From the NCBI RefSeq assembly GCF_027923905.1, contig NZ_AP026966.1, forward strand, positions 3,101,001 to 3,165,000: a stretch of DNA of 64,000 bases, read 5' to 3'. Positions 1-64,000 of the stretch are shown here, one piece after another. Made by a program: the position numbers and the translations under genes. Within the stretch, counting starts at the first letter, position 1, and each line of letters opens with the position of its first letter. The notes under the pieces are model-generated. The model did not search any database. It was given only the letters and a program-made list of their open reading frames with translations, and was not told the DNA's origin. The DNA comes from Massilia varians. GTDB taxonomy: Bacteria > Pseudomonadota > Gammaproteobacteria > Burkholderiales > Burkholderiaceae_D.

Positions 1-5
1 CTGGT

Positions 6-935
6 TCAGCCGCAGTAGGCGGCCTGGCGCAAGGTCGGATAGTCCGACAGGGTCAGCGTGAATCCTTCGCCGTGCGTCACCAGGCGTCCCTGGGCGCCGA
101 AGGGAATCGTCACCCGGCGCGGGATGTGCCCGAAGCTCAAGCCATGGATGAGCGGCACCGGCAAGCTCGCGCGCAGGTGGGCCAGCATGGTGTCGAAATC
201 GTAGCCGTTGTCGTTCGGCGCCAGCTTGTAGCCGGAGAAGTCGCCCAGCACCACCGCGCGCTGGCGCGCCAGGACGCCGGCCTGGTCGAGCTGGAGCAGC
301 ATGCGCTCGACCCGGTATGGGTGCTCGCCGATGTCTTCCAGATAAAGGATGCCGCCATCGATGCGCGGGAAGTAAGGCGTACCCAGCAGCGAGACGATCA
401 TCGCCAGGTTGCCGCCCCAGAGCGTGCCCTCTTCCTGGATGCAGGGGTTGCCAGCGGCGCGCTCGACGATCGTATGCGTCGGTCCCGTCAAGCATTGCCA
501 GAAGTCGTCCAACGTGAACTGCACCGGTTCCCGGGCGCCGAAATCGCCCGCGATCATGGGCCCGGCGTAACTGAGCGCACCCGTGCGCGCCATCAGGCCC
601 ATGTGGATGGCCGTGATGTCGGAAAAGCCGACCACCAGCTTGCCACTGGCGGCGATGCCCTCGAAGTCGATGTGCGGCAGCAGTCGGGTGGTGCCGTAGC
701 CGCCGCGCAAGGCCATGATGATCTGCACGTCCGGGTCGGCGACGGCGGCGGCAAGCTGGGCCAGGCGGCCCTGGTCGGTGCCGCCGAAGCGCTCGTGGAT
801 GCTGGCGTGGTCGTAATAATTGTGGACGAGGCAGCCGTGCTGCTCGAGGCGGGCAATGCCGCGCTCGACCGCGCACGGGTCAAGCGCCTGGCCGGCCGGG
901 GCCACGATGGCGATGCCGATTTGGGGGGTGATCAC
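6..935 (-). CDS. ldcA: LD-carboxypeptidase (muramoyltetrapeptide carboxypeptidase, S66 family)
   Basis: Cleaves the terminal D-Ala from murein tetrapeptides during cytoplasmic peptidoglycan recycling. The protein opens with the S66 pattern IAIVAPAG and carries GFSDIT, in which Ser105 is the expected nucleophile; ALRGGYG and WGGNL are also typical. A GTG start at 935 gives 309 aa, close to E. coli LdcA (about 304). An upstream ATG at 1001 would overlap the neighbouring hydrolase gene and add residues the family lacks. No clear SD precedes the GTG, so translation may be coupled to the hydrolase gene that ends 10 bp upstream. The stop is at positions 6-8, so the gene is complete. Confidence 0.88.
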   Translation of the reverse strand: MITPQIGIAIVAPAGQALDPCAVERGIARLEQHGCLVHNYYDHASIHERFGGTDQGRLAQLAAAVADPDVQIIMALRGGYGTTRLLPHIDFEGIAASGKLVVGFSDITAIHMGLMARTGALSYAGPMIAGDFGAREPVQFTLDDFWQCLTGPTHTIVERAAGNPCIQEEGTLWGGNLAMIVSLLGTPYFPRIDGGILYLEDIGEHPYRVERMLLQLDQAGVLARQRAVVLGDFSGYKLAPNDNGYDFDTMLAHLRASLPVPLIHGLSFGHIPRRVTIPFGAQGRLVTHGEGFTLTLSDYPTLRQAAYCG

Positions 936-945
936 TGTTTGACGA

Positions 946-1872
946 TTATTGTTTGACAAATAAGCTCGGTGTTGAGTCTGGCAACATCTTACCCCTGGCA
1001 TGGGCGTCGATCAAGGCAAGAAGCCGCTCGACCAGCTGCGGCGGAAGGTCGTGCCCCATGCCCTGGATGACTTCGAGGCGGGCGCCGGGGATGCGGCTGG
1101 CCGTGTCTTCTCCGCAGGCGGGCGGCACCAGCGGGTCGCAGGCGCCATGGATCACGAGCGTGGGCGCGGTGATCGTGGCCAGCTGTGCACAGCGGTCGCC
1201 GGACGCCGCGATCGCCATCATCTGGCGCGCCTCACCGCTCGGGCAATAGCTGCGGCGCACCGAGCGGGCGACGCGCTTGCGCAAGACCTTCTCCGGGGTC
1301 GGGTAGGACGGGCTGCCGATGGCGCGCAGGAGCTGCACGCCGTGCTCGATGATGCTGTCGACGTCGCCCGGGTCGGCGGGACGCCGGGCCAGCAGGCTGG
1401 CGAGCTTCTTCCCGGGGCCGGGCAGCCCGCGGCGGCAACTGCTCGACATGATCGAGGTCAGGCTCAGGATGCGCTGCGGGTAACGTGCCGCCAGGATCTG
1501 GGCGATCATGCCGCCCATTGCGACGCCGACCACATGGGCGCGCGCCACCCCGAGGGCCGACAGCACCCCGATCGCGTCCTCGGCCATGTCGTCCAGGCGG
1601 TAGGCCGCGCGCAGCGGCCAGCCGAGTTTCGATTTGATCGAGGCCAAGGTCAGGTTGGGAACGCCGGCCTGTTCGAACTTGGTGGACAGGCCGCAATCGC
1701 GGTTGTCGAAGCGGATGACATAGAAACCGAGTTCGACCAGGCCTTCGACGAACTCGTCGGGCCAGGCGGTCAGCTGCATGCCGAGCCCATGCACCAGCAG
1801 CAGCGGCGGGGCCTTGGGGTCACCTGCGGTGTCGAAGGCGATGCGGATTCCGTTGGCGTTCAGCGTGGGCAT
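946..1872 (-). CDS. alpha/beta-fold hydrolase with Ser-to-Ala at the nucleophile elbow
   Basis: 308 aa, full-length alpha/beta hydrolase of the RdmC/esterase-like group: oxyanion-loop HGLGM near residue 29, then FDNRDCG, and a C-terminal GACDPLV (Asp246) and GMGHDLP (His274) that supply the acid and base. The nucleophile elbow reads GVAMGG rather than the usual GxSMGG, so position 118 is Ala (codon GCA; TCA would be Ser). The Asp and His are kept while the Ser is absent, so either the protein is catalytically dead, has another role, or the base is a sequencing error. It lies directly upstream of ldcA in the same direction and is probably cotranscribed. The start has no obvious SD. Confidence 0.85.
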   Translation of the reverse strand: MPTLNANGIRIAFDTAGDPKAPPLLLVHGLGMQLTAWPDEFVEGLVELGFYVIRFDNRDCGLSTKFEQAGVPNLTLASIKSKLGWPLRAAYRLDDMAEDAIGVLSALGVARAHVVGVAMGGMIAQILAARYPQRILSLTSIMSSSCRRGLPGPGKKLASLLARRPADPGDVDSIIEHGVQLLRAIGSPSYPTPEKVLRKRVARSVRRSYCPSGEARQMMAIAASGDRCAQLATITAPTLVIHGACDPLVPPACGEDTASRIPGARLEVIQGMGHDLPPQLVERLLALIDAHARGKMLPDSTPSLFVKQ

Positions 1873-2032
1873 GGCGGCATGCCGGCGCCGCGCAGGGGCG
1901 GCATCGGCTCTTCAAGCGACAGGGTTGGCTCGCCGCCCAAGCGAAAACCACCGGGCGGCCTGCAAACAGCATATCACTTTCACCAGGGGGCGGGCGCTCG
2001 TGCCGGCGTACGACTCGTCTTACGCCGAACGC

Positions 2033-2972
<940 letters not shown>

Positions 2973-2987
2973 CGGGTCAGCAATGAT

Positions 2988-3623
2988 TCAGGGAATCTGG
3001 AGGAGTTTGTGGGTCTGCAGGCTCAGCTTCCACTTGGGATTGCGGCGGCAGGTTTCGATCGCCAGGCGCGTGTTGTCCGCGGCGAGCGGGCCGTCCATCG
3101 GCTGCACGTAGAAATTCTCGAAGTCGAGCCCCTCGTAGGCGGACAGGTCCTGGCCTGCCTGGGGAATCACCACCTTGATCTCGTTGCCCTTCGCGACCAC
3201 CAGCTCGGCTCCCATCTTGGGGCTGACGCAGATCCAGTCCACGCCTTCCGGGACCGGCAGCGTGCCGTTGGTCTCGATGGCGATCGTGAAGCCGCGCGCG
3301 TGCATGGCGTCGATCAGCGGCCGGTCCAGCTGCAGCAGGGGTTCGCCGCCGGTGAAGACGACGTACTTGCTGGCGCTGTGGGTGGCCGGCCACAGGCCGT
3401 CGATCTCCGCCGCCAGCAGCTCGGGCGCGCGGAACTTGCCGCCGCGCTCGCCGTCGGTGCCGACGAAATCGGTGTCACAGAAGGTGCAGACGGCCGTGGC
3501 ACGGTCGGCCTCGCGCCCGGTCCACAGGTTGCAGCCGGAAAAGCGGCAGAACACGGCCGGGCGCCCCGCATGGGCGCCTTCGCCCTGCAGGGTATAGAAG
3601 ATCTCTTTGATGCTGTAAGTCAC
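2988..3623 (-). CDS. queE: 7-carboxy-7-deazaguanine synthase QueE (radical SAM)
   Basis: Radical SAM enzyme that rearranges 6-carboxytetrahydropterin to 7-carboxy-7-deazaguanine. The cluster-binding cysteines are Cys31, Cys46 and Cys49, giving CX14CX2C in place of the canonical CX3CX2C. The expanded spacing is known for one branch of QueE. TLQGEG near residue 11 and FTGGEPLLQ are the other family motifs. The GTG start at 3623 is chosen because AGAGG lies six bases upstream. First gene of the queE-queD-tadA operon, with a possible -10 at 3647-3652. Confidence 0.94.
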   Translation of the reverse strand: MTYSIKEIFYTLQGEGAHAGRPAVFCRFSGCNLWTGREADRATAVCTFCDTDFVGTDGERGGKFRAPELLAAEIDGLWPATHSASKYVVFTGGEPLLQLDRPLIDAMHARGFTIAIETNGTLPVPEGVDWICVSPKMGAELVVAKGNEIKVVIPQAGQDLSAYEGLDFENFYVQPMDGPLAADNTRLAIETCRRNPKWKLSLQTHKLLQIP

Positions 3624-3646
3624 GGTAAGCCTCTCGTCAACCGGCG

Positions 3647-3652
3647 ATTATA
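3647..3652 (-). promoter_or_regulatory. putative -10 box for queE
   Basis: On the minus strand a perfect TATAAT hexamer lies about 24 bp upstream of the queE GTG. No good -35 hexamer is visible at the usual 16-18 bp spacing, so this is only a partial promoter call. Confidence 0.45.
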
Positions 3653-3767
3653 CCCTGCGTCCGGCGCCGTCGGCCAGGCATCCATGCATTGAGGATGAGC
3701 AATATTGCCCATGGGACTCAGGTGTACCTTCATACGGAATCTTCCGAATGCTAGTCAGAAGGATGCC

Positions 3768-4727
3768 ATGAACAAGCACAGCTCATTCCTAGTCCCATTT
3801 TCAGCGTTTGCCTCAGTGCTCGGCGCCATGGCACTGAGCGCACCGGCCAGCGCCGCCATGCCGCTGCCGCTACGCGGCGCACCGCCCGAAATGATGGCCG
3901 CGGCGATGGTGACCCTGGCCGCCATCGCACTGGCCGTGCTGCTCGAGCGCCGCGGCCACGCCACCCAGGAACGGATCCGCGCGCTGGAGCAGCAGCTGGA
4001 GGCCGAGCGCGGTGCCCATGCCGATGTCGAGGACGCCCTGGCGGGCAGCCACGAGGTGCTGTGCCGCCTGGTGCGCAAGCAGGAAAGCGTGCGCGAAGCC
4101 GAGCGGGCCCGGATCGCCCGCGACCTGCACGACGAGCTCGGCCACCGGCTGCTGTCGCTGCGGGTGGAGCTGGCGCTCCAGCAGGCTGCGGTACGCGGCA
4201 CTTCCCCTGCCGTACATGACAAGCTCACCGCCGCCATCGGCAACCTGGATACCGCCATCCGTTCGGTGCGCGCGCTGGTCACCGGCCTGCGTCCAATCGC
4301 CAAGGGCATGAGCCTGCGTCACGCCGCCGAGCGCCACCTGGCCGACTTCGCGCGCCTGCATGGCCTGGACTACCGCCTGGATGCGGGGCGGGACGGCGGC
4401 GAGGACGACGAACGCCGCGACCAGGAACAGGACGCGGTGCTGTTTCGGGTGCTGCAGGAATCGCTGTCGAACGTGGCCCGCCATGCCCAGGCCACGATGG
4501 TCTGCGTGACCCTGGTGGAATCGGCCGGCGAGGCGGTCCTGACGATCGAAGACGACGGCATCGGCCCCGGCGCCCTGGGCCACCTCGATGCCCGCGGCTG
4601 CGGCATCGACGGCATGCGCGAGCGGACCGAGGCCTTCGGCGGCACCCTCACCGTCCTGCCGGGCCGGCGCGGCGGGACGGTCGTGAGTGCCACGCTGCGC
4701 TTGCGGCGAACACCGGTCCAGGCGTAA
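3768..4727 (+). CDS. NarL-type sensor histidine kinase (HisKA_3 / HATPase_c)
   Basis: 319 aa from the ATG at 3768, chosen because AAGGA lies 4 bases upstream; an in-frame ATG at 3705 lacks an SD. The N-terminus has a signal-like hydrophobic stretch (residues 8-30) and a second membrane segment (about 43-60), followed by a coiled coil (65-115). The HisKA_3 dimerisation helix contains the phospho-accepting His121 in ARDLHDELGH. The ATPase domain has an N box (ESLSNVARHA) and a G1 motif (DDGIGP). There is almost no periplasmic domain, so it may sense membrane state or a partner. No LuxR-type response regulator lies next to it; the following gene is a diguanylate cyclase. Confidence 0.88.
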   Translation: MNKHSSFLVPFSAFASVLGAMALSAPASAAMPLPLRGAPPEMMAAAMVTLAAIALAVLLERRGHATQERIRALEQQLEAERGAHADVEDALAGSHEVLCRLVRKQESVREAERARIARDLHDELGHRLLSLRVELALQQAAVRGTSPAVHDKLTAAIGNLDTAIRSVRALVTGLRPIAKGMSLRHAAERHLADFARLHGLDYRLDAGRDGGEDDERRDQEQDAVLFRVLQESLSNVARHAQATMVCVTLVESAGEAVLTIEDDGIGPGALGHLDARGCGIDGMRERTEAFGGTLTVLPGRRGGTVVSATLRLRRTPVQA

Positions 4728-4855
4728 AGCCGGGTGCCGGCGGCTATCAGCAAAGGCTCTTGCTGAAAATCAATAAGGTTGTCCCTGCGCGGTAGCAGAA
4801 TCGTTTCCTGTTGGCAGTCAATTCGGCTGCCGGACCGGAACCGTAGAGGACGACC

Positions 4856-5848
4856 ATGATCAGCCCACACAGCTCCAGCGCCAGCGCGCCCGCCCCGACA
4901 GCGCTCGTCAAAGATGGCGCGTTCGTCGGTCAGCTGGTGGCTTCCCTGTCGATTCCGGTCTTCGTCCTCGACACCGAGGCGCGGGTCATGATCTGGAACC
5001 GGGCCTGCGAGCAGCTCACCGGCGTGGCCGCCCACGAGGTGCTCGGCACGGCCGACCATTGGCGCAGCTTCTACGAACACCGCCGCCCTACCCTGGCCGA
5101 CCTGGTGCTGCAGAACCGCAGCGAGGACGTGCGTAAAATCCTGCCGCGCTCCGCCTCCGAGCATTCGCCGGCCAGCCTGTGCATCGAAAGCTGGTTCGAC
5201 ATGCCGCGCGCCGGGCGCCGGCGTTACCTAGCCGCCGACGCCAGCCCGATTTTCGGCTCGGACGGCGAGCTGGCGGCGGTGGTGGAGACCCTGCGCGACC
5301 TCACCGACGAGAAGATGGCCCAGGCGGCCCTGGAACAGCTGGCCACCCGCGACGGGCTGACCGGCCTTGCCAACCGTCGCTGTTTCGACGACACCCTGCA
5401 CGCCGAATGGGCGCGCGCCCTGCGCCAGCAGCAGCCGCTGTCGCTCTTGATGGTCGATGTCGACAACTTCAAGGCCTATAACGATGCCAACGGCCACCTC
5501 GGCGGGGACGAATGCCTCAAGCGCATCGCCCGCGCGGTGGCCAGCGAGATGCGCGCCAACGACCTGGTGGCGCGCTACGGCGGCGAGGAATTCGCGGTGA
5601 TCCTGCCCAACCAGTCGCTCAAGGGGGCCGCCATCGTGGCCGAACGCATCCGTTGCCGCGTCGAGCAGCTGCAGCTGCCGGGCAGCGCGCCGACCCGCCA
5701 CGTGACGGTGTCGATCGGGGCCGCGACCGCCATGGCCGGCCCGGACAACAGCGCCAGCCAGCTGGTCGCCACCGCCGACGCCGCCCTGTACCGGGCCAAG
5801 CATCTTGGCCGCAACCGCATCAGCCTGCCCCTGAGCGAGGCGGCCTAG
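4856..5848 (+). CDS. PAS-GGDEF diguanylate cyclase
   Basis: 330 aa. A PAS sensor domain (about residues 20-150, with VFVLDTEARVMIWNRACEQL) is joined to a GGDEF domain starting at TRDGLTGLANRR. The active site is GGEEF at 242-246, and the allosteric inhibition site RxxD is present at 233-236 with the standard five-residue spacing, so the enzyme should make c-di-GMP and be product-inhibited. No membrane segment is seen, so it is probably cytosolic. It follows the histidine kinase gene by 128 bp; whether they are cotranscribed is unclear. Confidence 0.93.
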   Translation: MISPHSSSASAPAPTALVKDGAFVGQLVASLSIPVFVLDTEARVMIWNRACEQLTGVAAHEVLGTADHWRSFYEHRRPTLADLVLQNRSEDVRKILPRSASEHSPASLCIESWFDMPRAGRRRYLAADASPIFGSDGELAAVVETLRDLTDEKMAQAALEQLATRDGLTGLANRRCFDDTLHAEWARALRQQQPLSLLMVDVDNFKAYNDANGHLGGDECLKRIARAVASEMRANDLVARYGGEEFAVILPNQSLKGAAIVAERIRCRVEQLQLPGSAPTRHVTVSIGAATAMAGPDNSASQLVATADAALYRAKHLGRNRISLPLSEAA

Positions 5849-5946
5849 CAGGCGGCCGGCGCAGGTATGCACGCCTGAATTCCCTGTTCTTTCCTTGTTG
5901 AATAATCTATCCTTTGCGGATAGTAATATTCCCACAAGGAGAGAAC

Positions 5947-8823
5947 GTGTTGAAAACCACCCTGTCGCGCAGCGTCCTCGCGACCCTCGTGCCGGCCGCA
6001 TTGCTGGCCTTCGCGCCGGCGGCCGGCGCCGCCCCGGCCGCGAAAGCCGCCACCGCGAAAGCGGCCGGCGCCGATGTCCTGCCCTTCAAGGCCGTCGAGA
6101 AAACCCTGCCCAACGGGCTCAAGGTGATCGTGGTACCGACCGGCTTCCCGAACCTGGTGTCGGTGCACATCCCGGTGCAGACCGGCTCGCGCAACGAAGT
6201 GGAACCGGGCAAGTCGGGTTTCGCCCACTTCTTCGAACACATGATGTTCCGCGGGACGCCCACGTATCCGCCTGAAAAGTACCAAGAGATCATCACCCGC
6301 GCCGGTGCGCGCCAGAACGCCTATACCAGCGACGACCTCACCAACTACTACACCACCTTCGCCAAGGAAGACCTGGACACGGTCCTGAAGGTCGAGGCCG
6401 ACCGCTTCCAGAACCTGGCCTATCCGGTCGAGGCCTTCAAGACCGAGTCGCGCGCCGTGCTTGGCGAGTACAACAAGAACAGCGCGAACCCGATGCAGAA
6501 GCTGTTCGAGACCCAGCGCGAAGCCGCGTTCTCGACCCACACCTACCGCCACACCACGATGGGCTTCCTGAAGGACATCGAGGACATGCCCAACCAGTAC
6601 GAGTACTCGAAGGTCTTCTTCGACCGCTGGTACCGTCCGGAGCGCACCACGGTCATCATCGCCGGCGACGTCGAGCCGGCCAAGGCGGTGGCGATGGTCG
6701 AGAAATACTGGGGCGGGTGGAAACGCGGCAGCTTCAAGTCGAACGTGCCGGTCGAGCCGGCGCCGCAAGGCGCGCAGTACCGCCACGTGGCGTGGCAGAC
6801 CCCGACCCTGCCGCTGGTGACGGTCGCCTTCCGGGCGCCGGCCTTCTCGGATACGCAGAAGGACCAGGCGGCGCTGTCGATGCTGCTGTCGTTGTCCTTC
6901 GGGCGCACCTCGCCGCTGTACAAGCGCCTGGTGCAGGACGAGCAGAAGGTCGACCAGCTGTTCGACTTCGTACCGAACCGGGTCGACCCGACCCTGGCCA
7001 CGATCGGCGCGCGCGTCAAGAAGCCGGGCGACGCGCTGTACGTGCGCGACGCCATCCTGCAGACCGTGGCGAAGCTGCGCGACGAACCGGTGACGGGCGC
7101 CGCGCTGGCCGATGCGAAGTCCGCCAACAAGTACGGCCTGATCCGCACGCTCGACAACACCGAGGCGATCGCCTCCACCCTGGCGTCCTACGTGCACTTC
7201 AACCGTTCCTACGACACCCTGAACCGCTACTACCGCGTGGTCGACAGCCTCACGCCGGCCGACCTGCAGGCGGCCGCCCGCAAGTACCTGGTGGACGAGT
7301 CGATGGTGGTGACCACCCTCTCGCACGAAGCGCTGCCGGAAGCGATCAAGAGCCTGCCCAAGCTGGCCAGTTTCGCGCCCAAGGCGGGCGAGGCCAGGTT
7401 CGACGTGCTGGTCCAGAAGTCGGCCCTGCCGCAGATCCGCTTCAAGCTGCTGTTCGCGGCCGGTTCCGCGCACGACCCCAAGGGCAAGGAAGGCCTGGCG
7501 GCCCTGACCGCGGCCATGGTGGCCTCGAGCGGCTCGCGCGAGCGCAAGATCGATGAAGTGACCAAGGCCCTGTTCCCGCTGGCCGGCAGTTTTTCCGAGC
7601 AGACCGACAAGGAAGTGACCACCTTCAGCGGCTCGACACACAAGGACAACTGGGACCAGTACCTCGGCATCGCACTGCCGCTGCTGGTCGATCCGGGCTT
7701 CCGTGAAGAAGATTTCCGCCGCCTGAAGGACGCCCAGAAGAATGCCTTGGTGCTCGACCTGAAGGACAACAACGAGGAGGAATTCGGCAAGGAGCGCCTG
7801 CAGGCGAACGTCTTCGCCGGCACCCCTTACGGCCATCCGGTGCTGGGCACGGTCAAGGGCATCGAATCGATCACCCTGGACGACGTCAAGAATTTCTATC
7901 GCCAGGCCTATACGCAGGGCGCGGTGCGGGTCGGCATCTCGGGCGACGTGTCGGACGCCATGGTCGCCTCGCTCAAGGGCGCGCTGGCGCGCCTGCCGGC
8001 AGCCGGCGGCCTGGCGCCGACCCCGGCCATCCGCGGCCGCATGCCGAACGGCCTGGACGTCGAGATCATCGAGAAGAACACCCGCGCCACCGCGATCTCC
8101 TTCGGCCTGCCGATCGAGGTGACCCGTTCGCATCCGGACTTCCCGGCCCTGTGGCTGGCCAAGACCTGGCTCGGAGAGCACCGTGCCTCGAGCGCCCGCC
8201 TGTACCAGCGCATCCGCGAGGAGCGCGGCATGAACTACGGCGACTATGCCTACATCGAAGCCTTCCCGCGCGGGATGTTCCAGTTCTTCCCGAACCCGAA
8301 CCTGGGCCGCAAGGCGCAGCTGTTCGAAGTCTGGATCCGCCCGGTGGCGCCGCAGAACGGCCACTTCGCCCTGCGCGCCGCGCTGTTCGAACTGGACAAG
8401 ATGATCCAGAACGGCCTGTCGCAGCAGGACTTCGAGACCACCCGTGGCTATCTTGAAAAGAACGTGTTCGTGATGACGGCCACCCAGGACCAGCAACTGG
8501 GCTATGCGCTCGACGCCCAGTGGTACCGCACGCCCGAATTCACCCGCATGATGCGCGATGGCCTGGCCAAACTGACGGTGGCGGACGTGAATGCCGCGAT
8601 CCGGAAGCACCTGTCGGCCAAGAACCTGTCGGTGGTGATCATCACCAAGGACGCGGCCGCGCTGAAAGACAGGCTGGTGAGCGATGCCTTCTCGCCGATC
8701 AGCTACGATGCAGAGAAGCCACAGGCGCTGCTGGACGAAGACCAGCGGATCGGATCGATGAAGCTGGGGATCAAGCCGGAGTCGGTACGGATCACGCCGG
8801 CGGCGCAGGCCTTTGCCGAGTGA
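5947..8823 (+). CDS. M16 family zinc metalloprotease (insulinase/pitrilysin-type, two tandem halves)
   Basis: 958 aa from GTG 5947 (AAGGAG five bases upstream; TTG 5950 is an alternative). The signal peptide ends near AGAAPA, so the enzyme is exported to the periplasm. The N-terminal M16 half carries the inverse zinc motif HFFEH at about 94-98 with the downstream glutamate region, so it is catalytic. The C-terminal half (from about 480) repeats the fold without HxxEH, as in fused alpha/beta pairs of processing peptidases. Such proteins degrade oligopeptides. A strong terminator follows at 8851. Confidence 0.93.
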   Translation: MLKTTLSRSVLATLVPAALLAFAPAAGAAPAAKAATAKAAGADVLPFKAVEKTLPNGLKVIVVPTGFPNLVSVHIPVQTGSRNEVEPGKSGFAHFFEHMMFRGTPTYPPEKYQEIITRAGARQNAYTSDDLTNYYTTFAKEDLDTVLKVEADRFQNLAYPVEAFKTESRAVLGEYNKNSANPMQKLFETQREAAFSTHTYRHTTMGFLKDIEDMPNQYEYSKVFFDRWYRPERTTVIIAGDVEPAKAVAMVEKYWGGWKRGSFKSNVPVEPAPQGAQYRHVAWQTPTLPLVTVAFRAPAFSDTQKDQAALSMLLSLSFGRTSPLYKRLVQDEQKVDQLFDFVPNRVDPTLATIGARVKKPGDALYVRDAILQTVAKLRDEPVTGAALADAKSANKYGLIRTLDNTEAIASTLASYVHFNRSYDTLNRYYRVVDSLTPADLQAAARKYLVDESMVVTTLSHEALPEAIKSLPKLASFAPKAGEARFDVLVQKSALPQIRFKLLFAAGSAHDPKGKEGLAALTAAMVASSGSRERKIDEVTKALFPLAGSFSEQTDKEVTTFSGSTHKDNWDQYLGIALPLLVDPGFREEDFRRLKDAQKNALVLDLKDNNEEEFGKERLQANVFAGTPYGHPVLGTVKGIESITLDDVKNFYRQAYTQGAVRVGISGDVSDAMVASLKGALARLPAAGGLAPTPAIRGRMPNGLDVEIIEKNTRATAISFGLPIEVTRSHPDFPALWLAKTWLGEHRASSARLYQRIREERGMNYGDYAYIEAFPRGMFQFFPNPNLGRKAQLFEVWIRPVAPQNGHFALRAALFELDKMIQNGLSQQDFETTRGYLEKNVFVMTATQDQQLGYALDAQWYRTPEFTRMMRDGLAKLTVADVNAAIRKHLSAKNLSVVIITKDAAALKDRLVSDAFSPISYDAEKPQALLDEDQRIGSMKLGIKPESVRITPAAQAFAE

Positions 8824-8850
8824 TGTGAGCGGCTGCCTGCCCGGCCGGTG

Positions 8851-8881
8851 AAATCGGCGCCCCGCGGGGCGCCGATTTTTT
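8851..8881 (+). terminator. rho-independent terminator after the M16 protease gene
   Basis: A near-perfect GC-rich hairpin (ATCGGCGCCCC paired with its complement, loop GC) runs straight into six or more T on the plus strand, 28 bp after the protease stop. It also separates this gene from the convergent stress-protein gene. Confidence 0.92.
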
Positions 8882-8904
8882 GGGCGCTGCGCAGCGCGGC
8901 GCGA

Positions 8905-10512
8905 TCAGGAGCTGGCCCGATACCATCCGTGCCGCACCGCCGGCTTCATCTTCTCCCAGTTCGCCTGCCCGCCCTCGCGGGCCTCCCAGTCGGCGCGCAG
9001 CGCGCTCTCGACCTCGTCCCATCGGCGAGCGCGGTAGCGCTGCTCGCGCGCCATCGCCGCCCCGAAGCCATAGGCGGGACGGTAGTCGTCGTAGCTGCCG
9101 GCGTCCGCCGCGCTGCCGTAGGCGGCGTCCCAGTGTTTGCGGTAGCCGCGTTCCTCGTCATCGCCGGTGACGCGTTCCCAGCCGTGGCGCACCGCCGCCT
9201 TCAGCCGGTCCCAGGCGCCCGCCAGGGGTTTGCCGCCGCCGGCGCGCGCATGCCAGCCGCGCGCCAGCTCGCCCTCGACGTCGTCCCACGGGCGGTTCCG
9301 GTACAGCTCGCTCCTGCGCATCTCGGCGCCGAAGGTGTACGCCGGCTTGACCTTGTCGTAGTCCATCCCCGAGCCGCCCAGGTGGGTGTCGTAGTGGCTG
9401 CGGTAGTAGCTGTCGGCGTCGTGGTGCACCGTGATCCGGTCCCAGCCGCGGCGTACCGCTGCCTTTACCTTGTCCCAGGTGAGACCGGAGATGCCGGCGC
9501 CGAAGGCTTCCCAATTGCTGCGCAGTTCGTTCTCGACCTCATGCCAGGCACGCCCATGGTACTTGTCGTCGCGCGCCATATCGGCGCCATAGGCGTAGGC
9601 CGGCTTGACGCTTTCGTAGTCCGCGTCGCCATAGTTGGACAGGAAATGGTTGCGGTAGTAATCGTCGTCGTCGCCAAAGAAATTACTGCCGATGTCGAGG
9701 CCGCTGCCATGACCCGCGGGAGGCGGGGTTTCCGGCGAATAGATGCGCGAGCGGCCGCGCTGGGTCTCGGTAAGTCGCGCGCTCGGCGCGGGGGCGGCAC
9801 CGGGGCCAGATTCGCGCTGGCCCGCTTCGCCGCCGCCGGTTTCGATGTCCTCGAAGCTGGGAACGTGGACGGCGTTCTCGCGCAAGGTCGACCCGTGCAA
9901 GGAGGTGCTGCCGGTGGCGCCGAGGCCACTCTCTCCGAGCGGCTCCTGGTAAGTCCCTCCCGTCGGCACCGACTGGTACAGCGAATGCTGCTGGAAGATC
10001 ATGCCGTCGCCCGGGTTGTCGAGATGCGGCCTGCCTGCCGCCCGCGGCTGCGCCGGCTGCGCCGAAGCCTGCTGCATGCTGGCGGCCCCGCCCATGCGCA
10101 TCGATTCGGGCGGACGGCCCGTGTCGTTTGCCATGGCGCCGGCCTGCGCTTCCCCGTCGTCGATGTCGGAGGGGCCGAAGCGCTCGACGATGTCGGCGGC
10201 GTGCTCGGCCTCCGGCAGCGAAGCGGCGGCCACCACCAGGACGTGGTGGCCGCGGGTGACCGCGCCGGTGTAGCGGCTGGCACGCAGGCTGTTGTCGGCG
10301 CCGAACAGGTCGGTAAAGACGCGCCGCAGGTTGGCGCCGTTACCGCCGCTTGCTGCGCCGCCGCCGGCGCCGCCGGTGCTGTCGGTCATGCCGGTCGGAT
10401 CGGCATTGGAAAGCGTGAGCGTCTCGCGCGCGAAACCCGCGGAAATCAGCGCGTTCATCGCACTCTGTGCATCGGCCCGGTTACCGAACACAGCTACAAG
10501 AGTATGTTGCAT
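8905..10512 (-). CDS. GSP17M-like stress protein with three C-terminal aromatic repeats (paralog A)
   Basis: 535 aa from the ATG at 10512, preceded by GGGGAGGAACGACC. Residues 1-110 form a GSP17M/YflT-like domain (MQHTLVAVFGNRADAQ, then VTRGHHVLVV and AADIVERFGP). A low-complexity Gly/Ser/Gln linker (110-275) ends with TETQRGRSRIYSP. The C-terminus has three repeats at about 280-361, 362-449 and 450-535, each with the pattern YYRxHF, PAYxYGxxM, RxWxEVExxL and WxxxKxAVRxGW. The protein is soluble, with no signal peptide. It is the left-most of three leftward paralogs and is transcribed alone (terminator at 10634-10669 upstream). The role is unknown; the N-terminal family is linked to general stress. 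Repeat 2 of paralog B has no counterpart here. Confidence 0.85.
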   Translation of the reverse strand: MQHTLVAVFGNRADAQSAMNALISAGFARETLTLSNADPTGMTDSTGGAGGGAASGGNGANLRRVFTDLFGADNSLRASRYTGAVTRGHHVLVVAAASLPEAEHAADIVERFGPSDIDDGEAQAGAMANDTGRPPESMRMGGAASMQQASAQPAQPRAAGRPHLDNPGDGMIFQQHSLYQSVPTGGTYQEPLGESGLGATGSTSLHGSTLRENAVHVPSFEDIETGGGEAGQRESGPGAAPAPSARLTETQRGRSRIYSPETPPPAGHGSGLDIGSNFFGDDDDYYRNHFLSNYGDADYESVKPAYAYGADMARDDKYHGRAWHEVENELRSNWEAFGAGISGLTWDKVKAAVRRGWDRITVHHDADSYYRSHYDTHLGGSGMDYDKVKPAYTFGAEMRRSELYRNRPWDDVEGELARGWHARAGGGKPLAGAWDRLKAAVRHGWERVTGDDEERGYRKHWDAAYGSAADAGSYDDYRPAYGFGAAMAREQRYRARRWDEVESALRADWEAREGGQANWEKMKPAVRHGWYRASS

Positions 10513-10633
10513 GGTCGTTCCTCCCCATCGGTAAGTCCCGGGGCGCGCCAATCCTGGCTGCCGAACCGACCGGCCCGTCCCGCATCGGCGCATGGCCGTT
10601 GCATCGAACAGCCTACTCCAATACCGGGCCACC

Positions 10634-10669
10634 GAAAAGAAAAACCCCCCAGGGCGTTACCCTGGGGGG
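10634..10669 (-). terminator. rho-independent terminator after stress paralog B
   Basis: A 10-bp perfect stem (CCCCCCAGGG and its complement, five-base loop) followed on the minus strand by TTTTTCTTTTC. It lies about 60 bp past the stop of paralog B and shows that A and B are separate transcripts. Confidence 0.9.
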
Positions 10670-10727
10670 CGTGAATGGCTTGCGGCGTGCCTGGATAGCT
10701 GGCAGGCCGCCCTGGCACGGAATGCGA

Positions 10728-12785
10728 TCAGGAGGTCATCCGATCCCAGCCGTGGCGCACCGCCGACTTCATCTTTTCCCAGGTCGACTGGCCGCCGCTG
10801 CCGTAGCGGGTATCCCAGTCGGTGCGCAGCTCGTTTTCGACTTCGCCCCACTGGCGGCCGCGGTACTTCGGATCGCGGGCCATCGACGAGCCATAGGCGT
10901 AGGCCGGCTTGTAGTCGTCATAGCTGCCGGCGTCGCTGGAGGTGCTGTAGGTGGCGTTCCAGTGGCTGCGGTATTCGCGCTCGTTGTCGTCGTCATCCGT
11001 CATGCGGTCCCAACCGTGCCGGACCGCCGCCTTCATGCTTTCCCATGCGCCGCCCACGCCGGTGCCGGCCGCGGCGGTCGAACCGGTGCCGCCGGAGATC
11101 CGGGAATCCCAGCCGCGCGCCAGGTCGCCCTCGATGTCGTCCCACGGGCGATTCCGATACAGCTCGCTCCTGCGCATTTCGGAGCCGTAGGCATAGGCGG
11201 GCTTGACGCTGTCGTAATCCATGCCCGAGCTGCCCAGGGTGCGGTCGTAGTGGCTGCGGTAATAGCTGTCGTCGTCCTTGTCGAGGGTCATGCGGTCCCA
11301 GCCTCGGCGCACCGCCGCCTTCATCTTTTCCCAGGTCGAACCGGCGGCGCTGCCGCTACGGGTATCCCAGTCGCTGTGCAGGTCGCTTTCCACCTCGTCC
11401 CAGCGGCGGCCGCGGTACTTGTCGCTGCGTGCGCTTTCGGCGCCATAGCTGTAGGCCGGGGCGTAGTCGTCATACGAGCCGCCCGCCGTGCCGTAGGTGT
11501 TGCTGAAGTGGCTGCGGTAGATGGTGTCGTCGTCATCGTTCGTCATGCGGTCCCAGCCGCGGCGCACGGCCGCCTTCATACGGTCCCAGGTGTCGCCCGC
11601 GCTGGCGCCGCTGCGGGTGCTCCAGTCGCTGCGCAGGTCGTTCTCGACCTCGTCCCACTTGCGGCCGCGGTACTTGTCGCTGCGCGCCATCTCGGAGCCG
11701 TAGGCGTAGGCCGGCTTGATGCGCTCGTAGTCCTCGCCGTTGTAGTTGGCCAGGAAGTGGTTGCGGTAGTAATCGTCATCGTCGCCGAAGAAGCTGCTGC
11801 CGATGTCCAGGCCGCTGCCGGTCGCCGCCGCGCCGGTTCCCGGCGAGTAGATGCGCGAGCGGCCGCGCTGGGTCTCGGTGAAGCGGCTGCTGCCCGCGGA
11901 CGAGCCCATCGCGCCATCGCGCTGCATCGAGCCGGCGCTGCCCTGCATCGCCGATCCTTCCAGCGAGGAGCCCTGCAGGGTGCCGCCCTGGCCGCCCGAG
12001 CTGCGGATCGACATGTCGTTCTGCGTGCCTTCCAGGGACGAGGCCTGCACCGCGTTTTCCTGCAGGGTCGAACCCTGGAGCGAGGTGCCGCCGGTCGCGC
12101 TCAGGCCGCTCTGGCCCATCGGTTCCTGGTAGGTGGTGCCCATCGGCTCGGCCTGGTGCAGCGACTGCTGCTGGAACAGCTTGCGGTCGCCCGGGTTGTC
12201 GAGCTGCTGGCTGGCGCCCGTGGCTGCGCCGAGGCCCGCGGCGGTGCCGAGGCTGCCGTTGCCGGCCGTCGTGCCGGCGCTCATGCCAGCGCCGGACTGG
12301 GCCGACATCGGCGCGGATTGCTGCACGCCGCCGGCGCCGCTCATGCGCATCGACTCCGGCATGCCGCTGCCCGCGCCCATCGCACCGGCGCCGGATGCCT
12401 GTTCGTCGATGTCGGTCGGACCGTAGCGCTCGACGATGTCGGCGGCGCGCTCCACTTCCGGCAGGGATTGGGCACGCACGGTGAGCACGTGGTGGCCACG
12501 GGTGACCGCGCCCTCGTACCGGCTGGCATGTTCGTTGTTGTCGGCGCCGAACAGGTCGGTGAAAAAGTGCTTGATGGAAGCGCCGATACCGATGCCGGTA
12601 CCGTCGGCCAGGGTGTCGCTGGTGCCGCTGGCGGCGCTGCTGCCAGTGACGCTGTCGGTCATCCCGGTCGGATCGGCATTGCTCAGCTTGACCTCATCAC
12701 GCGAGAAGCCCGAGGACATCAGCTCGTCTATCGCATTCTGTGCGTCGGTCCGGTTGTCGAACACGGCTACAAGAGTATGTTGCAT
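10728..12785 (-). CDS. GSP17M-like stress protein with four C-terminal aromatic repeats (paralog B)
   Basis: 685 aa. The ATG at 12785 is preferred over ATG 12791 because GGGAGGA lies six bases upstream and the leader matches paralog A. Order: GSP17M-like domain (1-115), a long Ser/Gly/Gln linker with degenerate SLQGSTLQENAV-like pentads (about 190-290), then four repeats at about 332-414, 415-499, 500-595 and 596-685. Each repeat ends AVRxGWDRMT. Repeats 1, 3 and 4 correspond one-to-one with those of paralog A; repeat 2 is extra. The repeats are rich in Asp, Arg, Tyr and Trp and have no Cys. Predicted cytosolic and highly hydrophilic, like desiccation or heat-shock proteins. Function of the repeat is unknown. 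Confidence 0.85.
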   Translation of the reverse strand: MQHTLVAVFDNRTDAQNAIDELMSSGFSRDEVKLSNADPTGMTDSVTGSSAASGTSDTLADGTGIGIGASIKHFFTDLFGADNNEHASRYEGAVTRGHHVLTVRAQSLPEVERAADIVERYGPTDIDEQASGAGAMGAGSGMPESMRMSGAGGVQQSAPMSAQSGAGMSAGTTAGNGSLGTAAGLGAATGASQQLDNPGDRKLFQQQSLHQAEPMGTTYQEPMGQSGLSATGGTSLQGSTLQENAVQASSLEGTQNDMSIRSSGGQGGTLQGSSLEGSAMQGSAGSMQRDGAMGSSAGSSRFTETQRGRSRIYSPGTGAAATGSGLDIGSSFFGDDDDYYRNHFLANYNGEDYERIKPAYAYGSEMARSDKYRGRKWDEVENDLRSDWSTRSGASAGDTWDRMKAAVRRGWDRMTNDDDDTIYRSHFSNTYGTAGGSYDDYAPAYSYGAESARSDKYRGRRWDEVESDLHSDWDTRSGSAAGSTWEKMKAAVRRGWDRMTLDKDDDSYYRSHYDRTLGSSGMDYDSVKPAYAYGSEMRRSELYRNRPWDDIEGDLARGWDSRISGGTGSTAAAGTGVGGAWESMKAAVRHGWDRMTDDDDNEREYRSHWNATYSTSSDAGSYDDYKPAYAYGSSMARDPKYRGRQWGEVENELRTDWDTRYGSGGQSTWEKMKSAVRHGWDRMTS

Positions 12786-12971
12786 GGTCATTCCTCCCTT
12801 AAAGTGAGTGACGGGGGTGGCCGCCGAACGGTCCGGCCCCGGACCGCTCGCGTGAGCGGGACAAGGTCGCGACAGCTCGCGCGCCAGCCCGCCGCGCGCA
12901 AATGCACCGGACCAGATTACCGCAAACCCGGCCGTACCCGCGCGCGCCTGACCGGACAGTAGGGAGGATGG

Positions 12972-12994
12972 AAAACGGCGCCCGCAGGCGCCGT
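12972..12994 (-). terminator. rho-independent terminator after stress paralog C
   Basis: An 8-bp stem (ACGGCGCC and its complement) with a four-base loop, followed by TTTT on the minus strand, about 20 bp beyond the stop of paralog C. Confidence 0.75.
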
Positions 12995-13015
12995 CCGTCA
13001 CGCCGGGACGCGGAC

Positions 13016-14227
13016 TCAGTAGCTTCGGGTGGTGCCGGTATCGCCGGTCATGCGATCCCAGCCGTGGCGCACCGCGGCCTTCATTTTTTCCCAGGTCGAG
13101 GGGCCGCCGCTGTAGCGCGATTCCCAGTCGGTGCGCAGGTCGGATTCGACCTCGTCCCACTGGCGTCCGGTGTAGCGGCCGCTGCTGGCCATCTGCGAAC
13201 CGTAGCTGTAGGCCGGCGCGTAGTCGTCATACGATGCCCCGGTGGCGCCGTAGGTGCTGGTGAAGTGGTTGCGGAAATAGCTGTCGTCGTCGCGCAGGTC
13301 GGAGCGCGCGGTGGTGTCGTCCAGGCGCTGCACGTCCACCTCGGTATGGCGCACGGTGTCGTGGATCTGCTGCTGGCGTTCGTCCACCTGCTTGCCGACC
13401 GTAACTTCCTCGACGATGCGGGCCGATTTCTCGACCACGGCTTCCTCGGCGGTCTCGCGCATCTCGATGGTCTGCTCCTTGAACGCGGTCGCGTCGCTCG
13501 GGCTGATCGGCTGGTCGACGGCGCGGCGCTGGACATCGACGTGCTCTTCGCGCAGGCCGACGGTCTGGTCGACCGGGGTCTCGACCACGCGCGAATAGAT
13601 GCGCACGCCGCCGCGCTGGACTTCGCGCTTGCCGACCTTGAGCTGTTCTTCGACCACCGGAATCGTTTGGGTGGTGCCGCTGCGGCCGGTTTCCATCGCG
13701 GTGTCGCGCTGCAGCGAGGCGCCCGACAGCTTGCCTTGCTGCTGGGCGCTGCCCGATTGCGCCGACGCCGAGTAGGTCTGCATGCCGCTCTGGCTGCCCT
13801 GCAGCATGGCGCCGCTGGCGCCCATCCTGCCGACGTTGTCGGAGTGTTCGTCGATGTCGATCGGGCCGAAGCGCTCGACGATGTCGGCGGCGCGTTCAAC
13901 TTCCGGCAGCGAATCGGCGCTCAGGGTGATCACGCACTTGCCGCCGGAGACGGCGCCTTCGTAGCTGCTCAGGCGCCGGGTGTCGTCTTCGTCACTGCCA
14001 AACAGGTCGCTGAAGAAATGCTTGATGCTGCTGCCGATGCCGGTGTCGGCCGACGTGGTCGTGGTGGTGGAGCTGGCGGTGGAAGTCGCGCTCCCGGTCA
14101 GCCCGGTCGTGCCGGTGTCTCCCGACATGCGCACGTCGGAGCGCGGAAAGCCCGACGCGAGCAGCTCGTCCATCGCGCTGCGCGCGTCGGCGTTGTTGTC
14201 GAAAACGGCTACCAAAGTATGTTGCAT
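13016..14227 (-). CDS. GSP17M-like / DUF2382 stress protein with one aromatic repeat (paralog C)
   Basis: 403 aa from the ATG at 14227, whose leader resembles those of paralogs A and B (GGAGGAACGATC). Residues 1-115 are the same GSP17M-like domain. Residues about 187-299 are a DUF2382 (YsnF/AvaK) domain beginning IPVVEEQLKVGKREV. Residues about 310-394 are a single copy of the aromatic repeat, ending AVRHGWDRMT. It therefore joins the two stress domains that are encoded separately nearby. It lies 13 bp downstream of the stand-alone DUF2382 gene and is probably cotranscribed with it. Cytosolic; biochemical role unknown. Confidence 0.87.
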   Translation of the reverse strand: MQHTLVAVFDNNADARSAMDELLASGFPRSDVRMSGDTGTTGLTGSATSTASSTTTTTSADTGIGSSIKHFFSDLFGSDEDDTRRLSSYEGAVSGGKCVITLSADSLPEVERAADIVERFGPIDIDEHSDNVGRMGASGAMLQGSQSGMQTYSASAQSGSAQQQGKLSGASLQRDTAMETGRSGTTQTIPVVEEQLKVGKREVQRGGVRIYSRVVETPVDQTVGLREEHVDVQRRAVDQPISPSDATAFKEQTIEMRETAEEAVVEKSARIVEEVTVGKQVDERQQQIHDTVRHTEVDVQRLDDTTARSDLRDDDSYFRNHFTSTYGATGASYDDYAPAYSYGSQMASSGRYTGRQWDEVESDLRTDWESRYSGGPSTWEKMKAAVRHGWDRMTGDTGTTRSY

Positions 14228-14240
14228 GATCGTTCCTCCA

Positions 14241-14678
14241 TCATTGGTGGGTATCGGATGCGGGTGGCGAACCGGCCTCGTCGAAGCGCTCGACCTCGAC
14301 CCGCTCCGCTTTGAGCGCAACGGTGTCGCGGTAGTGCTCCTCGTGCCGCACGCGGGTGATGTGCAGTTCTTCCTTGATGCGCAGGCGGCGTTCGACCACC
14401 AGCACCTCTTCGAGAACCGGCACCACCAGCGTGTCGCCTTCATAGCGGCTTGCAGGTGCTTCTTCCAGCGCGACGATCCGGTCCACGGGAACATGCCGGA
14501 CGTCCACCTCCTCGCGCACCAGGCGCTCGTCGATGGTGACCGGATGTTCCGCAACCGTCTTGTGCACACGCACGCCGCGGCCGGTCTCGACGACGCGCGT
14601 GCCGACCGCCAACTGCTCCTCGATCACGGGTATGCGCAGGCCTTCCTGCTGCTTGTTCTCGGGGATATTGCTCGACAT
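14241..14678 (-). CDS. DUF2382 (YsnF/AvaK) domain protein
   Basis: 145 aa, almost entirely DUF2382: IPVIEEQLAVG at 15-25 and a second related half starting VVPVLEEVLVVERR. The fold is a beta-rich repeat found in stress proteins and often fused to PRC-barrel or GSP17M domains. The ATG at 14678 has GAGGAG eight bases upstream. First gene of a two-gene operon with paralog C, which carries the same domain, suggesting a joint role. No membrane or signal segment. Confidence 0.88.
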   Translation of the reverse strand: MSSNIPENKQQEGLRIPVIEEQLAVGTRVVETGRGVRVHKTVAEHPVTIDERLVREEVDVRHVPVDRIVALEEAPASRYEGDTLVVPVLEEVLVVERRLRIKEELHITRVRHEEHYRDTVALKAERVEVERFDEAGSPPASDTHQ

Positions 14679-14815
14679 CGGAACAGCTCCTCGTATCGCC
14701 GGATAGGACGAACGAGGTTACGCCCTTTTTATCGGGGCATGCGCACCTTTGACGTACGGAACGGTATACCGCACCGGGACGGCGGCCGCGCCGTCCGGCC
14801 AGGTCGCGGAAGCGA

Positions 14816-15073
14816 TCAGGCGAAGGGATTGTCGACGGTCTGGACGTCGGGCGGCGGCAGGTGCTCGGGCAGTCCGCGCGCCTCGAGCGCGTCGACCACC
14901 GCGGAGAGCTGCGCATGCAGGCGGCGCGCCAGCGCCAGCCCGGCCTGGTCGGCGGTCAGGTCGACGTCGCCGGAAATAGTGATGCGGTCGAGGCGGTTCT
15001 CCAGCATCAGGTTGCCGATCTCGAGGACGTCGGCTTCATTGGCAAAGGGCGTAAACTTGTTCTTGCGGCTCAT
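14816..15073 (-). CDS. small conserved-looking hypothetical protein
   Basis: 85 aa, not recognised. The middle holds an acidic amphipathic stretch (RLDRITISGDVDLTADQAG) followed by a long helix with ALARRLHAQLSAVVDALEARG, and the tail is Pro-rich. Soluble, without a signal peptide. It starts 13 bp after the stop of the secreted endonuclease gene in the same direction, so the two may form an operon, although its SD is weak. The codon bias and start/stop fit suggest a real gene rather than a shadow. Confidence 0.65.
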   Translation of the reverse strand: MSRKNKFTPFANEADVLEIGNLMLENRLDRITISGDVDLTADQAGLALARRLHAQLSAVVDALEARGLPEHLPPPDVQTVDNPFA

Positions 15074-15086
15074 ATTGGCGTCCGAT

Positions 15087-15872
15087 TCAATTGCGGTTCT
15101 TGCGCTGGCGAATCTTCGGAAGCGCGAGCATCCGCTTCTTCTGTTGGCGGGTCAGCGCGGGCAACAATTCGATGCCAATGATGCGCTCCAGTTCGGCCAC
15201 AGGGACTTCGTGGATCGTCGCTCCGCTTCGGTTCTCGATGAACCAGGCGGCTGCGGCTTTTTGGCGGGGACTATACACCACCTTGTAAAGGTGACTCGGC
15301 ACGATCACATTGCCGACCTTTTGCAGGCTGCTGCCAAGGAAGGCCGGACCGGAAACCACGTACAACTCACCTTCCTTGCGGACCATGTCGCGCACCTCAT
15401 TTTCGATCGGTGTCCAGATTCCCCTGTGCTGGTCGCGGTTCTGCGGGACCATGTTGGCGAGCGAGAAGCTTTCGAGTTGGGCACGCCGGTCTGGCATGTT
15501 ACCGTTCGGCGCCATGTGACCGCGGTCGAAACCGCTGCGCGCATAGTCGGACAGCTCAGCGCGTTGGCCGCGCGGCAGCTGCTGCTCCGCATGGAAAGCG
15601 TTTTCGCGTTCCCGTCCTTTGGCAGCGGCGAGCTGGCTGCTAGAAAGGTGTTCAGCCGACCATAGCGGCGTACGAGTCACGCCTGAATGCATGATGCTGA
15701 ACTCGCTGTAGCACAGCTCGCGAGTGGCTGTGGCTAGCTTAGGATTGCGGATCTCGGGCGCGCGGCCGTCGAGGTAATGGTCGGCACAGCTGGCGGCCTG
15801 GGCGCTGCCGGAGGCCAGCAGTACGCCCAGCAGGGCGGCCCGGCCGAGCCGGGCAAGGAGGGTACGGAACAT
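15087..15872 (-). CDS. secreted DNA/RNA non-specific endonuclease
   Basis: 261 aa from the ATG at 15872, which places a signal peptide first (LLGVLLASGSAQA, cleavage near residue 27). The beta-beta-alpha-metal nuclease motif DRGH lies at 116-119 with the general-base His119, followed by MAPNGNMP; the metal-binding Asn region is in NMVPQNRDQHRGIW. This is the NUC1/Serratia nuclease family, which cuts DNA and RNA outside the cytoplasm for nutrition or defence. The SD is weak. The gene looks less GC-rich than its neighbours, which may hint at transfer. Upstream lies a divergent operon of small membrane proteins. Confidence 0.92.
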   Translation of the reverse strand: MFRTLLARLGRAALLGVLLASGSAQAASCADHYLDGRAPEIRNPKLATATRELCYSEFSIMHSGVTRTPLWSAEHLSSSQLAAAKGRERENAFHAEQQLPRGQRAELSDYARSGFDRGHMAPNGNMPDRRAQLESFSLANMVPQNRDQHRGIWTPIENEVRDMVRKEGELYVVSGPAFLGSSLQKVGNVIVPSHLYKVVYSPRQKAAAAWFIENRSGATIHEVPVAELERIIGIELLPALTRQQKKRMLALPKIRQRKNRN

Positions 15873-16065
15873 GGTGAGGTGCTGCGAAAGCTGGAAAATC
15901 GTCAAGCCGTATTGTAGCCGAGCGGCCTTGATTGAGGTCAAACCGATGGCCAAGCCAATCGCGCGCAAAGACGCGCACGATTGGAAATGCCTTTCCCCGA
16001 AGAATGAGATAAACTTGCGCCCTTCTTAACAAAAGATTCCTTTTGGGAAAGTACACCCGAAGCGA

Positions 16066-16458
16066 ATGAATCGTCCGCCAATTCCCGAGGACTTGCGCCG
16101 TTTCGTCCTGACGAGCGTTCCCTCCGTGCCCTTCCTCGAGGCGCTGCTGCTGCTGCGCGCGAATCCCGGCCAGCAATGGAGCGGAGAGATGCTGGCGCAG
16201 CGCCTGTATACCAGCGAGCGCACCGCCGACGGCCTGCTCGACGAGTTGTGCCGATCCGGCATGGCCGCGCCCTGCCCCGCACCGCACGAACACTGCTATT
16301 GCTATGCGCCTGCCAGCGCCGCGCTGCGCGAGCGGATCGATGGCCTGGCCGACCTGTACGCACGGCACCTGGTGGACGTTACCAACCTCATCCATTCCAC
16401 TCTCGACCGCAAGGCGCAGCAGTTCGCCGACGCCTTCCGCCTGCGAAAGGATACCTAA
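16066..16458 (+). CDS. hypothetical protein with possible winged-helix fold, first gene of a DUF5985 operon
   Basis: 130 aa, not recognised by name. Residues 20-70 read like a winged-helix (PFLEALLLLRANPGQQWSGE, then a segment resembling helix-turn-helix, SERTADGLLDELCRSG), followed by a helical tail (95-130). The stop codon overlaps the start of the next gene (TAATG), so it is tightly coupled to two small membrane proteins. It may regulate or act with them; that is inference from context only. Confidence 0.7.
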   Translation: MNRPPIPEDLRRFVLTSVPSVPFLEALLLLRANPGQQWSGEMLAQRLYTSERTADGLLDELCRSGMAAPCPAPHEHCYCYAPASAALRERIDGLADLYARHLVDVTNLIHSTLDRKAQQFADAFRLRKDT

Positions 16459-16715
16459 TGGGCGAACTCATCTACACGTTGTGCATGCTGACCTCGCTGG
16501 CCTGTACCTGGCTCCTGTTCGCCAGCTACCGGCGCACGCGCCACCGTCTCCTGTTCTGGAGCGGACTGTGCTTTGCGGTGATGACCTTCAACAATTTATT
16601 CCTGATTTTCGACAAGATCGTGTTTCCGAACGTCGATTTCATGCCGCTGCGGGTCATCAGCGCCCTGGTCGCATGCCTGCTCTTGTTGTACGGCCTGATC
16701 TACGAGAAGGAGTGA
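16458..16715 (+). CDS. DUF5985 family small membrane protein (1)
   Basis: 85 aa, ATG at 16458 sharing its first base with the upstream TAA. Three predicted membrane helices: residues 3-22, 29-51 and 61-80, with short charged loops (SYRRTRHR). It matches the DUF5985 pattern of a small three-helix inner-membrane protein. Function unknown. Four bases separate it from a second member of the same family. Confidence 0.78.
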   Translation: MGELIYTLCMLTSLACTWLLFASYRRTRHRLLFWSGLCFAVMTFNNLFLIFDKIVFPNVDFMPLRVISALVACLLLLYGLIYEKE

Positions 16716-16719
16716 GCCG

Positions 16720-16989
16720 ATGGTCCAGATGATGTACGGTGCAATCTCGATGGCTTCGCTCACCATCGCCCTGTTCTTCCTGCGCTTCTGGCGCAACACC
16801 GGCGACCGCTTCTTCCTCTGGTTCGCCCTGTCCTTTTTCATCGAAGGCGTGCACCGCATCTATTCCGCGGTGCTGAACGAGGCGGGCGAGGATTCGCCGC
16901 TGCACTACCTGATCCGGGTGCTGGCCTACGGCATGATCGTGTGGGCGATCGTCGAGAAGAACCTGCCGCCCAAGCGAGGTCGCGGCTAG
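16720..16989 (+). CDS. DUF5985 family small membrane protein (2)
   Basis: 89 aa with three predicted membrane helices (about 4-22, 28-48 and 64-80) and a basic tail. It shares its layout with the upstream protein, including the Arg-rich turn after helix 1 (RFWRNTGDRFFLW) and an acidic turn before helix 3. The two are probably ancient duplicates and could form a heteromeric complex. Last gene of the operon. No known function. Confidence 0.78.
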   Translation: MVQMMYGAISMASLTIALFFLRFWRNTGDRFFLWFALSFFIEGVHRIYSAVLNEAGEDSPLHYLIRVLAYGMIVWAIVEKNLPPKRGRG

Positions 16990-17016
16990 CGTGCGCCCGG
17001 CCGCACGGTGCGGCGC

Positions 17017-17022
17017 GATAAT
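17017..17022 (+). promoter_or_regulatory. putative -10 box for the 90-aa acidic protein
   Basis: GATAAT lies about 33 bp upstream of the ATG at 17055. No convincing -35 hexamer is present, so the call is tentative. Confidence 0.35.
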
Positions 17023-17054
17023 GGGCCATGAAAAACCGTCAACAGGAGGACAGC

Positions 17055-17327
17055 ATGGCCCCGGAAAAGCAGCAAGAAAACGAGCAGGCCACCCCGCAGG
17101 CGAACCCTGTCGCCGGCGGCGGCCAGGACCAGCGTTCCGACAACCTGCTTCCCGGTAGCGAAGGCGCCGAGGACGGCCGCTTCGACGTGGCCGAGGAAGT
17201 CAGCCTCGACCAGCATTCCGACGAGGCGCGCCGGGTCGGCCAACTGCCCGAGAACGGCATCGCCGACGCGCTCCCCGACGCGCTCAAGACCCCGGTTCCC
17301 TCCCAGGGCGTGCCGGAAAAAGACTAA
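17055..17327 (+). CDS. small acidic hydrophilic hypothetical protein
   Basis: 90 aa from the ATG at 17055, which has AGGAGG five bases upstream; an earlier in-frame ATG at 17028 has no SD. Rich in Glu, Asp, Gln, Asn and Pro, with no hydrophobic core until a short middle segment (EEVSLDQHSDEARRVGQLPE), so it is probably disordered. No recognised domain. Convergent with the dioxygenase gene; a GC-rich hairpin without a T-run lies at 17336-17354 between them. Confidence 0.72.
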   Translation: MAPEKQQENEQATPQANPVAGGGQDQRSDNLLPGSEGAEDGRFDVAEEVSLDQHSDEARRVGQLPENGIADALPDALKTPVPSQGVPEKD

Positions 17328-17362
17328 TTCTTCACGGGCCGCCGGCGGCGGCCCGGCATGCT

Positions 17363-18199
17363 TCACCCACCCATCGTCACACCCATCTTCAGGCCTTCGA
17401 TCGTGTGCGCCTGCCGGATCGGCACGAGCTCATCGACCACGCGGCAGTTCAGGTGGCGGCGCACGGCTTCCGGCAGGCTGTCATGGTAGGCGCGCGAGAG
17501 CTGCAGGTCGTGCTTGATGGCGTTGGTCGCGTCAGGCGCGTCGGCGCCCACAACCAGCACCGGGCGCGAGAGCTTCGAGCGGTTGGCGGTGCCGCGGTGG
17601 ATGGTCAGGGCCGAGCGCGCCGAGATGTCGCCCATCTGCGGCAGCTTGCGCTGCGCCAGCGCCTCGTAGCGCGGATACAGCGACTTGTCGGGGAACATCG
17701 GGTCGCCCTCGTACAGGTCCCACTGGGTACCCGGGGCGATCTCGAAGGGGCCCATGTCCTCGGTCACGTCGACCGTCGTGAGGTTGAAGGCGAGCGAACT
17801 GAGGCGCCGGCCCTGGACCGTTTCCGGGGGCGAGGCGAAATCGCGGTGCCAGGGCTGGTGCATGGCGCCCGGACCTGGCACGTCGAAGCCCACCTCCACG
17901 ATACGCCACTGCGGCCCCAGCACCGCGCTGCACACCGCGTGGATCCACGGGTGGCTGGCGATGGTCACGAAGGAACGCAGGCGCTCCGGGTGCACCTCGA
18001 CGTAATATCGGTTCGGGCCGCGGTTCAGGGCCCCGCCCTCGCGCGCCAGCGCTTCCTCGAACAGCACGTCGATGTCGGCGCGCAGTTCCTTGACCAGCTC
18101 GCGGCTGAAGGCCCCGCGGCAGGCGATGATGCCGTCCCCGTATATGCCGCGCATGATGTCGGCCACTTCGACTCCCGCGCGGCTTGCTCCGCTGTCCAT
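17363..18199 (-). CDS. phytanoyl-CoA dioxygenase (PhyH) family protein
   Basis: 278 aa from the ATG at 18199, preceded by AGGAGGAAGCAAGC. Fe(II)/2-oxoglutarate dioxygenase of the PhyH type: the facial triad is His118 and Asp120 (HRD) and distal His201 (TIHRGTANRS), with an Arg nearby for 2-oxoglutarate. Bacterial members hydroxylate diverse small molecules, so the substrate cannot be assigned. No signal peptide. The gene stands alone between a convergent small gene and a divergent hybrid kinase. Confidence 0.85.
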   Translation of the reverse strand: MDSGASRAGVEVADIMRGIYGDGIIACRGAFSRELVKELRADIDVLFEEALAREGGALNRGPNRYYVEVHPERLRSFVTIASHPWIHAVCSAVLGPQWRIVEVGFDVPGPGAMHQPWHRDFASPPETVQGRRLSSLAFNLTTVDVTEDMGPFEIAPGTQWDLYEGDPMFPDKSLYPRYEALAQRKLPQMGDISARSALTIHRGTANRSKLSRPVLVVGADAPDATNAIKHDLQLSRAYHDSLPEAVRRHLNCRVVDELVPIRQAHTIEGLKMGVTMGG

Positions 18200-18302
18200 G
18201 CTTGCTTCCTCCTCTGTTCGTGCGCGCGGCCCGGCGGCCGGCAATGATTCGTCGTTGGGAAATACTACTGGCAATTGCCAAGGCGCGGCGCGCCGCCAGA
18301 CG

Positions 18303-18331
18303 TTGACAGGGAGGCATCCGGACCGTAGATT
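18303..18331 (+). promoter_or_regulatory. sigma70-type promoter for the hybrid histidine kinase
   Basis: A perfect TTGACA at 18303-18308, a 17-bp spacer and TAGATT at 18326-18331. The predicted transcript would start near 18338, 22 bp before the ATG of a short leader frame and about 55 bp before the kinase start. Confidence 0.72.
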
Positions 18332-18359
18332 GTCGCCACCACCACGACAGGAACCGTCC

Positions 18360-18395
18360 ATGACACCCATACCGACCCGCAGGGGCGCCACTTGA
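18360..18395 (+). CDS. 11-residue leader peptide overlapping the kinase start
   Basis: ATG at 18360 with AGGAA six bases upstream encodes MTPIPTRRGAT and stops at TGA 18393-18395. That stop overlaps the TTG start of the hybrid kinase (TTGA). The better ribosome-binding site belongs to this leader, so it may couple kinase translation. Alternatively a frameshift error split one gene. Too short to judge by composition. Confidence 0.4.
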   Translation: MTPIPTRRGAT

Positions 18396-20698
18396 CGCCT
18401 GGACCGGCCAGCGTGCTGTTCATCTGCGAGCGCCCGGTCGCCGACCCGGTGCTGGGGCGGGCCGCGGACGAGCTGGGCGCGACGGTCCTGCATGCGCGCT
18501 CATTGTCGGCGGGCATCGAGCAGGCGCGCCACCGTGATTTCGCGCTGATGCTGGTCGGCTACGCGGGCGATGCCGGCGCGCTGGCCGCCGCCATCCGCCA
18601 GGTCAGGACCACGCGCCGCTCGGTCCACACGCCGGTGGTCGCGCTGGGCGTTCCGGCCGACCCGGCGTTCCCGGCCGAAGCCCTGTACGAAGCCGGTGCG
18701 GTGGCGGTGTTGACCGAGCCGCTCTCCCCGGTAATCCTGCGCGCCAAGCTGCGCTTCTATATCGACGCCTTCCAGGCCGCCGCCGAGCGGCGCCGCGCCG
18801 AGGCGGCCCTGATCGACGCCAGCGTCCGGCTCGAATCCATCATCGCCGCCGCCGAGCTGGGGGTGTGGAACTGGGACATCGGACCCGACCGGGTCGAGGG
18901 CGACGCCCGCACGGCCGCCCTGTTCAACATCCCCGAAGCCTTGCGCGACAGTGCGCCGCTGGCGCGCTACTTCGAGGCCATCCACCCCGACGACCTGGCG
19001 CCGGTCCGGGCCTTGCTGTCGAACGCGGTGGCGCGCGACCTGCCCTACGACGCCACCTTCCGCATCCGCCGGGCCGGCGGCGGCTGGCGCTGGGTCATCG
19101 CGCGCGGCAGCGTGGTGGCGGCGGCCGACGGCAGCCCACGCATGCGCGGGGTCGTGATCGATGCCTCGCGCCAGTTCGAGGCCGAACAGCAGCTGCGCCT
19201 GAGCGAGGAACGTTACCGCACCCTGTTCGACTCGATCGACGAGGGCGTATGCGTGATCGAAATGCTGTATGACAATGCCGGGCAGCCCTGCGACTACCGC
19301 TTCCTGGAGACCAATCCGGCCTTTACCAAGCATACCGGCCTGGTCGATGCGGTCGGCCGCAGCATCCGCCAGATCGCGCCCGACCACGGGCGCCATTGGT
19401 TCGATATGTATGGAAGGGTGGCCGCGACAGGCGAGGCGGTGCGCTTCGTTAACGAAGCGCGCGAGCTGGGCCGCTGGTTCGACGTCTACGCGGCCCGCAT
19501 CGGGCCGCCCGAGCAGCACCGGATCGCGGTGGTATTGAACGACATCACCGAGCGCCGCAAGGGCGAGGATGCGCTGCGCCAGATGGCGGCCGACCTGGAA
19601 GAAGCGAACCGCATCAAGACCGAATTCCTGGCCACGCTCGCCCACGAGCTGCGCAACCCGCTCGCCCCGCTGCGTAGCGGCCTGCAGTTCATCCGGCGCG
19701 CGCCCGAGGACCCGGCGGCGGTGGCGCGCATCCACGAGATCATGGAACGCCAGCTGGGGCAGCTGGTCCACCTGGTCGACGACCTGCTCGACGTGGCGCG
19801 CATCACGCGCGGCCAGGTCGCCCTCAAGCGCGAACGCATCGACCTGGCCGGCGTGCTGTCGGCGGCGGTCGAGACCAGCATGCCGCTGATCGAGGCGGCG
19901 CGCCACCACCTGGACCTGCGCCTGCCCCAGGAAACACTGGTGGTGGAGGCCGATTCCACCCGCCTGACCCAGGTGCTGTCCAACCTGCTCAACAACGCGG
20001 CGCGCTACACGCCGCGCGGCGGCAGCATCGTGCTCGCCGCCGAACGCGACGGTGAGGAGGCGGTCATCGCCGTGTCCGACAACGGCATCGGCATCGACCC
20101 GGCGCGGCTGGAAGACGTGTTCAAGATGTTCACCCAGATCGGCGAAGGGCGCCGCCACGCGGCCGGCGGCCTCGGGATCGGCCTGTCGCTGGTGCGCAGC
20201 CTGGTCGAACTGCATGGCGGCAGCGTGCATGCGGGCAGCGCCGGCACCAATGCGGGCAGCGTGTTTACCGTGCGCCTGCCGCTGGCGGCCAGCGCGCTTC
20301 CCGGCGCGGCGCCGGCGCCGGCCGAAGGGAGTGCGGCGCCGCGCAGCGCCCGGCGCGTGCTGGTGGTGGACGACAACCGCGACGCCGCCGAGACCCTGTC
20401 GGCCGTGCTGGGCCAGCTCGGCCACCAAGCGCTGGTCGCGAACGACGGCCACCAGGCGCTGCGGATGATGGCGGGATTCGAGCCCGACGTCGTCTTCCTA
20501 GACCTCGGCATGCCCGGCATGTCGGGCTTCGAAGTGGCCGAAGCCATCCGGCGCGAGCCGCGCTACGCCGGCGTGCGCCTGGTGGCCCTGACCGGCTGGG
20601 GCGGCGAGGCCGACCGCGAGCGCAGCGCCCGCGCCGGCTTCGACCGGCACCTCACCAAGCCGGCCACCGCCGCCGCCATCGAGGACGCGCTGGCCTGA
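18392..20698 (+). CDS. hybrid sensor histidine kinase / response regulator (REC-like-PAS-PAS-HisKA-HATPase-REC)
   Basis: 768 aa, TTG start. Order: a degenerate receiver-like domain (about 5-128) that lacks the phospho-accepting Asp (the strand reads LMLVGYAG), two PAS domains (about 145-270 and 275-395), HisKA with the H-box ATLAHELRNPLAPLR near residue 413, HATPase_c with DNGIGID and GLGIGLSLV, and a C-terminal receiver (about 655-768) with intact VVDDN and VVFLDLGMPG. No membrane segment, so it is a cytosolic sensor. No separate output regulator is adjacent. The start is unusual (see the leader peptide at 18360). Confidence 0.88.
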   Translation: MTPGPASVLFICERPVADPVLGRAADELGATVLHARSLSAGIEQARHRDFALMLVGYAGDAGALAAAIRQVRTTRRSVHTPVVALGVPADPAFPAEALYEAGAVAVLTEPLSPVILRAKLRFYIDAFQAAAERRRAEAALIDASVRLESIIAAAELGVWNWDIGPDRVEGDARTAALFNIPEALRDSAPLARYFEAIHPDDLAPVRALLSNAVARDLPYDATFRIRRAGGGWRWVIARGSVVAAADGSPRMRGVVIDASRQFEAEQQLRLSEERYRTLFDSIDEGVCVIEMLYDNAGQPCDYRFLETNPAFTKHTGLVDAVGRSIRQIAPDHGRHWFDMYGRVAATGEAVRFVNEARELGRWFDVYAARIGPPEQHRIAVVLNDITERRKGEDALRQMAADLEEANRIKTEFLATLAHELRNPLAPLRSGLQFIRRAPEDPAAVARIHEIMERQLGQLVHLVDDLLDVARITRGQVALKRERIDLAGVLSAAVETSMPLIEAARHHLDLRLPQETLVVEADSTRLTQVLSNLLNNAARYTPRGGSIVLAAERDGEEAVIAVSDNGIGIDPARLEDVFKMFTQIGEGRRHAAGGLGIGLSLVRSLVELHGGSVHAGSAGTNAGSVFTVRLPLAASALPGAAPAPAEGSAAPRSARRVLVVDDNRDAAETLSAVLGQLGHQALVANDGHQALRMMAGFEPDVVFLDLGMPGMSGFEVAEAIRREPRYAGVRLVALTGWGGEADRERSARAGFDRHLTKPATAAAIEDALA

Positions 20699-20815
20699 TC
20701 CCGCCCCGCCCGCCCGCATGGCCGGGCCCGCCGAGCACGGGCCAATTGTGCGCGCCGCGGGCCTCGTGGACCGCACACTAGCCGTTTTGCCGTATGCGGT
20801 GGGATGGAGTGGCGG

Positions 20816-21910
20816 ATGGAATACCTGTTGAGTAACAACGACCTTGAAAACTGGACGGTGGCGGTCGCCGTGTTCATCGGCACGGCCACCGCGATGGTCG
20901 TCCTGCGCATGTTCTTCCTGCGCCGGCTGGGCAATATGGCGCATCGCACCGTGACGCGGGTGGACGACCTGGTGGTCAAGGTGCTGGAGCGCAGCTACCT
21001 GGTGTTCCAGCTCGCCATCGCCGCCTATCTCGCCAGCATTTTCCTGGTGATGCCGGAAACCTGGCGCCTGGTGGTGTCGCGGATGGCGGTGGGCTCGCTG
21101 ATCCTGCAACTGGGCATCTGGGGCGATACGGCGCTGCGCGGCTGGCGCAGCCAGCTGCTCGCCACCCCGGGCGATGGCGCGCGCAAGGCCTCGAGCACCA
21201 TCCTGTTCTTCATGATGCGCCTGGTGGTCTGGACCGTGGCCTTCCTGATGACCCTGGATAACTTCGGCTTCAACATCACCACCCTGGTGGCCAGTCTCGG
21301 GATCGGCGGCATCGCCGTGGCCCTGGCGACCCAGAACATCCTCGGCGACCTGTTCGCCTCGCTGTCGATCATGCTCGACAAGCCCTTCGAGGTGGGAGAC
21401 TTCATCATCGTCGGGGACGCCCTCGGCGCGGTCGAATACATCGGCCTGAAGACCACGCGCCTGCGCGGCCTCGGCGGCGAGCAGATCGTGTTCTCGAACG
21501 GCGAGCTGCTCAGGAGCCGGATCCACAACCACAAGCGCATGGCCTCGCGCCGCGTCGCCTTCGTCCTGCGGGTCGCGTACGGCACCAGCGAAGCCCAGGT
21601 GACCGCGATCCCGGCCATGATCCGCGCGATCGTCGCGGCGCGCGCCGATGCCAGGTTCGAGCGCGCCCACTTCTTCCGCTACGGCGACTGGTCGCTCGAC
21701 TACGAGGTGGTGTACCACTTCGAGAGCCCGGACTACATCCTGCACATGGACGCGCAGGAGCAGATCCTGCTGGAGATCTACCGGGCCTTCCAGCGTGAAG
21801 GCATCCAGTTCGCGCACCCGCTGTCGGTGGTGCGGGTGGCCGGCGCCCACGATCCGGCCGGCGGGTGGCCGCCGGCCGCGTTGCCTCCCGGCGACGCCCT
21901 GCGCCACTAG
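20816..21910 (+). CDS. MscS-type mechanosensitive channel (1)
   Basis: 364 aa from ATG 20816 (GGAG six bases upstream; ATG 20804 in frame is an alternative). Four predicted membrane helices fall in residues 10-165. The pore-lining helix and beta-domain signature follows: SLGIGGIAVALATQNILGD, then DKPFEVGDFI and GLKTTRLRGLGGEQIVFSN, typical of MscS/YnaI-like channels that release solutes on osmotic downshock. It resembles the second MscS gene at 30125 across this core. It stands alone, downstream of the hybrid kinase. Confidence 0.9.
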   Translation: MEYLLSNNDLENWTVAVAVFIGTATAMVVLRMFFLRRLGNMAHRTVTRVDDLVVKVLERSYLVFQLAIAAYLASIFLVMPETWRLVVSRMAVGSLILQLGIWGDTALRGWRSQLLATPGDGARKASSTILFFMMRLVVWTVAFLMTLDNFGFNITTLVASLGIGGIAVALATQNILGDLFASLSIMLDKPFEVGDFIIVGDALGAVEYIGLKTTRLRGLGGEQIVFSNGELLRSRIHNHKRMASRRVAFVLRVAYGTSEAQVTAIPAMIRAIVAARADARFERAHFFRYGDWSLDYEVVYHFESPDYILHMDAQEQILLEIYRAFQREGIQFAHPLSVVRVAGAHDPAGGWPPAALPPGDALRH

Positions 21911-22087
21911 CACGCGGCGGTATGCGCCGGAGCGGTCCTACAGCACCGAGCCGGACAGTCCTATTCCGCTGCCGAGGCCGGCGGCCTAAGATGGACTCAC
22001 CTCTTCCGGAACTGGCACGCCGCAGGACGCGGCGGCAATAGCCGGAAGAGACTTTCAGCAACCCTGTCATCGATAAAGGAGAACATC

Positions 22088-22471
22088 ATGGCATCGAACA
22101 ACCAGGGCAACAGCAAGCGCGGCTTCGCCTCGATGGACCAGCAGCAGCAGCGTGAGATCGCCTCTCAGGGCGGCCGCGCATCCGGCGGCGGCAACCGGGG
22201 CAATGCACAGAGCGGCCGCGGCGGTAACTCGCAAAGCGGCGGCGGCGGCAATGGCGGCGGCGGCCGCGGTTTCGCCTCGATGGATCCGCAGCGCCAGCGC
22301 GAAATCGCTTCGCAGGGCGGACGTGCGGCCCACGCTTCGGGCAACGCCCACGAGTTCACCTCGGAAGAGGCGCGCGAGGCCGGCCGCATGAGCCACAAGA
22401 ACGACGGCAACCAGCAGAGCGGCAACCGCGGTAATTCGCAAAGCGGCGGTGGCCGCGGCGGCAACCGCTAA
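22088..22471 (+). CDS. KGG-motif general stress protein (YciG/con-10-like) with a duplicated motif
   Basis: 127 aa, ATG with AAAGGAG upstream. The KGG-type unit RGFASMDxQxQREIASQGGRA occurs twice (about residues 11-31 and 60-80), separated and followed by Gly/Ser/Asn/Gln-rich repeats (GNSQSGGGG). The second unit continues with SGNAHEFTSEEAREAG as in YciG-like proteins. These small hydrophilic proteins are induced in stationary phase and by desiccation or osmotic stress. A strong terminator follows at 22506. Confidence 0.88.
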   Translation: MASNNQGNSKRGFASMDQQQQREIASQGGRASGGGNRGNAQSGRGGNSQSGGGGNGGGGRGFASMDPQRQREIASQGGRAAHASGNAHEFTSEEAREAGRMSHKNDGNQQSGNRGNSQSGGGRGGNR

Positions 22472-22505
22472 ACGCGGCGCCTGATCTCCCCATAAGGCCG
22501 AAAGC

Positions 22506-22537
22506 GGCGCGGCGTCTCCGGACACCGCGCCTTTTTT
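22506..22537 (+). terminator. rho-independent terminator after the KGG stress gene
   Basis: GGCGCGG pairs with CCGCGCC across a 12-base loop and is followed by six T. It lies 35 bp past the stop and fills part of the 305-bp gap up to 22777; the rest of the gap holds only the convergent terminator at 22684. Confidence 0.88.
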
Positions 22538-22683
22538 GTGCCCAACGCCTGCACGGTGATCGCCAACGGCTCCGCTTACTGGCGCGATGATCTCGCTGCA
22601 AACGATCGCCGCGTGGGCGGCCCAACCGGTATCGAGCAGCATATTGTCCGGTGGAGCCGCCCACCCTACAAAACCGGCCACGC

Positions 22684-22725
22684 AAAAAAACACGGCGGCG
22701 GAACCCGCAAGGGTCCGCCGCCGTG
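22684..22725 (-). terminator. rho-independent terminator after the glycosyltransferase gene
   Basis: A 12-bp perfect stem (CACGGCGGCGGA and its complement) followed on the minus strand by seven T, about 50 bp past the glycosyltransferase stop. Confidence 0.9.
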
Positions 22726-22776
22726 CCGTCGCCAGCCAGCGCCGCCGGGTTCCCGGTGCGCTGGCCGCTTACCCTG

Positions 22777-23964
22777 TCATGCGGACTTCGCCACCGGCAC
22801 CTTAACGGCTTTCACCGGCAGGACGTCGACCTTGGCCGCATCCTGGTTGGCCGGCAGGCGCGCGTGGCGGCCCGGGACGGCGCTGTCGATCAGCTCGTGC
22901 ATGCGCGACGCGGTCAGGTCCCAGGACGTGTTCGCCACCACTTCGCGCATGCGCTTGGCCATCGCCTGGCGCTCGGCTTCGCCCAGGGCCAGCTGGCGTT
23001 CGCAGGCGGCGATGAACTCTTCCGGCGTGGCGGCGACCGCCACTACGTCGCCGTACGGCACCTTGACGTCGGTGATCGGGGTCGACACCGCCGGCAACTC
23101 GGCGGCCATGTACTCGAGCACCTTGGTCGGCGAGATGAACTTGGTCGAATCGTTCATCGCGAAGGGCAGCAGGCACACGTCCCAGCCGGCCAGGAACTTC
23201 GGCAGCTGGTCGTAGCTGCGCTGGCCCATGTAGTGCACATTGGGCTGCTTCGGCAGCGTGGCCGGATCGATCTTGACGACCGGGCCCACCATCACGATCT
23301 GCCACTCCGGATGGGCGTCGGCCATCTTCGACACCAGATCAACGTCGAGACGCTCGTCGATCACGCCATAGAAACCCAGGCGCGGGTGCGGAATGTGGGC
23401 CTGGTCGGGATGCGAGATCGCGCGGTCCTGGGCCTGGCGGAAGTGCTTGGCGTCGACGCTGCTCGAGAAGCAGTGCGCGTTCGCGTGACGGTCGCGCTTG
23501 GACTGGTACAGGCTGGGGCCGCCGGTGAAGACGACGTCGGCCATGTTCAGCAACGCGCTTTCGCGCTGCAGCAGCTGTTTCGGCGCGTTCTTGAACATTG
23601 CCAGCTCGTCCATGCAATCGTAGACGATCTTGGACGGGTTCAGGCCCTGCAGCAGGGGCAGCGCCATCGGGGTGTAGAACCAGACTACCGGCTGCTCGCC
23701 GCTCGGCACGAGGTCGGCCAGCAGGGTCTGCAGGGTCGGGAGCTGGTCATCGTGGAAGCCAGGTGCAGGGATGGCGGTATGCGGCTGGCACACCGTGATG
23801 TTCGGCGCAACGGCCGTCTTCTTCAGGTATGCCTGTCCTTCGCTATACACCGGTTCCTCGACAAACAGGATATCGTAGTGTTCCGCCAGACGGGTCATCA
23901 GGTGCTGGGGGCGCTGGAACACGAAATCCCAGCGCAGATGGCAAAACACGATCAAGGTCGGCAT
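22777..23964 (-). CDS. glycosyltransferase family 1-type (GT4/GT-B fold)
   Basis: 395 aa from ATG 23964 (AGGA seven bases upstream; ATG 23970 sits on the SD itself). The N-terminus LIVFCHLRWDFVFQRPQHLM is typical of GT-B transferases found with galactofuranose or exopolysaccharide genes. IVYDCMDELAMF and the C-terminal DVCLLPFAMN...SPTKVLEYMA form the nucleotide-sugar site. Soluble or peripheral. It stands alone between terminators, so its acceptor is unknown. Upstream on the minus strand is an AT-rich promoter region. Confidence 0.85.
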   Translation of the reverse strand: MPTLIVFCHLRWDFVFQRPQHLMTRLAEHYDILFVEEPVYSEGQAYLKKTAVAPNITVCQPHTAIPAPGFHDDQLPTLQTLLADLVPSGEQPVVWFYTPMALPLLQGLNPSKIVYDCMDELAMFKNAPKQLLQRESALLNMADVVFTGGPSLYQSKRDRHANAHCFSSSVDAKHFRQAQDRAISHPDQAHIPHPRLGFYGVIDERLDVDLVSKMADAHPEWQIVMVGPVVKIDPATLPKQPNVHYMGQRSYDQLPKFLAGWDVCLLPFAMNDSTKFISPTKVLEYMAAELPAVSTPITDVKVPYGDVVAVAATPEEFIAACERQLALGEAERQAMAKRMREVVANTSWDLTASRMHELIDSAVPGRHARLPANQDAAKVDVLPVKAVKVPVAKSA

Positions 23965-24178
23965 CTTCATTTCCTTTCGCCTTCGTGGCGCTATTTTGTT
24001 GGCAAAGCCTGGCGTTTTCTCTCTGTGGCCAGTTCCCGGCGGCGGCCATTTGCGGGTCAGTCGCACACCGGACCCGCTAATCGTAACATGCAAAATTGCC
24101 ATTATTTTCATTTATGCAATGCAATATTGCTAACGAGAAATCGTGCAACCAGATGTTACAAGGCCCTCTCATAGGAGA

Positions 24179-24214
24179 GAGCCTCCGGATGAGCGCACTC
24201 ATGTAGGGAGGCTC
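24179..24214. repeat. inverted repeat / hairpin in the gap 23964-24291
   Basis: GAGCCTCC (24179-24186) pairs with GGAGGCTC (24207-24214), and an inner ATGAG/CTCAT stem (24189-24202) nests within. It lies downstream of the DUF2863 gene on the minus strand but has no T-run. The rest of this 326-bp gap is AT-rich promoter-like sequence next to the glycosyltransferase, including the palindrome GCAATATTGC at 24121. Confidence 0.5.
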
Positions 24215-24290
24215 CTACAGCCATACAAGAAAATCCACTACGAAAAGTCATCGTCGTCTTTACCGTGCGCTAGCGTCGGCAGCGCTGCCA

Positions 24291-25511
24291 TCAACCCGGC
24301 TGGTAGGGTTCCGCACCTTCGGCATGCCCGTCTTCACTGAACCCGGTAGCCACCGATACGCCCTCCAGGCCCAGCGACAGCAGCGCATCGCACAGGTTGT
24401 CGATCTCGGCGCCGAGGTCGGCGGCCAGGTCGACCGGCGTCTCGACGCTGCCCCAGGGCGTGCCGCCGTCGAGCGCGTACAGGTTGATGCGCAGGACAAT
24501 ATGCTCGCCCGCGTCGAGGGGCGCGACGGCCGCATGGACCTGATCGGGCTCCAGGTCCTTGGCAGCCAGCGTGCGCGCGATCTCGGACAGGATGCCGAGG
24601 GTGGTCAGCTCGCTCACGCCCTGCTCCTTGGCGCCGTAGAACAGGTCCTGGTAGAGGAAATCGACATGGATGTCCTCGGGCGTGCGCCCGAGCAGGCGCC
24701 GCACCAGCGGCGCGGCCCCGGCGGTCCAGGCGCGGAAGCGCTCTTCGCGCGCCGCATACCAGGCATCGGCGCCCGTCTCGTCCTTTGGCACCGCATAGAA
24801 CGGGTCATCCAGGCGCTTGAGCGAAAAGCCCAGCAGGAAGCGCAGCTCGAGCGCCGATTCGTCGGGCGCGAAGCGCTCGCCGGTCCAGCCGCGGATGCTG
24901 GCTTCGATGGCCGGCGCCGGCTGCAGCTTCTTTTCCAGCAGGGTGCCGGCAGCCTCGCGCAGCATCTCCTGCAGGGTCGAATAGGTGACGTGGTCGATCT
25001 CGGCCAGGTCGTAGGCGTGCTGCACCAGCACCAGCTTGCCGCCGGCGCTCTCCAGGCCGGCAGGATGGAAGCTGTTGGCCAGCGTCTCGAACGCTTCCTC
25101 GTCCTGGAAGGTCTCGGCGGCCTGCAGGCCGCCTTGCGTGCGCACGAACAGCGGGATCAGGAAGGCGTCGATCTCGTACTCGACGCCCTTGCCCTGGCCG
25201 TCCTCGCGGCGCAGGCGCAGGTTGGCGGCTTCCTCCTCGATGCGGCCGCGCAGCAGGCGGCAAGCCTCGGGGTCGGTATAGCGCGCCACCTCGATCGCTT
25301 CGTACAGGGCCTCGTCGCGCTTCTTGCGCAGCAGCTTGCGCACCGCTACCAGGAGTTCCTCCTCGCGTTCGTCGGCACTGCCGAAACCGGGCGCCTCCTC
25401 CCTTTCGGCGATCGCCAGGGCCAGGTCGGCCAGTTCCTGCGCCAGCGAGGCCTTGTCGGGCTCGCGCGGATTGTTGGAGGTACGGGGCAGCGGACGCTTA
25501 TTCTTGGGCAT
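24291..25511 (-). CDS. DUF2863 family protein
   Basis: 406 aa from the ATG at 25511 (MPKNKRPLPRTSNN). It resembles the DUF2863 family of beta-proteobacterial proteins of about 400 residues with no known function. The sequence is helical and acidic (AQELADLALAIAEREE; REEELLVAVRKLLRKKRDEAL), with no signal or membrane segment. It is divergent from the purine permease gene. Confidence 0.75.
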   Translation of the reverse strand: MPKNKRPLPRTSNNPREPDKASLAQELADLALAIAEREEAPGFGSADEREEELLVAVRKLLRKKRDEALYEAIEVARYTDPEACRLLRGRIEEEAANLRLRREDGQGKGVEYEIDAFLIPLFVRTQGGLQAAETFQDEEAFETLANSFHPAGLESAGGKLVLVQHAYDLAEIDHVTYSTLQEMLREAAGTLLEKKLQPAPAIEASIRGWTGERFAPDESALELRFLLGFSLKRLDDPFYAVPKDETGADAWYAAREERFRAWTAGAAPLVRRLLGRTPEDIHVDFLYQDLFYGAKEQGVSELTTLGILSEIARTLAAKDLEPDQVHAAVAPLDAGEHIVLRINLYALDGGTPWGSVETPVDLAADLGAEIDNLCDALLSLGLEGVSVATGFSEDGHAEGAEPYQPG

Positions 25512-25681
25512 GGCATGGCTTGGTGATGATTGGAAGCGCCATGTTAGCGCATCGGCACCGATGCAAGGGGCCGCGCTGCATGCAGGAGCCCCCAATGAGC
25601 AGCCGATGCGCAGCCAATACTCGCTCGGCAGTACCATGGAGTGTTATGCTTCAGCCAAAACACGCCTGGAGTCCAATAATA

Positions 25682-26974
25682 ATGCTCGACCGATTCTTCA
25701 AACTCACCCAAAGCGGCACCACCGTCCGCACCGAACTGCTTGCCGGCCTCACGACTTTCCTGACGATGGTGTACATCATCTTCGTCAATCCCTCGATCCT
25801 GGGCGACGCCGGCATGCCGAAGGAATCGGTGTTCGTGGCCACCTGCCTGGTGGCGGCGCTCGGCACCGCGGTGATGGGCCTGTATGCGAACTACCCGATC
25901 GCGATGGCCCCAGGGATGGGCCTGAACGCCTATTTCGCCTACGCCGTGGTGCTGGGCATGGGCATTCCGTGGCCGGCGGCGCTGGGCGCGGTGTTCATGT
26001 CCGGCTGCCTGTTCATCCTGGTCTCCCTGCTCGGCCTGCGCGGCATGATCGTCAACGGCATCCCGAAGTCGATGCGCGTGGCGATCACGGTCGGCCTGGG
26101 CATGTTCCTGGCGCTGATCGCGCTGAAGAACGCCGGCATCGTGGTGGCCAGCCCGGCGACCCTGGTCAAGGCCGGCGACCTGCACAAGCCCGAAGCGATC
26201 ATGGCCATCGTCGGCTTCTTCGCCATCGTCGCCCTCGACCGCCTGCGCGTGAAGGGCGCGATCCTGATCGGCATCGTGCTGGTGACGGTGCTGTCCTTCT
26301 TCTTCGGCGGGAACACCTATAACGGCATCTTCTCGGCCCCGCCTTCGATCGAGCCGACCCTGTTCAAGCTCGACATCATGGGCGCCCTGTCGGTCGGCAT
26401 CATGAACGTGGTGCTGGTGTTCTTCCTGGTCGAGCTGTTCGACGCCACCGGCACCCTGATGGGGGTGGCGCGCCGCGCCGGCCTGCTGGTCGAGGGCAAG
26501 ATGGACCGCCTCAACAAGGCCCTGCTGGCCGACAGCGGCGCGATCGTGGCCGGCAGTGTGCTGGGCACCTCGAGCACCACCGCCTACCTCGAAAGCGCCT
26601 CGGGCGTGCAGGCCGGCGGACGCACCGGTCTCACCGCCCTCACGGTGGCGGTGCTGTTCCTGGCCTGCCTGTTCATCGCGCCGCTGGCCGGCGTGGTCCC
26701 GGCCTACGCCACCGCGCCGGCCCTGCTGTTCGTCGCCTGCCTGATGCTGTCCGACCTGGGCGAGGTCGAATGGGGCGATTCCACCGAGAGCATCCCGGCC
26801 GCGGTCACCGCGCTGGTCATGCCCTTCACCTTCTCGATCGCGGAAGGCATCGCCTTCGGCTTCATCAGCTACGCGGTGCTCAAGCTGCTGACCGGCCGGG
26901 CACGCGAGGTGGCGCCGGTGGTGTGGGTGATCGCCGCCCTGTTCACCTTCAAGATCGTGGTGATCGGCACCTGA
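25682..26974 (+). CDS. NCS2 family purine permease (AzgA/GhxP-like)
   Basis: 430 aa, about 12 membrane helices. Start MLDRFFKLTQSGTTVRTELLAGLTTFLTMVY is typical of the AzgA subgroup, and MAPGMGLNAYFAYAVV and GSVLGTSSTTAYLESASG are its signature segments. Members import adenine, guanine or hypoxanthine with protons. The ATG at 25682 fits the family N-terminus. It stands alone, divergent from the DUF2863 gene. Confidence 0.92.
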   Translation: MLDRFFKLTQSGTTVRTELLAGLTTFLTMVYIIFVNPSILGDAGMPKESVFVATCLVAALGTAVMGLYANYPIAMAPGMGLNAYFAYAVVLGMGIPWPAALGAVFMSGCLFILVSLLGLRGMIVNGIPKSMRVAITVGLGMFLALIALKNAGIVVASPATLVKAGDLHKPEAIMAIVGFFAIVALDRLRVKGAILIGIVLVTVLSFFFGGNTYNGIFSAPPSIEPTLFKLDIMGALSVGIMNVVLVFFLVELFDATGTLMGVARRAGLLVEGKMDRLNKALLADSGAIVAGSVLGTSSTTAYLESASGVQAGGRTGLTALTVAVLFLACLFIAPLAGVVPAYATAPALLFVACLMLSDLGEVEWGDSTESIPAAVTALVMPFTFSIAEGIAFGFISYAVLKLLTGRAREVAPVVWVIAALFTFKIVVIGT

Positions 26975-27017
26975 TGCCAGACAGGCAGGCCGCCCAAGTA
27001 AACCGTGGCGAACGTGT

Positions 27018-27047
27018 CCCAAAGCATCGTTTTTCGCGTGCTTTGGG
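27018..27047. repeat. perfect 9-bp inverted repeat upstream of the DUF481 gene
   Basis: CCCAAAGCA (27018-27026) and TGCTTTGGG (27039-27047) are separated by 12 bases. It starts 44 bp after the permease stop and ends just before TACAAT (27049-27054), a possible -10 for the DUF481 gene. It could be an operator or, with its T-rich loop, a weak terminator. Confidence 0.55.
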
Positions 27048-27084
27048 ATACAATGTCGCGCATCTTGCTGGCAATACGGTGCTT

Positions 27085-27894
27085 ATGAAACACTTCAAAT
27101 TCCCTGTAACGCTTCTCGCACTCGGCCTGTGCACCGTGCACGGCGCCGCCCGCGCCGACTTCGACCTCCCGAGCGTCGGCAACGTCCACGCCCCGATCTC
27201 GGTAACCAAGCCCGAGATTCCCGAAGGCGGCTGGTTCACGTCCGCCGAACTGGGCGCGATCACCACTTCGGGCAACACCACCGGCACCTCGGTGACGGGC
27301 AAGATCGACGCCCGCCACGAGACCGCCAACTGGAGCCACGAATTCATCGTCAGCGGCTTCTTCAAGGAAGACGAATACGAGAACGACGACGGCAACATCG
27401 AGCGCAGCAAGTCGGCCGAACGCTTCGCCGCCTCGGCCAAGGCCTCGCTCAAGCTGCTCGGCGAGAACAAGCGCGCCTTCGTGATCGGCTCGCACGTCAC
27501 TGACCGCTTTGGCGCCTACAGCCGCTATTCCTCGATCGCGGTCGGCCACGGCTCGCGCTGGCTGAACACCCCCGATACCTCGCTCGACGTCGAGATCGGC
27601 CCGGGTTATTTTGCCGGCGAGCGCGCCACCGGCGAGGACGAGAGCGGACTCACGGTCCGCGGCGCGGCCCAGTTGCGCTGGCGCGTCAGCCCGTCCGCCT
27701 TCTTCGCCCAGACCGTCAGCGTCGAGAAAGGCACCTCGAACACCCGTTCGGTGGCCGAGACTTCGCTCAGCACCAAGATCAATTCGACCATGCAGATGAA
27801 GGCCGGCTTCAGCGCGCGCAACGACAGCAGCGTGCCGGACGGCAAGAAGAACACCGATACCCAGACTTCGCTGACGATGGTCTATTCGTTCTGA
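27085..27894 (+). CDS. DUF481 (YdiY-like) outer-membrane/secreted beta-rich protein
   Basis: 269 aa with a signal peptide (LLALGLCTVHGAARA, cleavage near 25). The mature part is DUF481-like: WFTSAELGAITTSGNTTGTSVTG is the typical opening, followed by alternating hydrophobic and polar strands, and the chain ends in Phe (MVYSF), as in outer-membrane beta-barrels. E. coli YdiY is acid-inducible; a role here is not known. A bidirectional terminator follows. Confidence 0.88.
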   Translation: MKHFKFPVTLLALGLCTVHGAARADFDLPSVGNVHAPISVTKPEIPEGGWFTSAELGAITTSGNTTGTSVTGKIDARHETANWSHEFIVSGFFKEDEYENDDGNIERSKSAERFAASAKASLKLLGENKRAFVIGSHVTDRFGAYSRYSSIAVGHGSRWLNTPDTSLDVEIGPGYFAGERATGEDESGLTVRGAAQLRWRVSPSAFFAQTVSVEKGTSNTRSVAETSLSTKINSTMQMKAGFSARNDSSVPDGKKNTDTQTSLTMVYSF

Positions 27895-27913
27895 GGCGAG
27901 GCGCCTGGACGAT

Positions 27914-27946
27914 GGCAAAAGGGCCCCGATCCGGGGCCCTTTTGCC
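27914..27946. terminator. bidirectional rho-independent terminator
   Basis: A perfect 15-bp stem with a 3-base loop, with AAAA on one arm and TTTT on the other, between the convergent DUF481 and MFS genes. It should terminate in both directions. Confidence 0.92.
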
Positions 27947-27949
27947 TGG

Positions 27950-29248
27950 TCAGCGCGGGAGCGCTTGCGCCGGCGCCCTGGCGCCCCCGACCGCCAGCAG
28001 GGCGAACAGGCTGAGCAGCGCCGCCGCGGTCAGGTAGTAGCCGACCCAGGCCAGGCCGTAGTTGGTGGCCAGCCAGGTGGCGATGTAAGGCGCCAGCGAG
28101 GCGCCCAGGATGCCGGCGAAGTTGAAGGTCAGCGAGGCGCCCGTATAGCGCACCTCGGCCGGGAACATCTCGGCCAGCAGGGTCCCGAGCGGCCCGTAGG
28201 TGAAGCCGACCAGGCAGAAGCCCAGCACCATGAAGCCGCCGACCGCCGCCGGCGTGCCCGCGCCGAACAGCGGCCCGAACAGCAGCCCGAACACGGCGAT
28301 CGCCGCGCTCACCAGGATCATCGCCATGCGTCTGCCGTGGCGGTCGGCCAGCAGCGCCGAGGGCGGGATGGTCAGGCCGAAGAACACCACCGCGACCAGT
28401 TGCATGGTGAGGAACTCCTGGCGCGAAAAGCCCAGCCTGGTCGTGCCCCAGCTCAGCGCGAACACCGTCATCAGGTAGAACACGACGAAGGTCGCCAGCG
28501 CGACGATCGTGCCGAGCACCAGGGCGCGGGTATGGTCCTTCAGCACCGCCAGCGCCGGCAGCTTAACCCGCTCGTTGCGGTCGAGCACTTTCTGGAAATC
28601 CGGGGTTTCGGTAATTTTCAGGCGCACGTACAGCCCGACCAGCACCAGGAGCGCGCTGGCCAGGAAGGGAATCCGCCAGCCCCAGCTGAAGAAATCCGCG
28701 TCGCTCATCAGGCTGCCCAGCAGCAGGAAGGTGCCGCCCGACAGGAAGAAGCCGATCGGCGCCCCCAGCTGCGGAAACATGCCGTACCAGGCGCGCTTGC
28801 CCGGCGGGGCGTTCTCGGTGGCCAGCAGCACCGCCCCGCCCCACTCGCCGCCCAGGCCCAGGCCCTGGCCGAAGCGGCATAGGGCCAGCAGCAGCGGCGC
28901 CAGGGTGCCGATCGCGGCATAGGTGGGCAGCAGGCCGATCAGCACGGTGGAAATGCCCATGGTGAGCAGGGCCGCGACCAGGGTGGCCTTGCGCCCGATG
29001 CGGTCGCCGAAGTGCCCGAAGACGGCCGAGCCCACCGGGCGCGCGAAGAAGGCGATGGCGAAGGTGGCCAGCGACTGCAGGGTCGCGGCGGCCGGGTCCG
29101 CGGCCGGGAAGAACAGCCGCGGAAACACCAGCACCGCGGCGGTGGCATAAATGTAGAAGTCGTAGAACTCGATGGTGGTGCCGATCAGGCTCGCGAACAG
29201 GACGGTACGCGGCTTGTTGGCCGGGACGGCGGCGCCAGCCTCGCTCAT
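27950..29248 (-). CDS. MFS transporter, metabolite:H+ symporter (MHS) type
   Basis: 432 aa, 12 predicted helices. The loop 2-3 motif GHFGDRIGRKATL and the MHS signature GQGLGLGGEWGGAVLLATEN place it with ShiA/ProP-like proton symporters for organic acids or betaines. Substrate unknown. Its start overlaps the stop of the upstream thioredoxin-like gene by 4 bp (ATGA), so the two are cotranscribed. Confidence 0.9.
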   Translation of the reverse strand: MSEAGAAVPANKPRTVLFASLIGTTIEFYDFYIYATAAVLVFPRLFFPAADPAAATLQSLATFAIAFFARPVGSAVFGHFGDRIGRKATLVAALLTMGISTVLIGLLPTYAAIGTLAPLLLALCRFGQGLGLGGEWGGAVLLATENAPPGKRAWYGMFPQLGAPIGFFLSGGTFLLLGSLMSDADFFSWGWRIPFLASALLVLVGLYVRLKITETPDFQKVLDRNERVKLPALAVLKDHTRALVLGTIVALATFVVFYLMTVFALSWGTTRLGFSRQEFLTMQLVAVVFFGLTIPPSALLADRHGRRMAMILVSAAIAVFGLLFGPLFGAGTPAAVGGFMVLGFCLVGFTYGPLGTLLAEMFPAEVRYTGASLTFNFAGILGASLAPYIATWLATNYGLAWVGYYLTAAALLSLFALLAVGGARAPAQALPR

Positions 29249-29568
29249 GCGGCACCGGCCTGGGCCAGTGCGACGCGTACCTCGTCGGCGGCGACGGGAC
29301 GCACCACGCGCGCCACCTCCTGCCCATCCTTGAGCACGACCACGGTCGGCCACAGCTTGATGCGGAACGAGCGCCCCAGCGGGCGCCCCGGGCCGTCCTC
29401 GACCTTGAGGTGGCGTACGCCCTGCCCCGCGGCCAGGGCCTCGTCGATCAACGGCTCGGCGGCGCGGCAGTAGCCGCACCAGTTGGCGCCGAAATCGAGC
29501 ACCACGGTGCCGGGCATGGCGTCGACGGCGCTGCGTTCGGGCTGGGCGGTTTCATAGGGTGCGGACAT
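29245..29568 (-). CDS. thioredoxin-family protein (CGYC active site)
   Basis: 107 aa from the ATG at 29568. Thioredoxin fold with WCGYC (Cys31, Cys34) in place of WCGPC, followed by the cis-Pro segment KLWPTVVVLKDG. It lacks a signal peptide, so it acts in the cytosol. The Gly-Tyr active site and short length suggest a specialised reductase. It is coupled to the MFS gene by a 4-bp overlap; the reason for pairing a redox protein with a transporter is unclear. Confidence 0.87.
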   Translation of the reverse strand: MSAPYETAQPERSAVDAMPGTVVLDFGANWCGYCRAAEPLIDEALAAGQGVRHLKVEDGPGRPLGRSFRIKLWPTVVVLKDGQEVARVVRPVAADEVRVALAQAGAA

Positions 29569-29751
29569 GCGGGTCTCCTTGTTCTGCTGCCGTTGATATC
29601 GATACTGCAAGCGTACCTCAAAATGTTGCCGCCGGCACGCCCCCGCGGGTCGATGCCGGGGCGGGAATCGCGCGCAAGGTGAAACAGCGTACGGAACGCG
29701 GCAAGCGCGGCTGGCACTCTGGGGGCAAGCAAAGTCAACCAGGAGGCCATC

Positions 29752-29931
29752 ATGTCCGACAATCTGCAGAACCGGGGCGCCCAGGACCGCGCCCGCATCA
29801 ACGTCCACGAGGAGTGGGAAGTGCGGCACTGGACCGAAGCGCTGGGCGTGAGCAAGGAAGAGCTCGAGCATGCGGTGAAACAGGTCGGCCCGAGCGCCGA
29901 AGCGGTGCGCGAGCACCTCAAGCGCCACTGA
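29752..29931 (+). CDS. DUF3606 domain small protein
   Basis: 59 aa, short enough to be missed by simple gene calling. AGGAGG lies six bases upstream of the ATG at 29752. The sequence (RINVHEEWEVRHWTEALGVS, then ELEHAVKQVGPSAEAVREHL) is a clear DUF3606 protein: a small soluble helical protein common in soil proteobacteria, often near stress genes. Function unknown. Confidence 0.85.
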   Translation: MSDNLQNRGAQDRARINVHEEWEVRHWTEALGVSKEELEHAVKQVGPSAEAVREHLKRH

Positions 29932-30124
29932 TCCAGGCGCGCGGCGCAGGCTTGGCGCCTGCGCCGCGCTGCCGCCCCGCCCTTTCCGCGCTTGCACGCA
30001 GCACCCCGCCGTCGATGGGGGCCGCGCGCGCGTCCCTGCAGTATCCGTCCTGCGGCGTCCCCGCATGCCACTCTCCTTCTTCCGGCACGCGGCCGGCGCC
30101 GGGCCGTCCGATGAGGAGTCCCGC

Positions 30125-31282
30125 TTGAACAATCTTCCGCAACTGTTTGATAATCTAGACATCTGCCTGCCGAACGCCCTGTTTGCGGTCGCCGCCACCG
30201 TCGCCAGCTATGCGCTGATGCATGGGGCCCTGGTCCTGTTCCGCCGCCGCCTCGCCCAGCTCAGCGCGGAACACCAGCACCGCACCATCGCCCAGGTTCT
30301 GGCCAAGACCCTGGCCCACACCGGCGTGTTCGCCATCCTGGCCACCTCGATCCTGATCGGCCTGTCCGTGCTGGACCTGCCCGAACCCTGGAACACGCGC
30401 CTGGGCCACCTGTGGTTCTTCACGCTCGGCATCCAGATCGCCGCCTTCCTGCACCGCGCCGTCAAGATCGGCGCGCGCCGCTATTTCCTGAGCCATGGGC
30501 GCGGCGCCGCCGACGACCAGGTCACGGTCGCCCACACGGTCGTGATCTGGCTGCTGCAGACCACGGTCTGGGTCGTGTTCGTGCTGGCGATGCTGGCCAA
30601 CCTGGGCATCAACGTCACCACCTTCGTCGCCAGCCTCGGCATCGGCGGCGTGGCCATCGCGCTGGCGGTGCAGAACATCCTGGGCGACCTGTTCGCCTCG
30701 ATGTCGATCGCGGTCGACAAGCCTTTCGAGGTCGGCGACTTCATCACCGTGAACGGATTCAGCGGCACCGTCGAGCACGTGGGACTGAAGACGACGCGCG
30801 TGCGCGCCCTCGGCGGAGAACAGATCATCATCGCCAATGCCGAACTGCTGCGCAACACGGTCTACAACTACCGGCGCATGAGCACGCGCCGCATCGTGTT
30901 CAGCCTGCGCGCCAGCCCGGCCACGCCGCGCGCACTGGCGGCCCGGGTGCCGGACATGCTGCGCGAGATCATCGGCAGGCACGCGAAGGCTTGCTTCGAC
31001 CGCGCCCACCTGAAGACCCTCGACCAGAACTGGATCGAATACGAGATTGTCTACACCATGCTCGATGCCGACTACAACCTGTACATGGACACCCAGCAGG
31101 CCATCAACCTCGACGCCATGCAGATGTTCGACGAGCTGGGCATCTCGACCGCTCCGCGGCCCCGCCACGTGCTGCTGCAGGAAGCACCCGAGGCGCGCGA
31201 CCTGCGCGAGACGGAGCAGCCGGCCGCCAACGAAGACACGCCGGACGCGCCCGCCACGCGCCCGCGCCACCTCAGACACTGA
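30125..31282 (+). CDS. MscS-type mechanosensitive channel (2)
   Basis: 385 aa from TTG 30125, which has GAGGAG upstream; ATG 30065 in frame has no SD and would give 405 aa. Predicted helices fall in residues 15-180, followed by SLGIGGVAIALAVQNILGD, DKPFEVGDFITVNG and GLKTTRVRALGGEQIIIAN. The C-terminus (about 345-385) is an acidic, disordered extension. Close in its core to the channel at 20816. Sixteen bp upstream of the SDR gene, so probably an operon. Confidence 0.88.
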   Translation: MNNLPQLFDNLDICLPNALFAVAATVASYALMHGALVLFRRRLAQLSAEHQHRTIAQVLAKTLAHTGVFAILATSILIGLSVLDLPEPWNTRLGHLWFFTLGIQIAAFLHRAVKIGARRYFLSHGRGAADDQVTVAHTVVIWLLQTTVWVVFVLAMLANLGINVTTFVASLGIGGVAIALAVQNILGDLFASMSIAVDKPFEVGDFITVNGFSGTVEHVGLKTTRVRALGGEQIIIANAELLRNTVYNYRRMSTRRIVFSLRASPATPRALAARVPDMLREIIGRHAKACFDRAHLKTLDQNWIEYEIVYTMLDADYNLYMDTQQAINLDAMQMFDELGISTAPRPRHVLLQEAPEARDLRETEQPAANEDTPDAPATRPRHLRH

Positions 31283-31298
31283 ACCGAAGGGAAACGCG

Positions 31299-32138
31299 AT
31301 GAACCAGCCGACACAGCAGCAGGAAGCGCCGGGAACCGAAGCGCAGCTCACGCCCAAGGCCGACCATGGCGAGTCGAGCTACCAGGGTTCGGGCAAGCTG
31401 AAGGACAAGGCCAGCGTCATCACCGGCGGCGACAGCGGGATCGGCCGCGCGGTCGCCATCGCCTTCGCGCGCGAGGGCGCCGATGTCCTGATCTCCTATC
31501 TGAACGAACACGAGGATGCGCGCGAGACCGCGCGCCTGGTCGAGGAGGCGGGCCGCAAGGCGGTGCTGGTGCCGGGCGACCTGGCCGACCCGGCCCACTG
31601 CCGCGCCATCGTCGACCGGGCGGTGCAGGAATTCGGGCGCATCGACGTGCTGGTCAACAATGCCGCCTTCCAGATGACCCACGATTCGCTCGAGGAGATC
31701 CCCGACGACGAATGGGACTACACCTTCAAGGTCAACATCACGGCGATGTTCCACATCTGCAAGGCAGCGCTGCGCCACATGCAGCCGGGTTCCTCGATCA
31801 TCAACACCACCTCGGTCAACTCGGACAACCCCAAGCCGACCCTGCTGGCCTATGCCGCCACCAAGGGCGCCATCGCCAACTTCAGCGCCGGCCTGGCCCA
31901 GCTGCTGGCGTCGAAGGGCATCCGCGTGAACTCGGTGGCGCCGGGCCCGATCTGGACGCCACTGATTCCCGCCACGATGCCGCCCGACCAGGTCGAGAGC
32001 TTCGGCCAGCAGGTGCCGATGAAGCGGCCCGGCCAGCCGGCCGAGGTCGCGCCGGTCTACGTGCTGCTGGCCTCGAACCAGGCCAGCTACATCTCGGGGG
32101 CACGTATCGCGGTGACGGGCGGCACCCCGATCCTGTAG
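31299..32138 (+). CDS. SDR family oxidoreductase (general-stress GSP39/YhxC-like)
   Basis: 279 aa. An N-terminal extension rich in Gln (MNQPTQQQEAPGTEA) precedes a classical SDR: TGGDSGIGRA for NAD(P) binding, NNAAFQ, and the catalytic YAATK. The layout, including the extension, resembles the B. subtilis stress dehydrogenases YhxC/YdaD. Substrate unknown. SD AAGGGAAA precedes the ATG at 31299. It follows an MscS gene by 16 bp, pairing an osmotic channel with a stress dehydrogenase. Confidence 0.9.
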   Translation: MNQPTQQQEAPGTEAQLTPKADHGESSYQGSGKLKDKASVITGGDSGIGRAVAIAFAREGADVLISYLNEHEDARETARLVEEAGRKAVLVPGDLADPAHCRAIVDRAVQEFGRIDVLVNNAAFQMTHDSLEEIPDDEWDYTFKVNITAMFHICKAALRHMQPGSSIINTTSVNSDNPKPTLLAYAATKGAIANFSAGLAQLLASKGIRVNSVAPGPIWTPLIPATMPPDQVESFGQQVPMKRPGQPAEVAPVYVLLASNQASYISGARIAVTGGTPIL

Positions 32139-32146
32139 CCAGGCTG

Positions 32147-33133
32147 TCAGTCGGCGCCGCCGGCGCGGCCCTGGGCCGAGGCGCTGGCGTCCAGCGACAG
32201 CGAGGCCGAGGCGCCGGCCCGGGCCGGCTTGTCGACGCTGCCGGACCCGGAAGCCGAACCCGACGCGCCGCCGCCGCCCGCCGCGGCCCCGTTCAGCGAG
32301 GCCGCACCGCTGCGGGCCAGTCCCGTACCCGAGCGCAGGCCGGTGCGCGCCTTGTCGGCAGCGCCTGCCGCGCCACGCCGGGCGGCAGCCCCCCGCCGGT
32401 CCGCTTGACCACGTGCCGCGTCCGAGCTCTGGCGCGCGCCCGCCGCGGCATTGCCTGCCAGCCTGCCCGCGCCGGCCGCGTCCAGTCCCAGCCTGCCGCT
32501 GCCTTCGACGGAGGCGCCCGTGCCGGCAGCCGTGGTCCGCCCAGCCTCGGCACGCTGCGCCAGTGCACCCGCGCCCGATACGGCGGCGGACACCGTTCCT
32601 GCCGCCGTATCGGGCAGGCCTGGCTGCTCGCCAGCTGCGTTGGGGACGCCTTCGGCAGCGCCCTGTGCGCCGGTCCGCAGCGCGGCGCTGCCCTTGCCGG
32701 CACCATCCAGGCCCACCGAACGCAGTTGCGCAACACGGCTGGCGGCCGCATCCGCTGCGCCGTCGGCCGCGTCGCGCGCGGCGAGCTCACCCGTGCCGCT
32801 TGCGCTGCCCGAGACTGCGCCCGAGAGGGCGCCGCTCACGCTTGCGAGGCCGCGGCCGGCGCCCGCCGCCTGCGGCTCGGGACGCGCTTCACGCACGCGC
32901 TCGACCGTCCGGCTCGCCATACCCCGTGCCGAACCCGCGACGTCGGCATCCAGGCGGCCGGCGCCACGCACCATGCTCGCGGCATCGATGCCGCCCATGC
33001 GGCTCAGGCCGCCGCCGACCATGCCGCCGGCCGAGCCGCCCAGGCCACCGCCCAGCAACTGGGCGTGGGCGCAGGCGCTGACGCCCACGCTCAGGGCAAG
33101 GGCGAGTTGCTGGACGATCTTCGTGGTGTTCAT
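32147..33133 (-). CDS. secreted Ala/Gly-rich low-complexity protein
   Basis: 328 aa, not recognised. A clear signal peptide (LALALSVGVSACAHA, cleavage before QLLGG) is followed by a sequence made almost only of Ala, Gly, Ser, Arg, Asp and Leu, without Cys in the mature part, in quasi-repeats such as GAGRLDADVAGSARG. It is probably helical or disordered and exported. It converges with the SDR gene 8 bp away. Codon use at this GC content makes low-complexity shadows common, but the signal peptide and SD support a real gene. Confidence 0.68.
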   Translation of the reverse strand: MNTTKIVQQLALALSVGVSACAHAQLLGGGLGGSAGGMVGGGLSRMGGIDAASMVRGAGRLDADVAGSARGMASRTVERVREARPEPQAAGAGRGLASVSGALSGAVSGSASGTGELAARDAADGAADAAASRVAQLRSVGLDGAGKGSAALRTGAQGAAEGVPNAAGEQPGLPDTAAGTVSAAVSGAGALAQRAEAGRTTAAGTGASVEGSGRLGLDAAGAGRLAGNAAAGARQSSDAARGQADRRGAAARRGAAGAADKARTGLRSGTGLARSGAASLNGAAAGGGGASGSASGSGSVDKPARAGASASLSLDASASAQGRAGGAD

Positions 33134-33312
33134 GCTGTTCTCCTTGTCAGTGGCGCGAGTGAGTTCGCTGCCGATACAAGGAGAACGAACTGCTGAGCCG
33201 GATTATTCCATCGACGTAAGAATTTTTTTTTGGCGCTGTTCGCGCTAGCTGTAGAACTTGAACTGTCGAGCTAAGCAGATGTCCAACCTGGACCGAATCG
33301 CCAGGAGGATCG

Positions 33313-33417
33313 ATGCGGCCGACAGGTTTTACCCGACTGCTGCGCAGTTTGCCGCTGCTCACCCGGCAGCAGCGTGCCCGGCTCGCCGCGGCATTACAGC
33401 CGGCAATCGGGATCTAA
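33313..33417 (+). pseudogene. possible remnant of an IS1595-type transposase N-terminus
   Basis: 34-codon frame with a strong AGGAGG before the ATG. The peptide MRPTGFTRLLRSLPLLTRQQ and its continuation follow the F..LL..L..LT..QR pattern seen at the start of IS1595-type transposases, but it stops abruptly at TAA with no zinc-ribbon or DDE part. It lies in the 325-bp gap between the secreted Ala/Gly protein and the subtilase. It could equally be a small gene or chance. Confidence 0.3.
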
Positions 33418-33457
33418 TCGGATCTTCCACACGTAATGGGAACAGCGCCAATTCTTT

Positions 33458-34786
33458 TCAGCGCAGTTGCGCAGGGTCGATCCGGACTCCGGCGCCGACC
33501 ACGCCGTGGCCGGTCGCATTGCTGATGCTCCCATTCTGGCCGGCAGCAGCTTCACGCGCGAGCTGGGCCAGCGCACGGCGGGCGCCGTCGCGGTCCGGGC
33601 GCGGCAGCTGGCGCGCCAGCAGCCCCGCAACGATCGGCGCCGCGTACGAGGTGCCGCGCACCTGGCGGTATGGCGGCTTGCCGGGCACGGCACTGACCAT
33701 CTGGCTGCCCGGCGCCGCGAACATCACCTGCGGCCCGCGGCCGGCCTCCGGCAGCGGCTGGCCGCGGCGGTCGACCGCGCTGACCCCGACCACGCCGGGA
33801 TAGCTGGCCGGATACAAGGGCGGTGCGGCCGGCCCGTCATTGCCGACCGCCGCGACGAGCAGGTGGCCGCGGCTCAGCATCGCCTCGACTGCCCGCGCGA
33901 GGGCGGCATTGCGTGGTCCCACCAGGCTGAGGTTCACCACCCCGACCTGTTCGCGGGCCAGCCAGCCCAGCGCGCCAAGGATACGCTCGACCGAACCGCC
34001 GGTCGGTTCGTCGCAGTAGACATCGGCCGCGTACAGGCTGCCACCGGGCGCCGCGCCGGCGAAATGCACGGACCGGCCGACCATCAGCGCGGCCACGGCG
34101 GTTCCGTGCGGCGCCGGACGCTGCGCGCCGTCACAGCCCCACTGGCGGATCTCGACCTCCTCGAACACGGCGTGGGCGCGGTCGACGCCGCTGTCCACCA
34201 GGCCGACCCGAAGCGCCGGCCCGGCTCCTGGCGTCCATACCGGCGCAGCCTGCGCGCCGCCCTGCGCCCCGCTGCCGCTGAATACATGGTTGAAGTCGTA
34301 GACGCCGCCCGGGTCGGCGGCGCGCAACTTGTCCAGCAGGCTGGCAATGTCCGGTCCGCCGCCCGCCGGCACGCTGAGCACGACCAGGGTTTGGCCGAGG
34401 TCCGCAAAGTCCTCATGGCGCGCCACCGCCAGTCCGTCCGCGGCGGCTGCCTGCAATCCTGCCGGGGTGGGCGACCAGGCCAGGATTTCGCCGCGCACCA
34501 CCACGTTGCCGAAAGGATCCTGTTGCAGGCGGTTCGGGTGGCGCGCCAGCAGGCCTGCAAGATGGTCGGCACGCGCGCGTTCCAGCTCGGGCAGCGGCGC
34601 CCGGTCCAGCAAGCGCTCGAGCGGGCGCCGCAGCTCGCCCGGCCCTGCCGGGCCGACCGGCTTTGGCAGGTGCAAGGACGGCAGCGAAGGCAGCGACGGC
34701 AGGCCGAGCTGGGCGCGCGCCGGCGCGGCGGCGGCAAGCAGCAAGCAAGCGAGGAGCAGGCGACGGGGAAAACGGTCCGATTTCAT
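33458..34786 (-). CDS. secreted S8 (subtilisin-like) serine protease
   Basis: 442 aa. Signal peptide ends at APARAQ (residue 26), followed by a Leu/Pro-rich segment and a pro-region (to about 180). The triad is complete: Asp198 (LVDSG), His227 (HGTAVA) and Ser380 (GTSYAAP), with the oxyanion Asn315 in GNDG. It is divergently transcribed, with 109 bp between starts, from an ECF sigma/anti-sigma pair, suggesting that the protease is a member of that regulon. Confidence 0.93.
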   Translation of the reverse strand: MKSDRFPRRLLLACLLLAAAAPARAQLGLPSLPSLPSLHLPKPVGPAGPGELRRPLERLLDRAPLPELERARADHLAGLLARHPNRLQQDPFGNVVVRGEILAWSPTPAGLQAAAADGLAVARHEDFADLGQTLVVLSVPAGGGPDIASLLDKLRAADPGGVYDFNHVFSGSGAQGGAQAAPVWTPGAGPALRVGLVDSGVDRAHAVFEEVEIRQWGCDGAQRPAPHGTAVAALMVGRSVHFAGAAPGGSLYAADVYCDEPTGGSVERILGALGWLAREQVGVVNLSLVGPRNAALARAVEAMLSRGHLLVAAVGNDGPAAPPLYPASYPGVVGVSAVDRRGQPLPEAGRGPQVMFAAPGSQMVSAVPGKPPYRQVRGTSYAAPIVAGLLARQLPRPDRDGARRALAQLAREAAAGQNGSISNATGHGVVGAGVRIDPAQLR

Positions 34787-34894
34787 GCGTGGATCATATA
34801 TTATTGCGCCGAAGATATGTATTAACGAGCGAGCGAGGGAAGAAAATCCCGCGGCAGCACGTTTTACCTGAAGAGACCGACGAGACTGACGAGA

Positions 34895-35383
34895 ATGCTA
34901 GCAAGCGAGATTGCTTCCCTGCTCCCGCGAATGCGCCGTTTCGCGCGTTCGCTCACCTACCATCGCGAAGACGCGGACGACCTGGTGCAGATCGCCATGG
35001 AGCGTGCGCTCGGCCGCAGCGAGCAGTACACGCCGGGCACGCGCCTGGACAGCTGGATTTTTCGCATCATCAAGAATGCCTGGATCGACGAGCTACGCAG
35101 CCGTGCCCGGCGCGACGAGTTGTTCGCCCCCGAAGAAGCGGGCGAACAGGTCGGCGACGACTTCGCGCAGGCCCACCAGCAGCGGCTGGCGATCCAGAAA
35201 GCGGTGAGCCTGCTGTCCGCGGAGCACCGGCTGGTGGTCGGCCTCGTGCTGGTGGATGGGCTGGGCTACAAGGAAGCCGCCGACGTGCTCGAGATCCCCG
35301 TGGGCACCCTTACCAGCCGCCTGGCCCGCGCCCGCGAAGCCCTGCAACAGACCCTGTCCGACCAGACGAAAGCACGACCATGA
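34895..35383 (+). CDS. ECF-type RNA polymerase sigma factor
   Basis: 162 aa. Region 2 (about 10-75: FARSLTYHREDADDLVQIAMERAL, then LDSWIFRIIKNAWIDELRSR) and region 4 (about 105-155: YKEAADVLEIPVGTLTSRLARAREAL) are present, without regions 1 or 3, as in ECF sigma factors. The downstream gene encodes a transmembrane anti-sigma factor overlapping by 4 bp (ATGA). The upstream divergent gene is a secreted subtilase. Confidence 0.93.
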   Translation: MLASEIASLLPRMRRFARSLTYHREDADDLVQIAMERALGRSEQYTPGTRLDSWIFRIIKNAWIDELRSRARRDELFAPEEAGEQVGDDFAQAHQQRLAIQKAVSLLSAEHRLVVGLVLVDGLGYKEAADVLEIPVGTLTSRLARAREALQQTLSDQTKARP

Positions 35384-36144
35384 ACTACGACGACGATACC
35401 CTGATGGCCTATGCCGACGGCGAACTCGACCCGCAGCAGCGCGCCGCCATCGCCCAGGCCATGCAGGACGACCCTGCGGTGGCGGCCGCCATCGCGCGCC
35501 ACCAGGGCCTGCGCGGCGACGTCTCTAGCGCCTTTGCCGGAATCCTGGACGAGCCGGTGCCGGAGCGCCTGCAGGCGCCGGCGCCTGTCGGGATGCACGA
35601 CCTCGACGCCGCGCGCAACGCACGCGAAGCGCTCCGCCGGCAGGAACAGGAGCGCCGGGAACGGCGCCGGGCCTGGCCGCAATGGGGCGCCCTGGCCGCG
35701 TCGCTGGCCGTGGGAGTGCTTGCCGGCAGCCTGGGCTCCGGCTGGTTCGGCGCCGCGGACGAGCTGGCACTGGCGCGCGACGATACTGGCGAACTGAGCG
35801 CACGCGGGCGTCTGGCGCAGGCACTGGACCGGCAGCTGGCGCAAGACCCGGGCACGGGAGATATCCGGATCGGCCTGAGTTTCGTGGACCGGTCGGGCGC
35901 TTACTGCCGCAGCTTCCAGCTGGGCGGATCGAGCGGGCTGGCCTGCCGCGAAGGCCGCAACTGGCGTGTGCCGGTGCTGGCCGAGAGCGGCGCGGCTGCG
36001 GGTGACTACCGGCAGGCGTCGGCGCAGCTGCCGCCGGCCGTACTCGATGCGATCGACGCCCGCATCAGCGGCGCCACGCTCGACGCCGCCGCCGAACGGC
36101 TGGCCCGGGAGCGCGGCTGGGAGGCAGCTCGTGCTGCTCGGTAG
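35380..36144 (+). CDS. transmembrane anti-sigma factor
   Basis: 254 aa, overlapping the sigma gene by 4 bp. The N-terminal cytosolic part (MNYDDDTLMAYADGELDPQQRAAI) resembles the sigma-binding region of anti-sigma factors of this type, although the HxxxCxxC zinc motif is absent. One membrane helix (WGALAASLAVGVLAGSLGSGWF, about 106-127) is followed by a periplasmic domain of about 125 residues with two Cys. It would hold the ECF sigma inactive at the membrane until a periplasmic signal triggers release. Confidence 0.85.
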   Translation: MNYDDDTLMAYADGELDPQQRAAIAQAMQDDPAVAAAIARHQGLRGDVSSAFAGILDEPVPERLQAPAPVGMHDLDAARNAREALRRQEQERRERRRAWPQWGALAASLAVGVLAGSLGSGWFGAADELALARDDTGELSARGRLAQALDRQLAQDPGTGDIRIGLSFVDRSGAYCRSFQLGGSSGLACREGRNWRVPVLAESGAAAGDYRQASAQLPPAVLDAIDARISGATLDAAAERLARERGWEAARAAR

Positions 36145-36225
36145 TAAAGATCGTTCGCCGCGGAAACCTGTTAAGCTTTCGTCACGTTCAGCCAACACAG
36201 CCAGCCGCCATCCCAGCCAACACGG

Positions 36226-38091
36226 ATGAAGACCCGTACCTACCTGTACCTGATGGCGGCCGCCATCCTGATCCCGGTCGCCCTGGCGTTCTGGATTGGC
36301 GTGTCCATGCTGCTCGACTGGGAGCGCGAATCGCGCATCCAGCGGGTGCAGGAGACGGCGCGTTCCACCGCCCTGCTGGTGGACCGGGAAATCGCCGTCA
36401 AGGAAGCGCTGCTGCGGCTCATCGCCAATTCCGAGGCGCTCGAAGAAGGCAATTACGCACGCGTATACCGGCTCGCCAGCCGCCTGAACAGCGACGATCG
36501 CCTGTCTTGGACGACGCTGGTGAACGAGCGCTACCAGCCGACCTTCAATACCCTCATGCCCTACGGCACTGAACTGAAGGGGGCGACACGGCACTATGTC
36601 GACGAGGTGCTGCGCACCGGGAAAACACGGGTGTCCGGCTATTTCTTCGGGCCGACGTCTAAGCGGGCGGTGGTCTCGGTGGACCTTGCCTCGCCGCCGG
36701 GCCGGGGGCCGCGCTACGTCGTCAGCCAGATCTTCGACGCCCGCTACTTCGAGCGGGTATTCGCGAGCAGCACCCTCGATCCCACCTGGCTGGTCGGCGT
36801 CTTCGACGCCAACGGCGTGACGATCGCGCGCAACCGCAACGGCGCCACGTCCGCCGGCAAGCCGATGCATCCCGAGATGCGCCTCGCCGCGCAGCACGCC
36901 GGCAGCGGCGTGCTGCGCCACGTGACCCATGAAGGCCTGGAGGTCTACGGCGTCTATACGCGCGCGGCGGCCAGCGGCTGGACGGTCGTGATCGGGGTGC
37001 CGGTTGCCGAGATCGAATCGGCCGCGCGCACCGCCGCCACCTATGCCACGCTGGCGCTGATCCTGCTGATGGGCCTGGCGCTCCTGACCGCCGTCTTCTT
37101 CGGCAACAAGCTCTCCAACGCCCTGCAACAGGCCGGCAGCGTCGCCAACGCCCTGGCGCGCGGCGCGGTCGCCCGCCCGCGGACGACCAAGGTGGACGAA
37201 GTCGACGCCCTGCTCGACGGCCTGCACTACACCAGCGAGGCGCTGGCGCGCGAAAGCGCGGCGCGCCAGGCGCTGCAGCACGAGCGCGAGCAGCTCCTGG
37301 TGAGCGAACAGCGCGCGCGCCGGGTAGCCGAGGCCCAGAGCCGGGCCAAGGACGGCTTCCTGGCCATGCTGGGACATGAGCTGCGCAATCCGCTGGCGGC
37401 GATCTCGGGGGCCATGAGCGTGCTCGACATGCCGGGCGTGAAACCGGAACTGGCGGCCAATGCGCGCGAGATCAGCCGGCGCCAGATGCGCCACCTGGTC
37501 CGCATCGTCGACGACCTGCTGGACGTCCAGCGCATCCTGTCGGGCAAGATCGTCCTGCAGCGCACGCCGGTCAACCTGACCGAGGTGCTGCGCTCCTGCG
37601 TCGAGGCCAAGCGCCTGGTCGACGCCGGCAACCATCATTGGCACGCCGAGCTGGCGCCCTGCTGGGTCGACGGCGACCGCACCCGCCTCGAGCAGATCGT
37701 CGACAACCTGCTGCACAACGCCATCAAGTACACCCCGGCAGGCGGCAGCATCACGGTGCGTTGCAAGACCAGCGGCCGGGAAGTCGTGGTGGAGGTCTGC
37801 GATACCGGCGTCGGCCTGGCGCCCGAGCTCCTGCCCCAGATCTTCGACGTGCTGGTGCAAGGCCCGACCAGCATCGACCGCGCCCAGGGCGGCCTCGGGC
37901 TCGGCCTGGCCCTGGTGAAGGAACTCAGCGCGCTGCATGGCGGCAAGGTTTCGGTAGACAGCGCAGGCCAGGGCCAGGGATGCACCTTCAGCCTGGTGCT
38001 GCCACTGCGCCAGGATCCGGCGCTCGGTGCAGCGGCCGCTAGGCAAGCGGATGGCGCGCAGGCGGCGCGTCCCACACTCGACCCGGCCTGA
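36226..38091 (+). CDS. membrane sensor histidine kinase with periplasmic Cache-like domain
   Basis: 621 aa. Helix 1 (about 8-28), a periplasmic dCACHE-like sensor (about 30-265, with DARYFERVFASSTLDPTWLVGVFDANG), helix 2 (about 270-295), a HAMP-like linker and coiled coil (300-385), HisKA with LGHELRNPLAA, and HATPase_c with DNLLHNAIKY and GLGLGLALVKE. No receiver domain and no adjacent response regulator, so it is an orphan kinase. It follows the anti-sigma gene by 81 bp. Confidence 0.9.
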   Translation: MKTRTYLYLMAAAILIPVALAFWIGVSMLLDWERESRIQRVQETARSTALLVDREIAVKEALLRLIANSEALEEGNYARVYRLASRLNSDDRLSWTTLVNERYQPTFNTLMPYGTELKGATRHYVDEVLRTGKTRVSGYFFGPTSKRAVVSVDLASPPGRGPRYVVSQIFDARYFERVFASSTLDPTWLVGVFDANGVTIARNRNGATSAGKPMHPEMRLAAQHAGSGVLRHVTHEGLEVYGVYTRAAASGWTVVIGVPVAEIESAARTAATYATLALILLMGLALLTAVFFGNKLSNALQQAGSVANALARGAVARPRTTKVDEVDALLDGLHYTSEALARESAARQALQHEREQLLVSEQRARRVAEAQSRAKDGFLAMLGHELRNPLAAISGAMSVLDMPGVKPELAANAREISRRQMRHLVRIVDDLLDVQRILSGKIVLQRTPVNLTEVLRSCVEAKRLVDAGNHHWHAELAPCWVDGDRTRLEQIVDNLLHNAIKYTPAGGSITVRCKTSGREVVVEVCDTGVGLAPELLPQIFDVLVQGPTSIDRAQGGLGLGLALVKELSALHGGKVSVDSAGQGQGCTFSLVLPLRQDPALGAAAARQADGAQAARPTLDPA

Positions 38092-38155
38092 GCCTGTAAA
38101 TCAGGGGCTTCGCCCATACGTGTTCATTGTCGACCGCTTCATGGACCGTGCCGTC

Positions 38156-38707
38156 ATGCGAATTTTTCTCCGCAGCCTGCTGCTGGCCCTTGTTCTGCTT
38201 GCCGTCTGGGGCCTGCTCGAGCCCTGGGTGCGCCATGCCGCGTATGCGATGCGCCCGGCCGCGATGCCGGCGCCAAGCGTGCTCGCCATGCCGGTGAGCG
38301 GCGTGCGGCCGAAGGCGCTGCGCGACACCTGGCATGCCAGCCGCAGCGAGGGCCGCAGGCACGAGGGCATCGACATTTTCGCCAGGCGCGGCACTTCGGT
38401 GCGGGCCGCCACCGAAGGCATCGTGCTGCGGGTCGGGACCAACCGCCTCGGCGGGCAGGTGGTGTGGGTGCTGGGGCCCGGCGGCCAGCGTCACTACTAC
38501 GCCCACCTCGACGGCTACGCGGACGTGGCGCCGGGCATGCGCGTGGAGGAAGGTCGGGTGCTGGGCTACGTCGGCAATACCGGGAACGCGCGCGGCACGC
38601 CCCCACACCTGCATTACGGGGTCTACGACAAGACCGGGCCGGTCAATCCCTATCCGCTGCTGCGCGGTGGCGCGCCGGCCCGGACGGCGCAGGCCGGCCA
38701 GCCTTAA
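38156..38707 (+). CDS. M23 family peptidase (LytM domain)
   Basis: 183 aa from ATG 38156 (ATG 38141 is an alternative; neither has a clear SD). An uncleaved or cleaved N-terminal hydrophobic helix (SLLLALVLLAVWGLL) is followed by a LytM domain with HEGIDIF and HLHYG, the zinc ligands of active M23 endopeptidases that cut peptidoglycan cross-links. Its stop overlaps the stop of the convergent PBP1A gene (TTAA), so two peptidoglycan enzymes face each other. Confidence 0.88.
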   Translation: MRIFLRSLLLALVLLAVWGLLEPWVRHAAYAMRPAAMPAPSVLAMPVSGVRPKALRDTWHASRSEGRRHEGIDIFARRGTSVRAATEGIVLRVGTNRLGGQVVWVLGPGGQRHYYAHLDGYADVAPGMRVEEGRVLGYVGNTGNARGTPPHLHYGVYDKTGPVNPYPLLRGGAPARTAQAGQP

Positions 38708-41235
38708 ATAATTTCCTCCTCGCCCGAGCTGGGCGGCGGGGGCGGCACGTCCGGCAGCTGGCTGGGGGGCGGCGCGGTCTGTAGCGGCGCCGGCTGCACC
38801 GGCACCGGCTGGATCGGCGCGGCCGGCTCGTCCTCGTCCTCGATCGGGGCCGGGTCGGGCACCTCCGCGCCCTCCATTCCTTCTTCGATTTCGAGTTCGC
38901 CCGGGCCTTCCTCGACGTATTCCGGTTCCTGGTGGCGGCGCGGCGGCGGGGTGCGCCCGCCCGGCAGCAGTGCGTTGGGGTCGAGCTTGCCGCTGTCGTA
39001 GGCGCTGCGCATGAAGTCGCCCACCAGCAGCAGCGCATTGTGGCCGCCCTGCCCCCAGTAACTGCTGCGCATCGTCACACGGTTGTCGTTGAAGCCGACC
39101 CAGGCGCCGGCCACCAGGTTCGGGTGCATCAGGATGAACCAGCCGTCGGTATTGTTCTGGGTCGTGCCGGTCTTGCCGGCCAGGTCGCCCTGCACGCCGA
39201 AGCGGTAGCGCACGCCGCCGCCGGTGCCGCGGTCGACCACGCCGCGCAGCATGTCGATCAGGCTCAGGGCGGCGTCCTGCGACAGGGCGCGCTCGGGCGC
39301 ATCCGGCGCGAAATCGGCAATGGTCTTGCCGTCGCGGTCGGTGATGCGGCGCACGAACACCGGCTTGCGGTATTCGCCCTGGGCGGCGATGGTGCTGTAG
39401 GTGCTGACCATCTCGAGCAGGGTCACCGGGCTGGTGCCCAGCGCCAGCGAGGGCACGGCCGACAGCTTGCTCTGGCGGATGCCCATGCCCTGCGCCAGGC
39501 GCACGACCGGGCTGACGCCGACCTGCTGCATCACCTGCGCGGTGATGGTGTTCTTGGAGTAGACCAGGCCGTCGCGCATGCTCATCATGGCGCCGCTGTT
39601 GCCCGACATGTCGGTCGGGCGCCAGACCGTGCCGCCCACGCGGATGTCCTGCACCACGTCGCGGTAGGTCTGGTCCGGCGGAATGCCGCTCTCGAGCGCG
39701 GCGGCGTAGACGATCGGCTTGAAGGTCGAGCCGGGCTGGCGCGCGGCCTGGGCCACGTGGTCGAACTGGTCGCGCTCGAAGCTGCGGCTGCCGACCCAGG
39801 CGCGCACTTCGCCGGTGTGCGGGTCCATCGCCACGAAGCCGGCCTCCAGGCGCGACTTGGTGGCCTTCAGTTCGCGCATGAAGGCGCGGTCGCCCTTCAG
39901 GCGCTTGAGCGCGGCGGCCGGCGCTTCGCCATCCTCGACGGCCTGGCGGTATTCGCCGCTCTCGCGTACGAACGCGTCGAGCTCGCGCCCGTGCGAACGC
40001 CAGTACCAGGCAAAGGGATCGACTTCGCCGCGCATCGAGGTGTACATGCCGGCCGAGGTCGAACGCGGCATGCCCTGGTAGGCCCACTCGACGTCGGCGA
40101 TCGCCTGCAGCGTGTTGGCCTGGCGCTCGACCGCGCGCACGGCGGCCGCCTGCAGGTCCATGTCGAGCGTGGTGTGCACCACCAGGCCGTCGAGCTGCAG
40201 GTCGTAGTCGTTGTCCTGGGCCCAGTCGAGCAGCCACTTGCGCACGTAGGCGGTGAAGTGGTCGTCCTTGCCGCTGCGGTCGTTCAGGCGCGCGAAACGC
40301 ACCCGCAACGGCCGCTTGGAAAGAAGCCGGTAGCGCTCTTCGGAAAACGCCCCATGCTTGGCCATCTGCGACAGCACCACGTTGCGGCGCGACCTGGAGC
40401 GCTCCGGATTGGCCACCGGGTTGTAGTAATGGGTGCCCTTGAGCATGCCGACCAGGGTGGCCGCTTCCAGCACGTCCAGTTTGGCGGCCGTCTTGCCGAA
40501 ATAGGTGCGCGCCGCCATCTCGATGCCGTAGGCGTTGTACAGGAAGGGCACGGTGTTCAGGTAGGCCTCGAGGATCTCGGTCTTGCTGTAGGTGTTCTCG
40601 ATCTTGATCGCGGTGATCAGTTCCTTCATCTTGCGGTTGATGCTGCGCGCCCGGCCGATCTCTTCCGGGAACATGTTGCGCGCCAGCTGCTGGGTGATGG
40701 TCGAGCCGCCTTGCGGGTCGCCCTTCACCGTGGCCACGAAAGCGCCGGCCACGCGCCGGAAATCGACGCCGTGGTGGTCGTAGAAGCGGTGGTCTTCGGT
40801 CGAGATCAGGGCCTTGATCACGTGCGGCGAGATCTGCGACAGCTTGACGCGCTCCTGCAGGCCCTTCTCGAAGCTGCCAAGCTCCTTGCCGTCGCTGGAC
40901 AGGATCACGCTCGGACGCGCGGTGCTGGCCTGGCGCAGGTCGTCGATGCCCGGCGTGAGCGGGATCAGGATCACCAGGTAGAGAAAGAAGGCGGTCAGGC
41001 CGGCGGCCAAGCTCCACAGTCCGATCAGGAGCGCCTGCTCCCAGCGCGGGCGGTCGCGCAGGCGCGCCTGCGCCATCGAATAGCCCGCCCGGGCGCGTCC
41101 GCGCGCGCCCTCGAACAGGCGCTTGCCATGCTGGCCGAGCGCGGCGCGGTGCGCGCCGCCAGGGGTGCCGGGGTTGTCCTGTCCGGTCTTGTCGTCGGCG
41201 CCGGCGCGGGTGCCGCTTCTTTCTTCCTGATCCAC
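38704..41235 (-). CDS. mrcA: class A penicillin-binding protein (PBP1A-type)
   Basis: 843 aa from GTG 41235, chosen for AAGGA eight bases upstream. A cytosolic N-terminus and one membrane helix (about 68-92: LIGLWSLAAGLTAFFLYLVI) precede a GT51 transglycosylase (STEDHRFYDHHGVD with catalytic Glu; GGSTITQQLARN) and a transpeptidase with PGSTFKP, YSKNTIT and KTGTTQ. The C-terminal tail is long, acidic and Pro-rich. It polymerises and cross-links peptidoglycan at the inner membrane. The gene symbol follows family usage; the gene stands apart from the usual pil/comM neighbours. Confidence 0.92.
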   Translation of the reverse strand: MDQEERSGTRAGADDKTGQDNPGTPGGAHRAALGQHGKRLFEGARGRARAGYSMAQARLRDRPRWEQALLIGLWSLAAGLTAFFLYLVILIPLTPGIDDLRQASTARPSVILSSDGKELGSFEKGLQERVKLSQISPHVIKALISTEDHRFYDHHGVDFRRVAGAFVATVKGDPQGGSTITQQLARNMFPEEIGRARSINRKMKELITAIKIENTYSKTEILEAYLNTVPFLYNAYGIEMAARTYFGKTAAKLDVLEAATLVGMLKGTHYYNPVANPERSRSRRNVVLSQMAKHGAFSEERYRLLSKRPLRVRFARLNDRSGKDDHFTAYVRKWLLDWAQDNDYDLQLDGLVVHTTLDMDLQAAAVRAVERQANTLQAIADVEWAYQGMPRSTSAGMYTSMRGEVDPFAWYWRSHGRELDAFVRESGEYRQAVEDGEAPAAALKRLKGDRAFMRELKATKSRLEAGFVAMDPHTGEVRAWVGSRSFERDQFDHVAQAARQPGSTFKPIVYAAALESGIPPDQTYRDVVQDIRVGGTVWRPTDMSGNSGAMMSMRDGLVYSKNTITAQVMQQVGVSPVVRLAQGMGIRQSKLSAVPSLALGTSPVTLLEMVSTYSTIAAQGEYRKPVFVRRITDRDGKTIADFAPDAPERALSQDAALSLIDMLRGVVDRGTGGGVRYRFGVQGDLAGKTGTTQNNTDGWFILMHPNLVAGAWVGFNDNRVTMRSSYWGQGGHNALLLVGDFMRSAYDSGKLDPNALLPGGRTPPPRRHQEPEYVEEGPGELEIEEGMEGAEVPDPAPIEDEDEPAAPIQPVPVQPAPLQTAPPPSQLPDVPPPPPSSGEEEII

Positions 41236-41366
41236 TATAGAAATCCTTGCTGCGATTGCCGTTGAAGCGCACGGTGCCGTGCGCGTTGCGTATGCGACAA
41301 GTATAGCTGACCGGCGCGACAACCCCGGTCCGGCTCGCCAGCGATCGCGTCAGCCCTGGGCGTGCC

Positions 41367-44177
41367 TCAGGCATCGACCGGGCTGGGCTCCACCCTTCCC
41401 TTGCGCAGCAGTGCTTCGACCGTTTGCACCGGCTCCGGGCGGCCATAGATGTGGCCCTGCACCTCGTCGCAGCCGTAGGCGCGCAGGGAGTCGAGCTGCT
41501 CGATGGTTTCGACGCCCTCGGCGATGACCTGCATGCGCAGTCCATGGGCGAGCGAAATGATGGCGTCCACCATGGCGGCGCCGTCCGGGCTGACCATGTC
41601 GCGCACGAAGGAACGGTCGATCTTGAGCACGTCGACCGGAAAGCGCTTCAGGTAAGCCAGGCTCGAGTAGCCGGTGCCGAAATCGTCGATCGACAGCTTC
41701 ACGCCCATGGCTTTCAGGCAGCGCATGGTCTCGATCGCCGTTTCGACGTCGGCCATCATCATGCTCTCGGTGAGCTCGATCTCGAGGGAGTCGGCTCTCA
41801 AGCCAGTCTCGTCGAGCACCGTGCGCACGGTCTGCACCAGGTCGGGCTCGGAGAATTGGCGCGCCGACAGGTTGACGCCGATCCGGAGGTTGCCGAGGCC
41901 GGCACGCTGCCAGTCGCGGTTCTGGCGGCAGGCCGCGCGCAGGGCCCAGGCGCCGATCGGCACGATCAGGCCGGTTTCCTCGGCCAGCGCGATGAAGCGC
42001 TCGGGCCGCACGGTGCCGAAATGCGGATGGCGCCAGCGGATCAGGGCCTCGGTGCCGACCACGCATCCGCTGCCGAGCTCCACCTGGGGCTGGAAATAGA
42101 GCTCGAACTGGTCCTCGCGCAAGGCGCTGCGCAGCGCGCCTTCCAGGGCCAAGCGGTCGATGGCATGCGCATTCATGTGCGGGGCGTAGAACTGCACCGC
42201 GTTGCGGCCGGTCTGCTTGGCGCGGTACATGGCCACCTCGGCATGCTTGACCAGGGTTTCCGGATCGAGGCCGTCGGCCGGATAGCCGGCCACCCCGGCG
42301 CTGGAGCCGAACACCAGGGTGTGGCCGTCGACCTCGAGCGGCTCTGCGAGGGCCTCGCGCACCGCCTGCAGCCGGGCCGCGGCCTGGCGCTCGTCGCGGC
42401 AATCGGTCAGGACCAGCATGAAATCGTCGCCTCCCGAACGCGCCGCCGTATCGGCCTGGCGGATGGCGCCGGCAATCCGCGCGGCAAGGGCGCGCAGCGC
42501 TTCGTCGCCGAGGCGCCGCCCGAGCGTGTCGTTGACCAGCTTGAAATGGTCGATGTCGAGCGCCACGGTCCACACCGGCATGCCGTTGGCGGTGGCAATG
42601 GCGCGCTCGATGCGGTCGGCCAGCAGCGCGCGGTTGGCCAGGCCGGTGAGCGTATCGTAGCGCGCGCGGTGCGCCAGTTCGGCCTCGTAGCGTTTGGCCA
42701 TCGTCACGTCATAGGTGGTGACCACGAAGTGTTCGGTCTTGCCGCCCGCGTCCTTGACCGGGGCGATGTAGACCTCGCTGAGCAGCTCGCGGCCGTCGCG
42801 CGCGGCCTGGCGCACCAGTGCGTGTCCCTTGCGGCACGCATGCAGGGCCTGGCGCAGCTCTTCCAGCCCGGGATCGTCGACGTCCTGGCGCGTCAGGCTG
42901 GCCAGCGGTTTACCCACCAGTTCGCCCGGCCCGTAGCCGAGCGTACGCTCGCACGCCGGGTTGGCGTAGTCGATCGGGTAGCCGTGGCGCGTCGCGCTGA
43001 CCAGCAGGATCGGATTGGCGGCGGCCTCGATCGCGCGCTGGTGCAGGCGCAGGGCGCCGGCGGCGATCGCCAGGTCGGCGGTACGACGCTCGACCAGGGC
43101 TTCGATGCGCCGGGTGCGCGCGCTGCGCTGCTGCACCAGGACCGCGGCGGCCAGGCTCAGGACGCAGCCATAGCCGAGGATCGACAGCGAACCCACCTGG
43201 GTGTCGAGGCCGCGCGCCTTGCGCACCGCCGTCAGCTCCCAGCGGGTGCCGGCGACAGAGAAGGCGTGCGTGAGCGTGCTCGGCCCGCCGCCGAGCCAGC
43301 GCTCCCAGGCTTCCTGCGGGAGCGGCGCGCCCGGGTCGCTGAACACGGCCACCCGGGCGCCGCGGGCGGTATGGCCATACAGCGTGAGCGCCGCGTCGCC
43401 GTCGGACAGCAGGTGCCCCCCATGCAGGCTGCCGCCGACCAGCACGCCGGTGTCGATCACCACCGCCGTGACGCCGAGGGCCGCCGCGCGCCGCGCCGCC
43501 ATGCCGGCCAGGTCCGCACCGGCGCGGTAGACCGGCATCGCCACGATCATGCCGCGCAGCGAACCGTCGCCCTGCACCAGGCGCAGCACCGGGCTGGCGG
43601 TGACTTGACCGGAATCGATCGCGCGCTCGACGGTGGCGCGCTCGACGGGATGGGACAGGACGTCGTAGCCGAACACACCGTCGTTGCTGGCGATCGGCAC
43701 CACGTAATCGTTGACGAGGTAACGCTCGCGCTGCTGCGCGGGCCGCAGTTGGCCGGTGGAACTACGCTCGGTGATGGTGAAACCGGGCCAGAAGCGGCGC
43801 CGCGCCGCTTCGAAGGCGGGACGCTCGGCCCGGCTGACGAAGCGCTGGTACTCGAGGGCGCGCAGGTAGCTGTCCCCGGCCGCGAGCGGCTGGGCGAAGG
43901 CATCGAAGGCGTCGCGCGAGACCTGTCCGCCGCCGGCCGTGAACAGCAGGTTCAGCGCGCGCATGTCGTGCACGGCATCGGCGAAGGCGCGCGTGACCGC
44001 CGCCGTGCGCACGGCGGTGCGCTGCTCGAAATCGGCGCGCGCACTCTCCTGCTCCAGGCCGCGCGCCACGCCGAACAGCGTCGCCGTCAACGCGAACCCG
44101 GCCAGGAGGGTCGCCACGGCAGCGCGCGACAGGAGGCGCCGCCGCTGTAACAGCGGATAGGCGAGCAGCCGATTCAT
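41367..44177 (-). CDS. CHASE-PAS-GGDEF-EAL c-di-GMP signalling protein
   Basis: 936 aa. Membrane helix 1 (about 15-35), a periplasmic CHASE-type domain (about 60-300), helix 2 (about 325-345), PAS (about 375-490), GGDEF (about 500-665) and EAL (about 675-930). The GGDEF motif reads SGGDDF, with Asp where the Glu normally stands, so cyclase activity is doubtful. The EAL domain has TEALIRW, DDFGTGYSSL and the expected metal ligands, so it is probably a phosphodiesterase. Divergent from a MarR regulator; 130 bp upstream of it lies PBP1A in the same direction. Confidence 0.9.
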   Translation of the reverse strand: MNRLLAYPLLQRRRLLSRAAVATLLAGFALTATLFGVARGLEQESARADFEQRTAVRTAAVTRAFADAVHDMRALNLLFTAGGGQVSRDAFDAFAQPLAAGDSYLRALEYQRFVSRAERPAFEAARRRFWPGFTITERSSTGQLRPAQQRERYLVNDYVVPIASNDGVFGYDVLSHPVERATVERAIDSGQVTASPVLRLVQGDGSLRGMIVAMPVYRAGADLAGMAARRAAALGVTAVVIDTGVLVGGSLHGGHLLSDGDAALTLYGHTARGARVAVFSDPGAPLPQEAWERWLGGGPSTLTHAFSVAGTRWELTAVRKARGLDTQVGSLSILGYGCVLSLAAAVLVQQRSARTRRIEALVERRTADLAIAAGALRLHQRAIEAAANPILLVSATRHGYPIDYANPACERTLGYGPGELVGKPLASLTRQDVDDPGLEELRQALHACRKGHALVRQAARDGRELLSEVYIAPVKDAGGKTEHFVVTTYDVTMAKRYEAELAHRARYDTLTGLANRALLADRIERAIATANGMPVWTVALDIDHFKLVNDTLGRRLGDEALRALAARIAGAIRQADTAARSGGDDFMLVLTDCRDERQAAARLQAVREALAEPLEVDGHTLVFGSSAGVAGYPADGLDPETLVKHAEVAMYRAKQTGRNAVQFYAPHMNAHAIDRLALEGALRSALREDQFELYFQPQVELGSGCVVGTEALIRWRHPHFGTVRPERFIALAEETGLIVPIGAWALRAACRQNRDWQRAGLGNLRIGVNLSARQFSEPDLVQTVRTVLDETGLRADSLEIELTESMMMADVETAIETMRCLKAMGVKLSIDDFGTGYSSLAYLKRFPVDVLKIDRSFVRDMVSPDGAAMVDAIISLAHGLRMQVIAEGVETIEQLDSLRAYGCDEVQGHIYGRPEPVQTVEALLRKGRVEPSPVDA

Positions 44178-44269
44178 GCCGCCTATCCTAGCGCATCCAG
44201 TCAGGCGCCGCGCCACGTTTCGGCAACGCAAAGGCCGCGGCCGCCTGTGCCGGCGCGCCGAATTTCCGC

Positions 44270-44275
44270 TATGAT
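44270..44275 (+). promoter_or_regulatory. putative -10 box close to the MarR start
   Basis: TATGAT ends 6 bases before the ATG at 44282, so transcription from it would start at or beside the A of ATG and give a leaderless mRNA. No SD is present before this ATG. No good -35 was found. Confidence 0.35.
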
Positions 44276-44281
44276 CGCGCC

Positions 44282-44770
44282 ATGCCAGAGAATCCCGCCC
44301 ACCGAGCCGAGGACGAGCAGCCGCAGCGCGTCCTGCGGCAGTTCCGTATCGTTTTCAACGCAGTCAAGAGCCATTTCCGCCAGGTCGAGCGCGAGGCCGG
44401 CCTTGGCGGGGCCCAGCTGTGGGCGCTCTCGGTCATCGATCGCCATCCGGGCATCGGCGCCACCGGACTGGCGCGCGAACTCGACATCCACCAGTCGACC
44501 GCCAGCAACCTGGTGCGCGGGCTGGTCGAACGCGGCTTCGTCACCGGCACCCGCGAGGGCGCGGACCGGCGCAACGTCGCGCTGCACCTGCAGGACGCCG
44601 GGCGCGAGGTGCTGCGCCGTGCGCCGCTGCCCTTCGCCGGGGTGCTGCCCGATGCGCTGGCCAGCCTGGACGAGGCCACCCTGCAGCAGCTGGAACAGAA
44701 CCTGGCGCGCCTGATCGCCCGGCTGGATGCGGACGAAGCGGCGGGGCGCACGCCGCTGTCCCAGCTCTGA
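44282..44770 (+). CDS. MarR family transcriptional regulator
   Basis: 162 aa. Winged helix-turn-helix of the MarR type: GIGATGLARELDIHQSTASNLVRGLVERGFV and the wing with GADRRNVALHLQDAGREVL. The N- and C-terminal helices form the dimer. It is divergent from the CHASE-GGDEF-EAL gene, a possible target. No SD before the ATG, but a -10 hexamer lies just upstream. Confidence 0.9.
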   Translation: MPENPAHRAEDEQPQRVLRQFRIVFNAVKSHFRQVEREAGLGGAQLWALSVIDRHPGIGATGLARELDIHQSTASNLVRGLVERGFVTGTREGADRRNVALHLQDAGREVLRRAPLPFAGVLPDALASLDEATLQQLEQNLARLIARLDADEAAGRTPLSQL

Positions 44771-44983
44771 CCCGGCCTTGTTTCAAGCGCCAGAGGACAG
44801 CTGTTCGTGCCGCAAGGGCAGCAAGGGCGTGAACTGTCCCGTTCCAAACGTCTGCAACCGGGTCGATAGCCGCTATTATCGGAACGGGTAAATGATCGAA
44901 AGGGCGATCTGGCGACATATGCGCGCCGGTTGCTGCACAATTGACCTTCCTAAGATGTTTAGCTGAATTGCGAGGAGGAGATT

Positions 44984-45133
44984 ATGGGCAGGACGCCAAA
45001 CGACGACCGTAGTGACAGCATGAATCCGAACAGCGACGCGTACAAGTCTAGCGCAGACAACCGTTCTGACCAATTGAATCCCAATAACGAACGCTATCAA
45101 GGAAGCAAGGAATCCGACACAGGAGACGAGTAG
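44984..45133 (+). CDS. small acidic protein with two DxRSDxxNPN repeats
   Basis: 49 aa, too short for many gene finders. A strong SD (GAGGAGGAG) sits four bases upstream of the ATG. The sequence holds two copies of a motif, DDRSDSMNPNSDAY and DNRSDQLNPNNERY, each followed by a short Ser/Lys/Gly segment. It is highly hydrophilic, free of Cys and hydrophobic stretches. Similar tiny proteins seem widespread in Burkholderiales but I cannot name a family. Stand-alone; a possible -10 (TATTAT) lies about 105 bp upstream. Confidence 0.7.
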   Translation: MGRTPNDDRSDSMNPNSDAYKSSADNRSDQLNPNNERYQGSKESDTGDE

Positions 45134-45339
45134 GTAATTTTAGCGCGTAGAACTGTTTCTGCGCGCCTTCTCGAATTGCTGCGCCTGCCCTACCCCTGCC
45201 GTTCCCTTGTATGGCGCAACCGCCTGCGCGCCAATCACCAGCCATGAACGCCGCACATCCCGCTCGCGCTGGACATGGCGGACGACGCCGCCGTGCCCGA
45301 GGCGGTCCTGGCCGCCCTGTCGAAGGGCGAGAAGGAAGC

Positions 45340-46551
45340 TTAGCCGCCGGCCGGCTGGCGCGCCTCGAAGATCTCGCTGGCCACGCGCGCCAGGTCGTTC
45401 ATCCCGCCGCCGCCGGCCAGGTGCCGGCGCAGCAGGCCGGCCTGCCCGCCATCCTTCATCAAGGTCTCGATCACCGACCGCGCCTTGGCGAAATCGGGAT
45501 CGGTCGAACGCCGGCCCAGTCGTTCCAGGTCGGCGCGGATGACCTGCGCGACCGGCAGCGAGACGGCGGTTTCCGGGTCGATCCAGCTGGCGTCGACGCC
45601 GTCGCGGGCGGCGTTGAAGCGGTTCCAGGTGTACAGCTCGCGGCTGCCGTTGGAGGGCCAGCGCCCCGGCTGATCGGCGAATTCGAGGCAGAGTTCGCGC
45701 GCATAACAGGCCAGCGCGGCCGCGTATTCGGGCCGCAGCGGGGTGTCGAGCACGCGCAGTTCGATGGTGCCGTACTCCGGCTTGGGCCGCACGTCCCAGT
45801 AGAAATCCTTGATGCTGTTGACGATGCCGAAACCGGCCAGGCGGTCGAAATAGTCGCGGAAATCCTGCCAGCTGCGGAATTCGTGCGGCTGGATCCCGCT
45901 CATCGGGAAGGCGCCGACCACGTTGCTGCGCGAGCTGCAAAAGCCCGACACCTCGCCCTGCCAGCACACAGAGTTGGCCGACAGCGCGATGAACAGCGGC
46001 GCGCGCTGGGTCAGCCAGGCGCATAGCCGCACCGCCTCGTCGGCCGTGCCGGCCCCGATGTGCACGTGCATGCCGAACACGGTGAACAGCTTGGCCAGGT
46101 AGCCGTACTTGCGCTCGGATTCGAAATAACGTTCCTTCGGGAAGATGCGCTGCTCGTTCCAGCGCTGGAACGGATGGGCGCCGCCGCCCGAGACCGAGGC
46201 GCCGACTTCAAACGCGGCGCGCTGGACCGTGCTGCGGATGTGCTCGAGCTGCTCGCTGGCTTCGCCGTAGGATTCCAGGATCGAGGTCGCCACCTCCAGC
46301 ATCGAGGTCGTGATCTCGGGCGTGTGCACCCAGGGCTTGTCGTGCTGGTCGAGGATGCGCAGGATGTCGGGCGCGGCCGGGAACAGATCGTAGGTCAGGC
46401 GGTCGAGCACCATCAGCTCGAGCTCGATGCCCATGGTGCCCACGGTCGAGGAGCTGAAGTCCGGCAGGAAGGCCGGCCCCTTGCCCGACACCGCCTGGGC
46501 CTGGGCCTGCGCCAGGCGCGCCGCTTCGTCATTGTTCAGTGGTGCGCTCAT
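45340..46551 (-). CDS. ybdK: glutamate-cysteine ligase family 2 protein (YbdK-type)
   Basis: 403 aa. Carboxylate-amine ligase fold of the YbdK/GCS2 family: GTMGIELELMVLD near residue 38, FTVFGMHVHIG, and PEYGTIELRVLDTP are signatures. It catalyses weak gamma-glutamylcysteine synthesis in E. coli. The ATG overlaps the stop of the antiporter gene by 4 bp. It is the last gene of the operon with a Kef-like antiporter and a secreted protein, a pairing that recalls glutathione-gated K+/H+ exchange. Confidence 0.88.
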   Translation of the reverse strand: MSAPLNNDEAARLAQAQAQAVSGKGPAFLPDFSSSTVGTMGIELELMVLDRLTYDLFPAAPDILRILDQHDKPWVHTPEITTSMLEVATSILESYGEASEQLEHIRSTVQRAAFEVGASVSGGGAHPFQRWNEQRIFPKERYFESERKYGYLAKLFTVFGMHVHIGAGTADEAVRLCAWLTQRAPLFIALSANSVCWQGEVSGFCSSRSNVVGAFPMSGIQPHEFRSWQDFRDYFDRLAGFGIVNSIKDFYWDVRPKPEYGTIELRVLDTPLRPEYAAALACYARELCLEFADQPGRWPSNGSRELYTWNRFNAARDGVDASWIDPETAVSLPVAQVIRADLERLGRRSTDPDFAKARSVIETLMKDGGQAGLLRRHLAGGGGMNDLARVASEIFEARQPAGG

Positions 46552-47810
46552 GCCTTCATCTCCTCCTTGTAGCCGACGCTGCGTTCCTCGTGCGGCGCGC
46601 CCGGGCGCGCTTCCTGGCGGTAGGTCTCGCCCGCCATGCGCAGGCCCAGCCAGGTCAGGCCCGGCGCCAGCAGCACGTTCAGGGCCAGCAGCGCGCCCAT
46701 CATCTCGCTGGAAGCCGGATCCAGCCCGGTATAGGCGTTGAGCGTGGTGTCGACCACCAGGCCGCCATAGCTGACCAGCGAGCACATCTGCAGGGCCATC
46801 GCATGTTTCTTGGTGCGGTCCCAGGCCGTGGCCGGGACCAGGGCGGCCCGGGTAGCCAGGATGCGCACCGCGAACACCGCCAGCGCGCCCAGCAGCGTCC
46901 AGCCCTGGGCCAGTCCCTGCAGGTCGACCAGCGCCGCCGACATCAGGAACAGCAGCACGTAGCCGATGTCCTGGGCGGTCTTGAGCTGGGCCTGGAACAC
47001 GTTGTCGCGCCGCTCCACGTTGCGCAGCAGCAGTCCCATCAAGAGCAGGGACAGCAGCGAACTGGCCGCCGACACCGAGCACAGGCCCAGGTCGATCAGC
47101 AGCGCCGCCAGCAGCATGCCGGGACGCATGGTGGCCGGCACCTTGCACAGCCGCGTGGCGGCCGCATACAGCCCGTAGGACAGCAAGGCGATCGCCGCGC
47201 CGAGCACCAGCTTGCCGCCCTGGCGCATCAGTTCCTCGCCGAAGCCGGTGGCGGCGTCCACGCCCTGGCTGCGCGTCCACGCCATCGTCAGCGCCAGCAT
47301 CAAGAGCGCGACCAGGCTGCTCAGGCCGACCATGTTGGCGGTGGCGAAGGTGCTGGTGCCGCTGGCGTTCTCGTCGGCCGCCATCGAATTGACGATGACC
47401 GGGTTCACCGCGATCAGGATCGAGGCGATGAAGATCGAGGCGCCCCAGGGCAGCCCGAGCAGGCGCAGGGTGACGGCCACCGCCACGCAGCGCGCCAGCG
47501 TGGCCAGCAGCAGGCTGCCGCCCTGGCGGCCGCTTCTGAGAAGCCAGGCCAGGTCCATCTTGCGTCCGACCTCGAACAGCACCAGGGCCGAGGCGGCGTT
47601 GAGCAATTCCTGGAACTGGGCCAGCAGCGGGCGGTCGATCAGGTTGCCGCCGGTCGCGCCCAGCAGCAGCCCGGCGAGCACGGCGCCGTACAGCTTGGGC
47701 ACCTTGAAGCGCTGCAGCAGCATGCCCAGCACGAGGGCCAGCATCAGGCCGAAGCCCAGCACTGCCAGCGGCGACAACAGCCACAGCGGCGTCGAAAAGT
47801 CTTCATTCAT
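46548..47810 (-). CDS. CPA2/Kef-type cation:proton antiporter without RCK domain
   Basis: 420 aa, about 12-13 membrane helices. The layout LQRFKVPKLYGAVLAGLLLGATGG resembles the KefB/KefC membrane domain, but the polypeptide ends after the last helix with a short basic and acidic tail, so the NAD-binding RCK/KTN domain of Kef is missing. GGGAGG upstream supports the ATG at 47810. It overlaps the preceding gene by 8 bp and the ligase by 4 bp, so the three are tightly coupled. Confidence 0.87.
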   Translation of the reverse strand: MNEDFSTPLWLLSPLAVLGFGLMLALVLGMLLQRFKVPKLYGAVLAGLLLGATGGNLIDRPLLAQFQELLNAASALVLFEVGRKMDLAWLLRSGRQGGSLLLATLARCVAVAVTLRLLGLPWGASIFIASILIAVNPVIVNSMAADENASGTSTFATANMVGLSSLVALLMLALTMAWTRSQGVDAATGFGEELMRQGGKLVLGAAIALLSYGLYAAATRLCKVPATMRPGMLLAALLIDLGLCSVSAASSLLSLLLMGLLLRNVERRDNVFQAQLKTAQDIGYVLLFLMSAALVDLQGLAQGWTLLGALAVFAVRILATRAALVPATAWDRTKKHAMALQMCSLVSYGGLVVDTTLNAYTGLDPASSEMMGALLALNVLLAPGLTWLGLRMAGETYRQEARPGAPHEERSVGYKEEMKA

Positions 47811-48846
47811 GGCGCGCCTCCCAGGCATGGGCAAGCGCAGTGAGCTCGCGTTCGGTGACGGCGGCACGCGCCTTGGCCGCTTCCTGCATGGCGGCGCCGG
47901 CGGCGGCCGGCAGTTCGCTCGAGATGCGTGCGCGCACGATGCCGCCGGCGTCGCGCAGCGGAATCCACAATTGGCCGGATACCGTCGTGTTCTCGCGCCA
48001 GACCGCCAGGAACTTGGCGCCGGTGCGGTCGCCGGAAATGGAGGGTTCGATCAGGCTGAAGTTGCGCAGCCACTCGGCGGCCGGGAAGCGCCGCGCCAGC
48101 AGCACCTGCATCGCGCTGCGCTGCTCCAGGCGGGCGTCGTCGCGCGAATAAGGCAGGTGCATCTGCGCCTGGCCCAGGCTGGCCGTGCGCAGGTCCAGGC
48201 AGCTCGCCTCGCTGACCCAGCGCCAGCTGTCGGCGGCCTGCAGGCGCGGCTTGCCGTTGGTCGCGTCCAGCCAGGCCGTCATCAAGGGAGTGCGCTTCGG
48301 CGCCGGATTGGCAGCATCGATCGCACCCAGCGCCGCCGTCACCTTCTTCCAGTGGCCGGCCTGCCAGTTGCGGGTCGGCAGCCGGTCGGACGGACGCCAG
48401 CGCCACAGCACCGCCGACCATTGCCCGCCCTCCCCTTGCCAGACCATGCCGGCCTGCACCCTGCCGCCGGTCTGGACCAGCATCGACTGGCCGTTCCAGG
48501 CCGCGCTCCATGGCCGCAGCACCGCACCGACCCCGGCGCCGAGGCGGTGCCAGGCAATCGCCGGCGCCGGCAGGCAGGTATTCGGACTGGCGGAGACGTC
48601 CTCCCAGTAGAGCATTTCAAGGTGCTGGCTCCAGGCGCAGTGGCGCAAGCTCGGCGCGCCCAGGCTGGCCAGGCCGGACTCGACCGGCGCCGCGCAGCTG
48701 CCGGCGCGGGTGCCGGTCAGTTGCGTGAAATCGGCAACCGGCGGCGGCGCGGACTTGCGGCTCGCCGCGGCGGCATCGGGAACATGGAATGCGCCGAGCG
48801 CCAGCATGGCGGCCAGCATGGCGGCCGGAGGGCGGCGCTTGGACAT
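47803..48846 (-). CDS. secreted hypothetical protein, first gene of the antiporter operon
   Basis: 347 aa from the ATG at 48846 (MSKRRPPAAMLAAMLALGAF), with a signal peptide ending near DAAAAS. The mature part has several Trp-rich segments (WSAAWNGQSMLV; VLWRWRPSDRL), four Cys that may form disulfides, and no recognised domain. Its stop overlaps the antiporter start by 8 bp, so it probably acts with the antiporter and ligase, in the periplasm. Confidence 0.75.
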   Translation of the reverse strand: MSKRRPPAAMLAAMLALGAFHVPDAAAASRKSAPPPVADFTQLTGTRAGSCAAPVESGLASLGAPSLRHCAWSQHLEMLYWEDVSASPNTCLPAPAIAWHRLGAGVGAVLRPWSAAWNGQSMLVQTGGRVQAGMVWQGEGGQWSAVLWRWRPSDRLPTRNWQAGHWKKVTAALGAIDAANPAPKRTPLMTAWLDATNGKPRLQAADSWRWVSEASCLDLRTASLGQAQMHLPYSRDDARLEQRSAMQVLLARRFPAAEWLRNFSLIEPSISGDRTGAKFLAVWRENTTVSGQLWIPLRDAGGIVRARISSELPAAAGAAMQEAAKARAAVTERELTALAHAWEARHE

Positions 48847-48990
48847 GGGCGTGACGATCCGGGCTACATGGGTCGTCGGGGAAAACGGTGCGTTCAAGTT
48901 TCCTCCGGTGGGGCGCGCAGGGGGAAGCCTGGCGGTGGGCCGGCAGGCGCCGCGATCGCGCCAGCCGCGGCAAGGATGGCCGCGGCACCG

Positions 48991-49020
48991 AAAAAAGTCC
49001 CCCGGCACGATGCGGGGGAC
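48991..49020 (-). terminator. rho-independent terminator, probably for the GNAT gene
   Basis: GTCCCCC (48997-49003) pairs with GGGGGAC (49014-49020), followed by six T on the minus strand (ACTTTTTTCGG). It lies about 145 bp after the GNAT stop. The rest of the 318-bp gap 48846-49165 is AT-rich near 49090-49150 and shows no gene. Confidence 0.8.
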
Positions 49021-49164
49021 GAAAAGAAACGGACTCAACCGCCTCATCGCTGATCGGGTACCGGGCCGTTGCTGGCTGGCACCACGCAGCTATGATGTAC
49101 TAAAAATAGTGCGAAGGCAACCCAATTTGTCCAAATGTATTTATATGCATGCCCCGCGAACGGT

Positions 49165-49602
49165 TCATTCCTGACGCAGGTGCAGCAGCGGATAGGGGCG
49201 CCCGGCGTCGTCCGTCGGCGAACGTCCGGTCGCCGTGAATCCCAGGTGACGGTAGAAGCCGAGCGCCTGCAGATTCTGCTCGTTGACGTCGACCGTGAGC
49301 CGTCCGGCGATGCTTTCCGCATGGGCCAACAGCCGTCTTCCCGTTCCCTGGCCCCGGCTGGCCGGGTCCACGAACAAGGCGTCGACATGGGCGCCGGTCA
49401 AACCCAGGAAGCCGCACGGCCGGCCGGCGGCATCGGTTGCCACCCAGACCCGGGTTGCGGGCAGGTAGTGCTCGGCGACCAGGGCCTCGATCTCGCGGAA
49501 GTCGGCATCGCGCAGGAAGTCATGGGTGGCGCGCACGCTGGCGCGCCAGATGCCGGCCAGCGCAGCGGTGTCGGAAGCGGTCGAGAGGCGGATCGTTTGC
49601 AT
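49165..49602 (-). CDS. GNAT family N-acetyltransferase (YjaB-like)
   Basis: 145 aa from the ATG at 49602. GNAT fold with the acetyl-CoA loop RGQGTGRRLL and a C-terminal segment NVNEQNLQALGFYRHLGF-type (here VDVNEQNLQALGFYRHLGF) that is nearly the same as in E. coli YjaB, including ATHDFL at the N-terminus and RPYPLLHL at the end. YjaB is reported as a protein lysine acetyltransferase. Divergent from the ZIP transporter gene. Confidence 0.87.
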   Translation of the reverse strand: MQTIRLSTASDTAALAGIWRASVRATHDFLRDADFREIEALVAEHYLPATRVWVATDAAGRPCGFLGLTGAHVDALFVDPASRGQGTGRRLLAHAESIAGRLTVDVNEQNLQALGFYRHLGFTATGRSPTDDAGRPYPLLHLRQE

Positions 49603-49685
49603 GGCGTTTTTCTTGTAGTGTGCGCAATTGTGCCTCAACGCAGGCCGTCTGTGCTTAAAATCGTGACGAAGCGCGCGGAGGACCT

Positions 49686-50444
49686 ATGGCATTGCCGATC
49701 TGGCTGCAGGCGGGATTGTGGGGATTGCTGGCAGGCGGCGCACTGCTGGTCGGCGCCGCGCTCGGTTACCGGCTCACGGTGCCGCAGCGCCTGATCGCCG
49801 CCGTGATGGCCTTCGGCAGCGGCGTCCTGATCTCGGCCCTCTCCTTCGAGCTGATGGAGCATGCCTTCCATACCGGCGGTTTCGCCTCCACGGCGCTGGG
49901 CTTCCTGGGCGGGGCGGCGGTCTACACACTGGCCAACTGGTGGCTCTCCAAGCGCGGCGCGCGCCATCGCAAGCGCTCAGGCTGCCAGCCGCCGGCCAGC
50001 GAAAACGGCGGCACCGGCACCGCGATCGCGGTCGGCGCCCTGCTCGACGGGATTCCGGAATCGATCGTCATCGGCCTGTCGATGCTGGGCGGGCGCGGCG
50101 TGAGCATCGTCGCGGTGGCGGCGATCTTCTTGTCGAACATTCCGGAAGGCCTGTCGAGCGCCGCTGGCATGAAGCGCGCCGGGCGCTCCGCGCGCTACAT
50201 CTTCGGGATCTGGGGCGGGATCGCGGTGGTCTCCGGCATCGCCGCCCTGCTCGGCTACGCGGTGTTCCGCCATTTTCCGCCGCAGGTGGTGGCGGCGACC
50301 ACCGCGGTGGCGGCCGGCGCCATCCTGGCCATGCTGGTCGACACCATGATTCCCGAAGCCTTCGAGGAGACCCACGATTTCGCCGGACTGATCACGGTGG
50401 CGGGCTTCCTGGCCGCGTATTCCCTGAGCAAGCTGGGCGGCTAG
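49686..50444 (+). CDS. ZIP family metal transporter (1)
   Basis: 252 aa, about 8 predicted helices. ZIP-type metal-site motifs lie in helices 4-5: GALLDGIPESIVIGL and LSNIPEGLSSA. Such proteins move zinc or other divalent metals across the inner membrane. SD GCGGAGG precedes the ATG. Its stop (TAG) overlaps the stop of the convergent MOSC gene at CTAG. Confidence 0.87.
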   Translation: MALPIWLQAGLWGLLAGGALLVGAALGYRLTVPQRLIAAVMAFGSGVLISALSFELMEHAFHTGGFASTALGFLGGAAVYTLANWWLSKRGARHRKRSGCQPPASENGGTGTAIAVGALLDGIPESIVIGLSMLGGRGVSIVAVAAIFLSNIPEGLSSAAGMKRAGRSARYIFGIWGGIAVVSGIAALLGYAVFRHFPPQVVAATTAVAAGAILAMLVDTMIPEAFEETHDFAGLITVAGFLAAYSLSKLGG

Positions 50445-51124
50445 CGCTCGGCCCGCGCATGAAAGCCGGCGCCGTCCCAGCGCGCCAGGGCGGTGCCGGC
50501 GCGGGCCGATACCGCACGCGCCGCATACGCGGGCCCGAGCCGGGCGAGCAGGCGCGGAAAGGCCCGGCAATAGCTCGACTGCACCCCCGCCACATGGGCC
50601 AGGTCGGCGTAGCCGATCACGTGTTCAGGCGGCACCGCCTCGACCACCCGGGCCACGCGCTCGCGCCAGTCTTCCGGCAGCGCGGGCAGACGCTCTTCCA
50701 GCACAGCAACCGGATCACCGACGCGGATCTCGCCGCCGGTCAGCACCCGGGCCAGGATGCCGCGCCTGGCGCCGATGGCGTGCGCCAGGCCGGGCGCGTG
50801 CCGGTCCAGGCTGCCGCAGGCTTCGCACTGGAAGCTCAGGCGCAGCCGTACTTGCGCGCCGATGCGCAGTACAGTGCCGGAGACAAAAGCGGCGGTGTCG
50901 AGGTCGAGCAGCAGGTTCTCGCGCAAGGCCTGTGGCGGCAGCCCGAGCGCGCGGTAGGCGGGCGCGCCGGCGAGCAGCAGCTGCCTGGGCGACCGCGGGT
51001 CGGCGTGGATGTCGCCGGCCAGGCCGCAGCCGGCCAGCGCGTGGACGCGCTCGCGTGCTGTCGGCGCGGCCGCGTTCGGAGCGCGCGCGGCGATCGCGAG
51101 CACCGTGCCGAGCCGACGGCTCAT
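50441..51124 (-). CDS. MOSC domain protein with C-terminal MGMT/ATL-like DNA-binding segment
   Basis: 227 aa. Residues 1-145 form a MOSC (molybdenum cofactor sulfurase C-terminal) domain: GLAGDIHADPRSPRQLLL, ENLLLDLD and CEACGSLDRHAPGL; MOSC proteins handle sulfur or reduce N-hydroxylated compounds. Residues 150-227 (VARVVEAVPPEHVIGYADLA, then RAFPRLLARLG) look like the helix-turn-helix half of alkyltransferase-like proteins, without the PCHR motif. The fusion is unusual. Last gene of the leftward cyo-regBA block, 40 bp after the cytochrome gene. Confidence 0.78.
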   Translation of the reverse strand: MSRRLGTVLAIAARAPNAAAPTARERVHALAGCGLAGDIHADPRSPRQLLLAGAPAYRALGLPPQALRENLLLDLDTAAFVSGTVLRIGAQVRLRLSFQCEACGSLDRHAPGLAHAIGARRGILARVLTGGEIRVGDPVAVLEERLPALPEDWRERVARVVEAVPPEHVIGYADLAHVAGVQSSYCRAFPRLLARLGPAYAARAVSARAGTALARWDGAGFHARAER

Positions 51125-51164
51125 CGCGGGCTGCCGGCGCCGGTCCGGAGCAATGCGCGTATGC

Positions 51165-51557
51165 TCACCTGGCGCCGGCGGGCGGCGCCGGATGCGCGCG
51201 CAGGTAAGCCAGCAGTTCGGCGATCTGGCGCTCGCTGCGCAAGCCCCAGAAGCGCATCTTGTTGCCGGGGACGACGGCATCGGGGTCGCGCAGGAAGGCG
51301 GCCAGGTTCTTGTCGTTCCACACGAAACCGGCCTTCCGGAGCGCCGGCGAATAGTCGAAATCGGGCGCGGAACCGGCGCGGCGGCCGAGGATGCCGTTGA
51401 GCTGCGGACCGAAATTGCTGCGCGCGCCGGGCCCGACCTGGTGGCAGTTGGCGCAGCGCTGGAAGGCGGCCTTGCCGGCGGCGAGAGGATCGGCGGCCTG
51501 CAGGGCCGGCGCGGCAAGCAACAAGGCCAGGCAGGCCGGCAGTAGACGCAGTTTCAT
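51165..51557 (-). CDS. periplasmic class I c-type cytochrome
   Basis: 130 aa with a signal peptide (LLLAAPALQA, cleavage near 21). Heme c attaches at CANCH (Cys35, Cys38, His39), and the distal Met ligand is in GNKMRFWG. The fold and GPQLNGILGRRAG match mitochondrial-type cytochrome c. It may pass electrons in the respiratory chain, though the cyo oxidase upstream oxidises quinol rather than cytochrome c. Located 10 bp after the regA gene. Confidence 0.92.
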   Translation of the reverse strand: MKLRLLPACLALLLAAPALQAADPLAAGKAAFQRCANCHQVGPGARSNFGPQLNGILGRRAGSAPDFDYSPALRKAGFVWNDKNLAAFLRDPDAVVPGNKMRFWGLRSERQIAELLAYLRAHPAPPAGAR

Positions 51558-51567
51558 GGCTTGTCCC

Positions 51568-52110
51568 CTACTTGACCCGCTGTTTCTCGAGCTTGCGCGC
51601 CAGCGTGCGCCGGTGCAGCCCGAGGCGGCGCGCCGCTTCCGAGATATTGAAGTCAGTCTCGGCCAGCACCGCATGGATCCGCTCCCATTCCAGGGTCTTG
51701 ATGGAGGTGGAACGGTTGGTGACCTCGACGTCGGTGTTGCCGGCCACGTGACCGAAGGCGGCCTCGATGTCGTCGGTGTTGGACGGCTTGGCCAGGTACT
51801 GCACCGCGCCCAGCTTGATCGCTTCCACCGCGGTGGCGATGCTGGCGAAGCCGGTCAGCACCACGATCAGCATGTCCGGGTCGTGCTCGTGCAGCAGCTG
51901 CACGCAGGCCAGGCCCGAACTGTTGCCCTTGAGCTTCAGGTCGACCACCGCGTAGCCCGGCGTGTGCGCGGCCAGCAGCGCGGCTGCTTCCTCGTGGCCC
52001 GGTGCGACCAGCACCCGGTAGCCGCGCCGCTCGAAGGAGCGGCTCAGGGTGCGCGCGAACGCCTCGTCGTCTTCGATGATGAGCAGCAGGCGCTCAGTAT
52101 TGTCTGTCAA
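51568..52110 (-). CDS. regA: redox response regulator, RegA/ActR/PrrA/RoxR type
   Basis: 180 aa. Receiver domain with phospho-accepting Asp57 (YAVVDLKL), then a short linker and a Fis-type helix-turn-helix (ISEAARRLGLHRRTLARKL). This is the layout of the RegA/PrrA family, which controls respiration, and oxidase genes, in response to redox state. It overlaps the kinase gene by 17 bp and is translationally coupled. Confidence 0.93.
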   Translation of the reverse strand: MTDNTERLLLIIEDDEAFARTLSRSFERRGYRVLVAPGHEEAAALLAAHTPGYAVVDLKLKGNSSGLACVQLLHEHDPDMLIVVLTGFASIATAVEAIKLGAVQYLAKPSNTDDIEAAFGHVAGNTDVEVTNRSTSIKTLEWERIHAVLAETDFNISEAARRLGLHRRTLARKLEKQRVK

Positions 52111-53446
52111 TGCCTTCCTCTTCCAGTTCGATGCTTGCCAGCGGCAGCCGCAGGCTCACCTGCGCCCCGCCCTCCGCCCGGTTGGCGGCAACCACCGAAC
52201 CGCCCAGCTTGCGCACCACGTTCACGGCCAGGAACAGGCCCAGGCCGCGACCCGGCTTGGCCTTGGTGGACTGGTAGGGCTTGCCGATCTGGCCGAGCAT
52301 GCCGGGCGCGAAGCCCGGCCCGCGGTCGGTGACCATCACGTGCAGCACGCCCTCCTCGATCCAGGCGTCCAGGCCGACCCAGTCGGGCGAGGCCTCGAGC
52401 GCGTTGTCGAGCAGGTTGTCGATGGTCTGCTTGAGCGCCGAATCGGACGCCACCGGCCGGTCCTCGCGGATACGGTTATTGTACTGGAAGCCCGCCACCT
52501 GCCGGCTGGCGCGCCAGCTGTCCACCACGCCGTCCAGGAAGCTGCGCACGGTGGTGCGCACCGCCGATTCGCCGCGCGCCTCGCCGGCCGACAGCAGGAT
52601 GCCGCTGACGATGGTCTTGCAGCGCTGGAGCTGGGTCTGCATTTCGGTGATTTCTTCCAGCAGCCCGGGGTCGTTGCGGAACTGCGGCATGCGCTTCCAG
52701 TCGCCCAGGATCACCGAAACGGTCGCCAGCGGCGTGCCCAGCTCGTGGGCGGCGCCCGAGGCCAGCAGGCCCATGCGTACGATGTGCTCCTCCTCGACCG
52801 CCTGCTGGCGCAGCGCCGCGAGCTGGGCGGCCTTGTCGCGCAGGGTGTCGGAAATGCGCGAGATGAACATCACGAGCAGGGCCGCGTTGAGCGCGAAGCA
52901 GACCAGGAGGCCCTGGATGTAGAGGCTGGAGATCCCGCGCGCATGGTCGAACGGCAGCGCGAGCGGCTGGGCGTACATGGCCAGGCCGGCCATGCAGGCG
53001 ATGGTGATCAGGACGATGGTCCAGGTCCACATCGCTTCGAGCAGGACCGCCGACAGGATCACCTGCAGCAGGTAGAGGAAGGCGAAGGGATTGGTGATGC
53101 CGCCCGACAGGTAGAGCAGCACGGTCAGGCTGGCCACGTCGACCAGCAGGGCCATGAACATCTCGCTGTTCGAGACCGGCCGGCGCTCGTGCCAGCGCAG
53201 GTGGCTGGCCACGTTGAAGGCGATCAGGCAGGCCAGCACCTGCAGCATGGGCAGCAGCGGCAGTTCGATGCCGAAGATCAGGATGGCCGAGGCGATGGTC
53301 GTGACCTGCCCGATCACGGCGATCCAGCGCAGCTCGATCAGCTGCAGCATGTTCTTGTGGCCCGCGGCGAACTCGACGTTCGCGGCCGCCGCCTGGGGCG
53401 AGCTGCGCGCCGCCTTGGCGAAGAAATCGAGGGGGTTCTGGATCAT
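52094..53446 (-). CDS. regB: redox sensor histidine kinase, RegB/PrrB type
   Basis: 450 aa. Six predicted membrane helices (about 40-195) include GGITNPF (115-121), the conserved quinone-site heptad of RegB. The H-box is GAAHELGTPLA with His234, and the redox-box Cys276 follows in QLQRCKTIV, matching the Cys that controls RegB activity. HATPase_c (about 330-440) has DNLLDNALEA and GRGLGLFLA. It lies directly after SURF1 and the cyo genes and is probably cotranscribed with its target oxidase. Confidence 0.93.
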   Translation of the reverse strand: MIQNPLDFFAKAARSSPQAAAANVEFAAGHKNMLQLIELRWIAVIGQVTTIASAILIFGIELPLLPMLQVLACLIAFNVASHLRWHERRPVSNSEMFMALLVDVASLTVLLYLSGGITNPFAFLYLLQVILSAVLLEAMWTWTIVLITIACMAGLAMYAQPLALPFDHARGISSLYIQGLLVCFALNAALLVMFISRISDTLRDKAAQLAALRQQAVEEEHIVRMGLLASGAAHELGTPLATVSVILGDWKRMPQFRNDPGLLEEITEMQTQLQRCKTIVSGILLSAGEARGESAVRTTVRSFLDGVVDSWRASRQVAGFQYNNRIREDRPVASDSALKQTIDNLLDNALEASPDWVGLDAWIEEGVLHVMVTDRGPGFAPGMLGQIGKPYQSTKAKPGRGLGLFLAVNVVRKLGGSVVAANRAEGGAQVSLRLPLASIELEEEGIDRQY

Positions 53447-53478
53447 GCCCGTGGGGTGGTGTCAGTCATCGTCGCGCA

Positions 53479-54279
53479 CTAGTCGTCATCCACTACGGCG
53501 CCGTGACCGCCGATCCACCACCAGGCAGCGCCGACCATCAGGGCCAGCGCATACCAGGTCAGGGCATAGACGAGGTGATTGTTGGTGAAAGAGATGACGG
53601 TCAGGCCGCCGACGGCGCGCTCGGGTGCGCCCGCCGGATCCTGGTTCTTGCCGGCATCGATGAAGTACGGCGCGACGTTCGTGAGTCCGCGTGCGGCGGC
53701 CAGGGCCTGCACGTCGCGCGAGAACCAGCGGTTGTTCGCCGGGTCGTTCTCGCGCAGGAAGCCGCCGCCCGGTTCGCTGATGCGCAGCAGACCGCTGACC
53801 TCGACCCGCTCGCCACCGTGCGCGCACGGATCAGCGGCGGCGCGGCGGGCGGCATAGGTCCCGGGTTTGTTTTCCGCGGCGGGAATGAAGCCGCGGTTGA
53901 TGAAGACGATGTGGCCCTCGGCCGTACAGAGCGGCGTGAGCAGCCAGAAGCCCGCGCCCAGCTCGGACAGGGCCTGGACGGGAGCGGTGAATTCGTAGAG
54001 GTAGTGTCCGGCCACGCGTACGCGCCGGTATTCGTCGGTGTCCCTGGACACCTGGGACCAGCGCTCGGGACCGGGCGCCGCGACGGGCGCCGCATGCACG
54101 CGCGATTCGACGCGCTCGATCAGGTCCAGCTTCCATTGCAGGCGAACGACCTGCCAGGTGCCGAGGGCGAAAAAAAGCGCGAACAGCAGCAGGCCTGCTG
54201 CCGCCAGCATCCGCCGCGCGAAAGCGCTGCGTGGAGGATGGGCGGCAGGACCTGCCTGCTGGTCGCGCGGGTGCTGCAT
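53479..54279 (-). CDS. SURF1 family oxidase assembly protein
   Basis: 266 aa with two membrane helices (about 24-44 and 238-256) and a periplasmic domain between, as in SURF1 proteins. GTWQVVRLQWKLDLIERVE near the N-terminus and HLVYALTWYALALM near the C-terminus are family signatures. It assists heme insertion into heme-copper oxidase subunit I. The start codon abuts the cyoD stop, so it belongs to the cyo operon, where it is not always found. Confidence 0.92.
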   Translation of the reverse strand: MQHPRDQQAGPAAHPPRSAFARRMLAAAGLLLFALFFALGTWQVVRLQWKLDLIERVESRVHAAPVAAPGPERWSQVSRDTDEYRRVRVAGHYLYEFTAPVQALSELGAGFWLLTPLCTAEGHIVFINRGFIPAAENKPGTYAARRAAADPCAHGGERVEVSGLLRISEPGGGFLRENDPANNRWFSRDVQALAAARGLTNVAPYFIDAGKNQDPAGAPERAVGGLTVISFTNNHLVYALTWYALALMVGAAWWWIGGHGAVVDDD

Positions 54280-54681
54280 TTACTGCATGTCGTGCATGCC
54301 GTGGGTGGTGTCGCTTGCACCTCCCATGGCCGGCATCATGTTGGCGTTCATGTGCGACATGACCCAGATCGAACCGGCCAGCACAATCACCAGGAGGACC
54401 ACGGTCAGGATCAGCGCCATCATGTTCCAGCCGCCTTCCGACTTCGAGTTCATGTGCAGGAAGTAGATCATCTGCACGACGAACTGGACGGCGGCGAAGC
54501 CCATGATCACGTACTTCGTCGTTTCGGACGGCAGCACGTTGCCCATGACGAGCCAGAACGGGATCGCGGTCAGGACCAGCGACAGCAGGAAGCCGATCGC
54601 GTAATCCTTCATCGAGTAGTGGGTCACGAAGCTGGTATGGCCGTCGTGGTCATGCTCGTGGTGGTGGATGTGATCGCTCAT
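54280..54681 (-). CDS. cyoD: cytochrome o ubiquinol oxidase subunit IV
   Basis: 133 aa. His-rich cytosolic N-terminus (HIHHHEHDHDGH), then three membrane helices (about 27-47, 54-74 and 88-108), typical of CyoD, which stabilises the oxidase. The last residues are Met/His-rich (NMMPAMGG...HGMHDM), an unusual metal-binding-like tail. It overlaps cyoC by 4 bp (ATGA) and abuts the SURF1 gene. Confidence 0.93.
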   Translation of the reverse strand: MSDHIHHHEHDHDGHTSFVTHYSMKDYAIGFLLSLVLTAIPFWLVMGNVLPSETTKYVIMGFAAVQFVVQMIYFLHMNSKSEGGWNMMALILTVVLLVIVLAGSIWVMSHMNANMMPAMGGASDTTHGMHDMQ

Positions 54682-55313
54682 GGCAGCACTCCCATCAGGT
54701 AGACAAAGGTGAACACGCCGATCCAGACGACGTCCAGGAAGTGCCAGAACAGCGACAGGCACTGCAGGCGGCGGAAGTTCTCGGTGTTGATGCCGTGCTT
54801 GGCCAGCTGGACCATCAGCGTGATCAGCCAGATCGCGCCGAACAGCACGTGCAGGCCGTGGGTGCCGACCAGCGCGAAGAACGCGGTCAGGAAGCCGCTG
54901 CGCTGCGGACCCGCACCCTGGTGGATCAGGTGATAGAACTCATAGAGCTCGAGCGACAGGAAGGCCGCGCCCAGCAGGCCGGTCACGCCCATCCACAGCA
55001 GGGTTGCGCCCAGCTTCTTGGCTTGCGCCGAGATCATGGCGATGCCGAAGGTAATCGACGACAGCAGCAGGAAGCCGGTGTTAATGGCGATCAGCGTCAG
55101 GTCGAACAGCTCGGCGCCGGTCGGACCTCCGGCGTAGTTACGGCCCAGCACCGCGTAGGTGGCGAACAGGGACGCGAAGATGAGGCAGTCGCTCATCAGG
55201 TAGATCCAGAAGCCCAGCAGCGTGCCCTGCTCCGGATGGTGCTCGCGCACCATGTAGCGCGCGGTCACCTCGTCGGCGGTCAGGCCGCCGTTCATGGTTA
55301 CATTATTTGCCAT
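54678..55313 (-). CDS. cyoC: cytochrome o ubiquinol oxidase subunit III
   Basis: 211 aa, five membrane helices. LGFWIYLMSDCLIFASLFATY and GTHGLHVLFGAIW are CyoC signatures; subunit III stabilises the oxidase and may guide oxygen access. Seven bp after cyoB and overlapping cyoD. Confidence 0.95.
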   Translation of the reverse strand: MANNVTMNGGLTADEVTARYMVREHHPEQGTLLGFWIYLMSDCLIFASLFATYAVLGRNYAGGPTGAELFDLTLIAINTGFLLLSSITFGIAMISAQAKKLGATLLWMGVTGLLGAAFLSLELYEFYHLIHQGAGPQRSGFLTAFFALVGTHGLHVLFGAIWLITLMVQLAKHGINTENFRRLQCLSLFWHFLDVVWIGVFTFVYLMGVLP

Positions 55314-55320
55314 AATCGTT

Positions 55321-57324
55321 TCAGACGTAGCTCTTCATCAGACGGGTATGCGCTTCCTCGGTGCGGGCCACTTCTTCCGCCGGGATGTAGAAATCGCGCT
55401 TGTAGTTGAAGGTGTGGACGATGATCGCGGCCATCATGGCGACGAAGGACAGGCCGACCAGCAGCCACATGTGCCAGATGATCGCGAAGCCCACCGCGCA
55501 TGCCAGTGCCGAGATGACGAAGCCGGCCCAGGTGTTTTTAGGCATGTGAATCGGCACGAAGTCCTTCAGCGGACGCTGGTAGCCGTTCTTCTTCATGTCG
55601 GCGAAGGTGTCGTTGTCGTGCACGACCGGGGTGAACGCGAAGTTGTAGTCCGGCGGTGGCGACGAGGTCGCCCACTCCAGCGTACGGCCATCCCACGGGT
55701 CGCCGGTGACGTCACGCAGCTTGGCGCGGTCTTTCCAGGTGAAGAAGCACTGCAGCAGCAGGGCGCCGATACCGCCGGCGATCATCAGGGTGCCGACCAG
55801 CGAAATCTGGAACAGCCACTGGATCGACGGATCTTCGAAGTGGCTCATGCGGCGGGTGACGCCCATGAAGCCCAGGATGTACGGCGGGGTGAACGCGACC
55901 CAGAAGCCGATCGACCACAGCCAGAAGGACACGTGGCCCCAGAACTGGTTGAGCTTGACGCCGAACATCTTCGGTGCCCAGTAGTTGAAGCCGGCGAACA
56001 GGCCGAACACGACGCCGCCGATGATCACGTTATGGAAGTGCGCGATCAGGAACAGCGAGTTGTGCAGCACGAAGTCGGCCGCCGGAATGGCCAGCATCAC
56101 GCCGGTCATGCCGCCGATGACGAAGGTCAGCATGAACGACACGGTCCACATCATCGGCAGTTCGAAGCGGATACGGCCGCGGTACATCGTGAACAGCCAG
56201 TTGAAGATCTTGGCGCCGGTCGGGATCGAGATGATCATCGTGGTGATGCCGAAGAACGAGTTCACGCTCGCGCCGCTGCCCATGGTGAAGAAGTGGTGCA
56301 GCCACACCAGGTACGACAGCACCATGATGACGCAGGTCGCATAGACCATCGAGGTATAGCCGAACAGGCGCTTGCCGCAGAAGGTCGAGACGACTTCCGA
56401 GAAGATGCCGAAGGCCGGCAGGATCAGGATGTAGACCTCGGGGTGGCCCCAGATCCAGATCAGGTTCACGTACATCATCGCGTTGCCGCCACGGTCGTTC
56501 GTGAAGAACGCGGTGTCGAACAGGCGGTCCATGCCCAGCATGGCCAGCACGGCGGTCAGGATCGGGAAGGTGATCACGATCAGGATGTTGGTGCACAGCG
56601 AGGTCCAGACGAACACCGGCATCTTCATCAGGCCCATGCCCGGCGCACGCATCTTGACGATGGTGACGATCAGGTTGACGCCCGATAGCAAGGTACCTAC
56701 CCCCGCGATCTGCAATGACCAGATGTAGTAGTCGACGCCGACCCCCGGACTTGCCAGGATGCCCGACAGCGGCGGATAGGCCAGCCAGCCGGTGCGTGCG
56801 AATTCACCCACGAACAGCGAGGCCATGACCAGCACGGCGCCCATGGTGGTCATCCAGAACGAGAAGTTGTTCAGGAACGGGAAAGCGACGTCGCGGGCGC
56901 CGATCTGCAGCGGCACGACGTAGTTCATCAGGCCCGTCACGAACGGCATCGCCACGAAGAAGATCATGATCACGCCGTGGGCGGTGAAGATCTGGTCGTA
57001 GTGGTCCGGCGGCAGGAAGCCCTTGTTGGCGCCGAAGGCGAAAGCCTGCTGGGCGCGCATCATCAAGGCGTCGGCGAAGCCGCGCAGGAACATGATGATG
57101 CCGAGGATCATGTACATGATACCGATTTTCTTGTGGTCGATACTGGTGAACCAGTTGTGCCACAAGTTGCCCCACTGGCGGAAGTAGGTGATCAGGGCCA
57201 CCAGGGCCAGGCCACCGACGATCACGCCGGCGAAGGTCGCGATCAGGATCGGTTCGTGGAACGGAATCGCGTCCCAGCTGAGCCGACCGAAGAGTAGCTT
57301 CGTCAGGTCGAGAGAGTCTTGCAT
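55321..57324 (-). CDS. cyoB: cytochrome o ubiquinol oxidase subunit I
   Basis: 667 aa, about 15 membrane helices, the catalytic subunit of the bo3-type quinol oxidase. Heme-copper ligands are visible: HGVIMIFF (low-spin heme side), [14 protein letters not shown] (CuB His and cross-linked Tyr), WLHHFF (CuB His pair) and [17 protein letters not shown] (heme axial ligands). It reduces oxygen to water and pumps protons. Second gene of cyoABCD, 2 bp after cyoA. Confidence 0.96.
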
Positions 57325-57326
57325 GA

Positions 57327-58373
57327 TTACTTCTTCACAGAATAATTAGGAATGACGACGGCCGGGCCACCGGCTTCCGGCGTGATGCACATTTCCGCTT
57401 CCGCCAGCTGGGCCATCTGTTCCAGCTGCGCCTTGCTCGGCAGGCGCTTGGCCGCGGCCGCGATCGCGTTGCGCTTGTGGTCCTGGGCCATCTGCTCGTT
57501 CATGCAGACGTTGCCTTCGGCCACGCAGCGGTTCAGGATGCGGTTGAACAGCGCGTTTTCCACCTGGCCGTAGTAGCGCACCGGCTCGCGCACGGAGGGC
57601 TTTTCCAGGTTCAGGTAGTCGGCACGGTCCAGCACGCCCGGCTTGGACTTCATGTTCTGCACCCAGGCGTCGAACTCGCCGCCGGTCACGCCCTTGTAGG
57701 CGAAGTGCATGTGCGAGAAGCCCTCGCCGCTGAAGTTGGCGGACAGGCCCTTGTAGTCGCCCGGCTTGTTCAGCACAGCGTTCAGGGTCGTCTCCATGCC
57801 CGGCATCGCATAGATCATGCCGGCCAGCGTCGGGATGTAGAAGGTGTTCATCACGGTCGACGAGGTGATCTTGAAGCGGATCGGCACGTCCACCGGGGTG
57901 ACCAGTTCGTTCACCGAAGCGATGCCCTGCTCCGGATAGATGAACAGCCACTTCCAGTCGAGCGCCACGACCTGCACTTCGAGCGGCTTGGTCGAGGCCG
58001 GAATCGGACGGTTCTCGTCGAGACGGTCGAGCGGACGATACGGGTCCAGCTTGTGGGTCGAGACCCAGGTGATCAGGCCGAGGACGATGATGATCAGGAG
58101 CGGTGCGCCCCAGATCACGAGCTCGAGCTTGGTCGAGTGGTCCCAGTCCGGTTCGTATTTCGCATTCGCGCTCTTGCGATAACGCCATGCGAACAGGACC
58201 GTCAGGATCATCACCGGGACGATGATGATCAACATGAGCAGGACAGAAATGGTAATCAGGTCTGCCTGCTGTTTTGCAATATCGCCGGTGGGATTCAAGA
58301 CGACCGTATTGCAGCCAGCCAGCGCTGCAAGCGGAAGTAATGGGAGTCCGCGGCGGACAATTTTAGGAATCAT
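57327..58373 (-). CDS. cyoA: cytochrome o ubiquinol oxidase subunit II
   Basis: 348 aa lipoprotein: lipobox LAGC with Cys21 after a short signal. Two membrane helices (about 40-65 and 85-105) precede a periplasmic cupredoxin fold that lacks CuA ligands, as expected for a quinol oxidase. [20 protein letters not shown] and [19 protein letters not shown] are CyoA signatures. First gene of a leftward block that runs through cyoD, SURF1, regBA, cytochrome c and MOSC. Confidence 0.95.
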
Positions 58374-58386
58374 GCTAGGTATCTAA

Positions 58387-58420
58387 CGTTACATGGGAAT
58401 AAGAACATGCTACTGTAACG
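58387..58420. repeat. inverted repeat upstream of cyoA
   Basis: CGTTACA (58387-58393) and TGTAACG (58414-58420) are perfect inverted 7-mers separated by 20 bp. They lie 14-47 bp upstream of cyoA and could be a regulator site or part of its promoter region. Confidence 0.45.
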
Positions 58421-58440
58421 CCAACGGCCTACGGCAACCA

Positions 58441-58470
58441 TTGGACACTTTGTCCCACCCTTGCTATATT
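58441..58470 (+). promoter_or_regulatory. sigma70-type promoter for the MHS transporter at 58565
   Basis: TTGGAC at 58441-58446, an 18-bp spacer and TATATT at 58465-58470, about 95 bp before the ATG. The spacing is normal for sigma70. Confidence 0.65.
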
Positions 58471-58564
58471 GCAATTACGACATCGCTGGGATGTCGTTAA
58501 AACAATAGAACAGGTGGGACGCTCGAACTGCCGCAGGCCGGGCTGACCCCAAGGAGACGAAGAT

Positions 58565-59908
58565 ATGCAAAGCACGACGACGTACGGCGGCGCAGGTGCC
58601 GCTCCCATCACCCACCCTACCAGCGGGGCTCGCAACATCAATTCCCGGGACGGCGAAATCCATCCGGGCGAAATCGCCGTCGGCGTGGTCATCGGCCGCG
58701 CCTCGGAATATTTCGAGTTCTTCGTCTACGCAATTGCTTCAGTACTAGTGTTCCCTGCGGTTTTTTTCCCGTGGGCTGACCGGCTTGAAGCGACACTCTA
58801 CTCGTTTATCGTTTTTTCGTTCGCATTCATCGCGCGCCCGCTGGGCACGGTGGTGTTCATGTGGCTGCAAACCCGGTTCAGCCGCGAAATCAAGCTCACC
58901 ATCGCCCTGTTCCTGATGGGCACCAGCACCGTGGTCATCTCCTTCCTGCCGTCCTACGACCGGATCGGGGTGGCGGCCATCGTCATCCTGTCCCTGATGC
59001 GCATCGGCCAGGGCGTCGCCCAGGGCGGCTCCTGGGACGGCCTGCCCTCGCTGCTGGCCCTGTCGGCGCCGGAAAACAAGCGCGGTTTCTATGCGATGCT
59101 GGGCCAGTTGGCCGCCCCGGTCGGCTTCCTGATCGCCGCCGGCCTGTTTGCCTACCTGCTGGCCAACCTGTCGCAGGACGACTTCCTGGTATGGGGCTGG
59201 CGCTTCCCGTTCTTCTGCGCCTTCGCGATCAACATCGTGGCCCTGTTCGCGCGCCTGCGTCTGGTCTCGACCAGCGAGTATTCGCGCCTGCTCGATGCCC
59301 ATGAACTCGATCCGGCCCCGGTCGGCGAACTGGTCAAATCACAGGGCAGCAACATCGCCATCGGCGCGCTCGCCGCCCTGGCCAGCTACGCGCTGTTCCA
59401 CCTGGTGACCGTGTTCCCGCTGTCCTGGATCCAGCTCTACGATACCCGCCCGATGGACGAGTTCCTGGTGATCCAGATGTGGGGCGCCGGCCTGGCGGTG
59501 CTGGCAATCTTTGCCTCGGGCTTCATCGCCGACCGCGTCGGCCGCCGCACCACCCTCGGCACCCTGGCCGTGCTGATCGGCCTGTTCTCGCTCGCCGTAC
59601 CTTCGCTGATGGATGGCGGCGTCACCGGCCAGAACACCTTCATCCTGGTCGGCTTCACGCTGCTGGGCCTGTCCTATGGCCAGGCGGCCGGTGCGGTGAC
59701 CGCGAACTTCAAGCAGCAGTACCGCTACACCGGCGCCGCCCTGACCTCGGACCTGGCCTGGCTGGTCGGCGCGGCTTTCGCCCCGCTGGTCGCACTGGGC
59801 CTGTCGGCGCACTTCGGCCTGGGCTATGTGTCGCTCTACCTGCTCTCGGGTGCGGTCGGTTCGCTGGCGGCGCTGAGCCTGAACCGGGCGCTGGAAATCC
59901 GCGACTAA
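58565..59908 (+). CDS. MFS transporter related to MHS symporters
   Basis: 447 aa, 12 predicted helices, AAGGAG upstream of the ATG. The fold follows the MHS family, with EYFEFFVYAIASVLVFPAVF at helix 1, but the usual GGEWGG motif is replaced by AQGGSWDGLPSLLAL, and the loop 2-3 motif is MWLQTRFSREIKL rather than GxxxDRxGRR. That suggests a divergent subgroup and substrate. Substrate unknown. Divergent from cyoA; a terminator follows at 59927. Confidence 0.87.
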   Translation: MQSTTTYGGAGAAPITHPTSGARNINSRDGEIHPGEIAVGVVIGRASEYFEFFVYAIASVLVFPAVFFPWADRLEATLYSFIVFSFAFIARPLGTVVFMWLQTRFSREIKLTIALFLMGTSTVVISFLPSYDRIGVAAIVILSLMRIGQGVAQGGSWDGLPSLLALSAPENKRGFYAMLGQLAAPVGFLIAAGLFAYLLANLSQDDFLVWGWRFPFFCAFAINIVALFARLRLVSTSEYSRLLDAHELDPAPVGELVKSQGSNIAIGALAALASYALFHLVTVFPLSWIQLYDTRPMDEFLVIQMWGAGLAVLAIFASGFIADRVGRRTTLGTLAVLIGLFSLAVPSLMDGGVTGQNTFILVGFTLLGLSYGQAAGAVTANFKQQYRYTGAALTSDLAWLVGAAFAPLVALGLSAHFGLGYVSLYLLSGAVGSLAALSLNRALEIRD

Positions 59909-59926
59909 GACGAGCTGCCGGATCCG

Positions 59927-59963
59927 AAACGCCCCGCGGCGCCTGGCGCCCGGGGCGTTTTTT
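59927..59963 (+). terminator. rho-independent terminator after the MHS transporter gene
   Basis: AAACGCCCCG and CGGGGCGTTT arms flank a GC-rich loop and run into six or more T on the plus strand, about 20 bp past the stop. Confidence 0.9.
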
Positions 59964-60002
59964 CGTCGAACTGCACAGCAACCCATCGAACCCGTCGATT
60001 GA

Positions 60003-60020
60003 AAATGATTAGCGTCATAT
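60003..60020. promoter_or_regulatory. degenerate copy of the 18-bp palindrome (site 0)
   Basis: AAATGAT-TAGC-GTCATAT matches ATATGAT-N4-ATCATAT with two mismatches. It overlaps site 1 by 4 bp, with a 14-bp centre-to-centre offset, the same as sites 2 and 3. It also resembles a weak Fur-box-like GAT-rich sequence. Confidence 0.45.
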
Positions 60021-60034
60021 GATAATGATCATAT
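60017..60034. promoter_or_regulatory. 18-bp palindromic operator (site 1)
   Basis: ATATGAT-AATG-ATCATAT, a perfect palindrome in both arms. It lies between the convergent transporter and tetR genes, beyond both of their stops. Confidence 0.7.
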
Positions 60035-60045
60035 TATGATTCAAA

Positions 60046-60063
60046 ATATGATTCAGATCATAT
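60046..60063. promoter_or_regulatory. 18-bp palindromic operator (site 2)
   Basis: ATATGAT-TCAG-ATCATAT, identical arms to site 1 and to the site upstream of tetR. It overlaps site 3 by 4 bp. Confidence 0.7.
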
Positions 60064-60077
60064 GATTTGAATCATAT
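60060..60077. promoter_or_regulatory. 18-bp palindromic operator (site 3)
   Basis: ATATGAT-TTGA-ATCATAT, identical arms again, offset 14 bp from site 2. The closest gene is tetR, whose stop lies 43 bp away. Confidence 0.7.
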
Positions 60078-60119
60078 TTTACGTTTGGTAAGCCCTCCGC
60101 CTCAGGCGGCAGGCGCGCA

Positions 60120-60707
60120 TCAAGCGGAAGCGAACAGCGCCGCCAGCGAGCGCCGCGCCGCGGCCAGCGCCGTCCTGCCCTCGGCATTGTCGCCGTGGAT
60201 GCGGGCCAGCTGCAGGTTACCCACCAGGGACCCGGCAATCACGCCGGCCAGGGCCGGGTCGGCGCCTTCCGGCAGCGCCGCCGCGACCCGCCGCACCAGG
60301 CGGTCGACCCGCTGCGCCGACGCCGTGCGCACCGCCTGACCCTGGCGCGGCATCTCGCTGGCCAGCGCCGCCACCACGCAACCCTGCTCCGGGTGCGCAA
60401 GCTGCTCGTCGGACAAGTAGAGCTCGATCAGCGCTTGCAGCGGGGTGCCGGCATCTGGGGTGCGCGCCGCCATGCGCTCGTCCAGCACGGCGCTGCTGAT
60501 CGCACCCGCGTGCTCGATCGCCTCGACCAGCAAGGCGTCGCGCGACTCGAAATGGGCGTAGAAGCCGCCGTGGGTCAGGCCGGCCTCCTTCATGACCTCG
60601 GCCACCCCGACACCAGCATAGCCGTGGCGACGCACCGCCCGGCTGGCGGCTTCGACGATGCGGTGGTGGGACTGCTCGCGCTTGCTCGCTTTTGCCGAGG
60701 TACTCAT
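60120..60707 (-). CDS. TetR/AcrR family transcriptional regulator
   Basis: 195 aa from the ATG at 60707 (GGAG six bases upstream; a GTG one codon earlier is possible). N-terminal TetR helix-turn-helix: SHHRIVEAASRAVRRHGYAGVGVAEVMKEAGLTHGGFYAHFESRDALL. The C-terminal ligand domain contains a Cys (QGCVVAALASEM), typical of the TetR_C_33-like group. A perfect 18-bp palindrome lies just upstream and three or four more lie beyond its stop, so it probably represses itself. The divergent neighbour encodes a small hydrolase. Confidence 0.92.
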   Translation of the reverse strand: MSTSAKASKREQSHHRIVEAASRAVRRHGYAGVGVAEVMKEAGLTHGGFYAHFESRDALLVEAIEHAGAISSAVLDERMAARTPDAGTPLQALIELYLSDEQLAHPEQGCVVAALASEMPRQGQAVRTASAQRVDRLVRRVAAALPEGADPALAGVIAGSLVGNLQLARIHGDNAEGRTALAAARRSLAALFASA

Positions 60708-60721
60708 CACAATCTCCGTTG

Positions 60722-60739
60722 ATATGATCTACATCATAT
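60722..60739. promoter_or_regulatory. 18-bp palindromic operator upstream of tetR
   Basis: ATATGAT-CTAC-ATCATAT in the tetR/hydrolase intergenic region, 15 bp before the tetR ATG and overlapping TATGAT/TAATAT sequences that could be its -10. A half-site ATCATAT lies at 60747-60753. Its arms are identical to sites 1-3 at 60017-60077. Confidence 0.75.
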
Positions 60740-60840
60740 TATTCCCATCATATTTCCGGAGTCAAGTTTACCGTTCACTATAGTCCCGGCCGAATTTTTG
60801 CGAAGGGACGTGGTCCAAGCCCTCAGTGAGGTGGATCGCC

Positions 60841-61485
60841 ATGACGCGCAAGGAACCGGTCACGATTGCAGCAGGGCCGGCCCGGATGGAAGGCATGCTC
60901 GCGCTGCCTGCGGCGCCGATCGGCATGGTGCTGTTCGCGCACGGCAGCGGCAGCGGCCGCCACAGTCCGCGCAACCAGCTGGTGGCTGCGCGCCTGCGCG
61001 ATGCCGGCATCGGCACCCTCCTGCTCGACCTGCTGGGCGCGGACGAAGAGCGCCGCGACGAACACCGTTTCGACATCGCCCTGCTGACCGAGCGCCTGGG
61101 CCTGGCGGCGTTCTGGCTTGGCACCGAAGCGCTGACCGCCCCGCTGTCGCTCGGCCTGTTCGGCGCCAGCACCGGCGCCGCCGCCGCCCTGCGGCTGGCG
61201 GCGCGCGACGGCTCAGGGATCGCGGCGGTGGTCTCGCGCAGCGGCCGGCCCGACCTGGCCGGGGCAGCAGCCCTGGCCACGGTGGTCGCGCCCACGCTCC
61301 TGATCGTCGGCGGCGACGATGGCGTGGTGGTCGACCTGAATCGCCAGGCCCTTTCCGTCCTGCGCTGCGACAAGCAGCTGCTGGTCATCCCTGGCGCCAC
61401 CCATCTGTTCGAGGAACCCGGCAAGCTGGACGAAGTGGCCGAGGCCGCCGCCGACTGGTTCGTCCGCCACCTGGTCCCTCCATGA
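60841..61485 (+). CDS. dienelactone hydrolase-like alpha/beta hydrolase
   Basis: 214 aa from ATG 60841 (GAGGTG upstream; GTG 60826 is in frame). Small single-domain alpha/beta hydrolase: FAHGSGSGRHSPRN, nucleophile Ser110 in GASTGA, Asp159 or Asp160 (GGDDG) and His188 (GATHLF). It matches the group often annotated as dienelactone hydrolase or phosphoribosyltransferase-linked hydrolase; true substrate unknown. Divergent from tetR and likely controlled by it. Converges with a ZIP transporter gene 18 bp away. Confidence 0.85.
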   Translation: MTRKEPVTIAAGPARMEGMLALPAAPIGMVLFAHGSGSGRHSPRNQLVAARLRDAGIGTLLLDLLGADEERRDEHRFDIALLTERLGLAAFWLGTEALTAPLSLGLFGASTGAAAALRLAARDGSGIAAVVSRSGRPDLAGAAALATVVAPTLLIVGGDDGVVVDLNRQALSVLRCDKQLLVIPGATHLFEEPGKLDEVAEAAADWFVRHLVPP

Positions 61486-61503
61486 GCGGCCCACGCTGGG
61501 CCG

Positions 61504-62427
61504 TCAGGCCAGCGCCGTATCGAGCACCGTCATCAGGATGAAGCCGAACACCAGCGCGATGCTGGCGAAGGTGCCGTTGCCGTTCTGGCGGTATTCGGGG
61601 ATCACGTCATTGACGATTACCAGGAGCATCGCCCCGCCCGCCGCCGCCAGCGCAAACGGCAGCAAGCCGCCGGCAATGCCGATCAGCGCGACGCCGAAGG
61701 CGGCCGCCACCGGTTCGATCAGGCCGGAAACGACGCCCAGGCCCACCGCGGTGAGGCGGCTGTAGCCGACCGTACGCAGGGCAAGCGCCACCACCAGTCC
61801 TTCGGGGACGTCCTGGATCGAGATCCCGGTGGTCAGCGCGTTGGCCTTCTCGAGGTCGATGCCGGCATAGCCGACGCCGATCGCCATCCCCTCGGGCAGG
61901 TTGTGCAGGGCCACGGCCCAGACGAACAGCCAGGCGCGGCGAATCGACATGCCGGCATCGCCCTGCGCCAGGATGTCGTCGGAATGCACGGCGCAGCTGA
62001 GCAGCAGGATCGCCCCCGCCCCCGCCATGATGCCGGCGCCGGTCATCAGGCTCGCTTCCCAGTTGCCGGCGCCGGCCGCCTTGGCCGCGGCAATCGACGG
62101 GATCACGAGCGAAAACGCGGTCGCGCCGAGCATCACGCCGGCGCCGAAACCGAGGAAGCAGTCGTAGCTGCGTTTCGAGAAATTCTGGGCGAACAGGACC
62201 GGCAAGGTGCCCAGCGCGGTGGCTGCCGCGGCGGTGCCGCCGCCCAGCAAGGCCAGGCGCATCTTGGGATTGGCGTTCATGAGCTGCTCGGCCAGGCTGC
62301 CGAGCAGGAGGATGCAGCCGACACTGCAGATCAGGAAACCGACGACGCGGCGCAAGGTCAGCGCGCGCAGCAGGGCCCGCAGGGCGACCAGCCGGTTTTC
62401 ATGCGCTTTGTCAGCATTCGTATCCAT
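61504..62427 (-). CDS. ZIP family metal transporter (2)
   Basis: 307 aa, about 8 helices plus an N-terminal extension. Helix 4 carries VALHNLPEGMAIGVG and helix 5 carries SIQDVPEGLVVALAL, the ZIP binuclear metal site. The His in HNLPEG is preserved, unlike in the shorter ZIP-like protein at 49686. Likely zinc, iron or manganese uptake or export across the inner membrane. Located 55 bp after the manganese catalase gene in the same direction; a hairpin (62447-62474) lies between. Confidence 0.88.
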   Translation of the reverse strand: MDTNADKAHENRLVALRALLRALTLRRVVGFLICSVGCILLLGSLAEQLMNANPKMRLALLGGGTAAAATALGTLPVLFAQNFSKRSYDCFLGFGAGVMLGATAFSLVIPSIAAAKAAGAGNWEASLMTGAGIMAGAGAILLLSCAVHSDDILAQGDAGMSIRRAWLFVWAVALHNLPEGMAIGVGYAGIDLEKANALTTGISIQDVPEGLVVALALRTVGYSRLTAVGLGVVSGLIEPVAAAFGVALIGIAGGLLPFALAAAGGAMLLVIVNDVIPEYRQNGNGTFASIALVFGFILMTVLDTALA

Positions 62428-62446
62428 GCAAACCTTAAGGAAATGC

Positions 62447-62474
62447 CGCGCGGCCGGCTTGAAGGGGCCGCGCG
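62447..62474 (-). terminator. GC-rich hairpin between the manganese catalase and ZIP genes
   Basis: CGCGCGGCC (62447-62455) pairs with GGCCGCGCG (62466-62474). Only a short T-rich stretch (ATTTCC) follows on the minus strand, so termination may be partial. Confidence 0.5.
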
Positions 62475-62482
62475 ACGCATGC

Positions 62483-63505
62483 TTACTTCTTCATTGCCTT
62501 CATGCCCTTGGCGGTGCCCTTGTCCTGGAGCTTGCCCATGCCGGTATCGTCCAGCTGGCCGCCTTTCGAGGCGACCTGGGCGCTGCCCATGGCGCTGCCG
62601 GATTGTCCGGCCATCGTACCACCGCCGGCCGACTGCATGCTCATACCGAGTTCGGCGCCGGTGCGCGGCGAGGACATCGGATCGGACATGGTGCGCATCG
62701 CCATCTGCTTGAGGATGTCGATGTCGCCGCTCGGCAGGGCCACTTCGGCTTCGCCCGAGCCGCCGTCCACCGCCATCTGCTTCTCGCGGTCGGTGACGAA
62801 GTCCCAGTCGGCGCCCTGGTTCCAGGGACCGCGCATCTCGCCCGGACCCTGCGACATGTTGTAGTACACGCTGGCGAAACGCGGGTCGGCCGGCATTTTA
62901 CCCACCGGGAAGTTCGGCTCGATGGCGTACAGCGCCTTCTCGAAGGACTTCTGGTGCGCCACTTCACGCGTCATCAGGAAGCCCAGCGCCTCCTTCACGC
63001 CCGGGTCGTCGGTCAGGGCGATCAGGCGCTCGTAGACGATCTTGGCGCGCGCCTCGGCCGCGATGTTCGAGCGCAGGTCGGCGGTCGGTTCGGTGATCGA
63101 GTCGATGTAGGCCGCGGTCCATGGCACGCCGGCCGAGTTGACCAGCGGGGTGCCGGCGCCGTACAGCACCTGGGTGATGTGGCTGTCGTTGCCCGGGCCG
63201 GTAATCGCCTTGTACATGTCGGCTTCGCTGTCGACGGCTTCCGCCAGGCGGCCCTTGGCGCCCTTGTTCAGCATGGCGACGATGTGGCCGATCACCTCGA
63301 GGTGGCTGAGCTCCTCGGTGGCGATGTCGAACAGCATGTCCTTGCGGCCTGGATCGTCTTCCGATACGGCCTGGGTGAAGTAGCGCATGGCCGCGGCGAG
63401 TTCGCCTTGCGGGCCGCCGAACTGTTCCAGCATCAGGTTGGCCAGAGCCGGGTTGGGTTCGCTGACGCGGACCGTGTACTGCAGGCGTTTATTGTGTGCA
63501 AACAT
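62483..63505 (-). CDS. manganese-containing catalase (non-heme)
   Basis: 340 aa, ATG with GGGAGGAA upstream. Di-manganese four-helix-bundle catalase: the metal ligands lie in ELAAAMRYFTQAVSE, TEELSHLEVIGHIV, AEARAKIVYERL and TREVAHQKSFEKAL. It disproportionates hydrogen peroxide in the cytosol. Residues about 280-340 are a Gly/Met/Ser/Gln/Lys-rich tail ending KGMKAMKK, longer than in many family members. Divergent from the hemerythrin-like gene. The proteins match a stress-response setting. Confidence 0.93.
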   Translation of the reverse strand: MFAHNKRLQYTVRVSEPNPALANLMLEQFGGPQGELAAAMRYFTQAVSEDDPGRKDMLFDIATEELSHLEVIGHIVAMLNKGAKGRLAEAVDSEADMYKAITGPGNDSHITQVLYGAGTPLVNSAGVPWTAAYIDSITEPTADLRSNIAAEARAKIVYERLIALTDDPGVKEALGFLMTREVAHQKSFEKALYAIEPNFPVGKMPADPRFASVYYNMSQGPGEMRGPWNQGADWDFVTDREKQMAVDGGSGEAEVALPSGDIDILKQMAMRTMSDPMSSPRTGAELGMSMQSAGGGTMAGQSGSAMGSAQVASKGGQLDDTGMGKLQDKGTAKGMKAMKK

Positions 63506-63857
63506 GGACAATTCCTCCCGTTGTGAGTCATTGGACGCCGGGGCGACGCCATTCCTTGGCTGCCTGCCGTGGCCGGCAACCGCATGTCTCATGTTGGCAG
63601 TTTGACCCTGCAGTGAGGATCAGGTGTTCGCGCGTGCCCTTGTAGGAATAGAGCGACAATTAATGAACTTGATGGAAATGTTGAAATTGATAAATAAGAG
63701 TATTTATCGGGCTGCTTTTGCCGGCGCTGACAGGATGCGGGCGGGCACGCGCGCTGGCCTGCGCTGCCGACCGACAGGTGCGCGGCGCGTACTCCTACAG
63801 TAAAGACGAGTGGCGCGGCACTACCATGTTGAATAACTGACCATAAAGGGGGTAACG

Positions 63858-64000
63858 ATGTTTAACCTGAATAAGCTGAGCCCGACGATTACCAACATGA
63901 TCCGCTTCGACCATTCGCACGTGATGGTCACCTTCCACCAGTACGAGAAGGACAAACCGGCGCGCGTCAAAAAGGCCCTGGCCGATACGATCTGCGACGC
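63858..64000 (+). CDS. hemerythrin HHE-domain protein (partial, runs off the window)
   Basis: First 47 codons plus two bases; AAAGGGGG lies 4-8 bases upstream of the ATG at 63858. The start MFNLNKLSPTITNMIRFDHS, then HVMVTFHQYEKD and KKALADTICDA, matches the opening of HHE cation-binding proteins, in which the DHS/HVM region gives the first iron-ligand His. Such proteins bind oxygen or nitric oxide species. The 352-bp gap back to the catalase holds divergent promoters, TCCTACA motifs at 63793 and (reverse) 63641, and no convincing gene. Confidence 0.75.
   Translation, partial: MFNLNKLSPTITNMIRFDHSHVMVTFHQYEKDKPARVKKALADTICD

Follow-up and report, generated by a model that had tools for sequence, protein, structure and literature searches.

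A repeated, predicted four-helix unit in a tandem stress-type protein locus of Massilia varians

Three neighbouring genes of Massilia varians, here called A, B and C, carry three, four and one copies, respectively, of a protein unit that has no name in the curated family databases searched, although an unnamed record, phrog_18476, exists. The unit, its architectures and distribution, purifying selection and a variable number of units are established from sequence or calculation. The genes lie on the minus strand of the window, i.e. the whole stretch of 64,000 nucleotides that was analysed (contig NZ_AP026966.1, positions 3,101,001 to 3,165,000). They have the start MQHTLVAVF in common, each preceded by GGAGGAA, and a stand-alone DUF2382 gene (D) lies upstream, 13 bases separating its end from the start of C (Table 1). 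The preliminary description, which had named three leftward paralogs with this start and these unit counts, and had C joining the unit to DUF2382 behind a stand-alone DUF2382 gene, is thus borne out by the sequence.

Table 1. Features of the locus (window positions)
Feature	Position	Strand	Evidence
Gene D, stand-alone DUF2382, 145 aa	14241..14678	-	PF09557 9.7e-14, 52.1 bits, cut-off 23
Gene C, YflT-like start + DUF2382 + one unit, 403 aa	13016..14227	-	
C YflT-like stretch, residues 5-87	13967..14215	-	21.3 bits, below cut-off 26.2
C DUF2382, residues 189-299	13331..13663	-	PF09557 1.5e-24, 86.9 bits
Unit C1	13019..13279	-	identity comparison, alignment, structure model
TTGCGGTAATCT box 5' of B, alike in aligned B relatives; possible promoter part	12914..12925	-	
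Gene B, YflT-like start + linker + four units, 685 aa	10728..12785	-	
B YflT domain, residues 5-95	12501..12773	-	26.4 bits, cut-off 26.2
B linker, Gly/Ser/Thr/Gln-rich, residues 126-334, predicted disordered	11784..12410	-	
Unit B1	11523..11771	-	identity comparison, alignment
Unit B2, without counterpart in A	11265..11522	-	identities, unit tree, mosaics
Unit B3	10977..11264	-	identity comparison, alignment
Unit B4	10731..10976	-	identity comparison, alignment
Terminator-like hairpin 3' of B, 12 pairs then T run	10644..10670	-	
Gene A, YflT-like start + linker + three units, 535 aa	8905..10512	-	
A YflT-like stretch, residues 5-70	10303..10500	-	17 bits, below cut-off 26.2
Unit A1, partner B1	9409..9660	-	identities, unit tree
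Unit A2, partner B3	9148..9408	-	identities, unit tree
Unit A3, partner B4, long tree branch	8908..9147	-	identities, unit tree

The N-terminal parts of A, B and C match YflT (general stress protein 17M; PF11181) in order and position. Of the GSP17M-like start proposed earlier for all three, only that of B passes the gathering score, those of A and C falling below it. The Pfam model (99 positions) contains neither the linker nor the units. A full-length DUF2382 domain (YsnF/AvaK; PF09557, TIGR02271) is found in C and D, and these are the only DUF2382 members of the locus because A and B have no PF09557 match. The DUF2382 model excludes the unit, which in C lies C-terminal to that domain. A is probably transcribed separately from B, as a terminator-like hairpin follows B. 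The box upstream of B was rejected as the mark of a shared regulon: TTGNNGTAATCT had 4 matches in the genome versus 3 for the reversed control. Scans of the region for sigma-70-like sites and Rfam families found none.

The unit had been described as about 85 residues long with motifs in a set order. The eight units of A, B and C do align, with 21 invariant columns, but their length ranges from 80 to 96 residues and the motifs vary (PAYTFG in A2, RHGWYRAS ending A3). The proposed correspondence, in order, of units 1, 3 and 4 of B to the three units of A held: identity was 64% for A1-B1, 70% for A2-B3 and 60% for A3-B4, and a tree of 112 units agreed with this pairing. To the earlier alternative that B gained or A lost unit 2, sequence mosaics bring a leaning, short of proof, towards loss on A's line. 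Between B and L001, a related locus, dN/dS was 0.05-0.15 in the units and 0.31 in the linker, while between A and the A gene of L001 it was 0.23-0.42 in A's units, which are less constrained. Over 58 unit rows, the charge averaged -2.5 (range -8 to +3) and the F/W/Y content 16.2% (12-19.5%); the GRAVY of the units was -1.1 in A, -1.33 in B and -1.17 in C. The composition had been called Cys-free, which is true of A, B and the eight units, C having one Cys inside its YflT part.

A single unit (C1) is predicted to fold into four helices (pLDDT 82.3, pTM 0.68), and the same helices recur in every unit of a model of B. The linker in the B model is predicted to be disordered (pLDDT <50 at residues 126-307 and 309-334). 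The full-length model is poor overall (pLDDT 57.6, pTM 0.28) and therefore does not determine how the units are arranged. In the predicted helices, conserved positions are found near the hydrophobic faces, and the conserved aromatics (5-53 degrees between the faces) are close to the hydrophobic face, as would be expected of a folded core; E45, K67 and R76 are conserved polar positions. Foldseek with the full B model gave no hit at E <= 0.001 in the PDB (best 2.3), and a Foldseek search of viral models gave none at E <= 0.001 either. For the unit, no credible PDB match came from sequence searches, and Foldseek gave no clear one.

Profile searches of Pfam and NCBIfam returned no model for the unit and no characterised domain of known function, and no description of it was found in the titles and abstract starts of open-licence PMC articles. 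The earlier statement that the repeat lacks a family name therefore stands for these two databases, but phrog_18476 (PHROGs, function unknown, 209 positions) already holds the glycine-zipper form. The last ~80 positions of this record correspond to the unit; it matched 28 of 51 unit rows at E <= 0.01 (best 6.1e-12) and matched glycine-zipper forms in full (3.6e-26 for L028), while its match to C was only 0.0068, weak for the units of this locus. The record carries neither a name nor a function and holds no repeats. It was found in 19 of 100 genomes, in many over the glycine-zipper part only. Nucleoporin NSP1 (PDB; E 2.8e-5 and 0.0018 with the unit profile) was rejected because its score sums short PAxxxG-like pieces in FG repeats and no stretch passes alone. 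Matches of unit 1 of B to PagP (E 1.4-1.5), DUF6842 (0.019) and COX4 (0.042) were below cut-offs.

The units also align outside the M. varians genome: within the genus 61 of the 62 genomes carry them, and they recur in other Pseudomonadota, in Cyanobacteria and in one Gemmatimonadota MAG. The unit stands alone or is fused to segments of the YflT-like, DUF2382, glycine-zipper or DUF2383 type (the last in L039, 8.2e-40). Local models and regular expressions divided 96 distinct unit ORFs into 66 with YflT-like/DUF2382 parts, 14 with a glycine zipper and 16 with neither. Across 28 related loci a gene has one to five units, in keeping with the modular family gaining and losing units that had been envisaged. 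A DUF2382 gene adjoins the YflT-DUF2382-unit gene in 11 of these 28 loci, and two other families supply three further genomes with the latter architecture, a DUF2382 gene lying directly upstream in two. The DUF2382 gene followed by the YflT-DUF2382-unit gene is the widespread arrangement, and B and A have the look of derived forms that lack DUF2382 and carry additional units. A phage origin was rejected: tblastn found only four contigs, of up to 378 kb and all bearing the name Acinetobacter phage MD-2021a, which are probably host DNA, and no relative was confirmed when viral contigs were scanned twice.

What could such proteins do? We tentatively propose that A, B and C are protective general-stress proteins built as folded beads on a flexible string. 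The YflT-like head and the long Gly/Ser/Thr/Gln linker would present one to five slightly acidic four-helix modules; upon water loss or heat, the beads would surround or weakly tie proteins, complexes or the membrane and so prevent their mutual collapse, with reach and valency set by the number of beads. The fold and the disordered linker are predicted; stress induction, protection and the mechanism by beads we infer. In a bolder version, protective beads of this kind would be a fold family of their own, new and widespread: folded four-helix modules, attached by bacteria to several kinds of stress proteins and multiplied in tandem, whose copy number tunes survival of drying or heat and which would be the folded counterpart of disordered hydrophilins and LEA proteins. 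This version we consider unlikely.

Among other readings, the unit may be a membrane- or envelope-facing helical module, whose amphipathic helices would dock on lipid or membrane proteins under stress and whose repetition would raise avidity; we give this a minor chance. Equally improbable, in our judgement, is an oligomerisation or signalling domain that binds YflT/DUF2382 partners and is not itself protective. The recurrent DUF2382 gene beside the YflT-DUF2382-unit gene, seen also in the two other families, suggests a partnership, and E45, K67 and R76 could form contacts; against this, none of the proteins examined has a catalytic or sensor domain fused to it, and unit number varies freely among close relatives, which would be unusual for a defined signalling interface. 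The hydration- or nucleic-acid-binding repeat that the preliminary description read from the composition draws on the many aromatics, the Arg in the last helix and the hydrophilic units, but the mean negative charge and the core-like position of the conserved aromatics weaken it, and we regard it as quite doubtful. Least probable is a tandem of divergent stress domains of the CsbD or sll1863 type: the last helix (W..hK..h...W..hT) resembles CsbD/YjbJ (NF007748 0.0022) and sll1863_fam (0.00022 on L028's unit), but the CsbD likeness is confined to this one helix with its W-K-W motif, the other three being absent (hhalign probability 16.5%, 24 of 53 positions; no PF05532 Pfam row), so that a whole-domain match is already unlikely; separate CsbD genes exist elsewhere in the M. 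varians genome; and sll1863 (NF052504) reached 21.4 bits at best (10 proteins) versus a cut-off of 35, with 4 of 58 unit rows up to E 1.

Hydrophilins are defined by >6% Gly and a mean hydrophilicity above 1, the latter taken here as a GRAVY below -1. Gly content was above this limit in A (12.9%), B (13.1%) and C (9.2%), D having 4.1%, but whole-protein GRAVY (-0.77, -0.90 and -0.71 for A, B and C) missed the hydrophilicity limit, and we rejected hydrophilin membership for the whole proteins. A, B and C may resemble hydrophilins and Acinetobacter DtpA/DtpB in a Gly-rich, hydrophilic make-up and a stress setting, and differ from them in their predicted folded beads.

The Pfam-less domain links YflT-like, DUF2382, glycine-zipper and DUF2383 groups, four little-understood groups of stress proteins, and offers a shared, testable part across several phyla. 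Because orthologues within one genus differ by natural gain and loss of units, native variants allow one to test whether copy number affects survival under stress; and because the module recurs in stress-type proteins of many bacteria, it lends itself well to studies of survival under drying or heat. Should the beads prove protective, they would represent a folded alternative to protectants that are disordered; if not, naming the domain would still better the annotation of many hypothetical proteins.

The stress role suggested earlier finds indirect support in the family names and in gene company in some relatives, but the wider survey of neighbours was mostly negative. Around 16 distant loci (4 of 20, L149, L155, L162 and L163, were excluded as the gene caller had missed the unit gene), the 124 neighbour proteins gave no broad stress signal, and a general stress neighbourhood of distant relatives is unsupported there. 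Their list was led by response regulators (6) and kinases, and held two DUF2382 and two GlsB/YeaQ proteins, the GlsB/YeaQ pair from two loci of one genus. For the controls 25 of 166 families were listed, which does not show GlsB/YeaQ to be absent from them, and in control locus L169 a unit gene lies beyond the genes that were used. A stand-alone unit gene on a plasmid of Acinetobacter is flanked by a gene for a haem-oxygenase-like iron enzyme (PF14518, 2.4e-25) on one side and a catalase gene on the other. According to PMC13232832, DtpC, of the haem-oxygenase-like iron-enzyme kind, and KatE protect dried cells of A. baumannii; we liken DtpC to the plasmid neighbour by kind of enzyme. A glycine-zipper form in Synechococcus has genes for a hemerythrin and for a GlsB/YeaQ stress membrane protein nearby, and a GlsB/YeaQ-type gene lies beside the second unit gene of M. 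varians and its relative in genome G294.

The repeat (here the unit) carried by genes A, B and C is a real, unnamed and widespread domain that has expanded in tandem in one genus. In the window, units were 80–96 residues long and all eight had 21 invariant columns in common when aligned. The copy numbers in the table, as claimed in a preliminary description, were borne out by the sequence, and Pfam confirmed the DUF2382 assignments of C and of the separate gene D ahead of it, 13 bases away. Genes C, B and A all start with MQHTLVAVF, with GGAGGAA ahead of each; the start had been called GSP17M-like, and only B passed the Pfam YflT cut-off. A terminator-like hairpin lies at the end of B. The box TTGnnGTAATCT (window 12914-12925) ahead of B was kept in aligned B relatives and showed no enrichment in a genome-wide match count. 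Elsewhere, the ORF at window 38042-41545 (minus strand), which may be a shadow ORF, was the sole one of 47 greedily called window ORFs with GRAVY < -1 and Gly > 6%.

Genes of the window and the further unit copy in this genome
Feature	Location	Strand	Content
Gene D	14241-14678	minus	DUF2382 (Pfam)
Gene C	13016-14227	minus	1 unit + DUF2382 (Pfam)
Gene B	10728-12785	minus	4 units; YflT above Pfam cut-off
Gene A	8905-10512	minus	3 units
Further unit copy (L058)	G000:C1:5456070-5456294		matched in 502-aa ORF, L139 6032-7540

Is the unit already known? No Pfam or NCBIfam model reached its cut-off on any window unit or on 58 diverse unit sequences, among which the best NCBIfam match had E 0.00022 (21.4 bits versus a cut-off of 35), in agreement with the earlier remark that no family name was recognised for it. 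Yet one PHROGs cluster, phrog_18476, which has no function given and covers the glycine-zipper form, matches it; judged from these profile searches, the unit is therefore unnamed rather than unseen. The sole PDB sequence-search match, NSP1, was rejected as a repeat artefact. When the window units were compared with CsbD loci (L059, L060, L116-L138) and NF052504, the last helix of the unit had a W..hK..h...W..h motif that CsbD and sll1863-type proteins also have, possibly reflecting convergent helix use in stress proteins.

The units aligned outside this genome, a point on which the preliminary description had staked its claim: matches occurred in 61 of 62 genomes of the genus, identified as Massilia by its named relatives (1–10 apiece), and in other phyla. 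In even draws, each including this genome, the unit was present in at least 12 of the 398 genomes for the phylum and at least 10 of the 369 for the class, both lower bounds because just 13–14 candidates were scored per genome. With one unit as query, tblastn matched 22 plasmid records, of which 14 were from Acinetobacter, 3 from Pseudanabaena and 1 from Synechococcus, the last two genera being cyanobacteria. A Gemmatimonadota MAG (L028) also had a match. Four contigs of up to 378 kb that are catalogued under Acinetobacter phage MD-2021a, CAKLQH020000001 and CAKLQF020000001 among them, also carry the unit and are probably host DNA.

A census by local models and a regular expression covered 96 distinct unit ORFs, some of them truncated at the edge of a locus. 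A YflT-like part was present in 33, and in another 31 it was combined with DUF2382; 2 had DUF2382 alone, 14 had a glycine zipper, and the remaining 16 lacked all of these parts. At one locus (L039) the unit is joined to DUF2383. A DUF2382 gene lay directly upstream of a YflT-DUF2382-unit gene at 11 of 28 named loci. The arrangement recurred in G618 and G753, which represent two further families within the class, and G480 likewise carries a YflT-DUF2382-unit gene. In family f5, two genomes (L036, L037) combine a YflT-like start, seen by eye, with one unit and no DUF2382, so a B-type layout also exists outside Massilia. The second unit gene of this genome adjoins a GlsB/YeaQ-type gene; it encodes a single unit together with glycine-zipper segments, and its start looks YflT-like by eye. 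At locus L012 (5980-6339) a unit-only ORF of 120 aa stands where relatives have a full C gene, which may be broken there.

Genes of relatives held 1–5 units, as expected of the modular family, gaining and losing units, that had been proposed. A tree of 112 units (few columns; good support at 48 of its 108 inner branches) contained clades specific to unit position; it paired A1-B1, A2-B3 and A3-B4, upholding the order noted earlier, and grouped B2 with B1 (97/80). Whether B gained or A lost unit 2 had been left undecided. Unit 2 is likewise missing from the three-unit B genes of L004 and L008. Eighteen columns, defined on five four-unit genes, tell unit 1 from unit 2 (12 front, 6 rear). At 10–12 of the 12 front columns, L004, L008, A and L001's A have type 1 in their first unit; at the rear six that unit is mostly type 2. 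The last four of the rear columns lie in the border to unit 3 and would be type 2 in any case. These mosaics favour loss, with units 1 and 2 recombining and unit 2 dropping out; its entry from a C-type gene is a less favoured possibility. Copying of unit 1 would need many reversals, as the front of unit 2 is like other units and that of unit 1 is derived, which also argues for loss. Because L001's A ends after two units and A3 of this genome sits on a long branch, gene A appears to be eroding at its end.

Between B and L001's B, dN/dS was 0.05–0.15 in the units, 0.11 in the YflT-like head and 0.31 in the linker before the units; against L002-L004 it was 0.13–0.37 in the units (L004 unit 2 from a partial alignment only) and 0.39–0.46 in the linker. 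A versus L001's A was looser (units 0.23 and 0.42). By these ratios the units are kept and the linker drifts.

The unit, its architectures, spread, selection and copy-number change were established from sequence or by computation; as to role, our best reading, a tentative one, is that A, B and C may be protective general-stress proteins built as folded beads on a flexible string. The units are predicted to fold as beads and the linker to be flexible; stress would induce the proteins, which would protect, and bead number would set valency. In A. baumannii, according to PMC13232832, dried cells are protected by the haem-oxygenase-like enzyme DtpC and KatE; an Acinetobacter plasmid island holds the same enzyme kinds, a haem-oxygenase-like enzyme (likened to DtpC by kind) and a catalase, together with a stand-alone unit gene. 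General stress enrichment was not seen among 124 neighbour proteins in a wider survey with control loci compared. Stress genes lie close to the Acinetobacter and Synechococcus unit copies. Upstream of the stand-alone unit gene on an Acinetobacter plasmid, a 53-residue Q/K/D-rich peptide (L061 3726-3887) appeared hydrophilin-like by eye.
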